A stretch of 64,000 nt of DNA from Pseudomonadota bacterium (GTDB lineage Bacteria > Pseudomonadota > Gammaproteobacteria > Burkholderiales > REEB80). Both the position numbers and the translations under genes were made by a program. Under the pieces are notes generated by a model. The model was given only the letters and a program-made list of their open reading frames with translations. It did no database searches and was not told the origin of the DNA. Positions 1 to 64,000 of the stretch are shown here, one piece after another. The stretch lies in the NCBI GenBank assembly GCA_018971485.1, contig JAGXAQ010000001.1:195371-259370 (forward strand), given 5' to 3'. Each line of letters starts with the position of its first letter. Position 1 is the first letter of the stretch.

Positions 1-149
1 GATTTAACGTAACTTACTTGCTTGATGTCTTAAACAACCTGCAAACTGATGAGATCAATCTCTCATTCGGAGATGCTAATTCTAGTTGTCTGGTGACTGC
101 ACCGGCAGACGAACAATTTAAATATGTGGTCATGCCAATGCGGATCTGA
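1..149 (+). CDS. dnaN: DNA polymerase III beta subunit, C-terminal end (partial, truncated by window start)
   Basis: Frame 3 reads FNVTYLLDVLNNLQTDEINLSFGDANSSCLVTAPADEQFKYVVMPMRI*, the typical DnaN C-terminus (YVVMPMR-). Not in the ORF track because it has no start in the window. Confidence 0.95.
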   Translation, partial: FNVTYLLDVLNNLQTDEINLSFGDANSSCLVTAPADEQFKYVVMPMRI

Positions 150-165
150 TGTTTCACGTGAAACA
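150..165. promoter_or_regulatory. parS centromere-like site (ParB/Spo0J binding)
   Basis: Perfect 16-bp palindrome TGTTTCACGTGAAACA, identical to the canonical parS consensus, between dnaN and gyrB. Confidence 0.93.
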
Positions 166-313
166 AATTATCAAATGGGCTGTTCACATGAAGTCTGGTA
201 TAATATTTAATGTTGAGCAACTAACACTCTGGGACGAGTGCTTTGCTTTCCACGGTACATCCACACCCCCATTACTACCCGACAAATCCCGTGATCCAAG
301 CTGTGGGTTTTAG

Positions 314-2722
<2,409 letters not shown>

Positions 2723-2782
2723 AAAACAAAGTAACCAATTAGACAACCAGAACCATATAAAGACAGAATAATGCAAAATGCA

Positions 2783-2812
2783 GAAGAGACTGGCTCTTTA
2801 GCCAGCCTCTTC
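2783..2812. terminator. Hairpin between convergent gyrB and topA, overlapping the topA stop codon
   Basis: GAAGAG-A-CTGGCT-CTTT-AGCCAG-C-CTCTTC: 6+6 bp stem with one mismatch in the convergent intergenic region; no strong T-tract. Confidence 0.5.
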
Positions 2813-5104
2813 CTGGCTCTCTACAGACTCTACGAAACCACACTCTTTTTGGGGACAGACTCGCTCCACTCCTCGCCGTTTAGTAGTTTTCAGGGTAAGT
2901 ATGGGCCAGCCACACTTGGGGCAAGGTTCTGAAATCGGAAGATTCCAAACTGCGTATTTACATTTAGGGTAAGACGCACAAGAATAAAAAATCTTCCCGT
3001 ATCGACTTTTTCGCTCAATCAGATTAGCCGATTTACAAACTGGACAAGTCACACCACTGTCTTTTGGTTTATCAAGAGCCTCTATAAATTTACATTTAGG
3101 GTAATTGGCACACCCTATAAACCTTCCATAAGGACCCGTTTTAACAACAAGTGCCCCCCCACAAGTCGGACAGGATCGATCCTCTATTACCTTGTCCTGA
3201 TCGAGACCAGGATCAGACTCGGCATCCTCATTCAGGCTTCTGGTGTAGTTACAATCGGGGTAACCTGTGCAACCTACAAACCTGTCACGCTTTCCTAAAC
3301 GAATCGACAAAGGTTTACCACACTTGGGACATAACTCATCCAATTTTTCCTGGGTGATTTCTTGGCGCTTAATATTTTGCTTGTCAAGTAACTGCCGATT
3401 AAAATGCTCCCAGAATTCATGTAGGACAGGACGCCATTCAACTTTTCCAGTCGCCACATCATCCAACTCATCTTCCATTTTTGCCGTAAAATCATAATCT
3501 ACATAACGACTAAAATGCTCTGAAAGAAACCGATTGACAACACGGCCAACGTCAGTCGGTTTAAAACGTTTTCGATCTAAAACAACATACTCCCGGTTTA
3601 TCAACGTCGAGATAATAGCGGCATAGGTCGAAGGCCGCCCAATTCCATACTCCTCCAGAGTTTTAACCAAACTGGCCTCAGTATATCGAGGAGGAGGTTG
3701 TGTGAAATGTTGTTCACCATACAATTTCTCAACAGATAAAGTCTCATGCTCGATCAATACCGGTAATCGATTACGGCTATCCGCCTGCTCAGATACTTCT
3801 TCTTCATCTTCTTGATAAACAGAGATAAAACCAGGAAATATCAACGTTTGCCCATTAGCTCGAAAGACAGCCAGATCATCGCCTAATGATAAATCAACTG
3901 CTACAGTATCAAACTGTGCTGGGCTCATCTGAGAACTGACTGTTCTTTTCCAAATCATTTCATAGAGCTTCAATTGTTCCGGACTAAGATACTCTCTTAC
4001 ATCATCTGGGGTACGCTCAACAGAGGTAGGGCGAATTGCCTCATGAGCCTCTTGAGCATTCTTAGATTTACTTTTATAAACATTTGGTTCAGAAGGTAAA
4101 TAAGATGATTCAAACTGACGTCCAATGTATGATCGAATCTCAGATATAGCTTCTGAAGCCAAATTTGAAGAATCAGTTCTCATATAGGTAATAAGGCCTA
4201 TGGCATTACCTGCTATATTGACCCCTTCATAAAGCTGTTGTGCAATACGCATGGTTCTATCAGTAGTGAATCCAAGCTTTTTAACAGCTTCCTGTTGTAG
4301 CGTTGATGTGGTAAACGGAGCGACTGCATGCCGTAATTTCCGTTTTTTTTCAATCTTGCTAATTACAACACCTTCAGGCGCATACTTGCCTAGTTCAGTC
4401 AGTATGCGCTCATACGCCGTCTCATTTTCCACATAAAACTGATCAAGCTTATCCCCACGGAATTGAATAAGCCTTCCTGTAAAAGATTGGCCATCTTTAA
4501 TGGTTTGAAGGTGAATAGACCAATATTCCTGTTCAACAAATGCCTCAATTTCAAGCTCTCGTTCAACAATTAGACGCAATGCGGGAGATTGCACCCGTCC
4601 AGCAGAAAGTCCTCTACGAACTTTTTTCCAAAGAAGAGGAGAAAGATTAAACCCAACAAGATAATCAAGGGCACGACGCGCCTGCTGAGCATTCACAAGG
4701 GGCATCAATAAGGTACGGGGGTTCTCAACTGCATTACAAACAGCAGTCTTAGTAATCTCATGGAATTCGACCCTAAAAACATTTTTATCATTCAAAAGCT
4801 TTTTGGCGTGCAACATTTCAATCAGATGCCAGGCTATTGCCTCACCCTCTCTATCAGGGTCAGTGGCCAAGTAAACATTCTTTACACCATGAACAGCTTT
4901 AGCAATGGCATCAAAATGTTTTGAATTACGGCTGATAGGCTCATATTTCATTGCAAACTCTTGCTCGGGATCAACCGCCCCCTGCTTGGGAACCAGATCA
5001 CGTACATGACCATAAGAAGCCAAGATTTCAAAATCAGGGCCTAAATATTTTTTTAAGGTTTTAGCCTTTGAAGGTGATTCAACAATAAGCAAACTGGTGG
5101 GCAT
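2798..5104 (-). CDS. topA: DNA topoisomerase I
   Basis: 768 aa; N-terminal TOPRIM (LLIVESPSKAKTLKKYLG, ATDPDREGEAIAWHL), GLITYMRTDSSNLA, several C-terminal Cys4 zinc ribbons (CPKCGKPL, CPTCGGALV). Confidence 0.98.
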   Translation of the reverse strand: MPTSLLIVESPSKAKTLKKYLGPDFEILASYGHVRDLVPKQGAVDPEQEFAMKYEPISRNSKHFDAIAKAVHGVKNVYLATDPDREGEAIAWHLIEMLHAKKLLNDKNVFRVEFHEITKTAVCNAVENPRTLLMPLVNAQQARRALDYLVGFNLSPLLWKKVRRGLSAGRVQSPALRLIVERELEIEAFVEQEYWSIHLQTIKDGQSFTGRLIQFRGDKLDQFYVENETAYERILTELGKYAPEGVVISKIEKKRKLRHAVAPFTTSTLQQEAVKKLGFTTDRTMRIAQQLYEGVNIAGNAIGLITYMRTDSSNLASEAISEIRSYIGRQFESSYLPSEPNVYKSKSKNAQEAHEAIRPTSVERTPDDVREYLSPEQLKLYEMIWKRTVSSQMSPAQFDTVAVDLSLGDDLAVFRANGQTLIFPGFISVYQEDEEEVSEQADSRNRLPVLIEHETLSVEKLYGEQHFTQPPPRYTEASLVKTLEEYGIGRPSTYAAIISTLINREYVVLDRKRFKPTDVGRVVNRFLSEHFSRYVDYDFTAKMEDELDDVATGKVEWRPVLHEFWEHFNRQLLDKQNIKRQEITQEKLDELCPKCGKPLSIRLGKRDRFVGCTGYPDCNYTRSLNEDAESDPGLDQDKVIEDRSCPTCGGALVVKTGPYGRFIGCANYPKCKFIEALDKPKDSGVTCPVCKSANLIERKSRYGKIFYSCASYPKCKYAVWNLPISEPCPKCGWPILTLKTTKRRGVERVCPQKECGFVESVESQEEAG

Positions 5105-5173
5105 GTAAACACCATATAAGAAATAATCGGGTGATAATAGTGTGGCTTTAACGTAACTGCAAGAAAAACAGGA

Positions 5174-5635
5174 TTAATGCATCAATGGCTCAGTTTCACC
5201 AAAAAGAAGTTCTTCAATGAAAAGATAATCATGGGGCTGGCCTTGACACCACAAAACCATCAAAGCTATCCATTTTATATGTTCAAGGGTCACCTCTTCA
5301 CCCCTGATGGCCAGGGCACGATCGATTATCCACTCACGCTGAATAGGGTTTAAAATACCTGAGAGACTAAGAAATGCAAGAAAACCTCGAGAATCACTAT
5401 CCAAGATTTGAAGCTCGGGTCCAGCATAAATACGATATGACAAGCTTTTTGAAAGGCTGTCTGGGTAAGGCTGATTCTGAGGCAGCGACTCAAGACCTTT
5501 TAACCATTCGAAGGCAAGATTAATCTCGGTACTATCAAAACCTGCCCGAGTTAGTTCCTGGGTCAGAACACGTTGATCAGGATGCAGATCCACCTCGAAA
5601 TAATTCTCAAATAAATAAACCAGAATATCGAACAT
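5174..5635 (-). CDS. smg: Smg family protein (DUF494)
   Basis: MFDILVYLFENYFEVDLHPDQ...L(T)RAGFDSTEINLAFEWL; position next to topA. ORF track start is 5674; the internal Met is preferred. Confidence 0.9.
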   Translation of the reverse strand: MFDILVYLFENYFEVDLHPDQRVLTQELTRAGFDSTEINLAFEWLKGLESLPQNQPYPDSLSKSLSYRIYAGPELQILDSDSRGFLAFLSLSGILNPIQREWIIDRALAIRGEEVTLEHIKWIALMVLWCQGQPHDYLFIEELLFGETEPLMH

Positions 5636-5728
5636 AAGCCCCTCGTTTCTCATATCTAACCAACCATGCTTCATGGGCCAATAGTTAAAGAATGTCCGAA
5701 AGAGGTTAGAACGTCAAGAAAACAACAT

Positions 5729-6775
5729 TCAATTTTCATTGGGGGAAAAGGCCATACTCCCAATTTTTATTGGTCTTACAGCATGCGTAACAATAGCATA
5801 CGAAAGATGTGCAAAAGCATGAAACACATATAGGGTTGAGCCTCCGTCCGGGGATGGCCCCATTGTGCTATCGTCAGGGTTTTGGGCAGATCCCGTTGAA
5901 TCATGAACCATCAGGACTGCCCCATCATCCAGGCCATCATCAGCACCTCGATCAAGAACGACTACGGAATCTGTTGCTGCCTCACCCATATCCCCATTTG
6001 CCATTGCAACAATCTTAACAGCAAAAGGGATATGGGCAGAATGAGGGGATACAGGTTGCGGAATCAAAGGAGGGATAACTAATTTATCTCCAGGCTCTAT
6101 TTCCTTTGTAGAATATAAAACTCTAACTGTAACAGGAGTAGCCGAACTTAAAACCCTAACGTAACCCAACCAGCCCGCTTCAAAACCAATCAGATGTTGA
6201 CTTTCTGGATCACGAAGTTTCCTAATAATTCTATATACTGAGAGAATTTGCCCTGTATGGGCTGACAATCCTTTCGTTTCAAGGATTGAGCCAGGAGTGC
6301 CCACCAGATGGTGATGCTCCAGATGGATTATTTCTGGTGCATCATGGAGATAGTTAACAGACATCAATAATGAGTGTGACACAAATGGGGCAATAGTTCG
6401 ACGGCTAAAACCAGGAACAGGCTCAGACGCTTGCGGCAATGATTTAACCACAGGGAATAACTTAATCACCTTAAGCTTAGACTGTATTGATTTAAGCTCT
6501 ACTTCGGGTTTACCGCGATGAATAACAAGAACCAGAACATCCCCAGGATAAATTAGGTTAGGATTCCGTATGGAAGGGTTTATATGCCAAATCTTAGGCC
6601 ATTGCCAGGGGTGTAAAAGAAATACTCCAGCAATCTTCCATAAATTATCCCCTTTCTTAACCTGATAGGTAGACGGGTGATTAGCACGCAATTTAACGTC
6701 TGCATCAGAAGGAACGCAAAACAGAAGACTTGCAATAATAATAAACGGTATAATATATAATCGATATGATTTCAT
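5729..6775 (-). CDS. LysM domain peptidoglycan-binding exported protein
   Basis: Signal-like N-terminus, then YQVKKGDNLWKIAGVFLLHPWQWPKIWHINPSIRNPNLIYPGDVLVL (LysM). Confidence 0.88.
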   Translation of the reverse strand: MKSYRLYIIPFIIIASLLFCVPSDADVKLRANHPSTYQVKKGDNLWKIAGVFLLHPWQWPKIWHINPSIRNPNLIYPGDVLVLVIHRGKPEVELKSIQSKLKVIKLFPVVKSLPQASEPVPGFSRRTIAPFVSHSLLMSVNYLHDAPEIIHLEHHHLVGTPGSILETKGLSAHTGQILSVYRIIRKLRDPESQHLIGFEAGWLGYVRVLSSATPVTVRVLYSTKEIEPGDKLVIPPLIPQPVSPHSAHIPFAVKIVAMANGDMGEAATDSVVVLDRGADDGLDDGAVLMVHDSTGSAQNPDDSTMGPSPDGGSTLYVFHAFAHLSYAIVTHAVRPIKIGSMAFSPNEN

Positions 6776-6872
6776 GTAGAGGCCATTTTTATTGTTTTAA
6801 TCCCACAGCGCTTCAATATTCAACACTCTTTCGGAAATTGTGATAGTAATTGAACTAATTGGCAAGAAGCAT

Positions 6873-7376
6873 ATGGCACTTTTAACCATTTTACGCTATC
6901 CGGATCCCCGGTTACATACAGAAGCGGTTCCAGTCGAGCGATTTGATAACCAGCTGCATCAATTACTGGATGACATGAGCGAAACCATGTACGCAAATAT
7001 AGGCGTTGGCCTTGCTGCAACACAAGTAGACGTTCACGTCCAGGCAATCGTGATTGATCTGTCGGAAAAACAAAATCAAAAGTTGGAAATTATTAACCCC
7101 CAAATTGTTAATAGCTCAGGAGATATCATATTTGAAGAAGGCTGCCTTTCTTTGCCGGGTATCTATGAGCGTGTGAAACGGGCCGAAACCATAGAATTAC
7201 AGTTTCAGAACCGAAATGGAAATAACATGCTACTAAAGGCCGAAGGGTTATTAGCTGTTTGCATTCAACATGAGATGGATCATCTCAAAGGACATGTATT
7301 CATTGAATATCTGTCCCGGTTAAAGCAGGATAGAATTACCAGAAAACTGGAAAAATCCCTGAAAAGGCTAGCTTAG
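6873..7376 (+). CDS. def: Peptide deformylase
   Basis: MALLTILRYPDPRLH, GVGLAATQVD, EEGCLSLPG, CIQHEMDHLKGHVF motifs. Upstream Met at 6840 less likely. Confidence 0.98.
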   Translation: MALLTILRYPDPRLHTEAVPVERFDNQLHQLLDDMSETMYANIGVGLAATQVDVHVQAIVIDLSEKQNQKLEIINPQIVNSSGDIIFEEGCLSLPGIYERVKRAETIELQFQNRNGNNMLLKAEGLLAVCIQHEMDHLKGHVFIEYLSRLKQDRITRKLEKSLKRLA

Positions 7377-7377
7377 A

Positions 7378-8289
7378 ATGCGGGTCATTTTTGCCGGGAC
7401 TCCTGATTTTGCCGTTTCATCACTGCAGGCCATCCTGTCCCAGAATCACGAAGTCCTGCTTGTAATATCACAGCCAGACAAGCCTCGTGGAAGAGGGCAG
7501 AAACTGTCTCTCAGCCCTGTTAAAGCCTTAGCCCTAGAAGCAGGTATTCCTGTCGCTACACCTGCCGAACCTGACCAGCTCAGGGCTTTACCTTTACCAG
7601 ATGCGGATATCATGATCGTCGCAGCATATGGGAGCCTCATTCCTCCTTCTATCCTTGCTCATTACCCTTTTGGTGCCATTAATATCCATACTTCCCTCTT
7701 GCCAAGATGGCGTGGCGCAGCGCCGATCCAGCGTGCCATTGCAGCAGGAGATCTCGTCACAGGCATCAGTATCATGCAAATGGATAAAGGACTAGATACC
7801 GGGCCTGTTCTCTTGAAAAAACAAATAACTATAGCACCAGACGACACAGCTTCAAGTTTATATGAAAAACTTAAACCTTTAGCTGCCTTAACTCTTATCG
7901 AAGCTTTAAACCAGATACAACAAAAGACCATCCATCCAATACAACAAGACGAAGTTTTTGCAACCTGGGCCCATAAGCTTAAACGTTCAGAATCACAATT
8001 AAACTTACTGGAAGATGCAGCTACTCTCGAACGTCTAATACGTGCACTCAACCCATGGCCTGGGGCAACCCTTACAATTGACAAACAGCCAGTAAAGATC
8101 CTGAGCGCTTTTATTTCTGAGGAAACAGGCCAGCCTGGAAAAATAGCTCAGAAAAATAATGGCCTCATTGTATTCTGTGGAAAGGGCTCACTGAACCTAC
8201 AAACGGTTCAATCTCCTGGAGGACGCCCTATGAATATATCCAGATGGTTACAAGGCCATCCAGTCAAAACCACTCAGTTAATCGCATAA
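7378..8289 (+). CDS. fmt: Methionyl-tRNA formyltransferase
   Basis: MRVIFAGTPDFAVSSLQAIL, DKPRGRGQKLSLSPVK, INIHTSLLPRWRGAAPIQRAI. Confidence 0.98.
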   Translation: MRVIFAGTPDFAVSSLQAILSQNHEVLLVISQPDKPRGRGQKLSLSPVKALALEAGIPVATPAEPDQLRALPLPDADIMIVAAYGSLIPPSILAHYPFGAINIHTSLLPRWRGAAPIQRAIAAGDLVTGISIMQMDKGLDTGPVLLKKQITIAPDDTASSLYEKLKPLAALTLIEALNQIQQKTIHPIQQDEVFATWAHKLKRSESQLNLLEDAATLERLIRALNPWPGATLTIDKQPVKILSAFISEETGQPGKIAQKNNGLIVFCGKGSLNLQTVQSPGGRPMNISRWLQGHPVKTTQLIA

Positions 8290-9563
8290 TGCACTCTGCT
8301 TATAGCCTGGCTGCTTTAATAATCTCCAGAACACTTTCTGGCCAAACACTTACACAAGTTATAGCAGAACAGAAGATTCACCCCTCAATCAACTCCGCAG
8401 CCATACGGGACCTATCCAGTAATGCCCTCAGGTATCTCGGAAAATCCACCTTTATTATTCAAAAACTCTCAAAACAACATAAACGCGACCAGGAGGTCGA
8501 TGCACTACTTCATATTGGCATTAGTCAAATTTCTCTTGGAAAACCACCATATGCCATCGTCAATTCAGTAGTCGAAGCCTGTAACACTCTCAATAAAGGC
8601 TGGGCAAAGAGTTACATCAACGCCATGTTAAGAAACTATTTACGACAGAAAGAGTCATTAGACAATCTTTGCTATCACAATGAGGTGAGCCGATACAATC
8701 ACCCTACCTGGTGGATCAACGAGCTTAAGCAAGATTGGCCAGATGACTGGATATCGATATTAACAGCAAATCAAACCCACCCACCGATGACTCTACGAGT
8801 TAACAGGAAAAAAATTAGTCCTGATCACTATGCACATATGCTGGATAAAGAAGACATCGGCTATTCCCGCTTTATAAATGATGCGATCATTCTTGAAAAA
8901 CCTCGATCTGTACAAACCGTACCTGGGTTTCAGGATGGACTGGTTTCTGTCCAGGACGCAAGTGCACAATGGGCAGCTTATCTGCTTGACGTGTTACCAG
9001 AACACCGCGTACTTGATGCCTGCTGTGCCCCAGGGGGTAAGGCAGCTCACATTCTTGAACTCTCAGATGCCGACCTGACTGCCCTTGATCTGGATACAAA
9101 ACGCATCAAGATGACAGAATCCACATTTAACAGGCTGGGGCTTCGCGCTCGCCTCATAGAAGCTGATGCATGTCAAATCAATACATGGTGGGATCAAAAC
9201 CCATACGATCGTATTCTCGCTGATGTTCCTTGTTCAGCTTCGGGGATCGTCCGCCGGCATCCAGATATCAAATGGAACAGAACACCTGCAGATATTGTTT
9301 CCTTTACCAAAACTCAAGCTGAACTATTAGATGCCTTGTGGAACTGTTTAGCCATTGGTGGTAAATTGCTTTATGCAACTTGTTCAATATTCAAGAAGGA
9401 AAATACGGATCAAACTGCCCGCTTTCTGCAGAAACACCGGGATGCCCGACTATTACCATTAATGAATCTTTCTGAAAAAGATAAACAGTTATTGCCCAAT
9501 GACCAACAGGATGGCTTCTATTACGCACTTTTTGAACGAAACAAGCCTTCTCGCCTACCTTAA
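8289..9563 (+). CDS. rsmB: 16S rRNA m5C967 methyltransferase
   Basis: VQDASAQWAAYLLD, VLDACCAPGGKAAHILEL, ADVPCSASGIVRRHPDIKW, LLYATCSIFKKEN. TAATG overlap with fmt favours start 8289 over 8244. Confidence 0.96.
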   Translation: MHSAYSLAALIISRTLSGQTLTQVIAEQKIHPSINSAAIRDLSSNALRYLGKSTFIIQKLSKQHKRDQEVDALLHIGISQISLGKPPYAIVNSVVEACNTLNKGWAKSYINAMLRNYLRQKESLDNLCYHNEVSRYNHPTWWINELKQDWPDDWISILTANQTHPPMTLRVNRKKISPDHYAHMLDKEDIGYSRFINDAIILEKPRSVQTVPGFQDGLVSVQDASAQWAAYLLDVLPEHRVLDACCAPGGKAAHILELSDADLTALDLDTKRIKMTESTFNRLGLRARLIEADACQINTWWDQNPYDRILADVPCSASGIVRRHPDIKWNRTPADIVSFTKTQAELLDALWNCLAIGGKLLYATCSIFKKENTDQTARFLQKHRDARLLPLMNLSEKDKQLLPNDQQDGFYYALFERNKPSRLP

Positions 9564-9582
9564 GCGGCGCTATCAACTCATA

Positions 9583-10122
9583 ATGCTCCTTAGCCTTATA
9601 GGTTTTTGTACAACCTGTGCTAACGCAAGCACGATTTCAGTCAATCAAACCAGCCTGCACCTGGTCGACAATGTTTATCAATTAAACTCTGTTTTTAAAC
9701 TAAATCTCAGTCATTTCCAAAAAAATGCACTACAACATGGAATAAACCTAACGTTCATCATTGAGTTCGATTTAATTCATCATCGCACTTGGTGGCTCAA
9801 CCAGAAAATCGCAGATGTTCGCCAGCAAAGAACGCTGTCCTACCACGAACTCACGAGACAGTACCAATTAAATATAAATGGACTTGTTTCAAATTACCCT
9901 GATCTTACTGATGCTCTTCGAGCTCTTGGAACAGTCAAACAGTGGCAGGTTGTAGATGCGGTCCTGCTCAAGAAAGGGGTATCGTACACTGCAGGAATCC
10001 ATATGTGGCTTGATACGTCACAACTTCCAAAACCATTACAGGTCAATGCATTAACAAATAATGACTGGCTTCTAGATTCTGGTTGGCATCATTTTAAACT
10101 GAATCCGGGATGGAATGGCTAA
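9583..10122 (+). CDS. DUF4390-type exported protein
   Basis: Signal-peptide N-terminus; small protein between rsmB and ntrY, the usual context of DUF4390 in betaproteobacteria; start adjusted from 9499. Confidence 0.7.
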   Translation: MLLSLIGFCTTCANASTISVNQTSLHLVDNVYQLNSVFKLNLSHFQKNALQHGINLTFIIEFDLIHHRTWWLNQKIADVRQQRTLSYHELTRQYQLNINGLVSNYPDLTDALRALGTVKQWQVVDAVLLKKGVSYTAGIHMWLDTSQLPKPLQVNALTNNDWLLDSGWHHFKLNPGWNG

Positions 10123-12236
10123 TGAGGGCTCTTCTACTTATTTTTGTGGCAAGTGGCAGCATCCTGCTTTATCTTCTATCCCTTGCCACAAATAACACAA
10201 CAGAATTTGCCCGCCATTTTCCACTTCTGCTGATAGGAGGAGGAATACTATCCCTCCTGTTACTGGCTTTAATTGTCTATCAGTTGATAGTACTTCGCCG
10301 CAAGCTCAAGTCACATGTATTCGGCGCTAAACTAACCTTGAGGCTCATGTGGATGTTTGCCTTAATGGCGCTTATACCAAGCATTCTTGTATTCGGCATG
10401 AGCGTCCAGTTTTTAAGAAGCAGCATCGAAACCTGGTTTAATGTTCGAGTAGAGCATGCGCTCAAAGGCGGCTTGAATCTGGGCCAAAGCGCTTTGGACA
10501 ATATGCGTTCTCAGCTTATAAAAAAAGCTGATTCAATGGCTTATGAGATCTCTATACAGCCAAGAACCGGAAATTTAGGTCTACTTCGCCTTTTACGCGA
10601 ACAAAATGGTGTTACTGAAGCAACCCTATTTGATGCACATGATAATGTACTGGCTTTCTCAAGCAACAATCAGACTAAGCTTCTCCCTGATGACTTACTA
10701 AATGATTTCATCATGCGTCAGATCAGGCAACAGCAGCCTTATTCCGAAGTCCAATATACTTCCCATGGAAATATGCTGTTACGTGTTGTTGTTCCAGTCA
10801 ATGTATTGAACCTGCATGAAGATATTCGTGCCTTGCAACTGATTGAGCCCGTGCCACAGCAACTTGCAAAAGATGCAGATACAGTACAAGCCGGTTATCG
10901 TAATTATCAGGAGCTTGTTTTATCACGGCTAGGCCTTAAAAGATTATTCGGCCTATCTTTAACGATCACGCTTTTGCTGGGTTTATTCTCTGCACTTGCC
11001 TTTGCCTTTTTAATGAGCGAACGACTTAGTGCTCCTTTGTCTTTACTGGCTGAAGGAACAAAAGCCGTTGCCAAGGGCGATTTTTCAAGAATTGCCGTAA
11101 AAAGCCGGGATGAGCTTGGCTTACTCATGCGTTCATTTAATAGTATGACCCGCCAACTATCAGAAGCCCACCAGGCCACCCGTTTTCATCAAGAACAGCT
11201 AGAAACCGCTAAATCTTATCTTGAAAGCATTCTATCAAACCTGTCCTCGGGAGTCATGACATTTGATGAAAACTACCTGCTCCGCACTATTAATCCTGCA
11301 GCTAAAATTATCCTGAACAATGATTTCTCAAACCTTGCCCATCAACCGTTCGAACGGTGGACAGATGACCCCGCCATAGGACAATTTGCACGTGAAGTGT
11401 ACGATCATTTTGAAAATAAAAAAGAAACTCAATGGGAACATCAACTAACCTACCACGGTGAACAGGGTAATCAGGTTTTACTCATTCGTGGTACCCGATT
11501 ACCCAACACGTCATGTATTGTTGTCTTTGACGACATTACCCATTTACTACAGGCCCAAAGGAATGCGGCATGGGGTGAAGTTGCAAGACGTCTTGCACAT
11601 GAAATCAAGAACCCTCTCACCCCCATACAGCTTTCAGCCGAACATCTCGCACATAAACTGTCTGGAAAACTTGGGCCAGATGAAGCTGAGATGTTGAATC
11701 GGGCAATTATCACTATTGTTAATCAAGTCAATGCCATGAAAGCCATGGTGGATGATTTTAGCGATTATGCCAGAATGCGTAAACCGGATCTCAAGCCCCT
11801 GAACCTCAACAATCTTATTGAAGAGGTATTGTCTCTTTACGAACCAATGGGTATAAATATCATTACAGATCTTGATGCTGGCTTAGGACCAATTCTGGGT
11901 GACATCACGCTTTTACGCCAGCTAATTCACAACCTATTAAAAAATTCCCAAAATGCACTCATTGGAAAAAGAAAGCCTCAAATCCGTGTTTCCACCCACC
12001 GAGCAGAAGACAAAATCATTCTCATAATTGAGGATAATGGGATTGGATTCCCCAAAGACCTAATTGCCCGTGCATTCGAGCCCTATGTCACCACTAACCC
12101 AAAAGGGATGGGACTAGGCCTTGCTGTTGTTAAAAAAATTGTTGAGGAACATAACGGTAACATGCGCATAGAAAATGTCCCACCCCATGGCGCTAAAGTC
12201 AGCGTTATACTGGAAGCTTCAGGAGTCACCAAATGA
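10122..12236 (+). CDS. ntrY: NtrY-like membrane sensor histidine kinase (HAMP, PAS, HisKA, HATPase)
   Basis: Multiple TM segments, HAMP, EVARRLAHEIKNPLTPIQLSAEHLAHKLSG (H-box), IEDNGIGFP, GMGLGLAVVKKIVEEHNG. Confidence 0.93.
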   Translation: MRALLLIFVASGSILLYLLSLATNNTTEFARHFPLLLIGGGILSLLLLALIVYQLIVLRRKLKSHVFGAKLTLRLMWMFALMALIPSILVFGMSVQFLRSSIETWFNVRVEHALKGGLNLGQSALDNMRSQLIKKADSMAYEISIQPRTGNLGLLRLLREQNGVTEATLFDAHDNVLAFSSNNQTKLLPDDLLNDFIMRQIRQQQPYSEVQYTSHGNMLLRVVVPVNVLNLHEDIRALQLIEPVPQQLAKDADTVQAGYRNYQELVLSRLGLKRLFGLSLTITLLLGLFSALAFAFLMSERLSAPLSLLAEGTKAVAKGDFSRIAVKSRDELGLLMRSFNSMTRQLSEAHQATRFHQEQLETAKSYLESILSNLSSGVMTFDENYLLRTINPAAKIILNNDFSNLAHQPFERWTDDPAIGQFAREVYDHFENKKETQWEHQLTYHGEQGNQVLLIRGTRLPNTSCIVVFDDITHLLQAQRNAAWGEVARRLAHEIKNPLTPIQLSAEHLAHKLSGKLGPDEAEMLNRAIITIVNQVNAMKAMVDDFSDYARMRKPDLKPLNLNNLIEEVLSLYEPMGINIITDLDAGLGPILGDITLLRQLIHNLLKNSQNALIGKRKPQIRVSTHRAEDKIILIIEDNGIGFPKDLIARAFEPYVTTNPKGMGLGLAVVKKIVEEHNGNMRIENVPPHGAKVSVILEASGVTK

Positions 12237-13501
12237 ACGCACGCCACATTCTTGTTGTGGATGATGAAGCGGGTATCCGCGATCTACTCAAAGAAATTCT
12301 TCAAGATGAAGGTTATCAAGTTACCCTGGCAGAAAATGCTACACAAGCACGGCAATTCAGGAAGGGCCGCCGCCCGGATCTTGTGCTACTCGATATCTGG
12401 ATGCCAGATTTTGATGGGGTTTCCCTCCTAAAAGAGTGGGCAGGCCACAATCTTCTGACCATGCCAGTCATCATGATGAGTGGACACGGAACTATCGACA
12501 CTGCTGTGGAGGCAACACGACTAGGCGCTTTTGATTTTCTTGAAAAACCAATAGCCCTACAAAAACTGTTAACGACCATTGAACGTGCGTTCCGCGAACA
12601 CAAAGGCGCAATTCAACACTATGCGGGACTTGCAAGATTATCGGATAATCCGGTATATGCCCCATTGGCTAGACGGTTGACCCAAATTGCAGAGCACCGC
12701 ACTCCTTTTTTGCTGATGGGCGAAACCGGTTCAGGAGCAGAATTATGTGCCCGTTTCTTGCGGCAGCAGGGAAAACCTTTTGTCGCGCCTGATACAACTG
12801 CATGGCTTGCCTATCAACCGCTTGATTTATTGGCAGAAGCCCAGAACGGGCTACTCTTTTTACCCGAAATCGGCAATCTTAACCGGCTTGAACAAAAAGG
12901 CTTGCTTCTGATGTTCAGCAAGATAGAAAAATTCAATGTACAGCTCATTACAGCCACTACTCGCCAGTTATCCCAGCTAGTCGATGCAGGTCAATTTGAT
13001 GCAAACTTATTTAATAGCCTTACCCGACTGGTTCTGACCTTGCCTAGTCTGCGCCAACATCGGGGTGAGATTCCATCATTGGCTCAACTAATATTAACTG
13101 AATTAATTGAACAGGGGGAATCTCCTCCCAGACGCTTTTCCCCCGAAGCTCTTTCCTTATTACGGGATGATCCATGGCCCGTAACTTTGTCCCAACTCTA
13201 TAATGTTATAAAAACCCTCGGTATGGTTAGCTTACGGGAGCAAATCAGCTTACATGATGTCACGCAAACACTGCTCCAGTTCAAGGATAGCAGAGAGTTT
13301 TTATCTCCTCCCCTACCCCTTGATTTACCCCTTAGGGATGCTCGAGATGCGTTTGAAAAGATCTATTTCGAACATCATATACAATTAGCTGGTGGCAACA
13401 TGAGTAAAGTAGCCGAAAAAATTGGGCTTGAGCGAACTCACCTATACCGTAAGCTCAAGAAGCTGGGCGTCAACATTGGCAAAGCCAGAGAAGAATCATG
13501 A
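12233..13501 (+). CDS. ntrX: NtrX-like response regulator with degenerate AAA+ domain
   Basis: Receiver VVDDEAGIRDLL...LVLLDIWMPDFDG, C-terminal Fis-type HTH (AGGNMSKVAEKIGLERTHLYRKLKKLG); central domain deviates strongly from the sigma-54 activator consensus. Confidence 0.88.
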   Translation: MNARHILVVDDEAGIRDLLKEILQDEGYQVTLAENATQARQFRKGRRPDLVLLDIWMPDFDGVSLLKEWAGHNLLTMPVIMMSGHGTIDTAVEATRLGAFDFLEKPIALQKLLTTIERAFREHKGAIQHYAGLARLSDNPVYAPLARRLTQIAEHRTPFLLMGETGSGAELCARFLRQQGKPFVAPDTTAWLAYQPLDLLAEAQNGLLFLPEIGNLNRLEQKGLLLMFSKIEKFNVQLITATTRQLSQLVDAGQFDANLFNSLTRLVLTLPSLRQHRGEIPSLAQLILTELIEQGESPPRRFSPEALSLLRDDPWPVTLSQLYNVIKTLGMVSLREQISLHDVTQTLLQFKDSREFLSPPLPLDLPLRDARDAFEKIYFEHHIQLAGGNMSKVAEKIGLERTHLYRKLKKLGVNIGKAREES

Positions 13502-13812
13502 GTAATCAGCTAGAGCGCTTAATTCAATTAAGCAAAAACCACGATAGCGCATCTTTGCGGTATGGGCTTGGGTTGGCCTATCTAGACGAACAAAAACCTA
13601 ATCTTGCCCAAAAAGAATTTGAAAAAGCCATTAAAATGAAACCGGATTTTGCTGCAGCATGGAAGCTTCTTGGAAAGGCATACATGGAAATTGGTAACTT
13701 TCAAGCTGCCAGAACCGCATGGACAGAAGGGATCAGGGTTGCCCACGAACAAGGCAGTATTCAGGCCGAAAAAGAAATGGGGGTGTTTTTACGACGACTT
13801 GAAAAAAGTTAG
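13498..13812 (+). CDS. Small TPR-repeat protein
   Basis: LRYGLGLAYLDEQKPNLAQKEFEKAIKMKPDFAAAWKLLGKAYMEIGNFQAARTAWTEGI: TPR pattern. Confidence 0.8.
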   Translation: MSNQLERLIQLSKNHDSASLRYGLGLAYLDEQKPNLAQKEFEKAIKMKPDFAAAWKLLGKAYMEIGNFQAARTAWTEGIRVAHEQGSIQAEKEMGVFLRRLEKS

Positions 13813-14285
13813 GCCTGACCGCGAAATTGCTTACTGGACAAGCCTTCTAGTTTTCCATCCGGGCCATAAAGATTGGTGATCTGGCTGGCTGTCGCCAGCA
13901 TCTGAATAGCCTGGGCATTGTTTTTCGCTAGCGTTTCAATCAACACGCCATTTGACAAATGCTTTAAACGTGCCTGTTCAGCTATTTCAACCAGACTTTT
14001 CCATAACTCAATTAAACGAGAAGATTCAGAATCATCTAGGTTTTTCATCCAATCAATTACATCATCAAATGAATACCGATCTGACTTGAATTGCATCAGC
14101 ATCCTGCGCCGCTGGGCAAGTTCTGCTAACTCTGATGTGGCTTTATCAAGACGAACAAGCAATGCTGCAAGAGCATCACTGTCCTTATTTACCAGAAGAA
14201 CATGCTCTTCTTCCAGTAAAGCAAGAAAATTCAAAAATCCTGCCTGCTCCTCAGCAAGAACATTTGCCAACGGAGCATAACTCAT
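13809..14285 (-). CDS. flgN: FlgN-like flagellar chaperone
   Basis: FlgN-like heptad helices (FLALLEEEHVLLVNKDSDALAALL); adjacent to flgM. Confidence 0.85.
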   Translation of the reverse strand: MSYAPLANVLAEEQAGFLNFLALLEEEHVLLVNKDSDALAALLVRLDKATSELAELAQRRRMLMQFKSDRYSFDDVIDWMKNLDDSESSRLIELWKSLVEIAEQARLKHLSNGVLIETLAKNNAQAIQMLATASQITNLYGPDGKLEGLSSKQFRGQA

Positions 14286-14617
14286 TTCTTCTCCTGCAAT
14301 AAAGCCTTAACTGATGCAATAAGGCTATTGGCAATGGCTTCTGGCTTAATCTGAAAACGACCTTCACTAATAGCCTGCTTAATCGCACTAATCCGCTCTG
14401 CACTGGCTACATCAGTTTCTGCCAGAACCGTCTGAAGCTGTCTAATATGATTGCCCGACTGGCTCAAGTTAACCTGTTCATTGTTATTAGCTGTTGTTGT
14501 ATCTGTATTATTAGGGGGAAGAGGAGTAGCCTGATTGCTCATGCGGCTCGATGCATTGCCTGTAGACGTCACTACATCACTGAGTGATCCGGTTTGAATA
14601 GGCCGATCGATTTTCAC
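14282..14617 (-). CDS. flgM: Anti-sigma-28 factor FlgM
   Basis: MKIDRPIQTGSLS; C-terminal SAERISAIKQAISEGRFQIKPEAIANSLI. Confidence 0.93.
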   Translation of the reverse strand: MKIDRPIQTGSLSDVVTSTGNASSRMSNQATPLPPNNTDTTTANNNEQVNLSQSGNHIRQLQTVLAETDVASAERISAIKQAISEGRFQIKPEAIANSLIASVKALLQEKK

Positions 14618-14663
14618 GATAATTCCTTCACTAAAATGCCTGACAAAATACTGGCTAATCTAT

Positions 14664-14690
14664 ATTACGGCACATTTAACAGAAACTTTA
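14664..14690 (-). promoter_or_regulatory. Sigma-28 (FliA) promoter for flgM
   Basis: Minus strand: TAAA-(GTTTCTGTTAAATGT, 15 nt)-GCCGTAAT upstream of flgM. Confidence 0.78.
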
Positions 14691-14721
14691 ATTTTTTTCT
14701 AAACTATTTTATTTACCCATT

Positions 14722-15414
14722 TCAATACGATACCCTAACCGATCCATCTCCTTGAACCACACCTGTAACAATCTTGCCCGACTGAACACGAACTCTAACT
14801 TCCTGCCCTGGCCAGGCATTTCCCAACGCCTGCCCCATTGACGTCAGCCTGAAGTTCGTTCCTGTTGCAACAAGCTTCACAGGCCTGCCCTGAAAAACCA
14901 CCCAAGGCAAATGAAGCATGGAAGAGCGCAGTACATAACCTGCCATAACAGGGCTTGAGACCACTTTACCCAATGCATTCTCTGGATTATGCAAAATATC
15001 AGGCGGCATTTTTGTAAGATCAGCAGTCTGAATAGCCAGATCTCCTGGGCCAATGACCTGTCCCGAAGACAGCGGCCTTGCTGCAACAAGCATGCTCCCA
15101 ATCACAGCCACTCTGACCGGAACACTAATATTCCAATGCGAACCTGACAAACACTTAACACGTACCGTACTTTCACCCCATAATCGAAACCCTGCCGGAA
15201 CATAGGGATCAATCTGCTTGCAGCCAGCCAAACTCAACTCCGGATCAACTGAACCAACACTCACTTTAACTTTCCCAGGCAAGCCAGCAGTCTGTGATAA
15301 GACAAAAGCATCCACAGCAGAAAAAATCTGGGCACGATTCAGATCTTTGGCCCAAGCCTGAGTAAAAGAACAGACCAGAACCATCAATGCTATAAGAAGT
15401 CGACAAACCCTCAT
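14722..15414 (-). CDS. flgA: Flagellar P-ring assembly chaperone FlgA
   Basis: Signal peptide; SAF-like C-terminus RPVKLVATGTNFRLTSMGQALGNAWPGQEVRVRVQSGKIVTGVV. Confidence 0.93.
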   Translation of the reverse strand: MRVCRLLIALMVLVCSFTQAWAKDLNRAQIFSAVDAFVLSQTAGLPGKVKVSVGSVDPELSLAGCKQIDPYVPAGFRLWGESTVRVKCLSGSHWNISVPVRVAVIGSMLVAARPLSSGQVIGPGDLAIQTADLTKMPPDILHNPENALGKVVSSPVMAGYVLRSSMLHLPWVVFQGRPVKLVATGTNFRLTSMGQALGNAWPGQEVRVRVQSGKIVTGVVQGDGSVRVSY

Positions 15415-16130
15415 TTAATCCAATCCTGCAACAGGCTACGAATTCGACCAATTGCCTGGGTATGAAGCTGACAAACACGAGATTCAGTAATCTCCATAAT
15501 CATCCCAATTTCGCGAAGATTTAAATCCTGCTCATAGTACAAGCTCATGAGCAACTGTTCACGTTCAGGCAACGACTGTATAGCCTCAATCAATTTTTTT
15601 TTAAAACCTTCTTCCTCAATAGTATTTAACGGATTCAAAATAGTACTTGAAACATGTCTATCCAAAAAACTGGTTTCATCTCCTGTATGAAAGTCTTCAT
15701 AATATAACAACTGGTGGCCAGATGCTTCTTGCAGTTTTTGCTGATATTCAGGAAGACTAATACCCAAAAGATCTGCTACTTCTCTTTCAAAAGGGTTACG
15801 CTTCAGGGACTGCTGCAACTCCTGCATAGCGGCCTCAATTTCACGCATAATCTTTCGCGCTGATCGCGGCCACCAATCCATCAAACGAAGCTCATCCAAC
15901 ATCGCACCTCTCACTCGCTGGCTTGCATAAACCTCAAATGGTGCTTTTTGTTCTTCATCAAAATGTTGGGCGGCATCCAGCAAACCCATCAACCCAACCT
16001 GGATTAAATCATCTACATCAACACTGGGAGGTAATTTAGCCATTAAACGATAAGCGATACGTTTAACCAGAACCAGATGGTCCCGAACAAGGTCTTCCTG
16101 ATTAGCAGCACGATACGGATCCAATTTCAT
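15411..16130 (-). CDS. fliA: RNA polymerase sigma-28 factor FliA
   Basis: DVDDLIQVGLMGLLDAA, FEVYASQRVRGAMLDELRLMDWWPRSAR, LREIGMIMEITESRVCQLHTQA. Confidence 0.97.
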   Translation of the reverse strand: MKLDPYRAANQEDLVRDHLVLVKRIAYRLMAKLPPSVDVDDLIQVGLMGLLDAAQHFDEEQKAPFEVYASQRVRGAMLDELRLMDWWPRSARKIMREIEAAMQELQQSLKRNPFEREVADLLGISLPEYQQKLQEASGHQLLYYEDFHTGDETSFLDRHVSSTILNPLNTIEEEGFKKKLIEAIQSLPEREQLLMSLYYEQDLNLREIGMIMEITESRVCQLHTQAIGRIRSLLQDWIK

Positions 16131-16927
16131 GAGACGACCCGAGCATCCATTTTAGGCAGGCACAACCGGTGAAGGAAGGCAGGAAAAGAAACTGCGGCCT
16201 CTTTTGGACAAGGCCACCTCGAAATAAGACTAACCAGGTTATCAACCCCATCTGCTCCCAAAGAGACACCCGCAAAATCTAATTTGGCGTCAATAAAATT
16301 ACGGGCTGCTAACGCCATATTTTCAAATACCTTTTTAGACTCTTGATACGAAGATCCTTCAATAAGATAAACCCAATAATTCCGCCTGATATATTGAGTA
16401 GACTTTAGCCATGAATAAGCTGCTGTAATAGAGGTTTTGGTGGTTTCACTCAACAGCAAGCAGTCCTGGCATGCATCCACGGCACGAAATGCCGCATCAG
16501 ATGATCTCAATCCAGTATAAGCCAGAACAAAATCAACTCCTTTTAAAGCAGCCTTCAACAGATTTATCCACTCCTGATGCTTAAGCGGTGGGAAATGAGC
16601 CAAGCGATCGAGGCCTCTTGAGGCTTGAAGCAGCAAAGCTCCTGTTTCAATCGGATACAGCACTTCATTCAGCAAGGCTTTACCCTCAACCAGATGCAAC
16701 AAATCATAACGAGGGTAGATTCCAAATATCTCTGAAAGCGGCTTTCGCTCCTGGCTCAAATCAATAACCAGGACCTGATATCCATTTACGACCAAAGATC
16801 TTACAAAGTTAAAGATAAAACCAGACTTTTCTATTTGATATTGTGTGCCGGCGACCAACAGGGTTCTTACATAATCACCTACTAATGCTCGCCTTAAACC
16901 TTCAGCCTGATCATATAATTGCACCAT
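16127..16927 (-). CDS. flhG: FlhG/FleN-like (MinD-family) protein without the deviant Walker A motif
   Basis: Position between flhF and fliA; N-terminal DQAEGLRR motif; GYQVLVIDL...YDLLHLVEGKALLNEVLYP aligns to FlhG, but the P-loop is replaced by VAGTQYQIEKSG. Confidence 0.82.
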   Translation of the reverse strand: MVQLYDQAEGLRRALVGDYVRTLLVAGTQYQIEKSGFIFNFVRSLVVNGYQVLVIDLSQERKPLSEIFGIYPRYDLLHLVEGKALLNEVLYPIETGALLLQASRGLDRLAHFPPLKHQEWINLLKAALKGVDFVLAYTGLRSSDAAFRAVDACQDCLLLSETTKTSITAAYSWLKSTQYIRRNYWVYLIEGSSYQESKKVFENMALAARNFIDAKLDFAGVSLGADGVDNLVSLISRWPCPKEAAVSFPAFLHRLCLPKMDARVVS

Positions 16928-18162
16928 CAGACTCCTGCCTCCTGGTTAACAGAGCTATCCTTTGCAGCCATAGCAATCGGGAATTCTGCATCCTGCATGG
17001 CAAATAGGGGATGTGGGCGCAATCTAAATGTGCGATCCACAAGATACGCAGCCTGGATGGAATGCAAATCTTCAGGTACACGCTGGCCATTAGTCATAAA
17101 ATGAAGGCACAGTCGATAACGAATCAGAACATCAAGAATTCCCCCAAGGCTTAATGCCTCATCAACCTTGGTTATAATGCAACCATCCACTCCTGCACGA
17201 GTGTATATCCCGACAACATCTTCTAACATGTCTGCCTGAGCAGCGGCATTCAGTAATAAAATACGATGCACTTTACGCGCCTGGCCCGACAGAAGCTCAA
17301 TTTGTTCAACCAGTCGAACATCCCGCTGACTCATCCCTACCGTATCAATAAGAACAAGATGTTTTAGACGAAGATCCTGAAGTGTGGCCTGTAAATCAGT
17401 CACATCGCTAACGGGGTGAACAGGCACGCCAAGAATCTTGCCATAAATCCTCAACTGCTCATGCGCCCCTATCCTATAATTATCCGTCGTCAACAAAGCA
17501 ATATGCGATGGGCCATGAGCAAGGGCACACCTCGCAGCTAGTTTAGCTACTGTAGTAGTTTTCCCTACACCGGTTGGCCCCACAAGGGCATACACTCCTC
17601 CTTGAAAAATAAGATCCTGACCTTCCTTCGCGACCTGCATATTATGTACAAATGCCGCCTTAAGCCACGAAAAAGCTTTCGCCAGATCACAGCCTTCTGG
17701 CAAATGAGTCGTCAGCTCACGTGCAAGTCCAGCACTAAAACCGGCTCCTAACATCGCTTTCATCAACTCAACCCGGATCGGCTCAGAGCGCCCCATCTCC
17801 CCCCAGGCAAAACCCGATAGCTGTCCTTGCAAAAGACTTCTCAAATACCTCATCTCCCGAACAATTTCAGCAGATGAGTCATAATGATTCTGGGGAGGGG
17901 AAAGCGGCTGTTCAGGCTGAAAAGCGGGAGGATTTACTGAATAAGCCATACGATTCATCTCTGGCCGATTCGGGCGGAACGCTGTTGAAGATTCTTCAGC
18001 TGAATCTGTTGCTGCCGTAACTTCCTGTTCAGCTACTGCCATAATCTCAATACCAGCAGCGGTCTGACGATTGGACAGAATAATCGCGTCACCACCCAGG
18101 CTCTCTCTTACAAGCCTCAAAGCCTCACGGGAAGTAGGCGCACAGAATTTTTTGACTTTCAT
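16927..18162 (-). CDS. flhF: SRP-type GTPase FlhF
   Basis: MKVKKFCAPTSREALRLVRESLGGDAIILSNRQ; YALVGPTGVGKTTTVAKLAARCA; LLTTDNYRIGAHEQL; LIDTVGMSQRD. Confidence 0.97.
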   Translation of the reverse strand: MKVKKFCAPTSREALRLVRESLGGDAIILSNRQTAAGIEIMAVAEQEVTAATDSAEESSTAFRPNRPEMNRMAYSVNPPAFQPEQPLSPPQNHYDSSAEIVREMRYLRSLLQGQLSGFAWGEMGRSEPIRVELMKAMLGAGFSAGLARELTTHLPEGCDLAKAFSWLKAAFVHNMQVAKEGQDLIFQGGVYALVGPTGVGKTTTVAKLAARCALAHGPSHIALLTTDNYRIGAHEQLRIYGKILGVPVHPVSDVTDLQATLQDLRLKHLVLIDTVGMSQRDVRLVEQIELLSGQARKVHRILLLNAAAQADMLEDVVGIYTRAGVDGCIITKVDEALSLGGILDVLIRYRLCLHFMTNGQRVPEDLHSIQAAYLVDRTFRLRPHPLFAMQDAEFPIAMAAKDSSVNQEAGV

Positions 18163-20216
18163 CTACTCCCCCCCAAAATAGCCGACACCTTAATTATTTT
18201 AGCATCGGGTATCTCTCCATGGGAAATTACATGCAATTGAGGTAAAGCACGCCTGAGAAACCGCGCCAGGAATGGACGCAGGGGAGGAGGGGTAATCAAG
18301 GCAGGAATCAAACCCTGGCGTTCAAGTTGTTCTGTAGCTGTATGGGTTTGTCGCATTATATTTTCAGCTAGGCCCGGCTCCAGAGCCGAAACCTCATTCT
18401 GAACTATCTGCATCAGTAGTTTCTCCAACCCACCATCCAAAGCAATAACGGGCAACTCCCTGGCCCCCCCAAAAATTTGCTGGATAATTGAACGGCCCAT
18501 AGCTTCGCGAACTTTTGCGGTCAACTCCTCGGGATCGCTAATTCTAGATGCATGCTCCGCCAGGGTCTCAAGGATAGTACGAATATCCCTGATATTTAAG
18601 CGTTCCTCCAACAGCCTTTGCAAGACCTTCTGCAGCACACTAAGCGGTAAAAGCTTAGGCACCAGATCTTCTACCAGCTTAGGATAGGTTTTTGCGGTAT
18701 GGTCCAGCAATTGCTGCACCTCTTCTCGCCCCAGCAATTCAGCTGCATTAACCTGAAAAATCTGTGATAAATGAGTAGCAACTACTGTGCTTGCATCAAC
18801 AACAGTATAACCAAGACTTTGCGCTTGCTCTCTCAATGATGATTCAATCCAAAGAGCAGGCAGACCAAACGTGGGATCCGTTGTCGCTATGCCTGGTAAT
18901 GGGGCCAAGATACGCCCAGGATTGATTGCAAGGTACTGCCCCGGCTGAATCTCGCCACTTCCTAACTCGACCCCTTTTAAAGCAATCCGGTAAGCGTTAA
19001 GTTTAAGCTCCAGATTGTCCCGAATATGGACAGGAGCAACCAGGAATCCAAATTCTTGTGCAAATTTCTTACGAATTCCCCGTATTCGCCGCAAAAGCTC
19101 CCCATCTTGGGCCTGATCCACTAAAGCAATTAAGCGATAACCTACCTCCAGACTGACAACATCAATGGGAGAAACATCATTCCAGCTTACTTCAACTGAT
19201 GCAGAACCACTATCAACAGGCTCGGGTATTTTAGCATCAGGCTGAGCCTCTTGTTTCCCATTATTCGAGTGTGTAACCCATGCTGAAAAACCCAACGCTA
19301 CGGCAAACATCAAAAAAACCATGTTAGGCATGCCGGGAATAATCCCTAACAGCCCCAATACGGCACCAGCCAACCCCAATACTCTGGGGCGGCTAAACAA
19401 TTGAAGGTGTAACTGTTCGCCGATATCTTGATTGGTCGTAACACGACTCACCATTAGACCAGCTGCTGTCGAAATGACCAGCGCTGGAATTTGGGCAACC
19501 AGGCCATCACCAATGGCAAGCAAAGTATAATTATTAAAAGCCTGTGCCACAGTCATGCCATGCTGGATTACCCCTACTGCCAAACCACCTATGATATTAA
19601 TTGCCACAATAATAATTCCGGCAACAGCATCGCCACGCACAAATTTGGATGCGCCATCCATAGACCCGTAAAAATCAGCCTCCTGACTAATTTCACTTCG
19701 CCTGGAACGCGCTTCACTCTCCCCAATCAGCCCCGCATTAAGATCTGCATCGATCGCCATCTGTTTACCTGGCATCGCATCCAAGGTAAACCTGGCTGAC
19801 ACTTCGGCAATACGGCCGGCACCTTTGGTAATTACAACAAAATTTATAATGACCAGAATCAAAAATACTACCAGCCCAACGGTATAATTCCCCCGGACCA
19901 GGAAATGCCCGAATGCTTCAATAACATGACCAGCCGCCGCAGGCCCGGTATTCCCATTGAGCAGAACAATACGGGTAGACGCTACATTTAGCGACAATCT
20001 CAACATCGTTGTTATCAGCAGCACAGTGGGGAAAACTGAAAAATCAAGTGGCTTCATGGTATATAAGCTAACCATTAATACAATGACGGCCACGGAGATA
20101 TTGAAGGTAAATAAAATATCCAGAACGAACGGCGGGAGAGGCAATATCATCATTGCTAAAATCAGCATAATGATAATTGGTGGCGCAAACTTGCTCAGTT
20201 GCAGCCCGTTATTCAT
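18159..20216 (-). CDS. flhA: Flagellar export apparatus protein FlhA
   Basis: 685 aa; KGAGRIAEVSARFTLDAMPGKQMAIDADLNAGLI (FHIPEP signature), membrane-rich N-terminus. Confidence 0.98.
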   Translation of the reverse strand: MNNGLQLSKFAPPIIIMLILAMMILPLPPFVLDILFTFNISVAVIVLMVSLYTMKPLDFSVFPTVLLITTMLRLSLNVASTRIVLLNGNTGPAAAGHVIEAFGHFLVRGNYTVGLVVFLILVIINFVVITKGAGRIAEVSARFTLDAMPGKQMAIDADLNAGLIGESEARSRRSEISQEADFYGSMDGASKFVRGDAVAGIIIVAINIIGGLAVGVIQHGMTVAQAFNNYTLLAIGDGLVAQIPALVISTAAGLMVSRVTTNQDIGEQLHLQLFSRPRVLGLAGAVLGLLGIIPGMPNMVFLMFAVALGFSAWVTHSNNGKQEAQPDAKIPEPVDSGSASVEVSWNDVSPIDVVSLEVGYRLIALVDQAQDGELLRRIRGIRKKFAQEFGFLVAPVHIRDNLELKLNAYRIALKGVELGSGEIQPGQYLAINPGRILAPLPGIATTDPTFGLPALWIESSLREQAQSLGYTVVDASTVVATHLSQIFQVNAAELLGREEVQQLLDHTAKTYPKLVEDLVPKLLPLSVLQKVLQRLLEERLNIRDIRTILETLAEHASRISDPEELTAKVREAMGRSIIQQIFGGARELPVIALDGGLEKLLMQIVQNEVSALEPGLAENIMRQTHTATEQLERQGLIPALITPPPLRPFLARFLRRALPQLHVISHGEIPDAKIIKVSAILGGSR

Positions 20217-20226
20217 GTATCAAACC

Positions 20227-21363
20227 TCATATAATACCTGGATCCATCCCGGGTGGGACATTCAAATCTAATGGCGGAACGGGGGTCTCGCCTCCACCGC
20301 CCTGATATCTTCGTAACTGAAAGACCCAAGCCATCACTTCAGCAACTGCAGCATAAAGGGGTGAGGGTATCTCTGAATCAAGCTCAACATAGCGATACAG
20401 GGCTCTTGCCAAAGCAGGCGCCTCTAAAATGGGAACACCATTCAACTCGGCAAGATCACGAATCTTCTGGGCCAGAAACAATCTTCCACGGGCAACAACC
20501 CGCGGCGCTTTCATGCGGTTTTCATCATATAACAAGGCAATCGCATAATGAGTAGGATTCACCACCACCACATCGGCTTTAGGGACCTTGCTCATCATAC
20601 GCCTTCTTGCCATTTCCCGCTGCAACCGCCTGATACGCGCCTTAACCTGTGGGTCGCCTTCGGTTTCCTTGCTCTCTTGCCGTAACTCCTCCTTTGTCAT
20701 TTTCAGTTTATTTGCATGCTCCCAAAGCTGAAAGGGGACATCAACCCCAGCTATAACAATCATGGTTGACGCCGTAACTAAAAAGGCCCAACCAAGTATC
20801 TGTCCACTGTGCATTATGGCTGACGGGACAGACTCATATAACAAGGAGATAATTTCCCCTGATTTATGCCAAATAGCCCAAACCGCTACTCCTGTAATCA
20901 AGGTGGCCTTAATAACCGCCTTAAATAACTCTACCAGGCTATTTTTAGAAAACAACCGACTAAGCCCCTGGAGAGGATTCAACCTTGAAAAATCAGGCTT
21001 AAATGACTCAAACGAAAAGAGCCAACCCGACAAAGCCATTGAACCTGCCAATATAGCAATTAACATTAAGATAAAAAGTGGAAGCAAAGCCAAGGCCATT
21101 TCATTAAAAAATGAATGAAAATGGCTCAGCAAATAAACGGGATCAAAAGCCATCCTACGAGAAAAACCCATGCAAATCTGCATAAGACGAACCAAATGAT
21201 CCAGTAATTCGGGGGATAGCTCTTCTAGAGCTCCACCAGCAGCTAGCAACATAATCATGGTCGACAGCTCACGGGATCGCGCAACCTGCCCTTTTTCTCT
21301 GGCCTGCTCAATACGACGCTGGGATGCCTGTTCTGTTCGTTCTAAATCACTATCCTCCGCCAT
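20227..21363 (-). CDS. flhB: Flagellar export apparatus protein FlhB
   Basis: MAEDSDLERTEQASQRRIEQAREKGQVARSRELS; autocleavage motif NPTHYAIALLYDE. Track start 21375. Confidence 0.97.
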   Translation of the reverse strand: MAEDSDLERTEQASQRRIEQAREKGQVARSRELSTMIMLLAAGGALEELSPELLDHLVRLMQICMGFSRRMAFDPVYLLSHFHSFFNEMALALLPLFILMLIAILAGSMALSGWLFSFESFKPDFSRLNPLQGLSRLFSKNSLVELFKAVIKATLITGVAVWAIWHKSGEIISLLYESVPSAIMHSGQILGWAFLVTASTMIVIAGVDVPFQLWEHANKLKMTKEELRQESKETEGDPQVKARIRRLQREMARRRMMSKVPKADVVVVNPTHYAIALLYDENRMKAPRVVARGRLFLAQKIRDLAELNGVPILEAPALARALYRYVELDSEIPSPLYAAVAEVMAWVFQLRRYQGGGGETPVPPLDLNVPPGMDPGII

Positions 21364-21618
21364 GCTCGCCCCCACAAAATCTTCTGGCAGAAATAAACAC
21401 TACCACAAAGCAACTGCACCTCTTAAACCACGGATCCTGATGATTTTAACAGGCTCGGATTTGTCCCCACCTATTAATTAATCTATTTCAGGCTTGCAAA
21501 GACCGTAATCCCCGATATTCCTTTGTATCCCCTTATCCTAATAGGTATCTGAACGCACTTACACTTCCTTCTCCCGTCCTGTCTGACCACCTAACTATCC
21601 GGATAACAATTGGCACCT

Positions 21619-22416
21619 TCAGACTCCACCCTTAGCAGTTGTCATATGAGCAATAGCCATCATGATCCCCGCCACTTCCTTAAAAAGAGGGTGCAACAAA
21701 GGATACAGATAAGGTAGAGTCAAGCCTAGAACCGCAAAACCTAAAGCGAGCGTAATAGGAAAACCTATCGCAAATAGATTCAGTTGAGGGGCCGCTTTAC
21801 TAATAACACCCAAGGCAATATTAGCCACCAACAACGCTGCTATTGCAGGCATGGCAATTTTGAGCCCAATGCTAAACATCACCGAGGACCATTTCAGCAA
21901 TACCTGGATGCCACCAAAATAAAAATGGGACGGCCCAATAGGCCATACAGTAAAACTCTGACTTAAAGCTTCCAAAACCAGATAGTGCCCATTAACTGAG
22001 AGAAAAAGCAGGATACCTATCAGCTCAAGAAATTGGGCTATAACCGGGATCTGGGTGCCATTCTGAGGATCAAAGAAAGTCGCAAAGCCCAACCCCATCT
22101 GCAGGCCTATCAGTCCCCCCGCCATTTCTAATGCCACAAATACGATTCTTACAGACAAACCCATGGCAAGGCCAATCAAGATTTGCTGGGCCATCAGCAA
22201 TAAACCTTCTGGTGAGCCTGGATCAACAAAAGGAGGAACCGGAAGAATAGGCACTAACAACAGACTTAAAAAACCTGCCAGTCCGATCTTGACCCGAACA
22301 GGAATAGCAGTATTCCCCAAGACAGGATCTGCAGCCAGCATGGCCAAAATCCTTAAGAAGGGCCACATTATAGCCATCCATGACTTCAATAAAAGCGCGG
22401 CATTAAAAGTAACCAT
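21619..22416 (-). CDS. fliR: Flagellar export apparatus protein FliR
   Basis: Membrane protein; RILAMLAADPVLGNTAIPVRVKIGLAG; GLQMGLGFATFFDPQNG. Confidence 0.96.
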   Translation of the reverse strand: MVTFNAALLLKSWMAIMWPFLRILAMLAADPVLGNTAIPVRVKIGLAGFLSLLLVPILPVPPFVDPGSPEGLLLMAQQILIGLAMGLSVRIVFVALEMAGGLIGLQMGLGFATFFDPQNGTQIPVIAQFLELIGILLFLSVNGHYLVLEALSQSFTVWPIGPSHFYFGGIQVLLKWSSVMFSIGLKIAMPAIAALLVANIALGVISKAAPQLNLFAIGFPITLALGFAVLGLTLPYLYPLLHPLFKEVAGIMMAIAHMTTAKGGV

Positions 22417-22417
22417 A

Positions 22418-22687
22418 TCAACCGATTAGTGATGGGATACTCATAAATAAATTTCTTGTGAAATCAATTAGCTGCCCGAGCATCCAAGGACCAAATGCCA
22501 CACAAATAATGAATAAGGCAACCAGCTTAGGAATAAAGGACAGGGTCGATTCATTAATCTGGGTAGCCGCCTGGAAAATACTTACAATCAACCCCACAAT
22601 CAACGCTCCAAGTAACAAGGGAGCAGACACCAGCAACATAAGGTAAACCGTCTGCTGGGCAAGGTGTATAACTGTATCAGGCGTCAT
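22418..22687 (-). CDS. fliQ: Flagellar export apparatus protein FliQ
   Basis: 89 aa; GLIVSIFQAATQINESTLSFIPKLVALF. Confidence 0.97.
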   Translation of the reverse strand: MTPDTVIHLAQQTVYLMLLVSAPLLLGALIVGLIVSIFQAATQINESTLSFIPKLVALFIICVAFGPWMLGQLIDFTRNLFMSIPSLIG

Positions 22688-22694
22688 GTGTACC

Positions 22695-23426
22695 TCAGTA
22701 AAAACTCTTCATCAAGGATCCGATTACAAGACTCCAGCCATCCACCAAAACAAATAGCATGATTTTAAAGGGCAGGGAAATAATGACAGGGGAGAGCATC
22801 ATCATACCCAAAGACATGAGCACACTCGAAACAACCATATCAATAATAAGAAATGGGATAAAAAGTACAAAGCCGATTTGAAACGCTGTTTTTAGTTCAC
22901 TAATCACATAAGCAGGGACCAGGATTCTCATTGGCGTGTCATCGGGCCTGGCAATTGGGCCTGTATGTGCAATCCGCACAAAAAGGGCAATATCGGACTC
23001 ACGGGTTTGATGCAGCATAAAAGTCTTAAGTGGTTTTTCTGCCCGGCCTAAAGCCTCTGTCAACCCTATCTGATGACTAGAATAAGGCTGATATGCTGTC
23101 ACGTACATTTTGTTTAGCACCGGAGACATGACGAAAAAAGTCAGGAATAAAGCCAATCCGATTAACACTTGATTAGGAGGGGTTTGCAATGTACCCAATG
23201 CCTGTCTAAGCAATGAGAGAACGATGATAATCCTTGTAAAGGCCGTCATCATCAACAATATTGCAGGAAGAAACGTCAGGGAAGTCAGAAAAAGCAGGGT
23301 CTGGATACTAAGTGTATAAGTCATACCCCCATGACTTGGAACACCTGTCCAGCTTACAATCCCATCAGCAAAAACCGGCATTGTAAAAAAAAGCCCAAGC
23401 AGGATAGCATATTTAAAATGCTTCAT
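22695..23426 (-). CDS. fliP: Flagellar export apparatus protein FliP
   Basis: [80 protein letters not shown]. Confidence 0.98.
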
Positions 23427-23830
23427 GTTGGTAGGCCAGTACGCTTTTTTATTTGTCTCATCAAATGCTGAAACCTGTTTTGTACAGTAGCAGCAGGGTT
23501 TTCAGGCACGGGGCCTAGCCGATCAATCAATGTAATATTCTGCGACGTCACCCCTAGAAGCAAACAGGAACCCTTGACTTCAACTATCACCAACCGTTCC
23601 CTTGCACCAAGCGATAAAACACTCACCACTTTCATGGTGCCATCTGCTACCCCTTTTATGCCCACACGGCGCAAAATCCAGACTGTCAGGGCAATGGCAC
23701 CTAATACAATTGCTAGCGCAAACAAGGACTGGATAACACTGCCCATCACTGAAAACACGGGCTCAGAGGCAAAAACCGGCCCTGCATATAATAAAGCCAT
23801 CCCCAAAAAACACAGACGCCAAAACCTCAT
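23423..23830 (-). CDS. fliO: Flagellar biosynthesis protein FliO
   Basis: Single TM ([22 protein letters not shown]); [32 protein letters not shown]. Confidence 0.93.
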
Positions 23831-24258
23831 TTATTCATCCGTTGTGATGGCTCAATAATATCTGTTAGTCGAATCCCGAATTTATCATTTATTACCACCA
23901 CTTCCCCTTGGGCAATCAAACGGCCGTTTATCAAGACATTCATCGGCTCGCCTGCCTGGCCATCCAACTCAACAACAGATCCTTGCGCCAATTGTAATAG
24001 GTTACGAATAGGTAATCGCGTTTTCCCCATTTCGACTGTCAAGGTAACGGGGATATCAAGCACCATCTCAAGGCTATGCGCACCTATACCAGTAGACACG
24101 GCCTCTTGTAATGAAGAGAAAATATTAGCGGGCTCTACAGGTTCTGGACTGGCTTGATTCGGCTTGGGCGAAACAGACGGGCTCGTCTCAGCCCCTCCTT
24201 GCTCATTCAAGGCAGCAGCCCAATCATCTGCAGTGATTGATTCGTTTTGTTCAGCCAC
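23827..24258 (-). CDS. fliN: Flagellar motor switch protein FliN
   Basis: MVLDIPVTLTVEMGKTRLPIRNLLQLAQGSVVELDGQAGEPMNVLINGRLIAQGEVVVINDKFGIRLTDII. Likely GTG start (VAEQNESI) overlapping fliM; track start is 24297. Confidence 0.96.
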   Translation of the reverse strand: MAEQNESITADDWAAALNEQGGAETSPSVSPKPNQASPEPVEPANIFSSLQEAVSTGIGAHSLEMVLDIPVTLTVEMGKTRLPIRNLLQLAQGSVVELDGQAGEPMNVLINGRLIAQGEVVVINDKFGIRLTDIIEPSQRMNK

Positions 24259-25249
24259 CCGGCTCTCCCTGTCCCAGCTTCTGCAATGCCGGATCAATCA
24301 CTTTCTCAACCTTGAGCGCATACCGACCATTTCTGACCCCATAGCTGCACTCCAGAACCGGCACATCATCAACTGTTGCAGTAATCGAACGGGGAATATC
24401 TACCATAATCAAATCCCCTGCTTTCATTTCAAGAACATCAGCCAGAGTTAGTTCAGCATGCCCTAAAGAAGCACATAATTCAACTTCTGCCAGTCTAACC
24501 TGGGAACGCAACAATCCTAGCCAGCGATCATCGGACTCCATTCGATCGCCTTGCGTTGTACTGATCAAGAGGGTGCGAATCGGCTCAATCATAGCATAGG
24601 GCAGACAAACGTGAAAATCTCCTCCCCCATTTCCAAGTTCTATATTAAATGTAGTAACCACAACCACTTCTGTAGGTGAAGCAATATTTGCAAATTGCGT
24701 ATTCATTTCTGAACGGACATATTCGAACTGTACCGGATAGACCGCTTTCCAGGCAAGTTCCATCTCATTAAAGGCCACTCGTAACATATTCTGGATAATG
24801 CGCTGTTCAGTAGGGGTAAAATCACGCCCCTCAACCCGCATATGAAATTGCCCATTCCCCCCAAACAAATTATCAACGACCAAAAAAACAAAATTCGGGT
24901 CGAAAATAAACAAGGCCGAGCCACGCAGAGGCTTAACCTGAACAATATTCATGTTCGTCGGGACGATCAGGTTACGAATAAATTCACTGTACTTAACTAC
25001 TTTTACAGGGCCAACGCTAATTTCGGCATTACGGCGCATAAAATTAAACAGCCCAATCCTAAACTGCCGTGCAAAACGTTCATTGATGATTTCAAGCGTC
25101 GGCATACGGCCGCGCACGATCCGCTCCTGCTTGGCAAAATTATAGGCCTGGATACCAACTGCGCCTGTTTCGCCCGAAGGCTCATCCGCCTCGCCGGTAA
25201 CACCCTTAAGCAGAGCATCAATTTCATCTTGGGAAAGAATTTCAGACAT
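24251..25249 (-). CDS. fliM: Flagellar motor switch protein FliM
   Basis: MSEILSQDEIDALLKGV; RGRMPTLEIINERFARQFRI. Confidence 0.98.
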   Translation of the reverse strand: MSEILSQDEIDALLKGVTGEADEPSGETGAVGIQAYNFAKQERIVRGRMPTLEIINERFARQFRIGLFNFMRRNAEISVGPVKVVKYSEFIRNLIVPTNMNIVQVKPLRGSALFIFDPNFVFLVVDNLFGGNGQFHMRVEGRDFTPTEQRIIQNMLRVAFNEMELAWKAVYPVQFEYVRSEMNTQFANIASPTEVVVVTTFNIELGNGGGDFHVCLPYAMIEPIRTLLISTTQGDRMESDDRWLGLLRSQVRLAEVELCASLGHAELTLADVLEMKAGDLIMVDIPRSITATVDDVPVLECSYGVRNGRYALKVEKVIDPALQKLGQGEPGG

Positions 25250-25770
25250 TACTGTACAATAAACGAATTAAACAAAACATTTTTGACCCCATTCGCTCCT
25301 GATGTACCCACCAGTAACTTGTTGACACTATCCCGAATTTCAGTTGCAAGCTTTTGCTTGCCTTCAGCAGTTCGAATATTGGCCGAGGTCTGGCTGCTTA
25401 ACAATAAAAGCAGGGTATTACGCACTTCAGGCATAATAGCTTTTATTTTATTTTCTACTTTAGAATCAGCAAGCTGCAAGTTAATTTCTATCTGGAGATA
25501 GCGATCTGCATCAGTATCTCTTAAATTGACTGTAAACATATCCAGCTTAAGAAATACAGGCGGAACCCGGCTAAGCCTGGACTGCCCGGCATGAGCCTTG
25601 TCATGCTTAGCAGAATAAATCTTCCATCCATACCACCCACCCACTGCAACAGCTATAATCAGAAAAATGAGCAATACAAGTTTAAGAAAACGCTTTGGCT
25701 TTTTATTCAATGGCGCAGATTCTTCAAGCTCTTCCGAATCTTCCACTACCTCCTTTTGCGCCATATCCAC
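25249..25770 (-). CDS. fliL: Flagellar basal body protein FliL
   Basis: Single TM; DRYLQIEINLQLADSKVENKIKAIMPEVRNTLLLLLSSQ. Confidence 0.94.
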   Translation of the reverse strand: MDMAQKEVVEDSEELEESAPLNKKPKRFLKLVLLIFLIIAVAVGGWYGWKIYSAKHDKAHAGQSRLSRVPPVFLKLDMFTVNLRDTDADRYLQIEINLQLADSKVENKIKAIMPEVRNTLLLLLSSQTSANIRTAEGKQKLATEIRDSVNKLLVGTSGANGVKNVLFNSFIVQ

Positions 25771-25851
25771 CTCTGTTATTTGTTATTTTTATAACCCTAC
25801 CATTGAGATAAAAACTACGCAACTTCAAACTTCTCTTCCATAAAAGACGGA

Positions 25852-27093
25852 TCATACAAACATATCAACCAGCCCTAGAGCAGAAAATGCCAATGCAAAA
25901 CCCTGGCTATTATTGTCCGCCATTCTACCGGCACCTGAGTGATACGAAAAGGTATATCCGGGCTGACTTTGTCCAGACTGGCGACCTGAATTATCACTTG
26001 AAACTTGTGCTTGGCCTAAAGTCATGCCTGAAGCATCCATCTGGGCACGCAGCCTAGGCATAGCGGCCACTATGGCATCCCGGACACCTGCCTGATGACT
26101 CAAAAAAACGGCATTTACCTCTCCTTGATGAACACTAAGATGTACCTGAACAGGCCCAAGATCAGGCGGATTAAGATGCAGATTAGCCACATGGGTCTGC
26201 TGACCCGCAAGCAAGACAATTTTCTGTGAGAAATCATCTGGCCAGACCGGGGAACCAAATGCAGCGCCTACATGTTGCACAGAGGCAACAGAAACCTGCT
26301 GGGTGGGCGAAGAAGACAAGTTTGTCCCTAAAACCCCTTGCAAGGTGGAAGGCGTGGAAGTCTCCTGCTTTATCTTAAATTCCGGCAGAAATTGCCGAAA
26401 ATCGGCAAGATTTGCCGACAAACCCGGCAAGGCTGATAAATGGGCAGAGCCTATTGGATACAACGAAGAATCTGTTTGGGGCGGGTTTTCAAAAACAACC
26501 CCCAAACCATTTTCCTTATCAGCACCTTTAAACGGATTAGCGTTAACCAATGATGTCAAATGTAAAGGGGCACTCGACACAGGTGGTGCTGCGTCAAAAG
26601 CATATTGCCCTAGCCTGCTATTCAGCCCTGAGGGACTGCTCTGGGATGATCCATTCAAAGGAACCTTGGTAACATCATAATTAATAATATCATTTGATTT
26701 TAAAATCTGTCCAGATACCTGAGATTGAACTTGAGGACTAATGCCAATAGCAGGCTGGGTCAAAACCTGCAACTGCTGCAACAAAGCCTGCAGGTTACTT
26801 ACCAAAGCCGTACTATCCAGCGCAGAATCACCCTTAATCAAAGAATGAACTAAAGATTCGAGATCTTTTGCTTTTTTTCCATCCAAGGATAACCCTGCAT
26901 CTTTCTGTTCTAAATCCGGCCCCATCAACTGCGACAAAACCTGATTAAAATCGGCTGGGATTTGAGTTTTACTACCTTGAGCCCCTTTTATATAAGACAG
27001 GACAGCCTCAAGTTGAGAAGACAAATCCCGAGGCTGCGTTTGCCCCCCAGGCTGTAAGACCGTAATCAAGTTAGCAACTGACATCGCTGGCAT
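25852..27093 (-). CDS. fliK: Flagellar hook-length control protein FliK (canonical copy)
   Basis: Q/S-rich N-terminus; C-terminal HVANLHLNPPDLGPVQVHLSVHQGEVNAVFLSHQAGVRDAIVAAMPRLRAQMDASGMTLGQAQVS (Flg_hook). Confidence 0.93.
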   Translation of the reverse strand: MPAMSVANLITVLQPGGQTQPRDLSSQLEAVLSYIKGAQGSKTQIPADFNQVLSQLMGPDLEQKDAGLSLDGKKAKDLESLVHSLIKGDSALDSTALVSNLQALLQQLQVLTQPAIGISPQVQSQVSGQILKSNDIINYDVTKVPLNGSSQSSPSGLNSRLGQYAFDAAPPVSSAPLHLTSLVNANPFKGADKENGLGVVFENPPQTDSSLYPIGSAHLSALPGLSANLADFRQFLPEFKIKQETSTPSTLQGVLGTNLSSSPTQQVSVASVQHVGAAFGSPVWPDDFSQKIVLLAGQQTHVANLHLNPPDLGPVQVHLSVHQGEVNAVFLSHQAGVRDAIVAAMPRLRAQMDASGMTLGQAQVSSDNSGRQSGQSQPGYTFSYHSGAGRMADNNSQGFALAFSALGLVDMFV

Positions 27094-27148
27094 GTTCGCT
27101 CATCGCTGAATAAACAACTTAAGTTAATGCAAGAATTATGCCAATAAG

Positions 27149-27580
27149 CTAACGCTTATGTCGGGAAGCATATTCATCTGATTCTTTTTGATCACGCTTT
27201 GCCAGCTTTTGCTGTAATGAACGATTCTGACGCTCCTGAAGAAGCAGGTAGGATTGATGCTTTTGACGGGTATGATTCCAGTCCCCAACTGCTATATCAT
27301 AGGATATCCTATATCTTTCAACCAACTGGATCTGCATCTGAATTGCCTCTTCCAGTTTTTCCAAAAAAAGATAAAAATCACGCCACGCTTTTGCACTTAG
27401 GCCATTTCTGTCAGATTGGCCTAATCGTGAACGATACTCCTCTTGGTATTTCTGAAGCTCTATAAGCTTACCTTGGGCTTCTTCAAATAACCCTTTCTTT
27501 TCCTGCATGGCTTTTGCAGCATACTGTTCAAGTAGTTCGGCATGATCAATTAAAAAACTCAGCTGTTGGTGTTGGGGCAT
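27149..27580 (-). CDS. fliJ: Flagellar export chaperone FliJ
   Basis: Coiled-coil protein next to fliI; 143 aa. Confidence 0.88.
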   Translation of the reverse strand: MPQHQQLSFLIDHAELLEQYAAKAMQEKKGLFEEAQGKLIELQKYQEEYRSRLGQSDRNGLSAKAWRDFYLFLEKLEEAIQMQIQLVERYRISYDIAVGDWNHTRQKHQSYLLLQERQNRSLQQKLAKRDQKESDEYASRHKR

Positions 27581-27631
27581 ATTTTTCTGTTTTTAGTTAT
27601 GGTTGATTCGTATTAATAAAATTTCAGGTTA

Positions 27632-29014
27632 TTAAGAAAATAAAGCCTGTAACGCATGAACACTTGAACTATAAGTTTCGCATTTATACATATCCTGCTG
27701 AAGAAACCTTGAAAGTTCCGGATATCTTGCAACCGCCTCATCAAGATCTGAGTCATGGCCAGGACTATAGGCTCCAACACTAATCAGGTCACTGCTTCGC
27801 CGATACCGGGCATAAAGATGTTTGAACCGCCTTGCTTGACCCATTTGTTCATTTGGGGCAATCTCAGAAAATACCCGACTGACAGATGCCTCGATATCAA
27901 TCGCAGGATAGTGCCCCGAATCAGCCAGTTCTCTTGATAAAACAATGTGTCCGTCCAGAATGGCTCTAGCTGCATCTGCTATTGGATCCTGAGGATCGTC
28001 TCCTTCTGTCAGAACAGTATAAAACGCGGTAATTGAACCCCCGCCAGGTGGCCCGTTCCCCGCGCGCTCAACCAACTGGGGCAAACGGGCAAAAACCGAT
28101 GGGGGATATCCTTTAGTAGCAGGAGGCTCGCCAATAGCCAAAGAAATTTCCCTTTGCGCCATTGCCACACGGGTCAACGAATCCATAATCAGTAAAACAT
28201 GTTTGCCACAATCCCTAAAGTACTCGGCTATGGCAGTAGCATAAGCCGCTCCATGCAATCGTTGCAAAGGTGGTGTATCCGCAGGGGCAGCAACGACAAT
28301 AGCCCTTCGAAGTCCATCCTGGCCGAGAATGTTTTCAATAAACTCTTTTACCTCCCTGCCACGCTCACCAATTAATCCGACCACAATTACTTCTGCATCT
28401 GTATACCTTGCCATCATTCCCAGCAAGACACTCTTGCCCACACCTGATCCAGCAAAAAGCCCCATTCTCTGCCCCCGGCCAACGGTCAGCAAAGCATTAA
28501 TAGCCCGGACACCAACATCCAATACCTGATTAATCGGGGCACGCATTAATGCATTGTAGGGACGGCTCTGCAGGGGGACATGGTTCGTATAATCTATCGC
28601 ACCAAAAGCATCCAATGGCTGGCCATGCCCATCTAGCACACGGCCTAACAAAGACATCCCAACAGGAACCTGTTTTACCCGATCAACATTACGCCTTCTG
28701 GGTCGAAAACGTCTTCCTGGCCTAAGCGGATAGGGCATATTGCTGTCAGATGGCGCAACTAAAGCTCCTGGCATTAATCCATGTACCTCACCAGAAGGCA
28801 TTAGATAAAGATGATCACCCGCAAACCCGACCACTTCTGCCTCAACGGTTCCACCCCAAGGTAAAAACACCTTACAGTTACTGCCAATAGGCAAATGAAG
28901 CCCTATCGCCTCCATCACCAGTCCTACTACCCGGGTCAAACGGCCATAAACCACCCAAGGAGGCATTTGTTCAATCTGAAGCAAACAATCATTCAAATAG
29001 TGTTTCAGGCTCAA
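27632..29014 (-). CDS. fliI: Flagellum-specific ATP synthase FliI
   Basis: [42 protein letters not shown]; Walker [18 protein letters not shown]. Confidence 0.98.
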
Positions 29015-29018
29015 TCAA

Positions 29019-29639
29019 TCACTCTTCCCAAGCGCCTGGCTCATCAAATGCTGCCAACAGCTGTTTCCAGCGACCTTCAATTGTGGCATCTACGGTATTC
29101 TGGACTGTTTCTATTCTGAGTCCACCCCTGCGTATTGCAGCATCTTCAAGTATCTGCCACTTGCCTTCACGAATTTCCTCCGCTAAAACAGAACGGACTA
29201 GCCGGGCATCTTCCGGATGTAAAAATAAACGGGGGGGCATTTCCAGCCAGGGTAATGAACCCATCACCTCCTTTATTACCCCGCATACCAACTCCGGTTT
29301 TGCCGATAAGGCGCATCGAAGAAACTGCTTACATAGAGCCAGGACCACATTAAAAACATCTGTTTCAATCTCTTCAACCCATTTGCTTCTCGCCTCATTC
29401 AGTTCAGCCAGTAACAAACCGAGTTGTTTGGCTTTTTCATTCACCTCATTCATTCCTGCGGCATACCCTTCCTGGCGCGCCAATTCCTGAATATGCTCAA
29501 CTTCATTTGCTGTCGTCAGGCTAACAGGTGACCCCGCAGCCGGGGCATCCATAGCTGCCATCTCCCAGCGCTCATAAGCAGACAGGGTTTCCTTCGGAAT
29601 GATTTTACTTTCAGACAAACTGATCGTCTCCCTTGCCAC
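29019..29639 (-). CDS. fliH: Flagellar assembly protein FliH
   Basis: Position between fliI and fliG; YAAGMNEVNEKAKQLGLLLAELNEARSKWVEEIE; WQILEDAAIRRGGLRIET. Confidence 0.92.
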   Translation of the reverse strand: MARETISLSESKIIPKETLSAYERWEMAAMDAPAAGSPVSLTTANEVEHIQELARQEGYAAGMNEVNEKAKQLGLLLAELNEARSKWVEEIETDVFNVVLALCKQFLRCALSAKPELVCGVIKEVMGSLPWLEMPPRLFLHPEDARLVRSVLAEEIREGKWQILEDAAIRRGGLRIETVQNTVDATIEGRWKQLLAAFDEPGAWEE

Positions 29640-30606
29640 CTAAAATGATTTCTCCCTTTTCTGCAAGACCCCGGACTATTTTTAGAATCTCTTTCTGCTG
29701 TGCTTCCACTTCAGATAGCCTGACCGGTCCCTTGGCTTCCAAATCATCCCGAAGCATATCCGCAGCCCGCTGGGACATATTACGAAAAATTTTTTCACGT
29801 AAAGCATCCGTAGTGCCCTTTAAAGCCACAATCAGGGCTTCGGATTGAACCTCACGTAACAATAGCTGAATTCCGCGATCATCAATATCAATCAGGTTAT
29901 CAAACACAAACATCTCATCCTGGATTTTTTGTGCCAGATCGGGATCATAATCCCGAATTCCAGAAAGCACCCCTACCTCATTCTGCCCACCCAGGAAATT
30001 CAGGATCTCAGCAGCAACACGCACCCCTCCAGCAGCGCTTTTTTTCATCTTGCTACTACCAGCAAGCAATTTTGCCAGCACATCATTCAGTTCTTTCAAG
30101 GCCTGAGGCTGAATTCCATCAAGTGTCGAAATACGCAACATAACATCATTCCTGAGCCGCTCAGTAAATTGATTCAGGATGTCGCTAGCCTGATCCCTCT
30201 CCAGATGAACAAGAATCGTTGCGATAATTTGAGGATGCTCATTCTGAATCAATTCTGAAACCGTTTTAGCATCCATCCATTTTAAATCCTCGATTCCACT
30301 GATATCATTTCCCCGGAAAATACGATCAATCAGCCCTTGTGCCTTATCCTCTCCCAAAGCCTTGGTTAGTACCTGACGAATATATTTATCACTGTCTTCA
30401 GTAAAATTGGTATGCTCTATCGCTTCCTCATTAAAATCTTTCAACACTTCAACTACTTTTTCACGACTCAGGTTTGATAATTCAGCCATGGCTGCCCCAA
30501 GCTTCTGAACTTCCTTTGGCCCGAGAAACTTAAAGACCTCGCTGGCTTCATCCTGACCCAAAGTCAGCAACAGAATAGCGCTTTTCTGTAACCCGCCCTT
30601 ACTCAT
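29611..30606 (-). CDS. fliG: Flagellar motor switch protein FliG
   Basis: QKSAILLLTLGQDEASEVFKFLGPKEVQKLGAAMAEL; NEHPQIIATILVHLERDQASDIL; MSQRAADMLRDDLEAKGPVRLSEVE. Confidence 0.98.
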   Translation of the reverse strand: MSKGGLQKSAILLLTLGQDEASEVFKFLGPKEVQKLGAAMAELSNLSREKVVEVLKDFNEEAIEHTNFTEDSDKYIRQVLTKALGEDKAQGLIDRIFRGNDISGIEDLKWMDAKTVSELIQNEHPQIIATILVHLERDQASDILNQFTERLRNDVMLRISTLDGIQPQALKELNDVLAKLLAGSSKMKKSAAGGVRVAAEILNFLGGQNEVGVLSGIRDYDPDLAQKIQDEMFVFDNLIDIDDRGIQLLLREVQSEALIVALKGTTDALREKIFRNMSQRAADMLRDDLEAKGPVRLSEVEAQQKEILKIVRGLAEKGEIILGGKGDDQFV

Positions 30607-32246
30607 TCATTTTCCATCCAGTCCTTGACCACATTAGCCACAATTGACGGATTCTGTCGGGCTAGATCCTTGGCAGCCTGGAGATTCTGTTCATACCCTT
30701 CCCGTTGCCTGGGGGCAGCCGCCTCAAAAGAAGGAGCAGCTGCCTGCGGTACTGGCTTCGGTGCTTTAGCAAGCATTTCGTATAGCATACGTCTCAAACT
30801 CAAGAAAACAATCAAGACCACACCTGCCGTAAGGAGATCCTTAAGCACTTCTTCAGCAATGGCTATATTATCCGGATTCTTATAAAAGGGGGTATGAGGC
30901 AAAGCTACTACAGGCTTAGTACTAAAGGCCGTATTCACGATATTCAAGCTGTCACCGCGCTTAGGATCAAACCCCATGGCACCTTTAACCAGCTTATTGA
31001 TTTCATCCATCTCAGACTGATTAAGCGGAACAAGCTTGGTGCTTCCATCCCGATTGACGACAGGTCTGTAATTAACTACCACAGCCACGCTCAGTCGTTT
31101 GATGCTCCCGGCTGGTTGAACCGAGTGCTGAATCGTTTTATCCACGTCATAATTGGTTGTGGAAGATTTCCGACTATGAACCGGCATCAAGGACGAATTG
31201 GTGCTAACAGTTCCGGCTGTTGTTGCCGTTCCATTCAAGGGTGTAGTCCCGCCTGAAGAAGATGCAGCCGTGGAAACTGATTGGCCTGGGGGTTGATTTG
31301 CCGCTGAACCTACCACCCCTCCCGGAGCAGGGGTGGTACTTGTTGACTCTTTTTTCTGCTGGCTCAGGATCGCAGCGGTACCAGGCGTGCCATTAGGCTG
31401 AAAGGTTTCTGCTGTCTGTTCCATTCTAGAAAAATCAAGATCAGCGGTTACAGCTGCACGTACATTGTTCCTACCCACAATTGGAGCAATAATCGCCTGG
31501 ATACGGTTCGCCAATGCTTGCTCAACCTGTCCAACGTAATCAAGCTGATCAGCATTAAGATTTACACCGTCGGAAGTGCCTTGTGGCTGACTCAGCACTT
31601 CTCCATTCTGGTCAACCACCGTTACATTTTTTGCTTCAAGTTGAGGTACGGATGCAGCAATTAACCGTTCAATCCCTGCAACTTGGCCGGCGCCCAAAGT
31701 TCGGCCAGGATAAAGGCTAACCAAAACAGATGCGCTAGGAGACTCTTGTTCCGAAACGAATACTGAAGGACGGGGAATAGCCAGTTGTACTCTTGCTGCT
31801 GATACAGCAGATATAGATGAGATGGTACGATCCAGTTCCCCTTCTAGGGCGCGCTGATAATCAACCTGTTCAATAAAGTCACTCGTCCCAAGCTTCTGGT
31901 TATCTAAAAGCTCAAATCCCACCACCGAACCGCGTGGCAATCCTTTACTTGCAAGTTTCAGACGGGTGTTATACACGTCATTGGAAGGCACAAGTATAGC
32001 GCTACCACCTTCGGCCATCTTATAAGGTACATTAAGCTGGGACAGGGCATTGATAATATTACCGCCATCCCGATTATTAAGGTTGCTATACAGGACACGC
32101 CATTGTGGTTTGTTAACATATATCCAGGCTACAAAGACAAAAGCAAAGAAAGCCGCTGTGCCAAAAATAACGGCAAGCTTTTGCCCGCTGCTCAATCGAC
32201 CGAAAGACTGAAAACGCGATAGGAAGGATTGTTTGGGGGTAGCCAT
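30603..32246 (-). CDS. fliF: Flagellar MS-ring protein FliF
   Basis: 547 aa; WRVLYSNLNNRDGGNIINALSQLNVPYKMAEGGSAILVPSNDVYNTRLKLASKGLPRG; two TM segments. Confidence 0.98.
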   Translation of the reverse strand: MATPKQSFLSRFQSFGRLSSGQKLAVIFGTAAFFAFVFVAWIYVNKPQWRVLYSNLNNRDGGNIINALSQLNVPYKMAEGGSAILVPSNDVYNTRLKLASKGLPRGSVVGFELLDNQKLGTSDFIEQVDYQRALEGELDRTISSISAVSAARVQLAIPRPSVFVSEQESPSASVLVSLYPGRTLGAGQVAGIERLIAASVPQLEAKNVTVVDQNGEVLSQPQGTSDGVNLNADQLDYVGQVEQALANRIQAIIAPIVGRNNVRAAVTADLDFSRMEQTAETFQPNGTPGTAAILSQQKKESTSTTPAPGGVVGSAANQPPGQSVSTAASSSGGTTPLNGTATTAGTVSTNSSLMPVHSRKSSTTNYDVDKTIQHSVQPAGSIKRLSVAVVVNYRPVVNRDGSTKLVPLNQSEMDEINKLVKGAMGFDPKRGDSLNIVNTAFSTKPVVALPHTPFYKNPDNIAIAEEVLKDLLTAGVVLIVFLSLRRMLYEMLAKAPKPVPQAAAPSFEAAAPRQREGYEQNLQAAKDLARQNPSIVANVVKDWMENE

Positions 32247-32312
32247 AATTTAGTAGATGGCCCTGTTTTTATGCCGGATCAAAAAACCCGAGATTTTTAT
32301 ACCCGTCAGACA

Positions 32313-32612
32313 CTATACCTGCATGTTCATAATATCTTGATAAGCAGTAACCAGCTTATCCCTTACCTGCACCATCGTCTGAAAGGACAAACTAGCCTGC
32401 TGCAAGGATGCCATGACCTCATTTAGACTGGCCTGCCCGCTACCAGCAGAAAACGCCTGAGCCAGCTTTGTTGCATCCTGTTGCTGCGTGTTAACCTGAT
32501 CAATTGATTTCTTGAGCAAGTCAGAAAAACCCGATCCGGAATTATCATCGGCACTCGTTCCAGTCGCTGTTTGCAACTGGCTTAATAACTGATCAATTCC
32601 CCGAATATCCAT
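32313..32612 (-). CDS. fliE: Flagellar hook-basal body protein FliE
   Basis: LNEVMASLQQASLSFQTMVQVRDKLVTAYQDIMNMQV. Start MDIRGIDQLL; track start 32639. Confidence 0.95.
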   Translation of the reverse strand: MDIRGIDQLLSQLQTATGTSADDNSGSGFSDLLKKSIDQVNTQQQDATKLAQAFSAGSGQASLNEVMASLQQASLSFQTMVQVRDKLVTAYQDIMNMQV

Positions 32613-33930
32613 TTTCACTCCCAGATGCCGCAGCACCATCCAATTCCTGGAGACGATATTGCCTTAATTTATGCCGCAACGTGCGCTCACTCATGCCCAG
32701 CAATTCTGCTGCCCGTTTTCTTGAGCCTTCCGCTTTTTGCAAGGTTTCCAGAATATGATCACGTTCAAGCAAACGCATATTCAAGGTTTCCTGCGCCCGG
32801 CTTCCATCTAAACGGGGCAAAAAAAGATGCTCGCTTTCAATTACCGATGCAGGCGCCATGATCATGGCTCTTTGCATCACATTTTCCAGTTCTCTTATAT
32901 TACCCGGCCAGTTATATTGCGTCAATTGCTGCTTGGCTTCAGGACTAAGCTTATATGGCGCACCCCCGCCTTTAAGATGACGCAAAAAAAATTCAGCCAA
33001 CGGGATAATATCAGATGATCTCGACCTAAGAGGCGGTAGCTCCAAAGGTATGACATTAAGACGATAAAACAAATCCTCACGAAACCGTCCTTGTTGAACT
33101 TCTTTATACAGATCCCGATTAGACGTGGCAATGATTCGCACATCCAAACGAATGGAATGGGTCGAACCAATACGCTCCACCTCTTTTTCTTGCAGGACCC
33201 GTAACAATTTTGCCTGGAGGGGCAAAGCCATTTCAGAAACCTCATCCAGTAACAATGTTCCTTTTTGCGCCTGTTCAAATTTCCCGGCATGAGCCGCCGA
33301 AGCCCCTGAAAATGCGCCCTTTTCATAACCAAAAAGGGTTGACTCCAATAAATTATCCGGGATTGCCGCACAATTGATGGCAACAAACCCATCAGGTTTT
33401 CTTTGGGAATGCATGTGCAAAAACTGCGCCAGCAACTCCTTGCCACAGCCTGATTCTCCGGTAATCAGACAAGTTACCTCGGTTGGAGCGACTTTTAAAG
33501 CCACATCATAAATTTTCTTTACTCCCGGATCATGGCTCATGTATGCTTTATCGGGATTACTTTGCTGGGGTAACATATGCCGAGCCACTTCTGACAAAAG
33601 CCGTTCAGGTTCAAATGGTTTGGCCAAATAGCTTGCTGCCCCAGAACGCATTGCCTCAACTGCACGATCAATCACGCCATACGCCGTCATCAAGATAACC
33701 GGCAAAGCAGGCCAGCTAGCCTTAATTTGAGCCAGCAGTTCATGGCCATTTACTTTCTCCATCTGAACATCGGTCAAAACAAGACCCGGGTGATGCTGAC
33801 GAATGATGCGCATTGCCTGCATCGCATCCGAGGCTGTCAGCACCTCATAACCCGCTAAAACGAATGTTTCAACTATTGCATCGCGAAGCGCCTCATCATC
33901 TTCAACAACCAGAACAGGTAACATAATCAT
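32593..33930 (-). CDS. flrC: Sigma-54-dependent flagellar response regulator FlrC/FleR
   Basis: Receiver VVEDDEALRDAIVETFVLAGYEV; ITGESGCGKELLAQFLH; GYEKGAFSGAS; GTLLLDEVSEM; C-terminal Fis HTH. Confidence 0.95.
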   Translation of the reverse strand: MIMLPVLVVEDDEALRDAIVETFVLAGYEVLTASDAMQAMRIIRQHHPGLVLTDVQMEKVNGHELLAQIKASWPALPVILMTAYGVIDRAVEAMRSGAASYLAKPFEPERLLSEVARHMLPQQSNPDKAYMSHDPGVKKIYDVALKVAPTEVTCLITGESGCGKELLAQFLHMHSQRKPDGFVAINCAAIPDNLLESTLFGYEKGAFSGASAAHAGKFEQAQKGTLLLDEVSEMALPLQAKLLRVLQEKEVERIGSTHSIRLDVRIIATSNRDLYKEVQQGRFREDLFYRLNVIPLELPPLRSRSSDIIPLAEFFLRHLKGGGAPYKLSPEAKQQLTQYNWPGNIRELENVMQRAMIMAPASVIESEHLFLPRLDGSRAQETLNMRLLERDHILETLQKAEGSRKRAAELLGMSERTLRHKLRQYRLQELDGAAASGSENGYSGN

Positions 33931-33959
33931 TAATCCATCTATTTAATCTATCAGGCTGC

Positions 33960-35111
33960 CTATTCCCTGATATTGGGCAAATGTATTGAAAAACTGCTGC
34001 CCTGCCCAAGCTGGCTTGAAACCTTAACATGCCCACCCATACTTCCTATGATCTGCTGGACAATAGCCAGGCCTAGCCCTGTTCCATTAGCGCGTGTAGT
34101 AAAGAACGGTTCAAATAACCGGCTTCGTGTTTCTTCCGACATGCCATAACCTTCATCTTCAACGCTAAGGATAACCTCTTCCCCAGAAAAAGCTGCCAAC
34201 CGTACCGTTTTCCCCGGGGCGGATGCTGCTAAAGCATTTTCAAGCAAATTAACCATAACACCAACCAATGACTGAAGATTGCCTTTCACCAGAACATCTT
34301 GATTTTGTTGAATCGTCAAAGTTATTTTCTGGTTTTCAAAATGAGGAAGAATAACATGCTTTACTGACTCCAAAAGTTCAGAAACATGAAATACACTTTG
34401 TTCAAGCTGTTCGCCTCGTACAAAAAGCAGCATATTGCCAACAAGGGTCTCAAGATGAAGCAATCGATCCCGTAATCGCTGGACAAATCGTTGCCTATCC
34501 AGAAAATCCAGTTTTTCCTTACCTAAATGGGCGGTATACAGTATCGCGGTCGAAAGGGGGGTGCGAATCTGATGGGCAAGCGATGCAACCATTTCACCCA
34601 TAGCTAAAAGGCGCTGGCTTCGTTCAATCTTTTCCTTGGCAACATAATCCTCGGTAATATCATTAATCAGAATGACCTGCTCCCCTGTAGGGTCCATGAC
34701 TGCAGTCATTAAGCTAAATCTTCTCCCCTGATTATCAATCCACTCATGGGGGGTCTGTGTCGCTTGCAGGTTTTGGCTAATCCTTGTCCATTCGGCGCCC
34801 GTTTCTACATCCCTGAAGGCAGTCCGTGCCGCTGGATTAGCTTCTATCACTTTTCCGCTCTGATCAAGGACCAGAACTCCTGCCGGCAAAGATGACAACA
34901 ACAACGCAAGCCTTCTGGATAAAGCCTCCTTTTCCACCAGTTCTTTACGCAGTGCGACATTGGCTTCGGCAAGTTCGCCTTTAAGTGCTTCAATACGGAC
35001 AGAAAGCGCAGAATAAGAACGGGTTAGATCCGCAGAAACCTGATTAAAGAGCGTAAACGCCTGTTCAAGTGCTTTCTTATCAATCATTTCTTTATCCATA
35101 AATACCATCAT
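33960..35111 (-). CDS. flrB: Flagellar PAS-containing sensor histidine kinase FlrB/FleS
   Basis: PAS (LSSLPAGVLVLDQSGKVIEANPAA), MASLAHQIRTPLSTAILYTAHL, VEDEGYGMSEETRSRLFEPFFTTRANGTGLGLAIVQQI. Confidence 0.93.
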   Translation of the reverse strand: MMVFMDKEMIDKKALEQAFTLFNQVSADLTRSYSALSVRIEALKGELAEANVALRKELVEKEALSRRLALLLSSLPAGVLVLDQSGKVIEANPAARTAFRDVETGAEWTRISQNLQATQTPHEWIDNQGRRFSLMTAVMDPTGEQVILINDITEDYVAKEKIERSQRLLAMGEMVASLAHQIRTPLSTAILYTAHLGKEKLDFLDRQRFVQRLRDRLLHLETLVGNMLLFVRGEQLEQSVFHVSELLESVKHVILPHFENQKITLTIQQNQDVLVKGNLQSLVGVMVNLLENALAASAPGKTVRLAAFSGEEVILSVEDEGYGMSEETRSRLFEPFFTTRANGTGLGLAIVQQIIGSMGGHVKVSSQLGQGSSFSIHLPNIRE

Positions 35112-35178
35112 AGCCTAGATCTAATGGGTCTGCAGCTATACGGGACAAAGAAGTCTCACCAGAAAGTCCGGTTTCTGT

Positions 35179-35205
35179 TAAAGTTTTGCCGGGGATGGCC
35201 GATTA
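35179..35205 (+). promoter_or_regulatory. Sigma-28 (FliA) promoter for the cheV operon
   Basis: TAAA-(GTTTTGCCGGGGATG, 15 nt)-GCCGATTA about 60 bp upstream of the first cheV. Confidence 0.82.
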
Positions 35206-35263
35206 AGTTTACAGAGGCCCGTACAAGCCAACAAAATGGCCAGATCAGGAGAACAAAACCAAA

Positions 35264-36220
35264 ATGTCCGAACTTTTCAAGGATATCGAAGCACGATCGC
35301 GTCTTGCCGGTGCCAACAAGCTGGAAATCCTTCTATTTAATCTAGGAATCGATCCTCATTCCAGAAGAACCGAAACTTTCGGGATCAATGTCTTTAAAGT
35401 AAGGGAAGTGATGCGCGCGCCAGAAATTACCCGCGCCCCAGAAATGCCCCCAGCTGTTGTAGGTATGGTTTCATTAAGGGGGCTTCTGGTCCCGGTCATT
35501 GATCTGGCACAATATGCGGGTATGAGCCCGGAGAGTCGGCCTGAAATTCTTATCGTTACTGAATACAATGGAAATACACAGGGGTTTTTAGTACAAAATG
35601 TTGACACCATATTACGCCTTGAGTGGTCCTCCATTCGTTTACCCCCTGAAATGCTCGGGACCCGACTTGGAGGCCTTGTTACTGCCGTAACCGAATTGGA
35701 AGATGGTCGGCTGGTCATGTTACTTGACGTAGAAAAAGTTCTTTCTGAAACAAGCCACTTTGATGATGAAACCCTTTTTACCGGGATTAAGCCACTCAAT
35801 CTAGAGAATCATTGTGTATTCTTTGTTGATGACAGCCATGTTGCGCGCAAACAAATCACGCAAACTCTGGACGCGTTAGGTCTAAGACATCTTAGCGCAG
35901 CTAATGGAAAGGCCGGATGGGAAAAGCTACAAAAGATTGCACAGCAGGCTGAACGCTTACAGCAACCCGTCTCCAACTATATCCAGGCCATTCTCACTGA
36001 TATAGAAATGCCGGAAATGGATGGCTATGTTCTTACCAAGCTTATCAAAAGCGACCCCAGGTTCAGTGGCCTTCCTGTCATCATGCATTCATCCCTCTCG
36101 AGTGTCTCCAACCAGATACTCGGAAAAAACATAGGAGTCGATGCCTATGTTCCAAAATTTGAGCCACATGCTCTAGCCGACACCTTGGCTGCATTACTTT
36201 TAGGCAAGGGGCAATCATGA
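35264..36220 (+). CDS. cheV: Chemotaxis coupling protein CheV (CheW-like + receiver), copy 1
   Basis: TFGINVFKVREVMRAPEITRAPEMPPAVVGMVSLRGLLVPVIDL; C-terminal receiver FFVDDSHVARKQI...ILTDIEMPEMDGYVLT. Confidence 0.95.
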   Translation: MSELFKDIEARSRLAGANKLEILLFNLGIDPHSRRTETFGINVFKVREVMRAPEITRAPEMPPAVVGMVSLRGLLVPVIDLAQYAGMSPESRPEILIVTEYNGNTQGFLVQNVDTILRLEWSSIRLPPEMLGTRLGGLVTAVTELEDGRLVMLLDVEKVLSETSHFDDETLFTGIKPLNLENHCVFFVDDSHVARKQITQTLDALGLRHLSAANGKAGWEKLQKIAQQAERLQQPVSNYIQAILTDIEMPEMDGYVLTKLIKSDPRFSGLPVIMHSSLSSVSNQILGKNIGVDAYVPKFEPHALADTLAALLLGKGQS

Positions 36221-37146
36221 AATCCCACAAAAGTGAATTACTGGAAGTGGTTGAAGCTAAAACTCGACTTGCCGGCTCAAATAAAATGGAAATCCTCTTG
36301 TTCTCTCTCGGGGGACAGGAAACTTTCGGGATCAATGTCTTTAAGATAAGAGAGGTATCACGTACGCCTCATATCACCAAAACACCCAACATGCCAACTG
36401 GTGTCGAAGGCGTCATCAGTCTTAGAGGTAATATCATCCCGGTTATTTCTCTTGATTACTTTGTCAGGCAGAAGAAACGTTCCAATCAACTCCCATCGTA
36501 CATGATTGTGGCCGAATACAACAAACGAACATTGGCTTTCCTGGTTCATGAAGTTGACCGAATCGTTCGAGTAGACTGGGAGGAGGTGCGGCCGCCGGAA
36601 GGAATGTTATTTGACAATTCTGCGATGATTACAGCGGTAATTACCTTGGCTGATGGCAGGCTTGTTTCCTTACTTCATGTCGAACAAATTCTAGCCCAGG
36701 CAATGGGAGAGCCAGAGATTCCTGATCTTTTGCCCGTTGACATGAAAGCAGAAGAAATCATCTTTGTTGCGGATGATTCCGCCGTAGCTCGAAAAGAAAT
36801 TGCTTCTGTGCTGGATAAAATGAAAATCCGGTTTCAAATTGCCTCCACAGGGCGAGAAGCCTGGGAGAAGCTTAAAGAGTTTGCAGCTCGGGCCCAGGCA
36901 ACAGGAACGCCCTTAAGGGAGCAAATTAAACTCATTCTGACTGATGCTGAAATGCCGGAGATGGACGGTTACGTTCTAACCGGCCATATTAAGAATGATT
37001 ATCGATTTGAGGGTATTCCTGTCATCATGCATTCTTCCCTATCATCTGAAGCTAACAAGGACATGGGAAAACAAGCCGGGGTCGATGCCTATGTGGCCAA
37101 ATTTGATGCAGGAGTCCTTGCAGAAACAATCCGGCCTTTTTTATAA
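36217..37146 (+). CDS. cheV: Chemotaxis coupling protein CheV, copy 2
   Basis: TFGINVFKIREVSRTPHITKTPNMPTGVEGVISLRGNIIPVISL; receiver FVADDSAVARKEI...LILTDAEMPEMDGYVLT. Overlaps copy 1 by 4 bp. Confidence 0.95.
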   Translation: MKSHKSELLEVVEAKTRLAGSNKMEILLFSLGGQETFGINVFKIREVSRTPHITKTPNMPTGVEGVISLRGNIIPVISLDYFVRQKKRSNQLPSYMIVAEYNKRTLAFLVHEVDRIVRVDWEEVRPPEGMLFDNSAMITAVITLADGRLVSLLHVEQILAQAMGEPEIPDLLPVDMKAEEIIFVADDSAVARKEIASVLDKMKIRFQIASTGREAWEKLKEFAARAQATGTPLREQIKLILTDAEMPEMDGYVLTGHIKNDYRFEGIPVIMHSSLSSEANKDMGKQAGVDAYVAKFDAGVLAETIRPFL

Positions 37147-37212
37147 GGATGATGTCCCAATTGCTACAGTTATCGTATAGTGTTTTTTTTAAAATTGTAC
37201 CGAGGATATGCA

Positions 37213-37611
37213 ATGCCTGATAAAAAAAATCTACGGTTCCTAATAGTGGATGACTTTTCCACCATGCGACGTATTATTCGCAATCTACTTAAAGAATTGG
37301 GGTTTACCAATGCAGATGAAGCAGAGGATGGAAACGCTGGTCTGCTCAAACTTCAAAATGGTGACTTTGATTTTGTCATTAGTGATTGGAATATGCCAAA
37401 CATGACCGGTCTTGATCTGCTTAAGGCAATCCGATCTACCGCAGAGCTCAAGCATCTTCCTGTGTTAATGGTCACTGCCGAGGCCAAGAAAGAAAATATC
37501 ATACAAGCGGCACAGGCAGGTGCTTCCGGGTATATCGTTAAACCCTTTACTGCAGCAACCCTTGAAGCAAAATTAAACAAAATTTTTGAAACCATGAACA
37601 AAGGGGTCTGA
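37213..37611 (+). CDS. cheY: Chemotaxis response regulator CheY
   Basis: [89 protein letters not shown]. Confidence 0.98.
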
Positions 37612-37614
37612 TTC

Positions 37615-38337
37615 ATGAGTGATCAGCAAACTATAACAGGTGATTCAGACGAACTTCAGGACTTGTTTGATCTCGTAGCCAAGGGGATGGAAGAGCCAAC
37701 AGTGCCATCAGATCAACTACCCCAAGGGCAGCATCAGGAGGCTGAAGACCTACATACCCAAATCGGTCACATGACACGCAAACTGCATGATACCTTAAGA
37801 AGCCTTGGGTATGACAAAGCACTTGAACGAGCGGCAGAGTCCATCCCTGATGCACGAGAGAGGTTAAGCTATATTGCTGCCATGACAGAAAAAGCAGCTA
37901 CCCGTACATTGACAGCCATTGAAAATGCCAGGCCAAAACAAGACAGCCTGGCTCTTCAGGCCAAAGAGCTTGGGGGGCAATGGGATGCTCTTTTCTCTAA
38001 TCAACTGGGTATAGATGGGTTCAAAACCCTTGCAGAAAAAACCCGATCGTTTCTAAACGAAGTCCCCGAAAAATGTGCGGCCACCAATGCTCAATTAATG
38101 GAAATCATGATGGCGCAGGATTTTCAGGATTTAACCGGACAAGTCATTAAAAAAGTAACAGAGCTGGCACAGGATCTAGAAGCGGAGCTTCTCAATATCC
38201 TGGTAGCCAGTACTCCACTTGAAAAAAGGGAAAAACACGACAAAACCCTGCTTAACGGGCCTGCCATGTCATCATCGAACGATGTTCTCCACAATCAGGG
38301 CCAGGTGGATGAGCTTCTGGAAAGTTTGGGTTTCTGA
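37615..38337 (+). CDS. cheZ: CheY-P phosphatase CheZ
   Basis: LMEIMMAQDFQDLTGQVIKKV (QDFQDLTGQ active-site helix) and C-terminal DELLESLGF (CheY-binding tail). Confidence 0.97.
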   Translation: MSDQQTITGDSDELQDLFDLVAKGMEEPTVPSDQLPQGQHQEAEDLHTQIGHMTRKLHDTLRSLGYDKALERAAESIPDARERLSYIAAMTEKAATRTLTAIENARPKQDSLALQAKELGGQWDALFSNQLGIDGFKTLAEKTRSFLNEVPEKCAATNAQLMEIMMAQDFQDLTGQVIKKVTELAQDLEAELLNILVASTPLEKREKHDKTLLNGPAMSSSNDVLHNQGQVDELLESLGF

Positions 38338-38348
38338 GGAAAAATATC

Positions 38349-40160
38349 ATGAGTAGTCCATTTGGAGCCATGACTGATTTATTGGGGGATTTTTTAACTG
38401 AGGCAGGAGAACTGCTATCTGACTTGGATAACAAGCTCGTTGAGCTTGAAAGAACCCCCCATGATAGAGGGCTGCTTAACGATATCTTTAGAAGCTTTCA
38501 CACAATAAAGGGTGGCGCTGGATTTTTAAACATCACTCCTTTGGTCTCATTATGCCACCGGACAGAAAACCTGTTCGATAAACTACGCAATGAGGCCTTG
38601 GCCCTAACACCCGAACTGATGGATCATATCATGGCCGCAACAGGTGCGGTTCGCTACATGTTTAACTTTCTTAACCAGAACCAAATGCCTCCTGACGCTG
38701 ATGGCGCTGTGCTGTCCGCTCTCGATGACGCTCTCTCGGTTCAGCCTGCCTTGCAAATACAGGGTGAAGCAACTCCTGGTATGCCCTCTGAAAAAAATGA
38801 AAACGCTAACAATCCTGACTGGAGCCTTCTTTATCAAGCCATCATGGCCACATCGGAACCTAAAACCCAATCGTCTGACCCGTCAGTCCCTCACCAACCA
38901 ACCAGTCTAAACAACAAAAAAACTGAAATGCCTACTGAAGCTATCAGCCCTAAAACAGCACCCAGCCAAACCCATGCACCAACATCAACCACCCGGGAAG
39001 CCAGCATTCGAGTCGACATCAATCGTCTTGATATGGTCCTTAACCTGGCAGGAGAAATCGGATTAACCAAAAACCGCCTAACCTGCTTACGCACAGGCAT
39101 CCTTAATGGTGCACATGATGCAGAAACGCTGCATGCCCTTGATGAAGCGGTAAGCCAACTCGATCTACTTGTAGGCAACCTGCAAAATGCGGTGATGAAA
39201 ACCCGGATGCAACCTATTGGCCGGTTATTTCAGAAATTTCCTAGAATGGTCAGGGATCTGGCACGCCAACTTGGCAAGGAAATCGAATTAATTATTGAAG
39301 GCGAAGAAACAGAGATAGATAAAACAATGATAGAGGATCTGAATGATCCTTTGGTTCATTTAATTAGAAATGCCCTGGATCATGGGGTGGACTCCCCTGA
39401 CGAAAGGCTAGCACAGGGCAAGCCGGCATGCGGTATCATCCGTTTAAGTGCCATGCAATCCGGGGATCACATCCTGATCGAGATTAATGATGACGGTCGT
39501 GGCATGAACCCTGAGACCATTCGAAATGTTGCCGTTAAAAAGGGAATCATTGACATAGTCACGGCCAAATCCCTGGATGACAAACAAGCCTGCAACCTGA
39601 TTTTTATGCCTGGGTTTTCCACAAAACAAGAAATATCGGATATCTCAGGCCGAGGAGTCGGGCTAGATGTAGTCAAAACCAACATTCAGAAATTAAACGG
39701 TCGCATTGATGTTCGCTCTACCATCAACCAGGGAACAAACTTTCTTATTTCCCTTCCTCTGACCTTGGCTATTTTACCTGTATTAATTGTAGAGGTAAGC
39801 GGGCAATCGTTTGCGGTTCCCCTATCTATGGTTCGAGAAATTCTTCCCATTCAGGCTGATCAAATCCAAGAGGTCTCCGGACGCTCAACCATGGTTTTAA
39901 GAAATGAAGTTCTCCCTGTTCGATCACTAGCCAGTTTTATTCATTGGCCGGATTCCGAGAATCCCTCTTTCGGCGTGCTCATGCATTCAGCAGAAACTTC
40001 GTTTATCCTAACCATTGATCGTTTTATCGGGCAAGACGATGTCGTCATCAAACCCTTACTTGACATTAAACCTGAAGGTGTTGCCGGAGCAACCTTATCC
40101 GGTGACGGTAACATAGTATTGGTGCTAGACATGGAAACACTGGTCAGCAGAGCCGCCTGA
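38349..40160 (+). CDS. cheA: Chemotaxis histidine kinase CheA
   Basis: Hpt FRSFHTIKGGAGFLN; HATPase LVHLIRNALDHGVDSPDER, GRGVGLDVVKTNIQKLNG; C-terminal CheW-like domain. Confidence 0.97.
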   Translation: MSSPFGAMTDLLGDFLTEAGELLSDLDNKLVELERTPHDRGLLNDIFRSFHTIKGGAGFLNITPLVSLCHRTENLFDKLRNEALALTPELMDHIMAATGAVRYMFNFLNQNQMPPDADGAVLSALDDALSVQPALQIQGEATPGMPSEKNENANNPDWSLLYQAIMATSEPKTQSSDPSVPHQPTSLNNKKTEMPTEAISPKTAPSQTHAPTSTTREASIRVDINRLDMVLNLAGEIGLTKNRLTCLRTGILNGAHDAETLHALDEAVSQLDLLVGNLQNAVMKTRMQPIGRLFQKFPRMVRDLARQLGKEIELIIEGEETEIDKTMIEDLNDPLVHLIRNALDHGVDSPDERLAQGKPACGIIRLSAMQSGDHILIEINDDGRGMNPETIRNVAVKKGIIDIVTAKSLDDKQACNLIFMPGFSTKQEISDISGRGVGLDVVKTNIQKLNGRIDVRSTINQGTNFLISLPLTLAILPVLIVEVSGQSFAVPLSMVREILPIQADQIQEVSGRSTMVLRNEVLPVRSLASFIHWPDSENPSFGVLMHSAETSFILTIDRFIGQDDVVIKPLLDIKPEGVAGATLSGDGNIVLVLDMETLVSRAA

Positions 40161-40222
40161 ACAAGGGGTATATTTGCCGCCAGTAAATTCTCCAAACACC
40201 GTACACTTAAAGGATTTATTAC

Positions 40223-41083
40223 ATGCTGGTATTGATTGGCGCACTTATTGTTATCGGTGCAGTTTTTGGTGGATTCGCACTCGGAGGGGGCCACCTTGCA
40301 GCATTGTTGCAACCCATTGAGCTATTGATGATTGCAGGAGCCGCATCTGGTGCATTCGTCATTGGCAATAACAGTAAAACCATCCGTTCCACCCTAAGTG
40401 CTATTCCAACCATTTTCAAAAGCTCCCACTATACCAAAACCGTTTATATGGAGTTACTGGCCCTGCTATATGAGATACTCAACAAAATAAAGAAGGAAGG
40501 GCTCATGGCCATTGAGCAGGATGTTGATGCCCCCAATGAATCTGCCATTTTTGCAAAATATCCCCTTATTCTTAATGATCACCATGCCGTTACCTTTATC
40601 ACGGATTACTTGCGGATGATGGTCAGCATCAAACTCAATGCCTTTGAAATTGAGAACCTCATGGATAATGAAATCGAAACCCATCATCATGAAGGTGAGG
40701 TGCCCGTTCATGCTATTGCAAAAATTGGAGACGGCCTTCCAGCTTTTGGTATTGTCGCAGCTGTTATGGGAGTAGTTCACACGATGGAATCAGTAGGGCT
40801 CCCTCCAGCTGAACTTGGCAATCTCATCGCACATGCATTGGTAGGTACTTTCCTTGGGATCCTGCTGGCCTATGGATTCGTTTCTCCATTATCCAGCGCA
40901 ATTGAATATAAAGTGCATGAGTCAACTAAATTTTTCCAATGTATTAAAGTTACCCTTCTAGCCAGCCTGAACGGCTATGCACCACAGATAGCTGTTGAAT
41001 TTGGCCGGAAAGTCTTATTTTCAACTGAAAGACCATCCTTTAGCGAACTTGAAGAACATGTACAACGCAGCAAGGGACGTTAA
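40223..41083 (+). CDS. motA: Flagellar motor stator protein MotA
   Basis: LGGGHLAALLQPIELLMIAGAASGAFVIGN; IAKIGDGLPAFGIVAAVMGVVHTMES. Confidence 0.97.
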   Translation: MLVLIGALIVIGAVFGGFALGGGHLAALLQPIELLMIAGAASGAFVIGNNSKTIRSTLSAIPTIFKSSHYTKTVYMELLALLYEILNKIKKEGLMAIEQDVDAPNESAIFAKYPLILNDHHAVTFITDYLRMMVSIKLNAFEIENLMDNEIETHHHEGEVPVHAIAKIGDGLPAFGIVAAVMGVVHTMESVGLPPAELGNLIAHALVGTFLGILLAYGFVSPLSSAIEYKVHESTKFFQCIKVTLLASLNGYAPQIAVEFGRKVLFSTERPSFSELEEHVQRSKGR

Positions 41084-41091
41084 AAGCTATC

Positions 41092-42036
41092 ATGGCAGAA
41101 AGCAAACAACAGAATCTAATCGTTATTAAACGCTCACGCAAACAGGCAGCCGCCTTTCATGGCGGCGCCTGGAAAATTGCCCTGGCCGACATGATGACAG
41201 CCATGATGGCTTTTTTCCTCCTGATGTGGCTTCTAGGTTCTACAACAAAAGGACAGCTTGAAGGAATAGCAGATTACTTCAGAACGCCCCTTAAAGTCGC
41301 CCTGTCCGGGGGGGACGGGAGTGGAGACAGCTCCTCCGTCATTAAAGGAGGAGGCACAGATCTGACACGCTCAACAGGACAGGTTGATAAAAGTAACCAG
41401 AAAATAAGAAAAAGCGTATTCAGCCTTAATCAAGCCAAAGCAATAGTGGGGCAGCATGAAAAACTCAAATTCATCCACCTCAAGCAAAAACTTGAACAGG
41501 CCATTAATTCAAACCCTGATTTAAAAAAATATCGCGATCAAATCCTAATGGACTTTACCCCTCAAGGCCTTCGTATCCAGATAGTGGATAAAAAGAACAG
41601 GCCCATGTTTGATCTGGGTTCAGTCAACCTGAAACCCTATACTATTAAAATTTTGGCTCAAATCACTCAGCTCATCAATCAGGTTAATAATCAAATTGCT
41701 ATTACTGGGCATACTGATAGCGCGCCTTATGCCGGTGGAGAAAAAGGATACTCAAACTGGGAGCTCTCAACTGATCGGGCTAATGCATGCAGACAAATCA
41801 TGGTTTCACAAGGGCTCAAACCCAGCAAGGTCCTTCGAATCATCGGAACGGCTGATGCGGTTCCGTTTGACCCCAAGAATCCACTTGACCCCATGAACCG
41901 ACGTATTTCGATTCTCATCATGACGAAAGCTGCGGCAGATGCAGCCAAGTCAGAAGGAGCAGGGCTCCATGTTAATGGCGCATTTAAACTGACTCCAAAA
42001 GAAATCGGCACCCCGGCTCATTCATCACATGGCTAA
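41092..42036 (+). CDS. motB: Flagellar motor stator protein MotB
   Basis: HGGAWKIALADMMTAMMAFFLLMWLLGS (plug/TM Asp), OmpA-like C-terminus IAITGHTDSAPY...NWELSTDRANACRQ. Confidence 0.97.
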   Translation: MAESKQQNLIVIKRSRKQAAAFHGGAWKIALADMMTAMMAFFLLMWLLGSTTKGQLEGIADYFRTPLKVALSGGDGSGDSSSVIKGGGTDLTRSTGQVDKSNQKIRKSVFSLNQAKAIVGQHEKLKFIHLKQKLEQAINSNPDLKKYRDQILMDFTPQGLRIQIVDKKNRPMFDLGSVNLKPYTIKILAQITQLINQVNNQIAITGHTDSAPYAGGEKGYSNWELSTDRANACRQIMVSQGLKPSKVLRIIGTADAVPFDPKNPLDPMNRRISILIMTKAAADAAKSEGAGLHVNGAFKLTPKEIGTPAHSSHG

Positions 42037-44350
42037 ACGCCCTCAATCTAGTCTTAGCGCTCGTGAACAAAAAATCCTGATTCAAGCAGGCCTGGCTTAC
42101 GAAGCCGGGGATATCTATCAAGCTGAATCCTTGGCAGGGCAAATTCTCCAGCGCCACCCCCACCAGTTCGATGCAAGTTATATCCTGGCAATTGTAGCCG
42201 TTGAACGTGAAAATCCAAAAGCAAGACAACTCGCACTTAATCTGGTTCCTTTTTTACCTCAAACTGCTGAGCATCAGTTCAATATGGGTGTCCTTTTTGA
42301 AAAACTTCGAGATTTTGATTCTGCTGCAACCTATTATCGATGTTCGCTCCAATTAAGATCAGACCACTTTGAAACCCTAATGGCATTGGGCAACTGTGAA
42401 CTTGCATTAAGACATCCGGATACGGCTATAGAACTTTTCGAAACCTGTCGCCAGCTTCAGCCCTGCGACCCACGTGTATGGAATAATCTAGGTGCGGCAT
42501 TTAACGAAACAAGCTGCCTTGATAAAGCAGAAAAAGCTTATCTTGAAGGCCAGCGCCTTGATCCGACATCTTCTTTTATTCAAACCGGCCTGGCTTGTGT
42601 ATATGGCAGAATGAACCGGTTGGATTGCGCTATTCCCCTACTTGAGGAAGTAATCGCAAACAATCCGGGATATGAAACAGCACACTTCAATTACAGCGCA
42701 TTCTTATTAATTAGCGGTCAATTCAAAAAAGGCTGGCCTGAATACGAATGGAGACGCAAAACACCTGTCTGGAAAGAAGACATGCCTGCCATGTCACAAC
42801 CAGAATGGCAAGGAGAGGCCCTGCTAAACAAAACCTTGTTAATAGTCTGCGAACAAGGTATTGGTGATACGATACAATTCATCCGTTTTTTACCCAAACT
42901 GTTAGCTATGGGCGCAACAGTAGCCATAGCGTGCGAGCCGATTCTGACGCCCTTGCTAGCCTGCCTAAACCTTCCTGTTCAACTCATAGACAAAAAAACA
43001 CAGGCTTCTAATTTCAAAGCTGATTTCTGGCTACCCTTATTAAGTCTGGCTCTTAGGCTTGATATCGATCTCCTCAATCCTGATTCAAGCCCTTATATTA
43101 GAATCAGTGACGAAAAAATAAGAGATGCCAGCCAAAAAATCCATAAACACGCACCAAATGCGACAAGAAAAATAGGCTTAATCTGGGCTGGAAATCCCCG
43201 CCACTCCAACGACCTAAACCGAAGTATGCACCCAGGGCAATTTCTGCCTCTGGCCAACCTGAAAGAAACAGTATTTTTTAGTCTACAAAAAAATGGCCCT
43301 GGCCCTCAGGCTTACCCCGAACTCAAAAACCTGAACATTATCGATCTTGCGCCTTATCTCGAAACCCTTCTGGATACCGCAGCATTCATCATGTGTCTGG
43401 ATAGCGTGATTACGATTGATTCCGGGATAGCACATCTATCAGGCGCGCTCGGGGTCAGCACATATGTCCTCTTGCCAGCAATCGGGACAGATTGGCGCTG
43501 GCTACTTAATCGAAACGATACACCCTGGTACCCCAGTATCAGGTTATTTCGCCAAACCAGGCCTGGGAATTGGGTTGAACCTATTCAGGACCTGCTCCAT
43601 TTCCTGCAATCACCACCTTCTCGTAATATCTTGATTTTATGTGAAAACACGGAACATCTAGAGACCCAGATTGGCCTGACACTATTACAATCTGCCGTAC
43701 CGGAACAGTTCCATCTGTCACTTGGACAGCTCAACCCATGGAAACTTACTGATCAAGGACCATTTGATCTGGTTATCCTTGGAGTAGGCACCAGTTTCCG
43801 TCCTGAAGTTTTTACAGATCAGCTTTTCACGTTACTGGACAGTATCCCTCAAAAAATTGGCTTATTCGGTTTGGAAGAAAATCTGGATGAGCTTCTGCTA
43901 AACAGAATATTAGTCCATCTGGATTTCTGGTTTACACGGACTTCGTCTGACATGAAACAGGCAAAGGGTACGCCCAAGGCAATTTTTTTCGGAGACTGGC
44001 TCCTTAAAATCTTTGCGCTCCAGACCGCTCAAAATCCTCTTGAATTGCAAGCAGGAGACGAAATCTGGGATGAAGAAGATGCCATTTCAAAAATTCAGTC
44101 CCACAAAAAAGTCAAGGCTCTATCCATGTCAACCTTCCTGTGTGCTCTTCATTCGGCAGAGACGCTTACTTTCGAAACAGACCAAAATAAAACCTGTCAG
44201 GCGCTTATAGAGGATATATTTCATATCACGGCACAACAAGGCGACTTAATCCATCCGGACCAGAACCGTCTCATCGCCTACAAGAATGATAGGCTAACCC
44301 TGTTCAAGACATTCCAGAAACTACTACTCAAGCTCGCCCTTCAAGTTTAA
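42029..44350 (+). CDS. Large TPR / heptosyltransferase-like glycosyltransferase with additional C-terminal domain
   Basis: 773 aa; TPR array (DPRVWNNLGAAFNETSCLDKAEKAYLEGQRLDP), then GQFKKGWPEYEWRRKT, GIGDTIQFIRFLPKL, GLIWAGNPRHSNDLNRSM, TIDSGIAHLSGALGV. Confidence 0.8.
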   Translation: MAKRPQSSLSAREQKILIQAGLAYEAGDIYQAESLAGQILQRHPHQFDASYILAIVAVERENPKARQLALNLVPFLPQTAEHQFNMGVLFEKLRDFDSAATYYRCSLQLRSDHFETLMALGNCELALRHPDTAIELFETCRQLQPCDPRVWNNLGAAFNETSCLDKAEKAYLEGQRLDPTSSFIQTGLACVYGRMNRLDCAIPLLEEVIANNPGYETAHFNYSAFLLISGQFKKGWPEYEWRRKTPVWKEDMPAMSQPEWQGEALLNKTLLIVCEQGIGDTIQFIRFLPKLLAMGATVAIACEPILTPLLACLNLPVQLIDKKTQASNFKADFWLPLLSLALRLDIDLLNPDSSPYIRISDEKIRDASQKIHKHAPNATRKIGLIWAGNPRHSNDLNRSMHPGQFLPLANLKETVFFSLQKNGPGPQAYPELKNLNIIDLAPYLETLLDTAAFIMCLDSVITIDSGIAHLSGALGVSTYVLLPAIGTDWRWLLNRNDTPWYPSIRLFRQTRPGNWVEPIQDLLHFLQSPPSRNILILCENTEHLETQIGLTLLQSAVPEQFHLSLGQLNPWKLTDQGPFDLVILGVGTSFRPEVFTDQLFTLLDSIPQKIGLFGLEENLDELLLNRILVHLDFWFTRTSSDMKQAKGTPKAIFFGDWLLKIFALQTAQNPLELQAGDEIWDEEDAISKIQSHKKVKALSMSTFLCALHSAETLTFETDQNKTCQALIEDIFHITAQQGDLIHPDQNRLIAYKNDRLTLFKTFQKLLLKLALQV

Positions 44351-44624
44351 CGTCTGCTTCCTCAAGCCGGTAAAGCCAGGCCAATAACTCCGCCACAGCA
44401 CGATAAAGCTCCGGAGGAATATGCTCATCCAGATCAATTTGCATCAGCAATGAGACCAGAGCTGGAGATTCATGCACATATACGCCTGCAGCTTTTGCTT
44501 TTTCAATAATCATTTCAGCCAATAAGCCTCGCCCCTTGGCCACGACCCGCGGCGCAGAATCATCTTCCTGATAAGCTATAGCTACAGCTGATGGCAGCAG
44601 CTTGACATCAGTATTACTCATCAA
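44328..44624 (-). CDS. FlhB C-terminal-domain paralogue (FlhX/YlqH-like)
   Basis: SAVAIAYQEDDSAPRVVAKGRGLLAEMIIEKAKAAGVYVHESPALVSLLMQIDLDEHIPPELYRAVAELLAWLYRLEEA aligns with FlhB after its NPTH motif. Confidence 0.9.
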   Translation of the reverse strand: MMSNTDVKLLPSAVAIAYQEDDSAPRVVAKGRGLLAEMIIEKAKAAGVYVHESPALVSLLMQIDLDEHIPPELYRAVAELLAWLYRLEEADVKLEGRA

Positions 44625-45801
44625 TTCTTCTCACAGTCAGCTTGGTCAGATGCAAACCCGCAGATTCCATCTGTTGTGACAATAATCCTTTTGAGGCCAT
44701 TAATTCCTCCTTGCTCGCCATATCAGCAGTCTCACAATGAATACTCACCCCACCTGCAGCATAAAGAAGCCAGGCGCTGACTTTCCCAATACGAGGAAGG
44801 GTAATATGTATCAATGTTTGCCAGGGCTGCTGTTCCTGATCCAGGGTAGGAGACTGCCCATAAATATGAAGTTCAACGGGTAGGCGGGGCCAAAGTTCTC
44901 CTTGATAAATCATCACACCTGTATTTAACAACCCTATCTGTGACTGAACATATGACAAATTCGGTGTATTTAAACCAGATAATTGGCCTGTAGGTAGCGC
45001 CGGCATTTTTTCAGAACCTGGATTAACGTTTAACTGGTTTTGAGGCTCTTGAGCGAGACTTTGCAGGTTTAGCTTGCCTTGAACCCACCGCACCAAATGA
45101 GACTCGTAAAACAATCCGCTTTTTTCTATGTTATGACGCAGGGCTTCGGCTATATGCGCACCTTGCAGAGTTGGCGCTTCAACCAGTGGGGAAGCCGGCC
45201 TGGCCTTTGGAACCGGGGCATCTTGCAACTCTTTTAAAAGTGAAACAAGAGCCCTGGCCTTTTCACTAATACTGGTTGTAGGAGAAGAAGATGGGGTGAG
45301 GGGGGCTCCAATTACAGCAGAACTGCCCCTAACAGCACCAGCCAAATTCAGGGAAACCGATTGACCCGGGTGTTCAGAAGCTGGCTTTGTGGTGTCGGCT
45401 GATTGTGGGGGCATGTTTTGCCTATCCACCTGAAAAACCTGGGTGGACTGAGCAGGCTGTTCCTTAACATTCTGCCTGGCCGATGAGGTTGCCGGAGCAG
45501 TATTCTCAAAATAAGTGCCAGGAAGTTGCAGTAAGAACGTTGGACGGGGCTGACTGCCGACAAATACCAAATTAAAAGACATTCCAGGTTGTGTATTCTT
45601 TGGCAGGTTCATGTCCAGCAACTGATTTTGGACCTGAACCTGAAATCGACCTGTCGGCAGGCTTGCGACAACGACTGCGGGCAGCTTTTGCCCGGGCTGC
45701 CACGGGGGTAAATTTGATACGGTTTCAGCAATATTGAGTAAAGGTGGTTCAACCAGTTTAAACATCAAACTGAGCTGATTTACCAAGTTATCCTGGACCA
45801 T
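44614..45801 (-). CDS. Second FliK-like hook-length-control protein, coupled to the FlhB-C paralogue
   Basis: 395 aa; low-complexity linker; C-terminal LPVELHIYGQ...QPWQTLIHITLPRIGKVSAWLLYAAGGVSIHCETADMASKEELMASKGLLSQQMESAGLHLTKLTVRR. Confidence 0.78.
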   Translation of the reverse strand: MVQDNLVNQLSLMFKLVEPPLLNIAETVSNLPPWQPGQKLPAVVVASLPTGRFQVQVQNQLLDMNLPKNTQPGMSFNLVFVGSQPRPTFLLQLPGTYFENTAPATSSARQNVKEQPAQSTQVFQVDRQNMPPQSADTTKPASEHPGQSVSLNLAGAVRGSSAVIGAPLTPSSSPTTSISEKARALVSLLKELQDAPVPKARPASPLVEAPTLQGAHIAEALRHNIEKSGLFYESHLVRWVQGKLNLQSLAQEPQNQLNVNPGSEKMPALPTGQLSGLNTPNLSYVQSQIGLLNTGVMIYQGELWPRLPVELHIYGQSPTLDQEQQPWQTLIHITLPRIGKVSAWLLYAAGGVSIHCETADMASKEELMASKGLLSQQMESAGLHLTKLTVRRIDE

Positions 45802-45807
45802 CTTGCT

Positions 45808-46160
45808 CTACTCCGATGCTTCCCTTTTTGAATGCAGGGCGACAATTAACTCCGCCTCAGCCCTAGAAATACCGCATTTCGCTGACAGGATCTGGGCTGG
45901 CTGGCCTTGGCGCGCAAGATTAATGCTTCATTATAAGGTGTCTCAACAACCTGTAGGGGTTGAAACGACTGATTATCAAGCTTCTGACGCAACAAATCGA
46001 CATCTTCGCGAAGGACGCGCACCTGTTCTTGTAGCATCAAATCCAACGCACTTGATTTATCTTTACTGGCTATTCGAAACACAAATAAAATGACGGCTAC
46101 AACGACTATCCAGGTACCAACAACAGTTGTCACAACCCATACCCAATCATTCATCTGCAT
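45808..46160 (-). pseudogene. DUF2802-type membrane protein gene interrupted by a -1 nt frameshift
   Basis: Frame 1: MQMNDWVWVVTTVVGTWIVVVAVILFVFRIA...VVETPYNEALIL. The frame then shifts; the other frame continues as ARQGQPAQILSAKCGISRAEAELIVALHSKREASE* (stop 45808-45810). One base appears missing at about 45915/45916. Confidence 0.8.
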
Positions 46161-46206
46161 GCTGCACCCTCCTAAGAGGGCATCATGCAATTGTGATCTC
46201 CTGAAG

Positions 46207-46530
46207 TCAACTCCCCTTGGTATAAGCCTGTCTCACTTTATATTCCAAGGCTACGCCACGAATATTGTCAGACAAAAACTCCATCTGGTTTTTAACCAGA
46301 TCAATCAACTGCTGTTCGGCCTGCACTATTTCAGCAAGATGAACACGTCCTTCTTCAGACAGGGTCCGCACCAGGTCCGGGGAAATATTCATCCAGGACT
46401 GCATCAGAGGATCCCGTTGATATTGAAAAGAAGCAAGAATATCCCAGTTCCCTTTTTGGGCAGAATCAAGCATTTTCATGGTCAAATCATGAATAGCCCT
46501 AATTTGATTATCTGGATCAAACTTTTCCAT
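46207..46530 (-). CDS. fliT: FliT-like flagellar chaperone
   Basis: Small helical protein immediately downstream of fliS (MEKFDPDNQIRAIHDLTMKMLDSAQKGNWDIL); track start 46542. Confidence 0.72.
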   Translation of the reverse strand: MEKFDPDNQIRAIHDLTMKMLDSAQKGNWDILASFQYQRDPLMQSWMNISPDLVRTLSEEGRVHLAEIVQAEQQLIDLVKNQMEFLSDNIRGVALEYKVRQAYTKGS

Positions 46531-46972
46531 ATGACATAGCAACCCTTCCGGCCAATACTTCCGGAAGTTTTTGAGGCTCTTCAGGTTTGATGCTTAGCCA
46601 GGCACTTCGAATCTCATTAAGAAGCCCCGATACCTCCTCAAGCTTGCCTGGCAGGTTTCGTAAGTTAGCAAGAACGAGTTGGCGACACATATAATCATAA
46701 AGTGCCCCGAGGTTAGTGGCAATTTCTCCGCCCTTGGTCTCATCCAGGCTTGCCCTTAACCCCCCTTCAATAATGCCTATGGCCTTGGAAATCAACTGGC
46801 CCTTTTCTGGGGTGTTACCAGACATCATGGCCAGTTTAGCCGACCCTATTGAAACAAGAGCGCCATCAAGTAGCATGATAATCAGTTTATGCGAATTGGC
46901 TGCTTCCACACCTGTCTCCACATCAATTTTTTCATAGGCTTTTATAGCACTTTGTTTCAGCATGGCATTCAT
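46517..46972 (-). CDS. fliS: Flagellin export chaperone FliS
   Basis: AIKAYEKIDVETGVEAANSHKLIIMLLDGALVSIGSAKLAM...NLGALYDYMCRQLVLAN. Confidence 0.96.
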   Translation of the reverse strand: MNAMLKQSAIKAYEKIDVETGVEAANSHKLIIMLLDGALVSIGSAKLAMMSGNTPEKGQLISKAIGIIEGGLRASLDETKGGEIATNLGALYDYMCRQLVLANLRNLPGKLEEVSGLLNEIRSAWLSIKPEEPQKLPEVLAGRVAMSYGKV

Positions 46973-47022
46973 AAATTATCCTTGTTAAACCTTTAGATGA
47001 TCAAAATATCTTGTCAAATTAA

Positions 47023-49122
47023 TTAACCACCGCTGGACGTCGAATTGCTCAAATAATTAGGCATGCTTGTTATTGAACTTAACTGGCTGGTTAAAAACGT
47101 ACTGGTGGAAGTTAGCTGCCCTACTAGCACATCCAATGCCGTAAACTGCTGTTGATACTGCTGCTGCAATTGTGATAACTGCTGATTCTGAAAACTTTTT
47201 TGTGCCTCAATGTTGGCTATACTGCTATTGATCCCGTTTGTCGCATTCGCCACAAGGCCATTAAGAGGATCCGTCATCTGCTGTACCATCTGGCTTAACT
47301 GGTAAGCAAAACCAGTTGAATAATTAACCGTTCCACGACTGCCCGTTGTTCCTCCTAAAACCTGAACGGATAGGCCGGCAGCCGGCCCTGTTGAAGCGGC
47401 ACTCAAATACTGGCCACTTCCTGTCCCCGCAACTCCATTTATTGTTCCTTGCACATCAACCCCAGCCATGGAAGTCGGTGTTCCCATTAATCCTGTCTCA
47501 CCATCTCCGCCTGAAACGTTTACGGAAGAAGTGGATCCATAGGTATTGGATATAATATCCAACACGCCAGAATTCTGGGTGACATTAACTTTTATCCCTG
47601 CCCCGGCAATGGCCGAATTCCCATTAATTGCTGACTGTACCGCCGCAGCCAGTGCAGCAGAACTTGAATAAGTTCCAGCAGGAACAGTAACCGTTGCACT
47701 GGTGCCATTCACGCTCAAATCCAGGGTATCATTACTTCCCTGGGTAATTGTCAGGTTCGCAGCAGCGCTCCCGGTTGCTGATCCTTGCGTTGCCAATTGG
47801 CTTACATTGACTGAATAACTGCCAGGTTGAGTGCTGCTTGATCCGGAAACGTACTGGACCAGGGGATCAGTTGCACTTCCCGTTTGAGTAAACAAAGAGG
47901 CTATACCACTAAAATTACTGCTAATTGCATTGTTTAAGGTGGTTTGATCTACTGCCAGCGAACCATCTTTCTGAAAACTTATCCCGATATCCGCCAGGTT
48001 GCTCATCCCGGAACTTAAGCCAGCCACACTGCTGTTAAGTGTCGTATTAATCTCACCTACAATCTGATTAATGGTCGGATCACCAAGCAACTGACCTGCC
48101 GTGTTGGTAGTAGAGTTATAACTATCAAGACCTTGTAACGCCGTATTCAATGTATTATAGGCGCTTACAAAAGAATTCACGCTGTTGGTCACAGAACCCG
48201 GATCATTGGCCACACTCAGATTAGTCGACCCCGTTGCTCCAAGATTCAGGGTCAAGCCATTAATTGCATCCGTAACAGTATTGGTTGATCGCGAAATAGC
48301 AAGCCCATCCAGGGAGAACTTGGAATTGGCGGCTGTTATTGCCTCTGACATATCCTGTGTTCCTGCGGGATTTTGCGTCAGAAGCGAAGAAATGGTGGAG
48401 TCTCCGCTTACACTGATACTCATACTGTTAGCAGCACCCATATTATTTGACGTCAAAACCAAATGATAGGGATTGGTGCTACTCCCATCATTAATGACAC
48501 TGGCTGTTACCCCAATATTGGCATTATTGATTGCCTGGGCAATACCATCGAGACTATTGTTATTGCTGATCGTAATGGTTTTTGTTCCATTCCCGTTACT
48601 TGTAAAGGTGGCGCCCGAATACACTCCTGTACCAGAGCTGCCTGTATATGGTGTAAAACTACCGCCGCTTATCGTACCAAAATCAAAGTTCAAAGTCGTT
48701 GTCGAACCACTTCCTATTGGGGCGGTCTCGCTGGCCTGGCCTGCTGAAACAAGTTTCTGTGATGCGGCAAGCTGAGAAACAGACAGGTTATAGTTACCAG
48801 CAACCGCCCCACTTCCCGCTGTTGCCGAAAGAACAGATGTATCACTTGAATTCACCTGCATCTGCTGAAACTGGCTTACCGTACTTAAGCTATTCATGGC
48901 TGACTGAAATGTCGACAATGCATTACTTACAGTGCCAAACGCAGACAATTCCGCTTGATAGCTTGCTTCCTGGGCATTAAGTTGATTAAGGGGTTGGGAT
49001 GCAACTGCCATTAACTGCGTAATAATGGAGTTTACATTCAGGTTTGAACCTATCCCGGGAGACGAAATCGGGGGAATAACCGTACTGGTTGCAGATGGCG
49101 TTGCTAATGTTGACACAGTCAT
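47023..49122 (-). CDS. fliD: Flagellar filament cap protein FliD
   Basis: 699 aa; SSPGIGSNLNVNSIITQLMAVASQPLNQLNAQEASYQAELSAFG (FliD_N); ...QFTALDVLVGQLTSTSTFLTSQLSSI (FliD_C). Confidence 0.96.
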   Translation of the reverse strand: MTVSTLATPSATSTVIPPISSPGIGSNLNVNSIITQLMAVASQPLNQLNAQEASYQAELSAFGTVSNALSTFQSAMNSLSTVSQFQQMQVNSSDTSVLSATAGSGAVAGNYNLSVSQLAASQKLVSAGQASETAPIGSGSTTTLNFDFGTISGGSFTPYTGSSGTGVYSGATFTSNGNGTKTITISNNNSLDGIAQAINNANIGVTASVINDGSSTNPYHLVLTSNNMGAANSMSISVSGDSTISSLLTQNPAGTQDMSEAITAANSKFSLDGLAISRSTNTVTDAINGLTLNLGATGSTNLSVANDPGSVTNSVNSFVSAYNTLNTALQGLDSYNSTTNTAGQLLGDPTINQIVGEINTTLNSSVAGLSSGMSNLADIGISFQKDGSLAVDQTTLNNAISSNFSGIASLFTQTGSATDPLVQYVSGSSSTQPGSYSVNVSQLATQGSATGSAAANLTITQGSNDTLDLSVNGTSATVTVPAGTYSSSAALAAAVQSAINGNSAIAGAGIKVNVTQNSGVLDIISNTYGSTSSVNVSGGDGETGLMGTPTSMAGVDVQGTINGVAGTGSGQYLSAASTGPAAGLSVQVLGGTTGSRGTVNYSTGFAYQLSQMVQQMTDPLNGLVANATNGINSSIANIEAQKSFQNQQLSQLQQQYQQQFTALDVLVGQLTSTSTFLTSQLSSITSMPNYLSNSTSSGG

Positions 49123-49135
49123 AATTGCTCCTTAA

Positions 49136-49531
49136 CTAGGCCTTAACATAGATTAACACACCCTGCAGCACGTTAAGTGCCTGAACAATCTGCATCATTT
49201 CTTCAGCCGGAACAACCCGCAAAACCTGTCGGGTAGAGCTCAGAACCTGAATGGTCGGATTTTGTGCATCAGATGTATTAACAGCAAGTTCAACAGCGCC
49301 AGCATTAGCAAACTTGCTAATAAGCTGGTTGACTTCCGCTGTCAGGTTTCTAAGTTGCTGGGCGTTCGCTCCGGGTTGAGCCGGGATTACCGCCTTAGAA
49401 GGGTTTTGCGCCAGGCCGGGTTCAGAGTTCTGGACCGATCCGGGAGAATTTGATACTGGGGCTATCTTTACCAACTCTTCCCCGGACACAACCGGTTGAA
49501 TAGCTGAATTCACTGAACTAATTGTCGTCAT
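49136..49531 (-). CDS. flaG: FlaG family protein
   Basis: AVELAVNTSDAQNPTIQVLSSTRQVLRVVPAEEMMQIVQALNVLQGVLI. Confidence 0.88.
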   Translation of the reverse strand: MTTISSVNSAIQPVVSGEELVKIAPVSNSPGSVQNSEPGLAQNPSKAVIPAQPGANAQQLRNLTAEVNQLISKFANAGAVELAVNTSDAQNPTIQVLSSTRQVLRVVPAEEMMQIVQALNVLQGVLIYVKA

Positions 49532-49549
49532 GACTGTTCCCCATTAAAA

Positions 49550-49578
49550 CCTGCCCAAGCCTGTAAAGCCTGGGCAGG
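49550..49578 (-). terminator. Intrinsic terminator after fliC
   Basis: Minus strand: CCTGCCCA-ggctttacaggct-TGGGCAGG followed by TTTTAAT; between fliC stop and flaG start. Confidence 0.72.
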
Positions 49579-49593
49579 GAGTGACTACAGCTA

Positions 49594-51654
49594 TTACTGT
49601 AACAGCTTAAGTACTGATTGTGGTAAAGCATTTGCCTGGGCCAGCATGGCAGTTCCTGCCTGTTGCAGAATCTGGGCTCGGGACAAATTAGCTGTTTCAA
49701 CCGCAAAGTTGGCATCCATAATCTGGCTTCTTGCAGAGGTCAAATTAGTCTGCGTCGATTGCAAATCGCTAATTGCTGCCGTAAACCGGTTCTGGAAAGC
49801 ACCCAACTGGGCATTAAGGCTATTAATGCTAGACAAGGCATTATCAACCGCCACGATGGCCGCATTTGCCCCAGAAGCAGTAGAAATATCCAGACTGCTG
49901 ATTGCCTGACCACTACGGGATGAACCATACGTTCCTGCATCAACCCCAAAATCCGTTGATGCATTATTGGTTCCAGCCGTAATCTGGATTTTACCAGCCG
50001 AAGACAGGGTAAAACTTCCTTCTGTCGTTACATTAGAACTGGTTAATCCCGACAATCCAACATCAGCCGCCGTTAGTGTGCTACCGGTGCCATTCTTGAT
50101 AGTAATATTACGGCCATCCGCTGCAGTCAGCGTTACTCCAGTGGTATTCGATTGCGTATCGGTCGCAGTAACCCCGGTTTGTCCAGAAATGGCATTGATG
50201 GCTGACACAACCGCAGCGCGCTGCTCTGCCGTCGTTTCTCCTGCTACCACCGAAACCTGGGCGGTTGCCACACCATTAATTACTATCGTGCCTGTATGGG
50301 TTGCTGATGCTGCAGTCGTTGTTCCACCGGCAAGGGTATTGGCATTAACTGTTGCTGTCACTCCAGTTTGGGATGAGACCGCATTCACGGCTGCAGCTTT
50401 TGCAATCGCACTATCCGCAGCATTAGCATAAGAAGCCGTATCACTGGTTGCCAAAGAAGCGCCTACACTAATGCCGTTTATCAACACATCACCAGAAGCT
50501 AAAGCATTGGCCGTTCCCGCAGCAGAAGAAACATAAGCTGTATTAGGCTGATAAGTTCCCAGAGTCAACCCTGCATTTACATTATTGCCTGTAGAGGAGG
50601 TCAGGGTAATCGCACTGGATGAAGTTAGTGTATACGCACCATAATGGGTTGCAGCAGCACCCACCCCGGTCTGGGCAGAAGTCACGCCACTATAAGCCAC
50701 GGTAATATTGCGGCCATCTGCTGCAGTCAGCGTCACACCGGTTGTATCTGATCCGGTATCGGCTGCTGTAACACCGGTTTGCCCGGATGCAGCATTAATC
50801 GCCGCTACCACTGAAGCCCGGGTGGATGAATTGTTAGAACCCAGGGCAACCGTGATCGCTACACCATTAATGGTAATAGTACCTGTTGTTCCCAAAGTAC
50901 CCGCTGCCATGGATGTACCGGCGTAAGTATTAGCCTCAGCTGCTGCTGTAACACCAGTCTGGCTTGATACAGCATTAATCGCTGCAGCTTTTGCAATCGC
51001 ACTATCCGCAGCATTGCTATAAGAGGCGCTATCTGAAGAAGCCTGGGATGCACCAACAATTACGCCATTGATAATAAGATCCCCTGAAGCCAGGGCAGCG
51101 CCTGATGTCGTTCCACGCGAAGATACCGATGCAGACGACCCTCCACCCAAGGCAGAAGTCTGGGCACTGGCAATACTGATACCGATCGTTTCACCTGCGT
51201 TAGCACCTACCTGAAACTGCTGATTCTGGAACGTTCCATCCAGCAGGTTCACCCCGTTAAACTGGGTCGTTGTTGCTACACGTTGGATTTCAGCCAGAAG
51301 CTGTGAAACCTGACCCTGCAGTTGGGAACGGTTAAGACTGGAATTTGAACTATTTGCGGATTCAACAGCCAGCTGACGAATCTGCTGCAAGTCATTGGTA
51401 ATGGAGCTCACCGCACCTTCGGCAGTCTGCGTCACGGAAATAGCGTTATTGGCATTTTGTCCCGCTTGCATAAGGCCATTAATCTGAGCCGTCAGACCAT
51501 TGGAAATAGCCAATCCGGCAGCATCATCTGCCGCGCTGTTAATTCTTAGGCCGGAAGACAGGCGTTGTAACGCCGTCGACAGCGAATTCTGAGTGTTATT
51601 CAGATTCTGCTGGGCAATCAGCGAATTAATATTTGTATTAATAAATGAAGACAT
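49594..51654 (-). CDS. fliC: Flagellin FliC with repeated variable region
   Basis: 686 aa; MSSFINTNINSLIAQQNLNNTQNSLSTALQRLSSGLRINSAADDAAGLAISNGL; C-terminal NLTSARSQIMDANFAVETANLSRAQILQQAGTAMLAQANALPQSVLKLLQ. Confidence 0.98.
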   Translation of the reverse strand: MSSFINTNINSLIAQQNLNNTQNSLSTALQRLSSGLRINSAADDAAGLAISNGLTAQINGLMQAGQNANNAISVTQTAEGAVSSITNDLQQIRQLAVESANSSNSSLNRSQLQGQVSQLLAEIQRVATTTQFNGVNLLDGTFQNQQFQVGANAGETIGISIASAQTSALGGGSSASVSSRGTTSGAALASGDLIINGVIVGASQASSDSASYSNAADSAIAKAAAINAVSSQTGVTAAAEANTYAGTSMAAGTLGTTGTITINGVAITVALGSNNSSTRASVVAAINAASGQTGVTAADTGSDTTGVTLTAADGRNITVAYSGVTSAQTGVGAAATHYGAYTLTSSSAITLTSSTGNNVNAGLTLGTYQPNTAYVSSAAGTANALASGDVLINGISVGASLATSDTASYANAADSAIAKAAAVNAVSSQTGVTATVNANTLAGGTTTAASATHTGTIVINGVATAQVSVVAGETTAEQRAAVVSAINAISGQTGVTATDTQSNTTGVTLTAADGRNITIKNGTGSTLTAADVGLSGLTSSNVTTEGSFTLSSAGKIQITAGTNNASTDFGVDAGTYGSSRSGQAISSLDISTASGANAAIVAVDNALSSINSLNAQLGAFQNRFTAAISDLQSTQTNLTSARSQIMDANFAVETANLSRAQILQQAGTAMLAQANALPQSVLKLLQ
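50050..51090 (-). repeat. Two tandem copies of an approximately 0.6-kb module in the fliC variable region
   Basis: Protein: ASGDLIINGVIVGAS...AADSAIAKAAAINAVSSQTGVTA...GVTLTAADGRNIT and ASGDVLINGISVGAS...AADSAIAKAAAVNAVSSQTGVTA...GVTLTAADGRNIT. The 35-mer GCTGCAGCTTTTGCAATCGCACTATCCGCAGCATT is identical at 50390-50424 and 50981-51015. Confidence 0.9.
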
Positions 51655-51746
51655 TCCTCTTCTCCTTCGTTGTTTGAGTTTTGTAGCATCATGCCACCGA
51701 CTTTGGTTCTGTTGTGACCACTACACTCAAACCGCCGTCAAGTTAA

Positions 51747-51773
51747 ATAACGGCAAAAGAAAAGAAATCTTTA
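51747..51773 (-). promoter_or_regulatory. Sigma-28 (FliA) promoter for fliC
   Basis: Minus strand: TAAA-(GATTTCTTTTCTTTT, 15 nt)-GCCGTTAT about 95 bp upstream of the fliC start. Confidence 0.82.
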
Positions 51774-51843
51774 ATTTCAGAACCTGATTTCCTGATTAAA
51801 TCCTCTTAAAACCGATATCTTAGGAACAAATACCAAACACGAT

Positions 51844-53049
51844 TTACTGGAGAAAATTGAACAAGGACAAACTCTGTATCTTGACAAAAGACTGCTCAGC
51901 GGCTTGTAACGTAAGTTGTTGTTGGGTCAGCGTGCTTGCAGCAGCCGCAAAATCAACATTTTGATTCTGGGATAAAACAGTCTGGTATTGGGTCGACAGC
52001 GAACTGTTTATCGAACTTTGTGTCTCTAGCTCCTTAAGTCTTGACCCGACTGTAGCCTGCTGTTGAGATACCTGGGACAGGCTGTTGGACAGATCCTGCT
52101 GGATCACCGCCAGATTGCCATTAAACTGTGCTTCTCCTGAAGGAGTGGAAACATACTGGGTTAACTGGGTAACAAGCTGGTTAATCGTATCGAAAACACT
52201 TTGATTTGTTGCAGGTGTAACCGTAAAGGTGTCATTCGCGGCAGGGCTGCCACTAATACTAAATGACTTGCCTTGTGCTGTAACCGTTCCGCCTGAAACA
52301 TAATTCTGATTGGCAAGAATTATGTTTCCTGACTGATCAATCACATTATAGGTCGTTGGAGAAAGAAACTTGACAGTCAAGGGATTCAGCAGATTCGGAT
52401 CCGTGTAATCTGTCACGCTCCCTGAACTGATCACACCCGAACCTGTATTGCCTGATGCTGCCTGAACAACAAATGTGCCATTTCCATTTCGAACCTTATC
52501 AAAAATCAAATTACCAGGATCATTGGCAGCAATCTGGCGGCCAGGGCTGACCTGAATCAAGCGCTGCCCGCTATCCCCTTGATAAGTTACACTTCCAGAC
52601 GCATTCAGGGCATAAGGGATTGTATTAACCTTGTTTCCAGAAAAGAGATACCCCCCTTGCCCGTCTCCGCTATTAGCCAGCCCGACCAGAGCAGAAAACT
52701 GCTCCTTAAGCTGCGCAATCAGGGCTTGGCGGCCCGACTGGCCCAAAGATGGGTTGGCCGCCTGAACACTTAATGACTGAACGCTTTGTAACAGGTTGGT
52801 GACACTGGATAAAGCACTGCTTTGAAGATTAAGCAGGTTTTGAGCCGACGAAATATTACTGCTGTACTGGCTTGTTAATCCAATTTCCTGGTTGGTGGTT
52901 ACAATCTGGGCGGCGGCAACTGGATTATCTGCCGCTTCATTAATACTTTTGCCGCTTGAAAGCTCCATCTGGGTTTTATTTAACGCAACCGTATCGTTTT
53001 GGATCCCGATTAACCCGTTTTCAAAAATTGTGCTGGTTGCGATTCTCAT
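51844..53049 (-). CDS. flgL: Hook-filament junction protein FlgL
   Basis: MRIATSTIFENGLIGIQNDTVALNKTQMELSSGKSINEAADNPVAAAQIV. Confidence 0.96.
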   Translation of the reverse strand: MRIATSTIFENGLIGIQNDTVALNKTQMELSSGKSINEAADNPVAAAQIVTTNQEIGLTSQYSSNISSAQNLLNLQSSALSSVTNLLQSVQSLSVQAANPSLGQSGRQALIAQLKEQFSALVGLANSGDGQGGYLFSGNKVNTIPYALNASGSVTYQGDSGQRLIQVSPGRQIAANDPGNLIFDKVRNGNGTFVVQAASGNTGSGVISSGSVTDYTDPNLLNPLTVKFLSPTTYNVIDQSGNIILANQNYVSGGTVTAQGKSFSISGSPAANDTFTVTPATNQSVFDTINQLVTQLTQYVSTPSGEAQFNGNLAVIQQDLSNSLSQVSQQQATVGSRLKELETQSSINSSLSTQYQTVLSQNQNVDFAAAASTLTQQQLTLQAAEQSFVKIQSLSLFNFLQ

Positions 53050-53061
53050 CGTTCACCTCAT

Positions 53062-54960
53062 CTAGATTTGGAGCAGCGACTGAAATAACTGGCTGGAAAT
53101 GGATAACAGTTTTCCTGCCGCCTGATAATTCTGCTGATACTTGAGCAAATTAGCCGCTTCCTCATCCAGATTAACACCAGAAACACTTTGCTGAGAATTC
53201 TGGATTTGCTGATAAAGCGCCTTTTGCGCCTGCCCATTCACGTTAGCTGAACTGGTATTTGTGCCAACCTTACTGACCAGTTGGCCGAAGGATCCCTCAA
53301 ATGTAGTCGTACCTTGAACCAGATTCTGGGTTTCCATGCCAGCCATAACCAAAGCGTTTGTATTATCCCCGGTAGCCCCCGCGTTCGATTGCAAAGTAAA
53401 GGTATCACCATTCTGGGGTTGCCCGGTTACTGTAAAAGTCATGTTTCCCTTATATGTTATGGGTTGCCCGGATACATAAGGGATACTTGTAGACGGGGTC
53501 TGATTATCCACCAGCGAATTGGTGGTAGCATCATAAGTAAACACTACAGGTGGGGAAACTTCACTTAAGGCCGCTTGTGAAGAAATGCTAACCGGACTAA
53601 TCGTCGCATTACCGATATTGCTGTTGCCAGCTGAACTTGCCACTGGATTTGCAGCAGCAACCCGGGCCGGATCAGTAATAGCAAGCGACATGTTGCTTGC
53701 CCCATTGGCTACGGGCCTTATCAGGAAGCTTTCGCCTGGATTAGGTGCCGTATTAACAGTAATGCTCATTCCATCCAGACTAATCGGAAAAGTAGTGGTA
53801 TTTGGATAGGTTGTACTGACATTGTCAGACAATCTTGTGATTGTATAATTGGTCCCGTCATAGGCTAATCTATAATCACTGGCCTGCAATTTGGATGCGT
53901 TAGAAATGCTGACTGTCAGGGCCGAGGCCGGTGTGGTATTTGAGGCATTAGCCAGTACCTGTGGGGAGGCAGGGGGTGTAAACAAGTTTCCACCCAGACT
54001 GCCATTCAAATCCATCCCCAGCTGATTCTGCTGATTCATGGTTTGGGACAGGACAACCGCTAATTGTCCTATCCCATTCTGGGCAGCATCCAGTGTTTGG
54101 TTCCTGAACTGTAACATTCCGCCCAAATTACCCCCTGTTAGGGTTGAAGATGGCAAAATACCTGATGTGCCTTTAAGAACATAGGCGATATCGGTATTAG
54201 ATGGGTTTTCCGGATCCGGCGAAGCACTGAGTGTCATGGCTTGATTTCCGATTACCAGTGACTGCCCACTACCAACATATAAATCAACATTACCATTGCT
54301 TTCAGTTACAGTTTTGACCCCTATTTGCTGATTAATCTGATTAATAAGTTGTTGTCGCTGATCCAGCAGATCGTTAGGTGGGTTATTATTTGCTGCGCTT
54401 TGCAACTGGAGAATCTGTTGATTAAGACTTGCCACCTGGCTTGCAAGACTGTTAATTGTTTGAACAGTGCTGGTAATGGAACTGTTAATCCCGTTACGGA
54501 TGCTTGATAAGGTTGAAGCAGTGCCATTAATTTGCGTAACAAGAGACTGCGCGCTACTTAGAAAAGCCTGTCTGGAAGGAACGGACTGGGGATTGTTTGC
54601 AACACTCTGTAGGCTTGAAAAAAACCCTTGAATTGCCGGTTGAAGACCTGAAGTCTGATCAGACAACATCTGATCAACAGGCTGTGCCTGAGCATAATAC
54701 GTATTATAACTGGCTGACTGGGCTTGCGCTGACATCGACTGATCAACCAGAAACTGGCTATAAACACGCTGAATTGAATCAATCTGGACCCCGCTTCCAA
54801 GAAATCCATATGAAGCCGTCTGTGGCTGTGCCGCACTTTGCAGGACTTCCTGACGGCTATACCCTGGCGTAGAGGCATTGGCAATATTCTGCCCCGTTGT
54901 CGTAATGCCAACCTCGGCAGCATTCAAGGCCCCAAGGCCTATGTTAAAAATATCTGACAT
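53062..54960 (-). CDS. flgK: Hook-filament junction protein FlgK
   Basis: MSDIFNIGLGALNAAEVGITTTGQNIANASTPGYSRQEVLQ; SGVNLDEEAANLLKYQQNYQAAGKLLSI. Confidence 0.97.
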   Translation of the reverse strand: MSDIFNIGLGALNAAEVGITTTGQNIANASTPGYSRQEVLQSAAQPQTASYGFLGSGVQIDSIQRVYSQFLVDQSMSAQAQSASYNTYYAQAQPVDQMLSDQTSGLQPAIQGFFSSLQSVANNPQSVPSRQAFLSSAQSLVTQINGTASTLSSIRNGINSSITSTVQTINSLASQVASLNQQILQLQSAANNNPPNDLLDQRQQLINQINQQIGVKTVTESNGNVDLYVGSGQSLVIGNQAMTLSASPDPENPSNTDIAYVLKGTSGILPSSTLTGGNLGGMLQFRNQTLDAAQNGIGQLAVVLSQTMNQQNQLGMDLNGSLGGNLFTPPASPQVLANASNTTPASALTVSISNASKLQASDYRLAYDGTNYTITRLSDNVSTTYPNTTTFPISLDGMSITVNTAPNPGESFLIRPVANGASNMSLAITDPARVAAANPVASSAGNSNIGNATISPVSISSQAALSEVSPPVVFTYDATTNSLVDNQTPSTSIPYVSGQPITYKGNMTFTVTGQPQNGDTFTLQSNAGATGDNTNALVMAGMETQNLVQGTTTFEGSFGQLVSKVGTNTSSANVNGQAQKALYQQIQNSQQSVSGVNLDEEAANLLKYQQNYQAAGKLLSISSQLFQSLLQI

Positions 54961-54963
54961 AGC

Positions 54964-55329
54964 TTATTCTCCACCTTCAGGGGATATCGACACACTTTCA
55001 GTTTTCTTGAGGGGGCTCATATCAATCTGCTGGCGAATTAACTGAGACTGCAACATTTTCGCCAACCCTAAACCTCCATTTTCTGCCAGAGTCTGTGCCA
55101 ACTGATTATCCAGCATTTGCCCATACATCTTGTCTGCCTGAGAATCAAAGGGGGAAGAGGCCAACTTGGCAGAACGCATCTGCTTAAGTAAATTAGCTAA
55201 AAAAAGCGCTTCAAACTGTTGGGCCACTTTCCCGGCAACCTGAACCGGATCCTGCTTTGCAGCATTTTTAAGGTTGGCCAGATTGCGGGTATCCCAATAA
55301 ATACCGGTAGGCACAGTAGGTAACATCAA
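54964..55329 (-). CDS. flgJ: Rod-binding protein FlgJ, N-terminal domain only
   Basis: 121 aa; VAQQFEALFLANLLKQMRSAKLASSPFDSQADKMYGQMLDNQLAQTLAENGGLGLAKMLQSQL; no C-terminal hydrolase domain. Confidence 0.93.
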   Translation of the reverse strand: MMLPTVPTGIYWDTRNLANLKNAAKQDPVQVAGKVAQQFEALFLANLLKQMRSAKLASSPFDSQADKMYGQMLDNQLAQTLAENGGLGLAKMLQSQLIRQQIDMSPLKKTESVSISPEGGE

Positions 55330-56426
55330 ATCACCTCCAGCTCAGCATGAAGGGCTCCCGCTGCTTTCATCGCCTGGAGAATGGCCAATAAATCCTGCGG
55401 CGTAGCCCCCAGGGCATTCAAGGCACGAACCACATCATCTAGCTCTGCTCCAGATTTAAGTGTTATCAGTTTTCTTTTCTGCTGTTTAATACTGATTTGG
55501 CTTTGTTGTACTACCACCGTCTGCCCACGCCCAAACGGGTTCGGCTGACTAACGGCTGGTGTGCTTTTTATGGTCACGGTCAAATTGCCATGCGCAATTG
55601 CACATTTATCAATAGAAACGCTACGGGTCATAACGATAGAGCCCGTTCTGGCATCAAGCACAATGCGGGCAGGGCCTTCATCCGGATCAACAGGAATATT
55701 GTCTATCTGAGCAAGGAAATTGACACGTTGTTCTGGATTAACAGGCGCACGAACCTCAATGACACGTCCATTAATTGCCTGGGCTGGCTGAGTCAAAGGA
55801 TAAAAAGCATTAATTGCATCACTGACACGATTGGCAGTAATAAAGCTATCCTCGTTTAACTCTATCTGGATAAACCCATTTTTTACAAATTCTGTTGGAA
55901 CGGTTTTTTCAACCGTTGCTCCATTTGGAATCCGTCCTGCTGCCAGATGGTTAACGACTGTACTTGATCCTCCACTTTTAGCCCCAATTCCGGCAACGAC
56001 CATATTACCCTGGGCCATCGCATAAATCTGGCCATCCGCTCCCTTAAGGGGGGTCATCAGTAATGTTCCCCCCACTAAAGAACTGGCATTCCCAATCGAA
56101 GAAACAGTTACATCAATCCTTTGGCCGGGTTGGGCAAAGGCGGGTAAATTAGCTGTAACCATCACTGCCGCCACATTTTTTAGCTGCATGTTGGTTCCAG
56201 CTGGCAAAGACACACCCAGCTTGCCCATCATGTTTAACAAACTTTGAACCGTAAAAGGGGTCTGGGTGGTCTGATCTCCTGTTCCATCCAACCCGACAAC
56301 AAGGCTGTATCCGATTAACTGGTTACTACGCACGCCTGACAGACTGGCAATATCCATGATACGTGTTGCCCAAGCAGGCCGGGAACAAAACAAAACAAGA
56401 CCAATAAATAACAATTTCTTGAACAT
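55326..56426 (-). CDS. flgI: Flagellar P-ring protein FlgI
   Basis: MFKKLLFIGLVLFCSRPAWATRIMDIASLSGVRSNQLIGYSLVVGLDGTGDQT. Start revised from 56558 to the signal-peptide Met. Confidence 0.97.
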   Translation of the reverse strand: MFKKLLFIGLVLFCSRPAWATRIMDIASLSGVRSNQLIGYSLVVGLDGTGDQTTQTPFTVQSLLNMMGKLGVSLPAGTNMQLKNVAAVMVTANLPAFAQPGQRIDVTVSSIGNASSLVGGTLLMTPLKGADGQIYAMAQGNMVVAGIGAKSGGSSTVVNHLAAGRIPNGATVEKTVPTEFVKNGFIQIELNEDSFITANRVSDAINAFYPLTQPAQAINGRVIEVRAPVNPEQRVNFLAQIDNIPVDPDEGPARIVLDARTGSIVMTRSVSIDKCAIAHGNLTVTIKSTPAVSQPNPFGRGQTVVVQQSQISIKQQKRKLITLKSGAELDDVVRALNALGATPQDLLAILQAMKAAGALHAELEVI

Positions 56427-56433
56427 GCTGTTC

Positions 56434-57087
56434 CTAATAAGGCAAAACAGACAGAAAAAACCGCTGCAACCAACCCATGGTTTGTGCCTGGTTAATATAG
56501 CCCGTACCAATATATTCAATCCGGGCATCCGCCACCTGATAAGATTCAACCGTATCATTGGCCGTAATATTGTCTGGGTTGACTACCCCGCTAAACCGGA
56601 TATTTTCAATTCCCTGGTTCATATGAAGCTCCTTGCTTCCCCCCACTTTTAAATTTCCGTTAGGTAAAACCTGGGTGACGGTCACTGCGATTGTTCCGAC
56701 AATACTGTTATTACTGGCCGATGCGCCTTTTCCAGTAAACTCGCTATCTGAACTAGTAGAAAGCCCTGCTCCCTGAAAAGTTTTTCCTGGTAGCCCATTT
56801 ACCAACGGAACCGAAAAACTACTTTTTCCAACCCGGCTAGCAGATGAATTCGAATTTTTGCTGGCGGCCATGTTTTCATTAATCTGGATTAACAGGGTAT
56901 CCCCAACATTATGGGCTCGGCGATCATCAAAAAACATCTTGTCTCCTGCCTGATATATCGCACCGCTTGTATCAGGTGACGGTGGAGGAGAGGCAACAGC
57001 TGTCAAGGGTTGCTTCATAATTGACGTTTGCGGCAAAACTCCACACCCTCCTAAACACAGAAAAAGAAAATAGGCGATTTTTTTCAT
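56434..57087 (-). CDS. flgH: Flagellar L-ring lipoprotein FlgH
   Basis: MKKIAYFLFLCLGGCGVLP (lipobox); FFDDRRAHNVGDTLLIQINENMAASKNSNSS; GVVNPDNITANDTVESYQVADARIEYIGTG. Confidence 0.96.
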   Translation of the reverse strand: MKKIAYFLFLCLGGCGVLPQTSIMKQPLTAVASPPPSPDTSGAIYQAGDKMFFDDRRAHNVGDTLLIQINENMAASKNSNSSASRVGKSSFSVPLVNGLPGKTFQGAGLSTSSDSEFTGKGASASNNSIVGTIAVTVTQVLPNGNLKVGGSKELHMNQGIENIRFSGVVNPDNITANDTVESYQVADARIEYIGTGYINQAQTMGWLQRFFLSVLPY

Positions 57088-57095
57088 GCACATCC

Positions 57096-57878
57096 CTAAA
57101 TCTGGCTTAAGTTCTGTAACATCTGATCAGCCGTGCTGATAGCCTTGGAATTCATTTCATAGGAGCGTTGTGCTTGAATCATATTCACCAACTCCTCCAC
57201 AACGTTCACGTTTGAATTTTCAACATAACCCTGATCCAGCGAACCCATTCCATTACTCCCAGGAGAATTGGTTGTAGGAGAACCACTGGCAGCCGTTTCC
57301 AAAAACAGATTCTGGCCAATAGCCTGCAATCCCGCCGGATTGATAAAATTAGCCAATTGAATGGATCCAACCTGAACCGGTGACACCGATCCTGGTTCAG
57401 TAACAGTTACTGTCCCATCACTACCTATCGTTAGGTTCGACGAGTTGGGAGGGACGGTAATCGCAGGCTGCACCACATAACCACTTGAGGTTACGACCTC
57501 TCCTTGATTATCGAGCTGAAAACTTCCATCTCTTGAATAAGCGGTTGACCCATCGGGCATTAGCACCTGAAAAAACCCCTGCCCATCAATAGCCACATCC
57601 AACTGGTTTCCTGTTTTTTGAAGATTGCCCTGAGTAAAAATTTTTTCCGTTGCAACGGTCTGCACCCCTGTTCCCAACTGTAACCCGCTTGGTAACTGTG
57701 TTTGCTGGGAAGATTGTGCGCCTGCCTGCCTTACATTTTGATATAGCAAATCCTGAAAAACCGCCCTTGATTCCTTGTAACCATTTGTACTGACATTCGC
57801 AAGATTATTGGTAATCACGTCAAGCTGGGTCTGTTGTGCTTCAAGACCTGTTTTGGCAATTGCAAGCGCTCCAAACAT
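57096..57878 (-). CDS. flgG: Distal rod protein FlgG
   Basis: [73 protein letters not shown]. Confidence 0.97.
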
Positions 57879-57895
57879 TTAATTTCCCCTTCTAA

Positions 57896-58642
57896 TCAAG
57901 CTAACACCAAAATTTGATCCGCTGAAGTCCCGTTATTCTGCGTTGTTTTAATTAATTGCATATCCATATCAAATTGTCTGGACAGACTGATCATTTGAGT
58001 CATTTCATCCACCAGATTGACATTGCTCCCCTCTAAGGCACCGCCCTTGATTTTGACGTTATCATCAACCACTAGCCGCTTTCCGTTCTTTGTATAGAAC
58101 AGGCCGTTTGCCCCCTTTGATATTTGACTCGCCCTGGGATTAACCAGCCTGATTCTTCCCAGCTCATTTACTGAATTAAGTGTTTGGCCAAACGGTGTCG
58201 GAACACCAGAAACAGTTCCATCAGAAGCTATGGTGATTTTTGTGGCAGGAGGGATAGTAATGGGAGTGCCGGTATCAGAGACGACTTCATTACCCTCTTT
58301 CGTTTCTAAAATACCTCCCTTCCCAATCATCAGGTTCCCGTCACGGGTATAGGCTTCCTTTCCAGCCTGATCCTTAACCACAAAGAACCCGGGCCCAGTA
58401 ACAGCTATATCCAGAGGATTTCCGGTATAACTAATTGTTCCGCTAGACAGGTTGGAAGCTGTTGAACTATTAACAACATAAGCACTGGCCGAATGTCCGC
58501 CTCCAGGAGGCATATAGGAACTAAAAACCTCCTGATCAGCCCTAAACCCTGTTGTATTAACATTGGCAAGATTGTTAGCAACCATTTCCTGGGCAAGCTC
58601 AACATGATTTGCCCCTGACATAACCACATAAAGTAATCCCAT
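57896..58642 (-). CDS. flgF: Proximal rod protein FlgF
   Basis: YVVMSGANHVELAQEMVANNLANVNTTGFRADQ; rod/hook domain order. Confidence 0.95.
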   Translation of the reverse strand: MGLLYVVMSGANHVELAQEMVANNLANVNTTGFRADQEVFSSYMPPGGGHSASAYVVNSSTASNLSSGTISYTGNPLDIAVTGPGFFVVKDQAGKEAYTRDGNLMIGKGGILETKEGNEVVSDTGTPITIPPATKITIASDGTVSGVPTPFGQTLNSVNELGRIRLVNPRASQISKGANGLFYTKNGKRLVVDDNVKIKGGALEGSNVNLVDEMTQMISLSRQFDMDMQLIKTTQNNGTSADQILVLA

Positions 58643-58654
58643 AAATTAAATACC

Positions 58655-59887
58655 TTATTGAAGACTGGTTATGGTTTGCAAAATAGCATCCTCTGTTTTA
58701 ATGCTTTGGGCATTGGCTTGATACACACGCTGGGCTGTAATCATATTGACAAGCTCAGTGGTCAAATCAACATTCGATTGTTCCACCGCAGAAGACTGAA
58801 GAACACCGAGAGTACCGGTTCCAGGTGTTCCAACCAAAGGAGGCCCAGAATCAGATGTTTCTGAAAACTGGTTGTTCCCGTTAGGCTGCAAAGCCTGTTG
58901 ATCCACAAAATCTGCAAGGGCCACCTGACCCAGTGTTAAAGTCTTACCATTCGTGTAATTACCTAAAATATCTCCGTTACTGCCAATATTAAAACCGGTC
59001 AACTGGCCGGAAGAAGAACCGTTCTGCGCTATACTATTAACATTAAAACTGCTTCCAAACTGGGTCGTTCCTGTTTGATCAAGAGTAAAACTAAGTGGTG
59101 CTGCGCTTCCGCCAACACTTGCTGTAATCGTAACGGGTTGTGCGGCCTGTGTCGTAGCATCCATTGAACCATTGGTGTTGAACGTCATTGTTTCAATGGG
59201 GTTACCCGTTAAAGCTGTACCATCTATTGCGCCAAACACATCCCATTTATTACTGCTGGTTTGCGTTTTCATCCAATAAAGAGATAAAACATGGGAATTA
59301 CCCAAACTGTCATAAATATTGGTTGAGGTTGAGCTGGTATAAGTAGAAGGGTCATTTAAATTAAAGTTGGCTGGAACCAAGTCAGGTGTGTTTGCATCCA
59401 GATTAGAGCTGACTGAAACAGTTGAAGTTGTAATAGGTGCAAGAGAATTTCTAGACAACTGCAAGACAGTAGGGGCAGATTTAATGATATTTCCACTGGA
59501 ATCAGCAGGATATCCCGTTAACATTAAACCATCTGAACTGATAATATTATTAGTGTTATTAATAGAAAACTGTCCGTTTCTAGAGTAAGTAATCGTATTG
59601 TCAGGAGCGCTCATTCTAAAAAACCCCCCACCACTTATGGCCAAATCCAAGGGATTGCTGGTAGAGGTAATGGACCCTTGTGTAAATTGTTGTGATATTC
59701 CGGAAATGGACGTGCCTATTCCAACCTGGCTTCCTCCTGTACCATTCAAGGCATTGGCATATACATCTGAAAACTCTGCTGTCCCACTTTTAAACCCGAC
59801 TGTATTGGCATTAGATACATTATTACCAATTACATCAAGATTTTGAGCTGCGGCATTCAAACCACTCAACGCTTGCTGGAAACTCAT
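58655..59887 (-). CDS. flgE: Flagellar hook protein FlgE
   Basis: MSFQQALSGLNAAAQNLDVIGNNVSNANTVGFKSGTAEFSDVYA; LTTELVNMITAQRVYQANAQSIKTEDAILQTI. Confidence 0.97.
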   Translation of the reverse strand: MSFQQALSGLNAAAQNLDVIGNNVSNANTVGFKSGTAEFSDVYANALNGTGGSQVGIGTSISGISQQFTQGSITSTSNPLDLAISGGGFFRMSAPDNTITYSRNGQFSINNTNNIISSDGLMLTGYPADSSGNIIKSAPTVLQLSRNSLAPITTSTVSVSSNLDANTPDLVPANFNLNDPSTYTSSTSTNIYDSLGNSHVLSLYWMKTQTSSNKWDVFGAIDGTALTGNPIETMTFNTNGSMDATTQAAQPVTITASVGGSAAPLSFTLDQTGTTQFGSSFNVNSIAQNGSSSGQLTGFNIGSNGDILGNYTNGKTLTLGQVALADFVDQQALQPNGNNQFSETSDSGPPLVGTPGTGTLGVLQSSAVEQSNVDLTTELVNMITAQRVYQANAQSIKTEDAILQTITSLQ

Positions 59888-59899
59888 ACTTCCCCCTTG

Positions 59900-60565
59900 C
59901 TACATAATTTGCTGAATATTACTGGCAGAAAAACTACCCAGCCCATTTACATTAATTCCTAATGTTCCATTATTAATTGAGACACTCCCTATGGTCCCAC
60001 TTGCTAAAACTGGAACAGTTGTCTGTTTTCCATTTTGAAGAACTGATGCAGTTACTGAATACAATCCATCCGGAAGTGTTTGTCCTGAAGCACGCGTTCC
60101 ATTCCAGGAAAACGGGACTGTTCCTGCCGCCTGCCCCCCCAAATTAATACTTTGGATAACATTTCCTGAAGCGTCGGTAATGTTAACCACCAATTGATTA
60201 GTAGCTGACGATAAATTAACAGCCCCGGAAGCCTGTCCATTTAACAAAGCAATTTGATTATTTGGAACAAGAACCGTTTTTCCAATTAATCCCGTAGCCT
60301 GAAGGGATTGATTGGCATTCATCGTTGAAATAAGGCCAGATACAGAAGAATCCAGGGACTGAATCCCGCTAACTGTTGAAATCTGGGCCAACTGAGAAGT
60401 AATCTGGGAGTTGTTCATGGGATTTAATGGATCTTGATTTTGCAACTGGGAAACCAGAAGCGTAATAAACTGGTTTTGAATATCTTGTGCAGATGTTCCT
60501 GAAAGTAAAGAATTTGTTGAAGCTGAATTTGTTGAAGCTGAATTGCTTGTCGCTGAAATAGTCAT
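59900..60565 (-). CDS. flgD: Hook cap / assembly protein FlgD
   Basis: FITLLVSQLQNQDPLNPMNNSQITSQLAQISTVSGIQSL; VPFSWNGTRASGQTLPDGLYSV. Confidence 0.96.
   Translation of the reverse strand: MTISATSNSASTNSASTNSLLSGTSAQDIQNQFITLLVSQLQNQDPLNPMNNSQITSQLAQISTVSGIQSLDSSVSGLISTMNANQSLQATGLIGKTVLVPNNQIALLNGQASGAVNLSSATNQLVVNITDASGNVIQSINLGGQAAGTVPFSWNGTRASGQTLPDGLYSVTASVLQNGKQTTVPVLASGTIGSVSINNGTLGINVNGLGSFSASNIQQIM
60511..60540 (-). repeat. Tandem 15-bp repeat in the 5' end of flgD (two exact copies plus a degenerate third)
   Basis: AATTTGTTGAAGCTG twice in succession (60511-60525, 60526-60540), then AATTGCTTGTCGCTG; encodes SASTNSASTNS. Confidence 0.9.
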
Positions 60566-60579
60566 GGCGGATTTCCTTT

Positions 60580-60984
60580 TTATTGACCTAATGTCAATGT
60601 TTTAACCAAAAGCTGTTTTGCAGTATTCATAATATCCACATTCGTGCTGTAAGCTCTTGATGCAGATATCATATCAATCATTTCATTAATAGGATTAATG
60701 TTAGGTTTAGCTACAAATCCTTTTGCATTGGCATAAGGGTTGTTTGGTTCATAAACCATTTTCGGGGGGGATTGATCTTCTATAATTCCAGCGACCCTGA
60801 CTCCTTCTCCAGCAGAGCCATTTAAAGGATCAACCCTAAATTCCACCTCCTTGGCACGATATGGCTGGCGGGTAATCGGATTGATACTATCGTCATTAGC
60901 TAAATTACTGGCCACAACATTCAATCGAACTGATTCTGCAGATAGGGCAGAATTGGCAATATTAAATACTGAAAACAAAGACAT
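60580..60984 (-). CDS. flgC: Proximal rod protein FlgC
   Basis: FNIANSALSAESVRLNVVASNLANDDSI; YEPNNPYANAKGFVAKPNINPINEMIDMISASRAYSTNVDIMNTAKQLLVKTLTLGQ. Confidence 0.97.
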   Translation of the reverse strand: MSLFSVFNIANSALSAESVRLNVVASNLANDDSINPITRQPYRAKEVEFRVDPLNGSAGEGVRVAGIIEDQSPPKMVYEPNNPYANAKGFVAKPNINPINEMIDMISASRAYSTNVDIMNTAKQLLVKTLTLGQ

Positions 60985-60987
60985 AAA

Positions 60988-61383
60988 TTATCCTGTAATG
61001 GCTTGCTGCATTGTTTTTATTTCTTGTGTCATAAAAGTCAGTGTTGCTTCGTACTTTAAAGCATTGCCTGTAAATTCTGCTCGAACCTGATTCATATTTA
61101 CGGTATTTCCATCTAACCTGGTTGAAGTTGCTGGAATAACAAATGTACCTGGGTATCTGTTTATTTCTGCCTGATCGGAAAATTGATTTTCAGAATTTTT
61201 TTTAAGTGATAAAGCTCCAGTGACATGATTTAATGCATTATGAAAAGCAGTTCTAAAGTTGACATCTTTTGCCTGAAAATAGGGGGTATCAGCATTAGCA
61301 ATATCAGATGCCAATATTTCCTGACGAAAAGAACGGACATTTAATGCTGTATTATAAAATTGCATGACAGGATCTGTTAGCAT
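60988..61383 (-). CDS. flgB: Proximal rod protein FlgB
   Basis: YNTALNVRSFRQEILASDIANADTPYFQAKDVNFRTAF; GNTVNMNQVRAEFTGNALKYEATLTFM. Confidence 0.96.
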   Translation of the reverse strand: MLTDPVMQFYNTALNVRSFRQEILASDIANADTPYFQAKDVNFRTAFHNALNHVTGALSLKKNSENQFSDQAEINRYPGTFVIPATSTRLDGNTVNMNQVRAEFTGNALKYEATLTFMTQEIKTMQQAITG

Positions 61384-61396
61384 GGTTTTTTCTACT

Positions 61397-61419
61397 TTAT
61401 TTTACCTGGTGTAAAATAA
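61397..61419. promoter_or_regulatory. 9-bp perfect inverted repeat in the flgB leader, abutting the sigma-54 -12 element
   Basis: TTATTTTAC-CTGGT-GTAAAATAA. Confidence 0.7.
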
Positions 61420-61434
61420 GCAGAAATCGTACCA
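61418..61434 (-). promoter_or_regulatory. Sigma-54 (RpoN) promoter for the flgB operon
   Basis: Minus strand TGGTACGATTTCTGCTT: GG-N10-GC spacing; close to TGGCACG-N4-TTGC. Confidence 0.7.
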
Positions 61435-61488
61435 GATCTTATTTTGTCTTATCTAGATGAATATAATGTATTTTATTATTTCTTTTTG

Positions 61489-61525
61489 TTTTTCATTGCC
61501 GGCAAAAATTGCCGGCAATGAAAAA
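61489..61525. terminator. Long perfect hairpin between flgB and lgt (bidirectional terminator-like)
   Basis: TTTTTCATTGCCGGCAA-AAA-TTGCCGGCAATGAAAAA: 17-bp perfect stem including A/T ends, 3-nt loop. Confidence 0.75.
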
Positions 61526-61578
61526 ATTTGCCGTATTAATCAAAATTAATTTTCATTTAATAAAACACGAAAATTAAA

Positions 61579-61678
61579 TGTGGATAACCTGTTTCTAAGG
61601 ATGAAACACTTTGTGAATAACCCCCACAAATTCTGTGGCTTGTTTTTTTGTCCCTTTTTCATGCACTATTTATGCACA
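61579..61678. promoter_or_regulatory. Cluster of three DnaA-box consensus sequences (TTATNCACA)
   Basis: TTATCCACA (minus strand, 61579-61587), TTATTCACA (minus strand, 61612-61620), TTATGCACA (plus strand, 61670-61678) in an AT-rich gap. Confidence 0.72.
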
Positions 61679-61802
61679 AGATAAAGACCCTGTTTATAAC
61701 GCCCTAACTTCATAATAATAAAGCCATAGCCTATTTAATCCAGAAAATAAGACATCTTTATTAGATATTATTATTCTTATATTTAAATACTTATAAATAT
61801 AA

Positions 61803-61824
61803 AAAGCCCCATGATTGGGGCTTT
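61803..61824 (-). terminator. Intrinsic terminator of lgt
   Basis: AAAGCCCC-atgatt-GGGGCTTT with T-tract on the minus strand (plus strand AAAAA to the left). Confidence 0.85.
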
Positions 61825-61849
61825 AGTTAATAATTAGTCATACTAGATT

Positions 61850-62662
61850 TCAAATATTGTTTTTTTTCTGTTGCGATTTATGCCTGGATTTTTTATTTAT
61901 TACTATAAACATAATAATACCTATAATAATCATAGGTAAACTTAACCATTGCCCCATGGTAAGACCTAATGCTAAATAACCTAAAAAGGGATCAGGAGCA
62001 CGGGTAAATTCAACTAGAAATCGTGCTGTTCCATATCCAATTAAAAAAAGTGCAGAAACTTTTCCGGCTTCTCTGGGCTTTTTAGAATAAATCCACAGAA
62101 TAAAGAAAAGAACAATCCCTTCGAGAGCAAATTCATAAAGCTGGGAAGGCTGTCTTGGTAAGTTATCTGTACTAGGAAAAACCATGGCCCAGGGAAGGTG
62201 AGATACCCGGCCAGGTAGTTCCCCATTTATAAAATTTCCAAGTCTTCCTGCACCTAGGCCAAGAGGAACAAGTGGAGCTATAAAATCCATAATGTCCAGC
62301 CATTTTCGATGGTGTTTTTTTGCATAAATGGCCATGGCTAATAAAACACCTAAAAGCCCTCCATGAAACGACATACCTCCCTGCCAGACATGGAGGATCT
62401 GCCAAGGATGTGCAAAATAAAAATCCGGCTGGTAAAATAAGACATACCCTAAACGGCCACCTAATACAACACCCAGAACACCATAAAATAGCAAATCATC
62501 CATATCTGAATATTGCCAGCCTGTTTCCGGACGAGTACGTATACGATATCGTCCTAGATATAAAGCCATCAAAAAACCAGCAAGGTACATAAGACCATAC
62601 CAATGTACTTCTAGAGGACCAATTGAAAATGCTACGGGATTAATATGCGGATGTACTAACAT
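61850..62662 (-). CDS. lgt: Prolipoprotein diacylglyceryl transferase
   Basis: [61 protein letters not shown]. Confidence 0.98.
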
Positions 62663-62808
62663 TAAAATAAATCCTAAAGATAAAAGAAATTCAGGATAAA
62701 AAAATTATTCATAAACTTTTGAATAGTGATTTGATAATTAAATAAAGATTCCATTTTTATTTCATGATTTTAATCTTGCTACATGCTAACGCTTTTTTAT
62801 AGAAAAGC

Positions 62809-62828
62809 AACCTGTTGAGAAACAGGTT
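62809..62828. other. 8-bp stem-loop upstream of ilvD
   Basis: AACCTGTT-GAGA-AACAGGTT, perfect stem with a GNRA-type tetraloop, in the divergent lgt-ilvD intergenic region. Confidence 0.55.
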
Positions 62829-62929
62829 TTGATATTACACATCAAGAAAAATCCAAATCTGGTAAAATCATTTGAATGCTATAAATGAAAAAAAGTTCAC
62901 TGTGGCAAGTAATTTAGGAGATGGAAAGC

Positions 62930-64000
62930 ATGTCCCGGAATCAAAGAAGCCAGATAGTTACCAAAGGAATACAGCGCGCGCCTAACCGCGCCATGTTACG
63001 GGCAACGGGATTTAAAGAACAGGATTTTGATAAACCAATCATTGGGATAGCTAATAGCTATAGCACAATTACACCTTGTAATATGGGAATTAATTTATTA
63101 GCAGAACGAGCCATTAAAGCAATACAGATTGCAAATGGAATGCCTCAGGTCTTTGGTACGATTACAATTTCTGATGGCATTTCAATGGGAACAGAGGGAA
63201 TGAAATATTCCCTGGTCTCTCGAGAAGTAATAGCTGATTCAATAGAAACAGTTGTTAATGGTCAAAGTATGGATGGAGTGTTAGCCATTGGAGGGTGTGA
63301 TAAGAACATGCCCGGATGCATGATAGCAATTGCCCGTTTAAATGTACCGGCAATTTTTGTATATGGTGGAACGATAAAACCCGGACATTATAATGGCCGT
63401 GACTTAACTATAGTAAGCGTATTTGAAGCAGTAGGAGAATATACGGCCCAGAAAATAGATAAACAGGAACTTTTAGAAGTTGAAAAACATGCCTGTCCAG
63501 GCGCAGGCTCATGTGGAGGAATGTATACAGCCAACACCATGTCTTCTGCAATCGAGGCTCTGGGCATGAGTCTGCCGTATTCTTCAACTATGGCGGCAGA
63601 AGATAAGGAAAAAGCAGATAATACTGCAGAAAGTGGAAAAATTCTTTTGCAAGCTGTTGATAAAAAGCTGCTTCCCAGACAGATCATGACCAGAAAAGCA
63701 TTTGAAAATGCGATTGCTGTTGTAATGGCAATAGGGGGATCTACCAATGCCGTATTACATTTACTGGCTATTGCCCATGCAGCAGATGTTCCTCTAACTA
63801 TTGATGATTTTGAAGAAATCAGAAATCGTGTACCAGTCATCTGTGACTTAAAACCTTCAGGACGATATGTAGCAACAGATTTACATCAAGCGGGAGGAAT
63901 TCCCTTGGTGATGAAAATGTTATTGAATCATGGACTTTTACATGGAGACTGTTTGACTATTACAGGAAAAACAGTATCCGAAAATTTATTAAATGTTCCA
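62930..64000 (+). CDS. ilvD: Dihydroxy-acid dehydratase (truncated by window end)
   Basis: [97 protein letters not shown]. Upstream AGGAG. Not in the ORF track because it has no stop in the window. Confidence 0.97.

Follow-up and report, generated by a model that had tools for sequence, protein, structure and literature searches.

The window analysed here is a 64-kb stretch (C22:195371-259370) of a 1.93-Mb genome (G000) in 35 contigs. Towards its right end, a flgB-like gene and lgt flank an A+T-rich intergenic region that carries three DnaA boxes. The features of this locus, in window coordinates, are:

60988..61383, minus strand: flgB-like gene, start of a flagellar rod operon (rod-protein Pfam match slightly below cut-off)
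61384..61849: flgB-lgt intergenic region, the proposed oriC (466 bp, 72% A+T)
61420..61434, minus strand: sigma-54-like flgB promoter, TGGTACGATTTCTGC, the single match to the pattern in the window
61489..61525: perfect inverted repeat with a 16-bp stem, on the flgB side of the boxes
61579..61587, minus strand: DnaA box 1, TTATCCACA, perfect match to TTATNCACA
61612..61620, minus strand: DnaA box 2, TTATTCACA, perfect match to TTATNCACA, 33 bp from box 1
61670..61678, plus strand: DnaA box 3, TTATGCACA, perfect match to TTATNCACA, in inverted orientation 58 bp away from box 2
61732..61804: putative DNA unwinding element with 88% A+T; no other 72-bp stretch of the contig is less stable
61803..61824, minus strand: intrinsic terminator of lgt, bounding the proposed oriC region
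61850..62662, minus strand: lgt, prolipoprotein diacylglyceryl transferase (Pfam-confirmed)
62663..62920: lgt-ilvD gap, within the skew-switch interval; contains the stretch ranking second in the contig for low stability (62675)

All three TTATNCACA sites of the 64-kb window fall inside one 100-bp span of the flgB-lgt gap. It is their clustering that is abnormal and not their number, since the window-wide count is at chance level (3 observed versus a mean of 2.69 expected). When the 466 bp were dinucleotide-shuffled 20,000 times, no such triple arose (mean 0.029), and the next tightest triple of the 420-kb contig is 11.5 kb wide, compared to 91 bp here. In the whole genome, 64 matches to TTATNCACA were counted versus 33 with a reversed control pattern. 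A sequence-only reading of this stretch had given the three perfect boxes and their 33-bp same-orientation pair with exact coordinates and strands, and had judged such proximity improbable by chance, as borne out by the shuffles.

The strongly AT-rich stretch described in that reading is real. Segment 61732-61804 ranked first among 420,239 windows of the contig for low duplex stability, as judged by nearest-neighbour energies, and begins 54 bp from box 3. The hairpins it had placed on both sides correspond to the lgt terminator and to the 16-bp-stem repeat. The latter (TTTTTCATTGCCGGCA-AAAAT-TGCCGGCAATGAAAAA) is no standard terminator, read either way, and has no counterpart visible in the same-genus genome REEB109 (see below); a partial copy is present at C22:98214-98239.

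No match to the IHF consensus was obtained in a search for origin elements. Inspection by eye for a DnaA-trio, here and in REEB109, revealed A+T trinucleotide runs, none of them convincingly placed 16 bp or less from a conserved box. The gap contains one GATC in 466 bp and SeqA/Dam-type control as in E. coli is therefore not indicated. A structured RNA was sought in the gap with no Rfam match near the curated cut-off, and a DNA-level search of the gap against 40 relatives from the order returned short matches alone.

The dnaA gene is located at about C22:192943-194358 and is followed by dnaN and gyrB. Both dnaA and dnaN lie just left of the window, in agreement with the distance of about 61 kb from dnaN given in the sequence-only reading, and dnaA is 64 kb from the proposed oriC. 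In the DnaA protein of this genome each of the three Pfam DnaA domains is present, the DNA-binding domain among them. Neither DnaA boxes nor a skew minimum, the marks of a canonical oriC, were found in the dnaA-dnaN gap, which measures 36 bp; the rpmH-dnaA gap holds one perfect box. Two parS-like sites are still near dnaA/dnaN (C22:188219 and C22:195520), which places the partition sites some 62-69 kb from the proposed origin.

The genome being a draft, skew was followed on single contigs, C22 and C32, instead of round a closed circle. GC skew on C22 is negative between position 1 and about 257 kb, then positive between 260 and 420 kb; at dnaA (193 kb) it is negative on either side, with no sign change. 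Cumulative minima were found at window positions 62611 (GC), 61904 (purine) and about 64150 (keto). Third-position skew was computed per gene strand, since every flagellar operon lies on the minus strand. Across the switch it changed from about -0.15 to +0.37 in plus-strand genes and from about -0.33 to +0.21 in minus-strand genes. Because each gene strand flips separately at third positions, gene orientation is not the cause of the skew flip. Maximum-likelihood breakpoints were placed at 61810 (61704-62906) for intergenic bases and at 62674 (62516-62909) for third positions and intergenic bases together. The switch lies at the proposed oriC or at most about 1.3 kb from it, and the box cluster is thus at the origin within the resolution of the method. 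A skew minimum and a stronger box cluster elsewhere had been named beforehand in the sequence-only reading as grounds against an oriC; the minimum falls at flgB-lgt, and no stronger cluster is found near dnaA.

In the segment between dnaA and the proposed origin, third-position skew is weaker than outside, both here (C22:193-257 kb) and in REEB109 (G001:C157:37-104 kb). In each genome it is mostly the half closest to the proposed origin that is affected; in G000 minus-strand genes, this half shows -0.185 versus -0.34. A relocation would be expected to weaken skew uniformly across the entire segment, and flagellar codon usage therefore explains the weaker skew as well as a relic of the move does. 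Two further groups of boxes were observed in this genome. Three perfect TTATNCACA sites occur in 205 bp after miaA (C32:78588-78793; L005:2089-2294), where the surrounding skew is uniformly positive, which rules out this cluster as an origin and leaves it as a candidate DnaA titration or regulatory locus. Two perfect TTATCCACA copies, 97 bp apart, lie around the start of a cydD-like transporter gene (C15:49535-49640; L006:1536-1641).

The same-genus comparison relies on one genome, the MAG Pseudomonadota bacterium REEB109 (G001). Its lgt is 87% identical and is on the same contig as dnaA, 67 kb apart; the skew minimum and flip are at lgt and none is seen at dnaA. Its dnaA-dnaN gap is 36 bp long and box-free, as in G000. 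Reading from lgt, REEB109 carries an A+T-rich element and then an inverted box, followed after 56 bp by a second box and after a further 33 bp by a third, with one more box in addition; the corresponding spacings here are 58 and 33 bp. The counterpart of box 1 is perfect and lies in a conserved 13-mer, CAGGTTATNCACA, whereas those of box 2 (TTAAGCACA) and box 3 (CTATACACA) are one-mismatch forms. The A+T block 61756-61779 is also conserved, AATAATAATA..AATAAAG aligning with REEB109. This layout was kept despite the insertion of a 633-aa TPR-repeat-like gene between the boxes and flgB (L041:11238-13139), which argues against flgB regulation as its sole role.

The sequence-only reading had left three possibilities for the cluster, of which the origin is upheld by the skew minimum found here; the other two, a datA/DARS-like locus and DnaA-controlled transcription of flagellar genes, leave the skew flip unexplained. 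A datA- or DARS-like site would titrate or reactivate DnaA and so regulate initiation from an origin located somewhere else. Boxes clustered off the dnaA locus, yet within 64 kb of it, could be read in this way. However, such clusters lie away from the origin and would not be expected at the only GC-skew sign change of the contig, where this one is found; a separate origin would also be required, and the dnaA locus has a single box and shows no change of skew; and the boxes lie next to the least stable DNA of the contig. We therefore regard a titration or reactivation locus as extremely unlikely. Control of the flagellar operon, with the boxes acting upstream of flgB, draws on their position and on the sigma-54-like promoter at 61434-61420, sigma-54 promoters using upstream activator sites. 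This promoter is about 145 bp from the nearest box, and the site can be explained without invoking flagellar control. REEB109 moreover preserves the box spacing and A+T block with a 633-aa gene in front of flgB. As the explanation of the cluster, flagellar control has very little probability, and an effect of DnaA on flagellar transcription may exist as a side effect.

Alternatively, the origin could be close by but in the lgt-ilvD gap (62663-62920) instead of at the boxes. This gap is inside the third-position breakpoint interval 62516-62909 and, in low stability, is surpassed in the contig by the A+T element next to the boxes alone. Nevertheless, it contains no perfect DnaA box, and the corresponding REEB109 gap has none even at up to one mismatch. 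In the related genome G005 a cluster of five boxes and the skew minimum are about 5 kb apart, and an offset of 1 kb is therefore within the error of the method. An origin in the lgt-ilvD gap is thus improbable.

Taken together, these results make it very probable that the flgB-lgt box cluster is the chromosomal oriC, 64 kb from dnaA. The features of a DnaA-dependent origin on which this reading rests are found together: a box cluster, an adjacent unstable A+T-rich element, a skew minimum with a switch in both genomes, and conservation in one related species. The number of boxes is modest (three), and the third-position breakpoint is 0.8-1.2 kb to the right, near the unstable stretch at 62675. 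Since the dnaA-dnaN gap is 36 bp long without a box in this genus, the ancestral origin is gone. We infer that the origin at dnaA-dnaN was replaced by the flgB-lgt one in the ancestor of the genus, dnaA, dnaN and the parS-like sites being left about 64 kb away. By analogy with established DnaA biology, DnaA-ATP would bind the three high-affinity boxes (a tandem pair spaced by 33 bp and an inverted one 58 bp off), then spread over weaker sites and form an oligomer. This oligomer would melt the adjacent 88% A+T element 61732-61804, where the helicase would be loaded and from which two forks would leave.

To place this arrangement in the order, the dnaA-dnaN gap was measured in 45 Burkholderiales genomes. 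It is 130-484 bp in 39 of them (176-484 bp in most of the order, roughly 200 bp being typical), and 36 of these 39 longer gaps contain at least one DnaA box with up to one mismatch. In the remaining six (G000, G001, G005, G027, G032 and G037) the gap is collapsed to 16-106 bp and box-free. The skew switch is away from dnaA in all six collapsed-gap genomes. Conversely, a skew minimum within about 5 kb of dnaA was found in nine of ten longer-gap genomes tested (G006, G014, G015, G018, G021, G023, G025, G028 and G036); in the tenth, G022, skew is too weak for the minimum to be placed. Three of these genomes were chosen on gap length before skew inspection, as a small blind test. G036, whose 130-bp gap contains a box with one mismatch, proved canonical, while G037 (C7, L276-L280; gap of 16 bp) has its minimum 17 kb from dnaA and G032 (C4, L281-L287; gap of 88 bp) shows none within 70 kb of dnaA.

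In G005, a single complete 3.63-Mb chromosome, the skew minimum is at 1.700 Mb, some 413 kb from dnaA. About 5 kb from this minimum, five perfect DnaA boxes occur in 190 bp (G005:C1:1695210-1695391; L229:11210-11391), a second displaced origin. G027 carries five perfect boxes 15 kb from dnaA (G027:C9:74790-75269; L237:14790-15269), with a box-free dnaA-dnaN gap of 41 bp and a skew minimum about 5 kb from the boxes. This site is likely a displaced origin, in a genome where skew is weak. The new origin sites have no common neighbour genes: as named by eye from sequence, a YlqF-type GTPase and a thioredoxin-like gene flank the G005 site, and lipopolysaccharide glycosyltransferase genes the G027 site.

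In DnaA trees, the displaced genomes occupy three places, namely G000/G001, a group with G032, G005 and G027, and G037; the canonical G021 falls inside the second group. These are single-gene trees with uneven support, in which deeper forks are unsettled, so that at least three separate origin moves in Burkholderiales are likely, not proven. Overall, it seems probable that in this order the origin was lost from dnaA-dnaN and re-established at least three separate times, the new sites being unrelated and 15 to more than 400 kb distant, and that a gap collapsed to a box-free spacer of no more than about 100 bp reliably indicates the move.

An oriC away from dnaA is already known as a kind. That of E. 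coli (mnmG-mioC) is apart from dnaA and has been described as a rearrangement of the ancestral order (PMC8287927, PMC4285127). It resembles the flgB-lgt site in its box consensus, its adjoining A+T-rich unwinding element and a distance of tens of kb from dnaA; the site described here differs by its flgB-lgt neighbours, fewer recognisable boxes, one GATC in 466 bp and an independent lineage. A displaced oriC away from the dnaN region was also listed for Synechococcus lividus PCC 6715 (DoriC 10, PMC6323995). There too the boxes cluster at a distance from both dnaA and dnaN, in a group where origins are usually next to dnaN; the phylum and the box sequence are different. Distances from dnaA to DoriC origins have been used in an inversion survey (PMC9584773). 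With the canonical Burkholderiales dnaA-dnaN oriC, the flgB-lgt site shares the box consensus, A+T richness and location at the GC-skew minimum, whereas the dnaA-dnaN locus itself is lost here and the origin lies 64 kb off. We found no report of repeated oriC relocation within Burkholderiales, in a search mainly of literature outside subscription.

These findings bear on how origins are assigned and studied in the order. Genome annotation and copy-number methods often equate dnaA with the origin, an assumption which is wrong by 64 kb here and by 413 kb in one complete relative. The gap-length test is simple and applicable to every Burkholderiales genome, and the broader pattern merits a proper survey. 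Repeated moves between related families would provide natural before-and-after pairs for the relocation of an essential single-copy origin, opening to study the minimal needs of a new oriC and the reasons why dnaA, dnaN and parS are able to remain in place.
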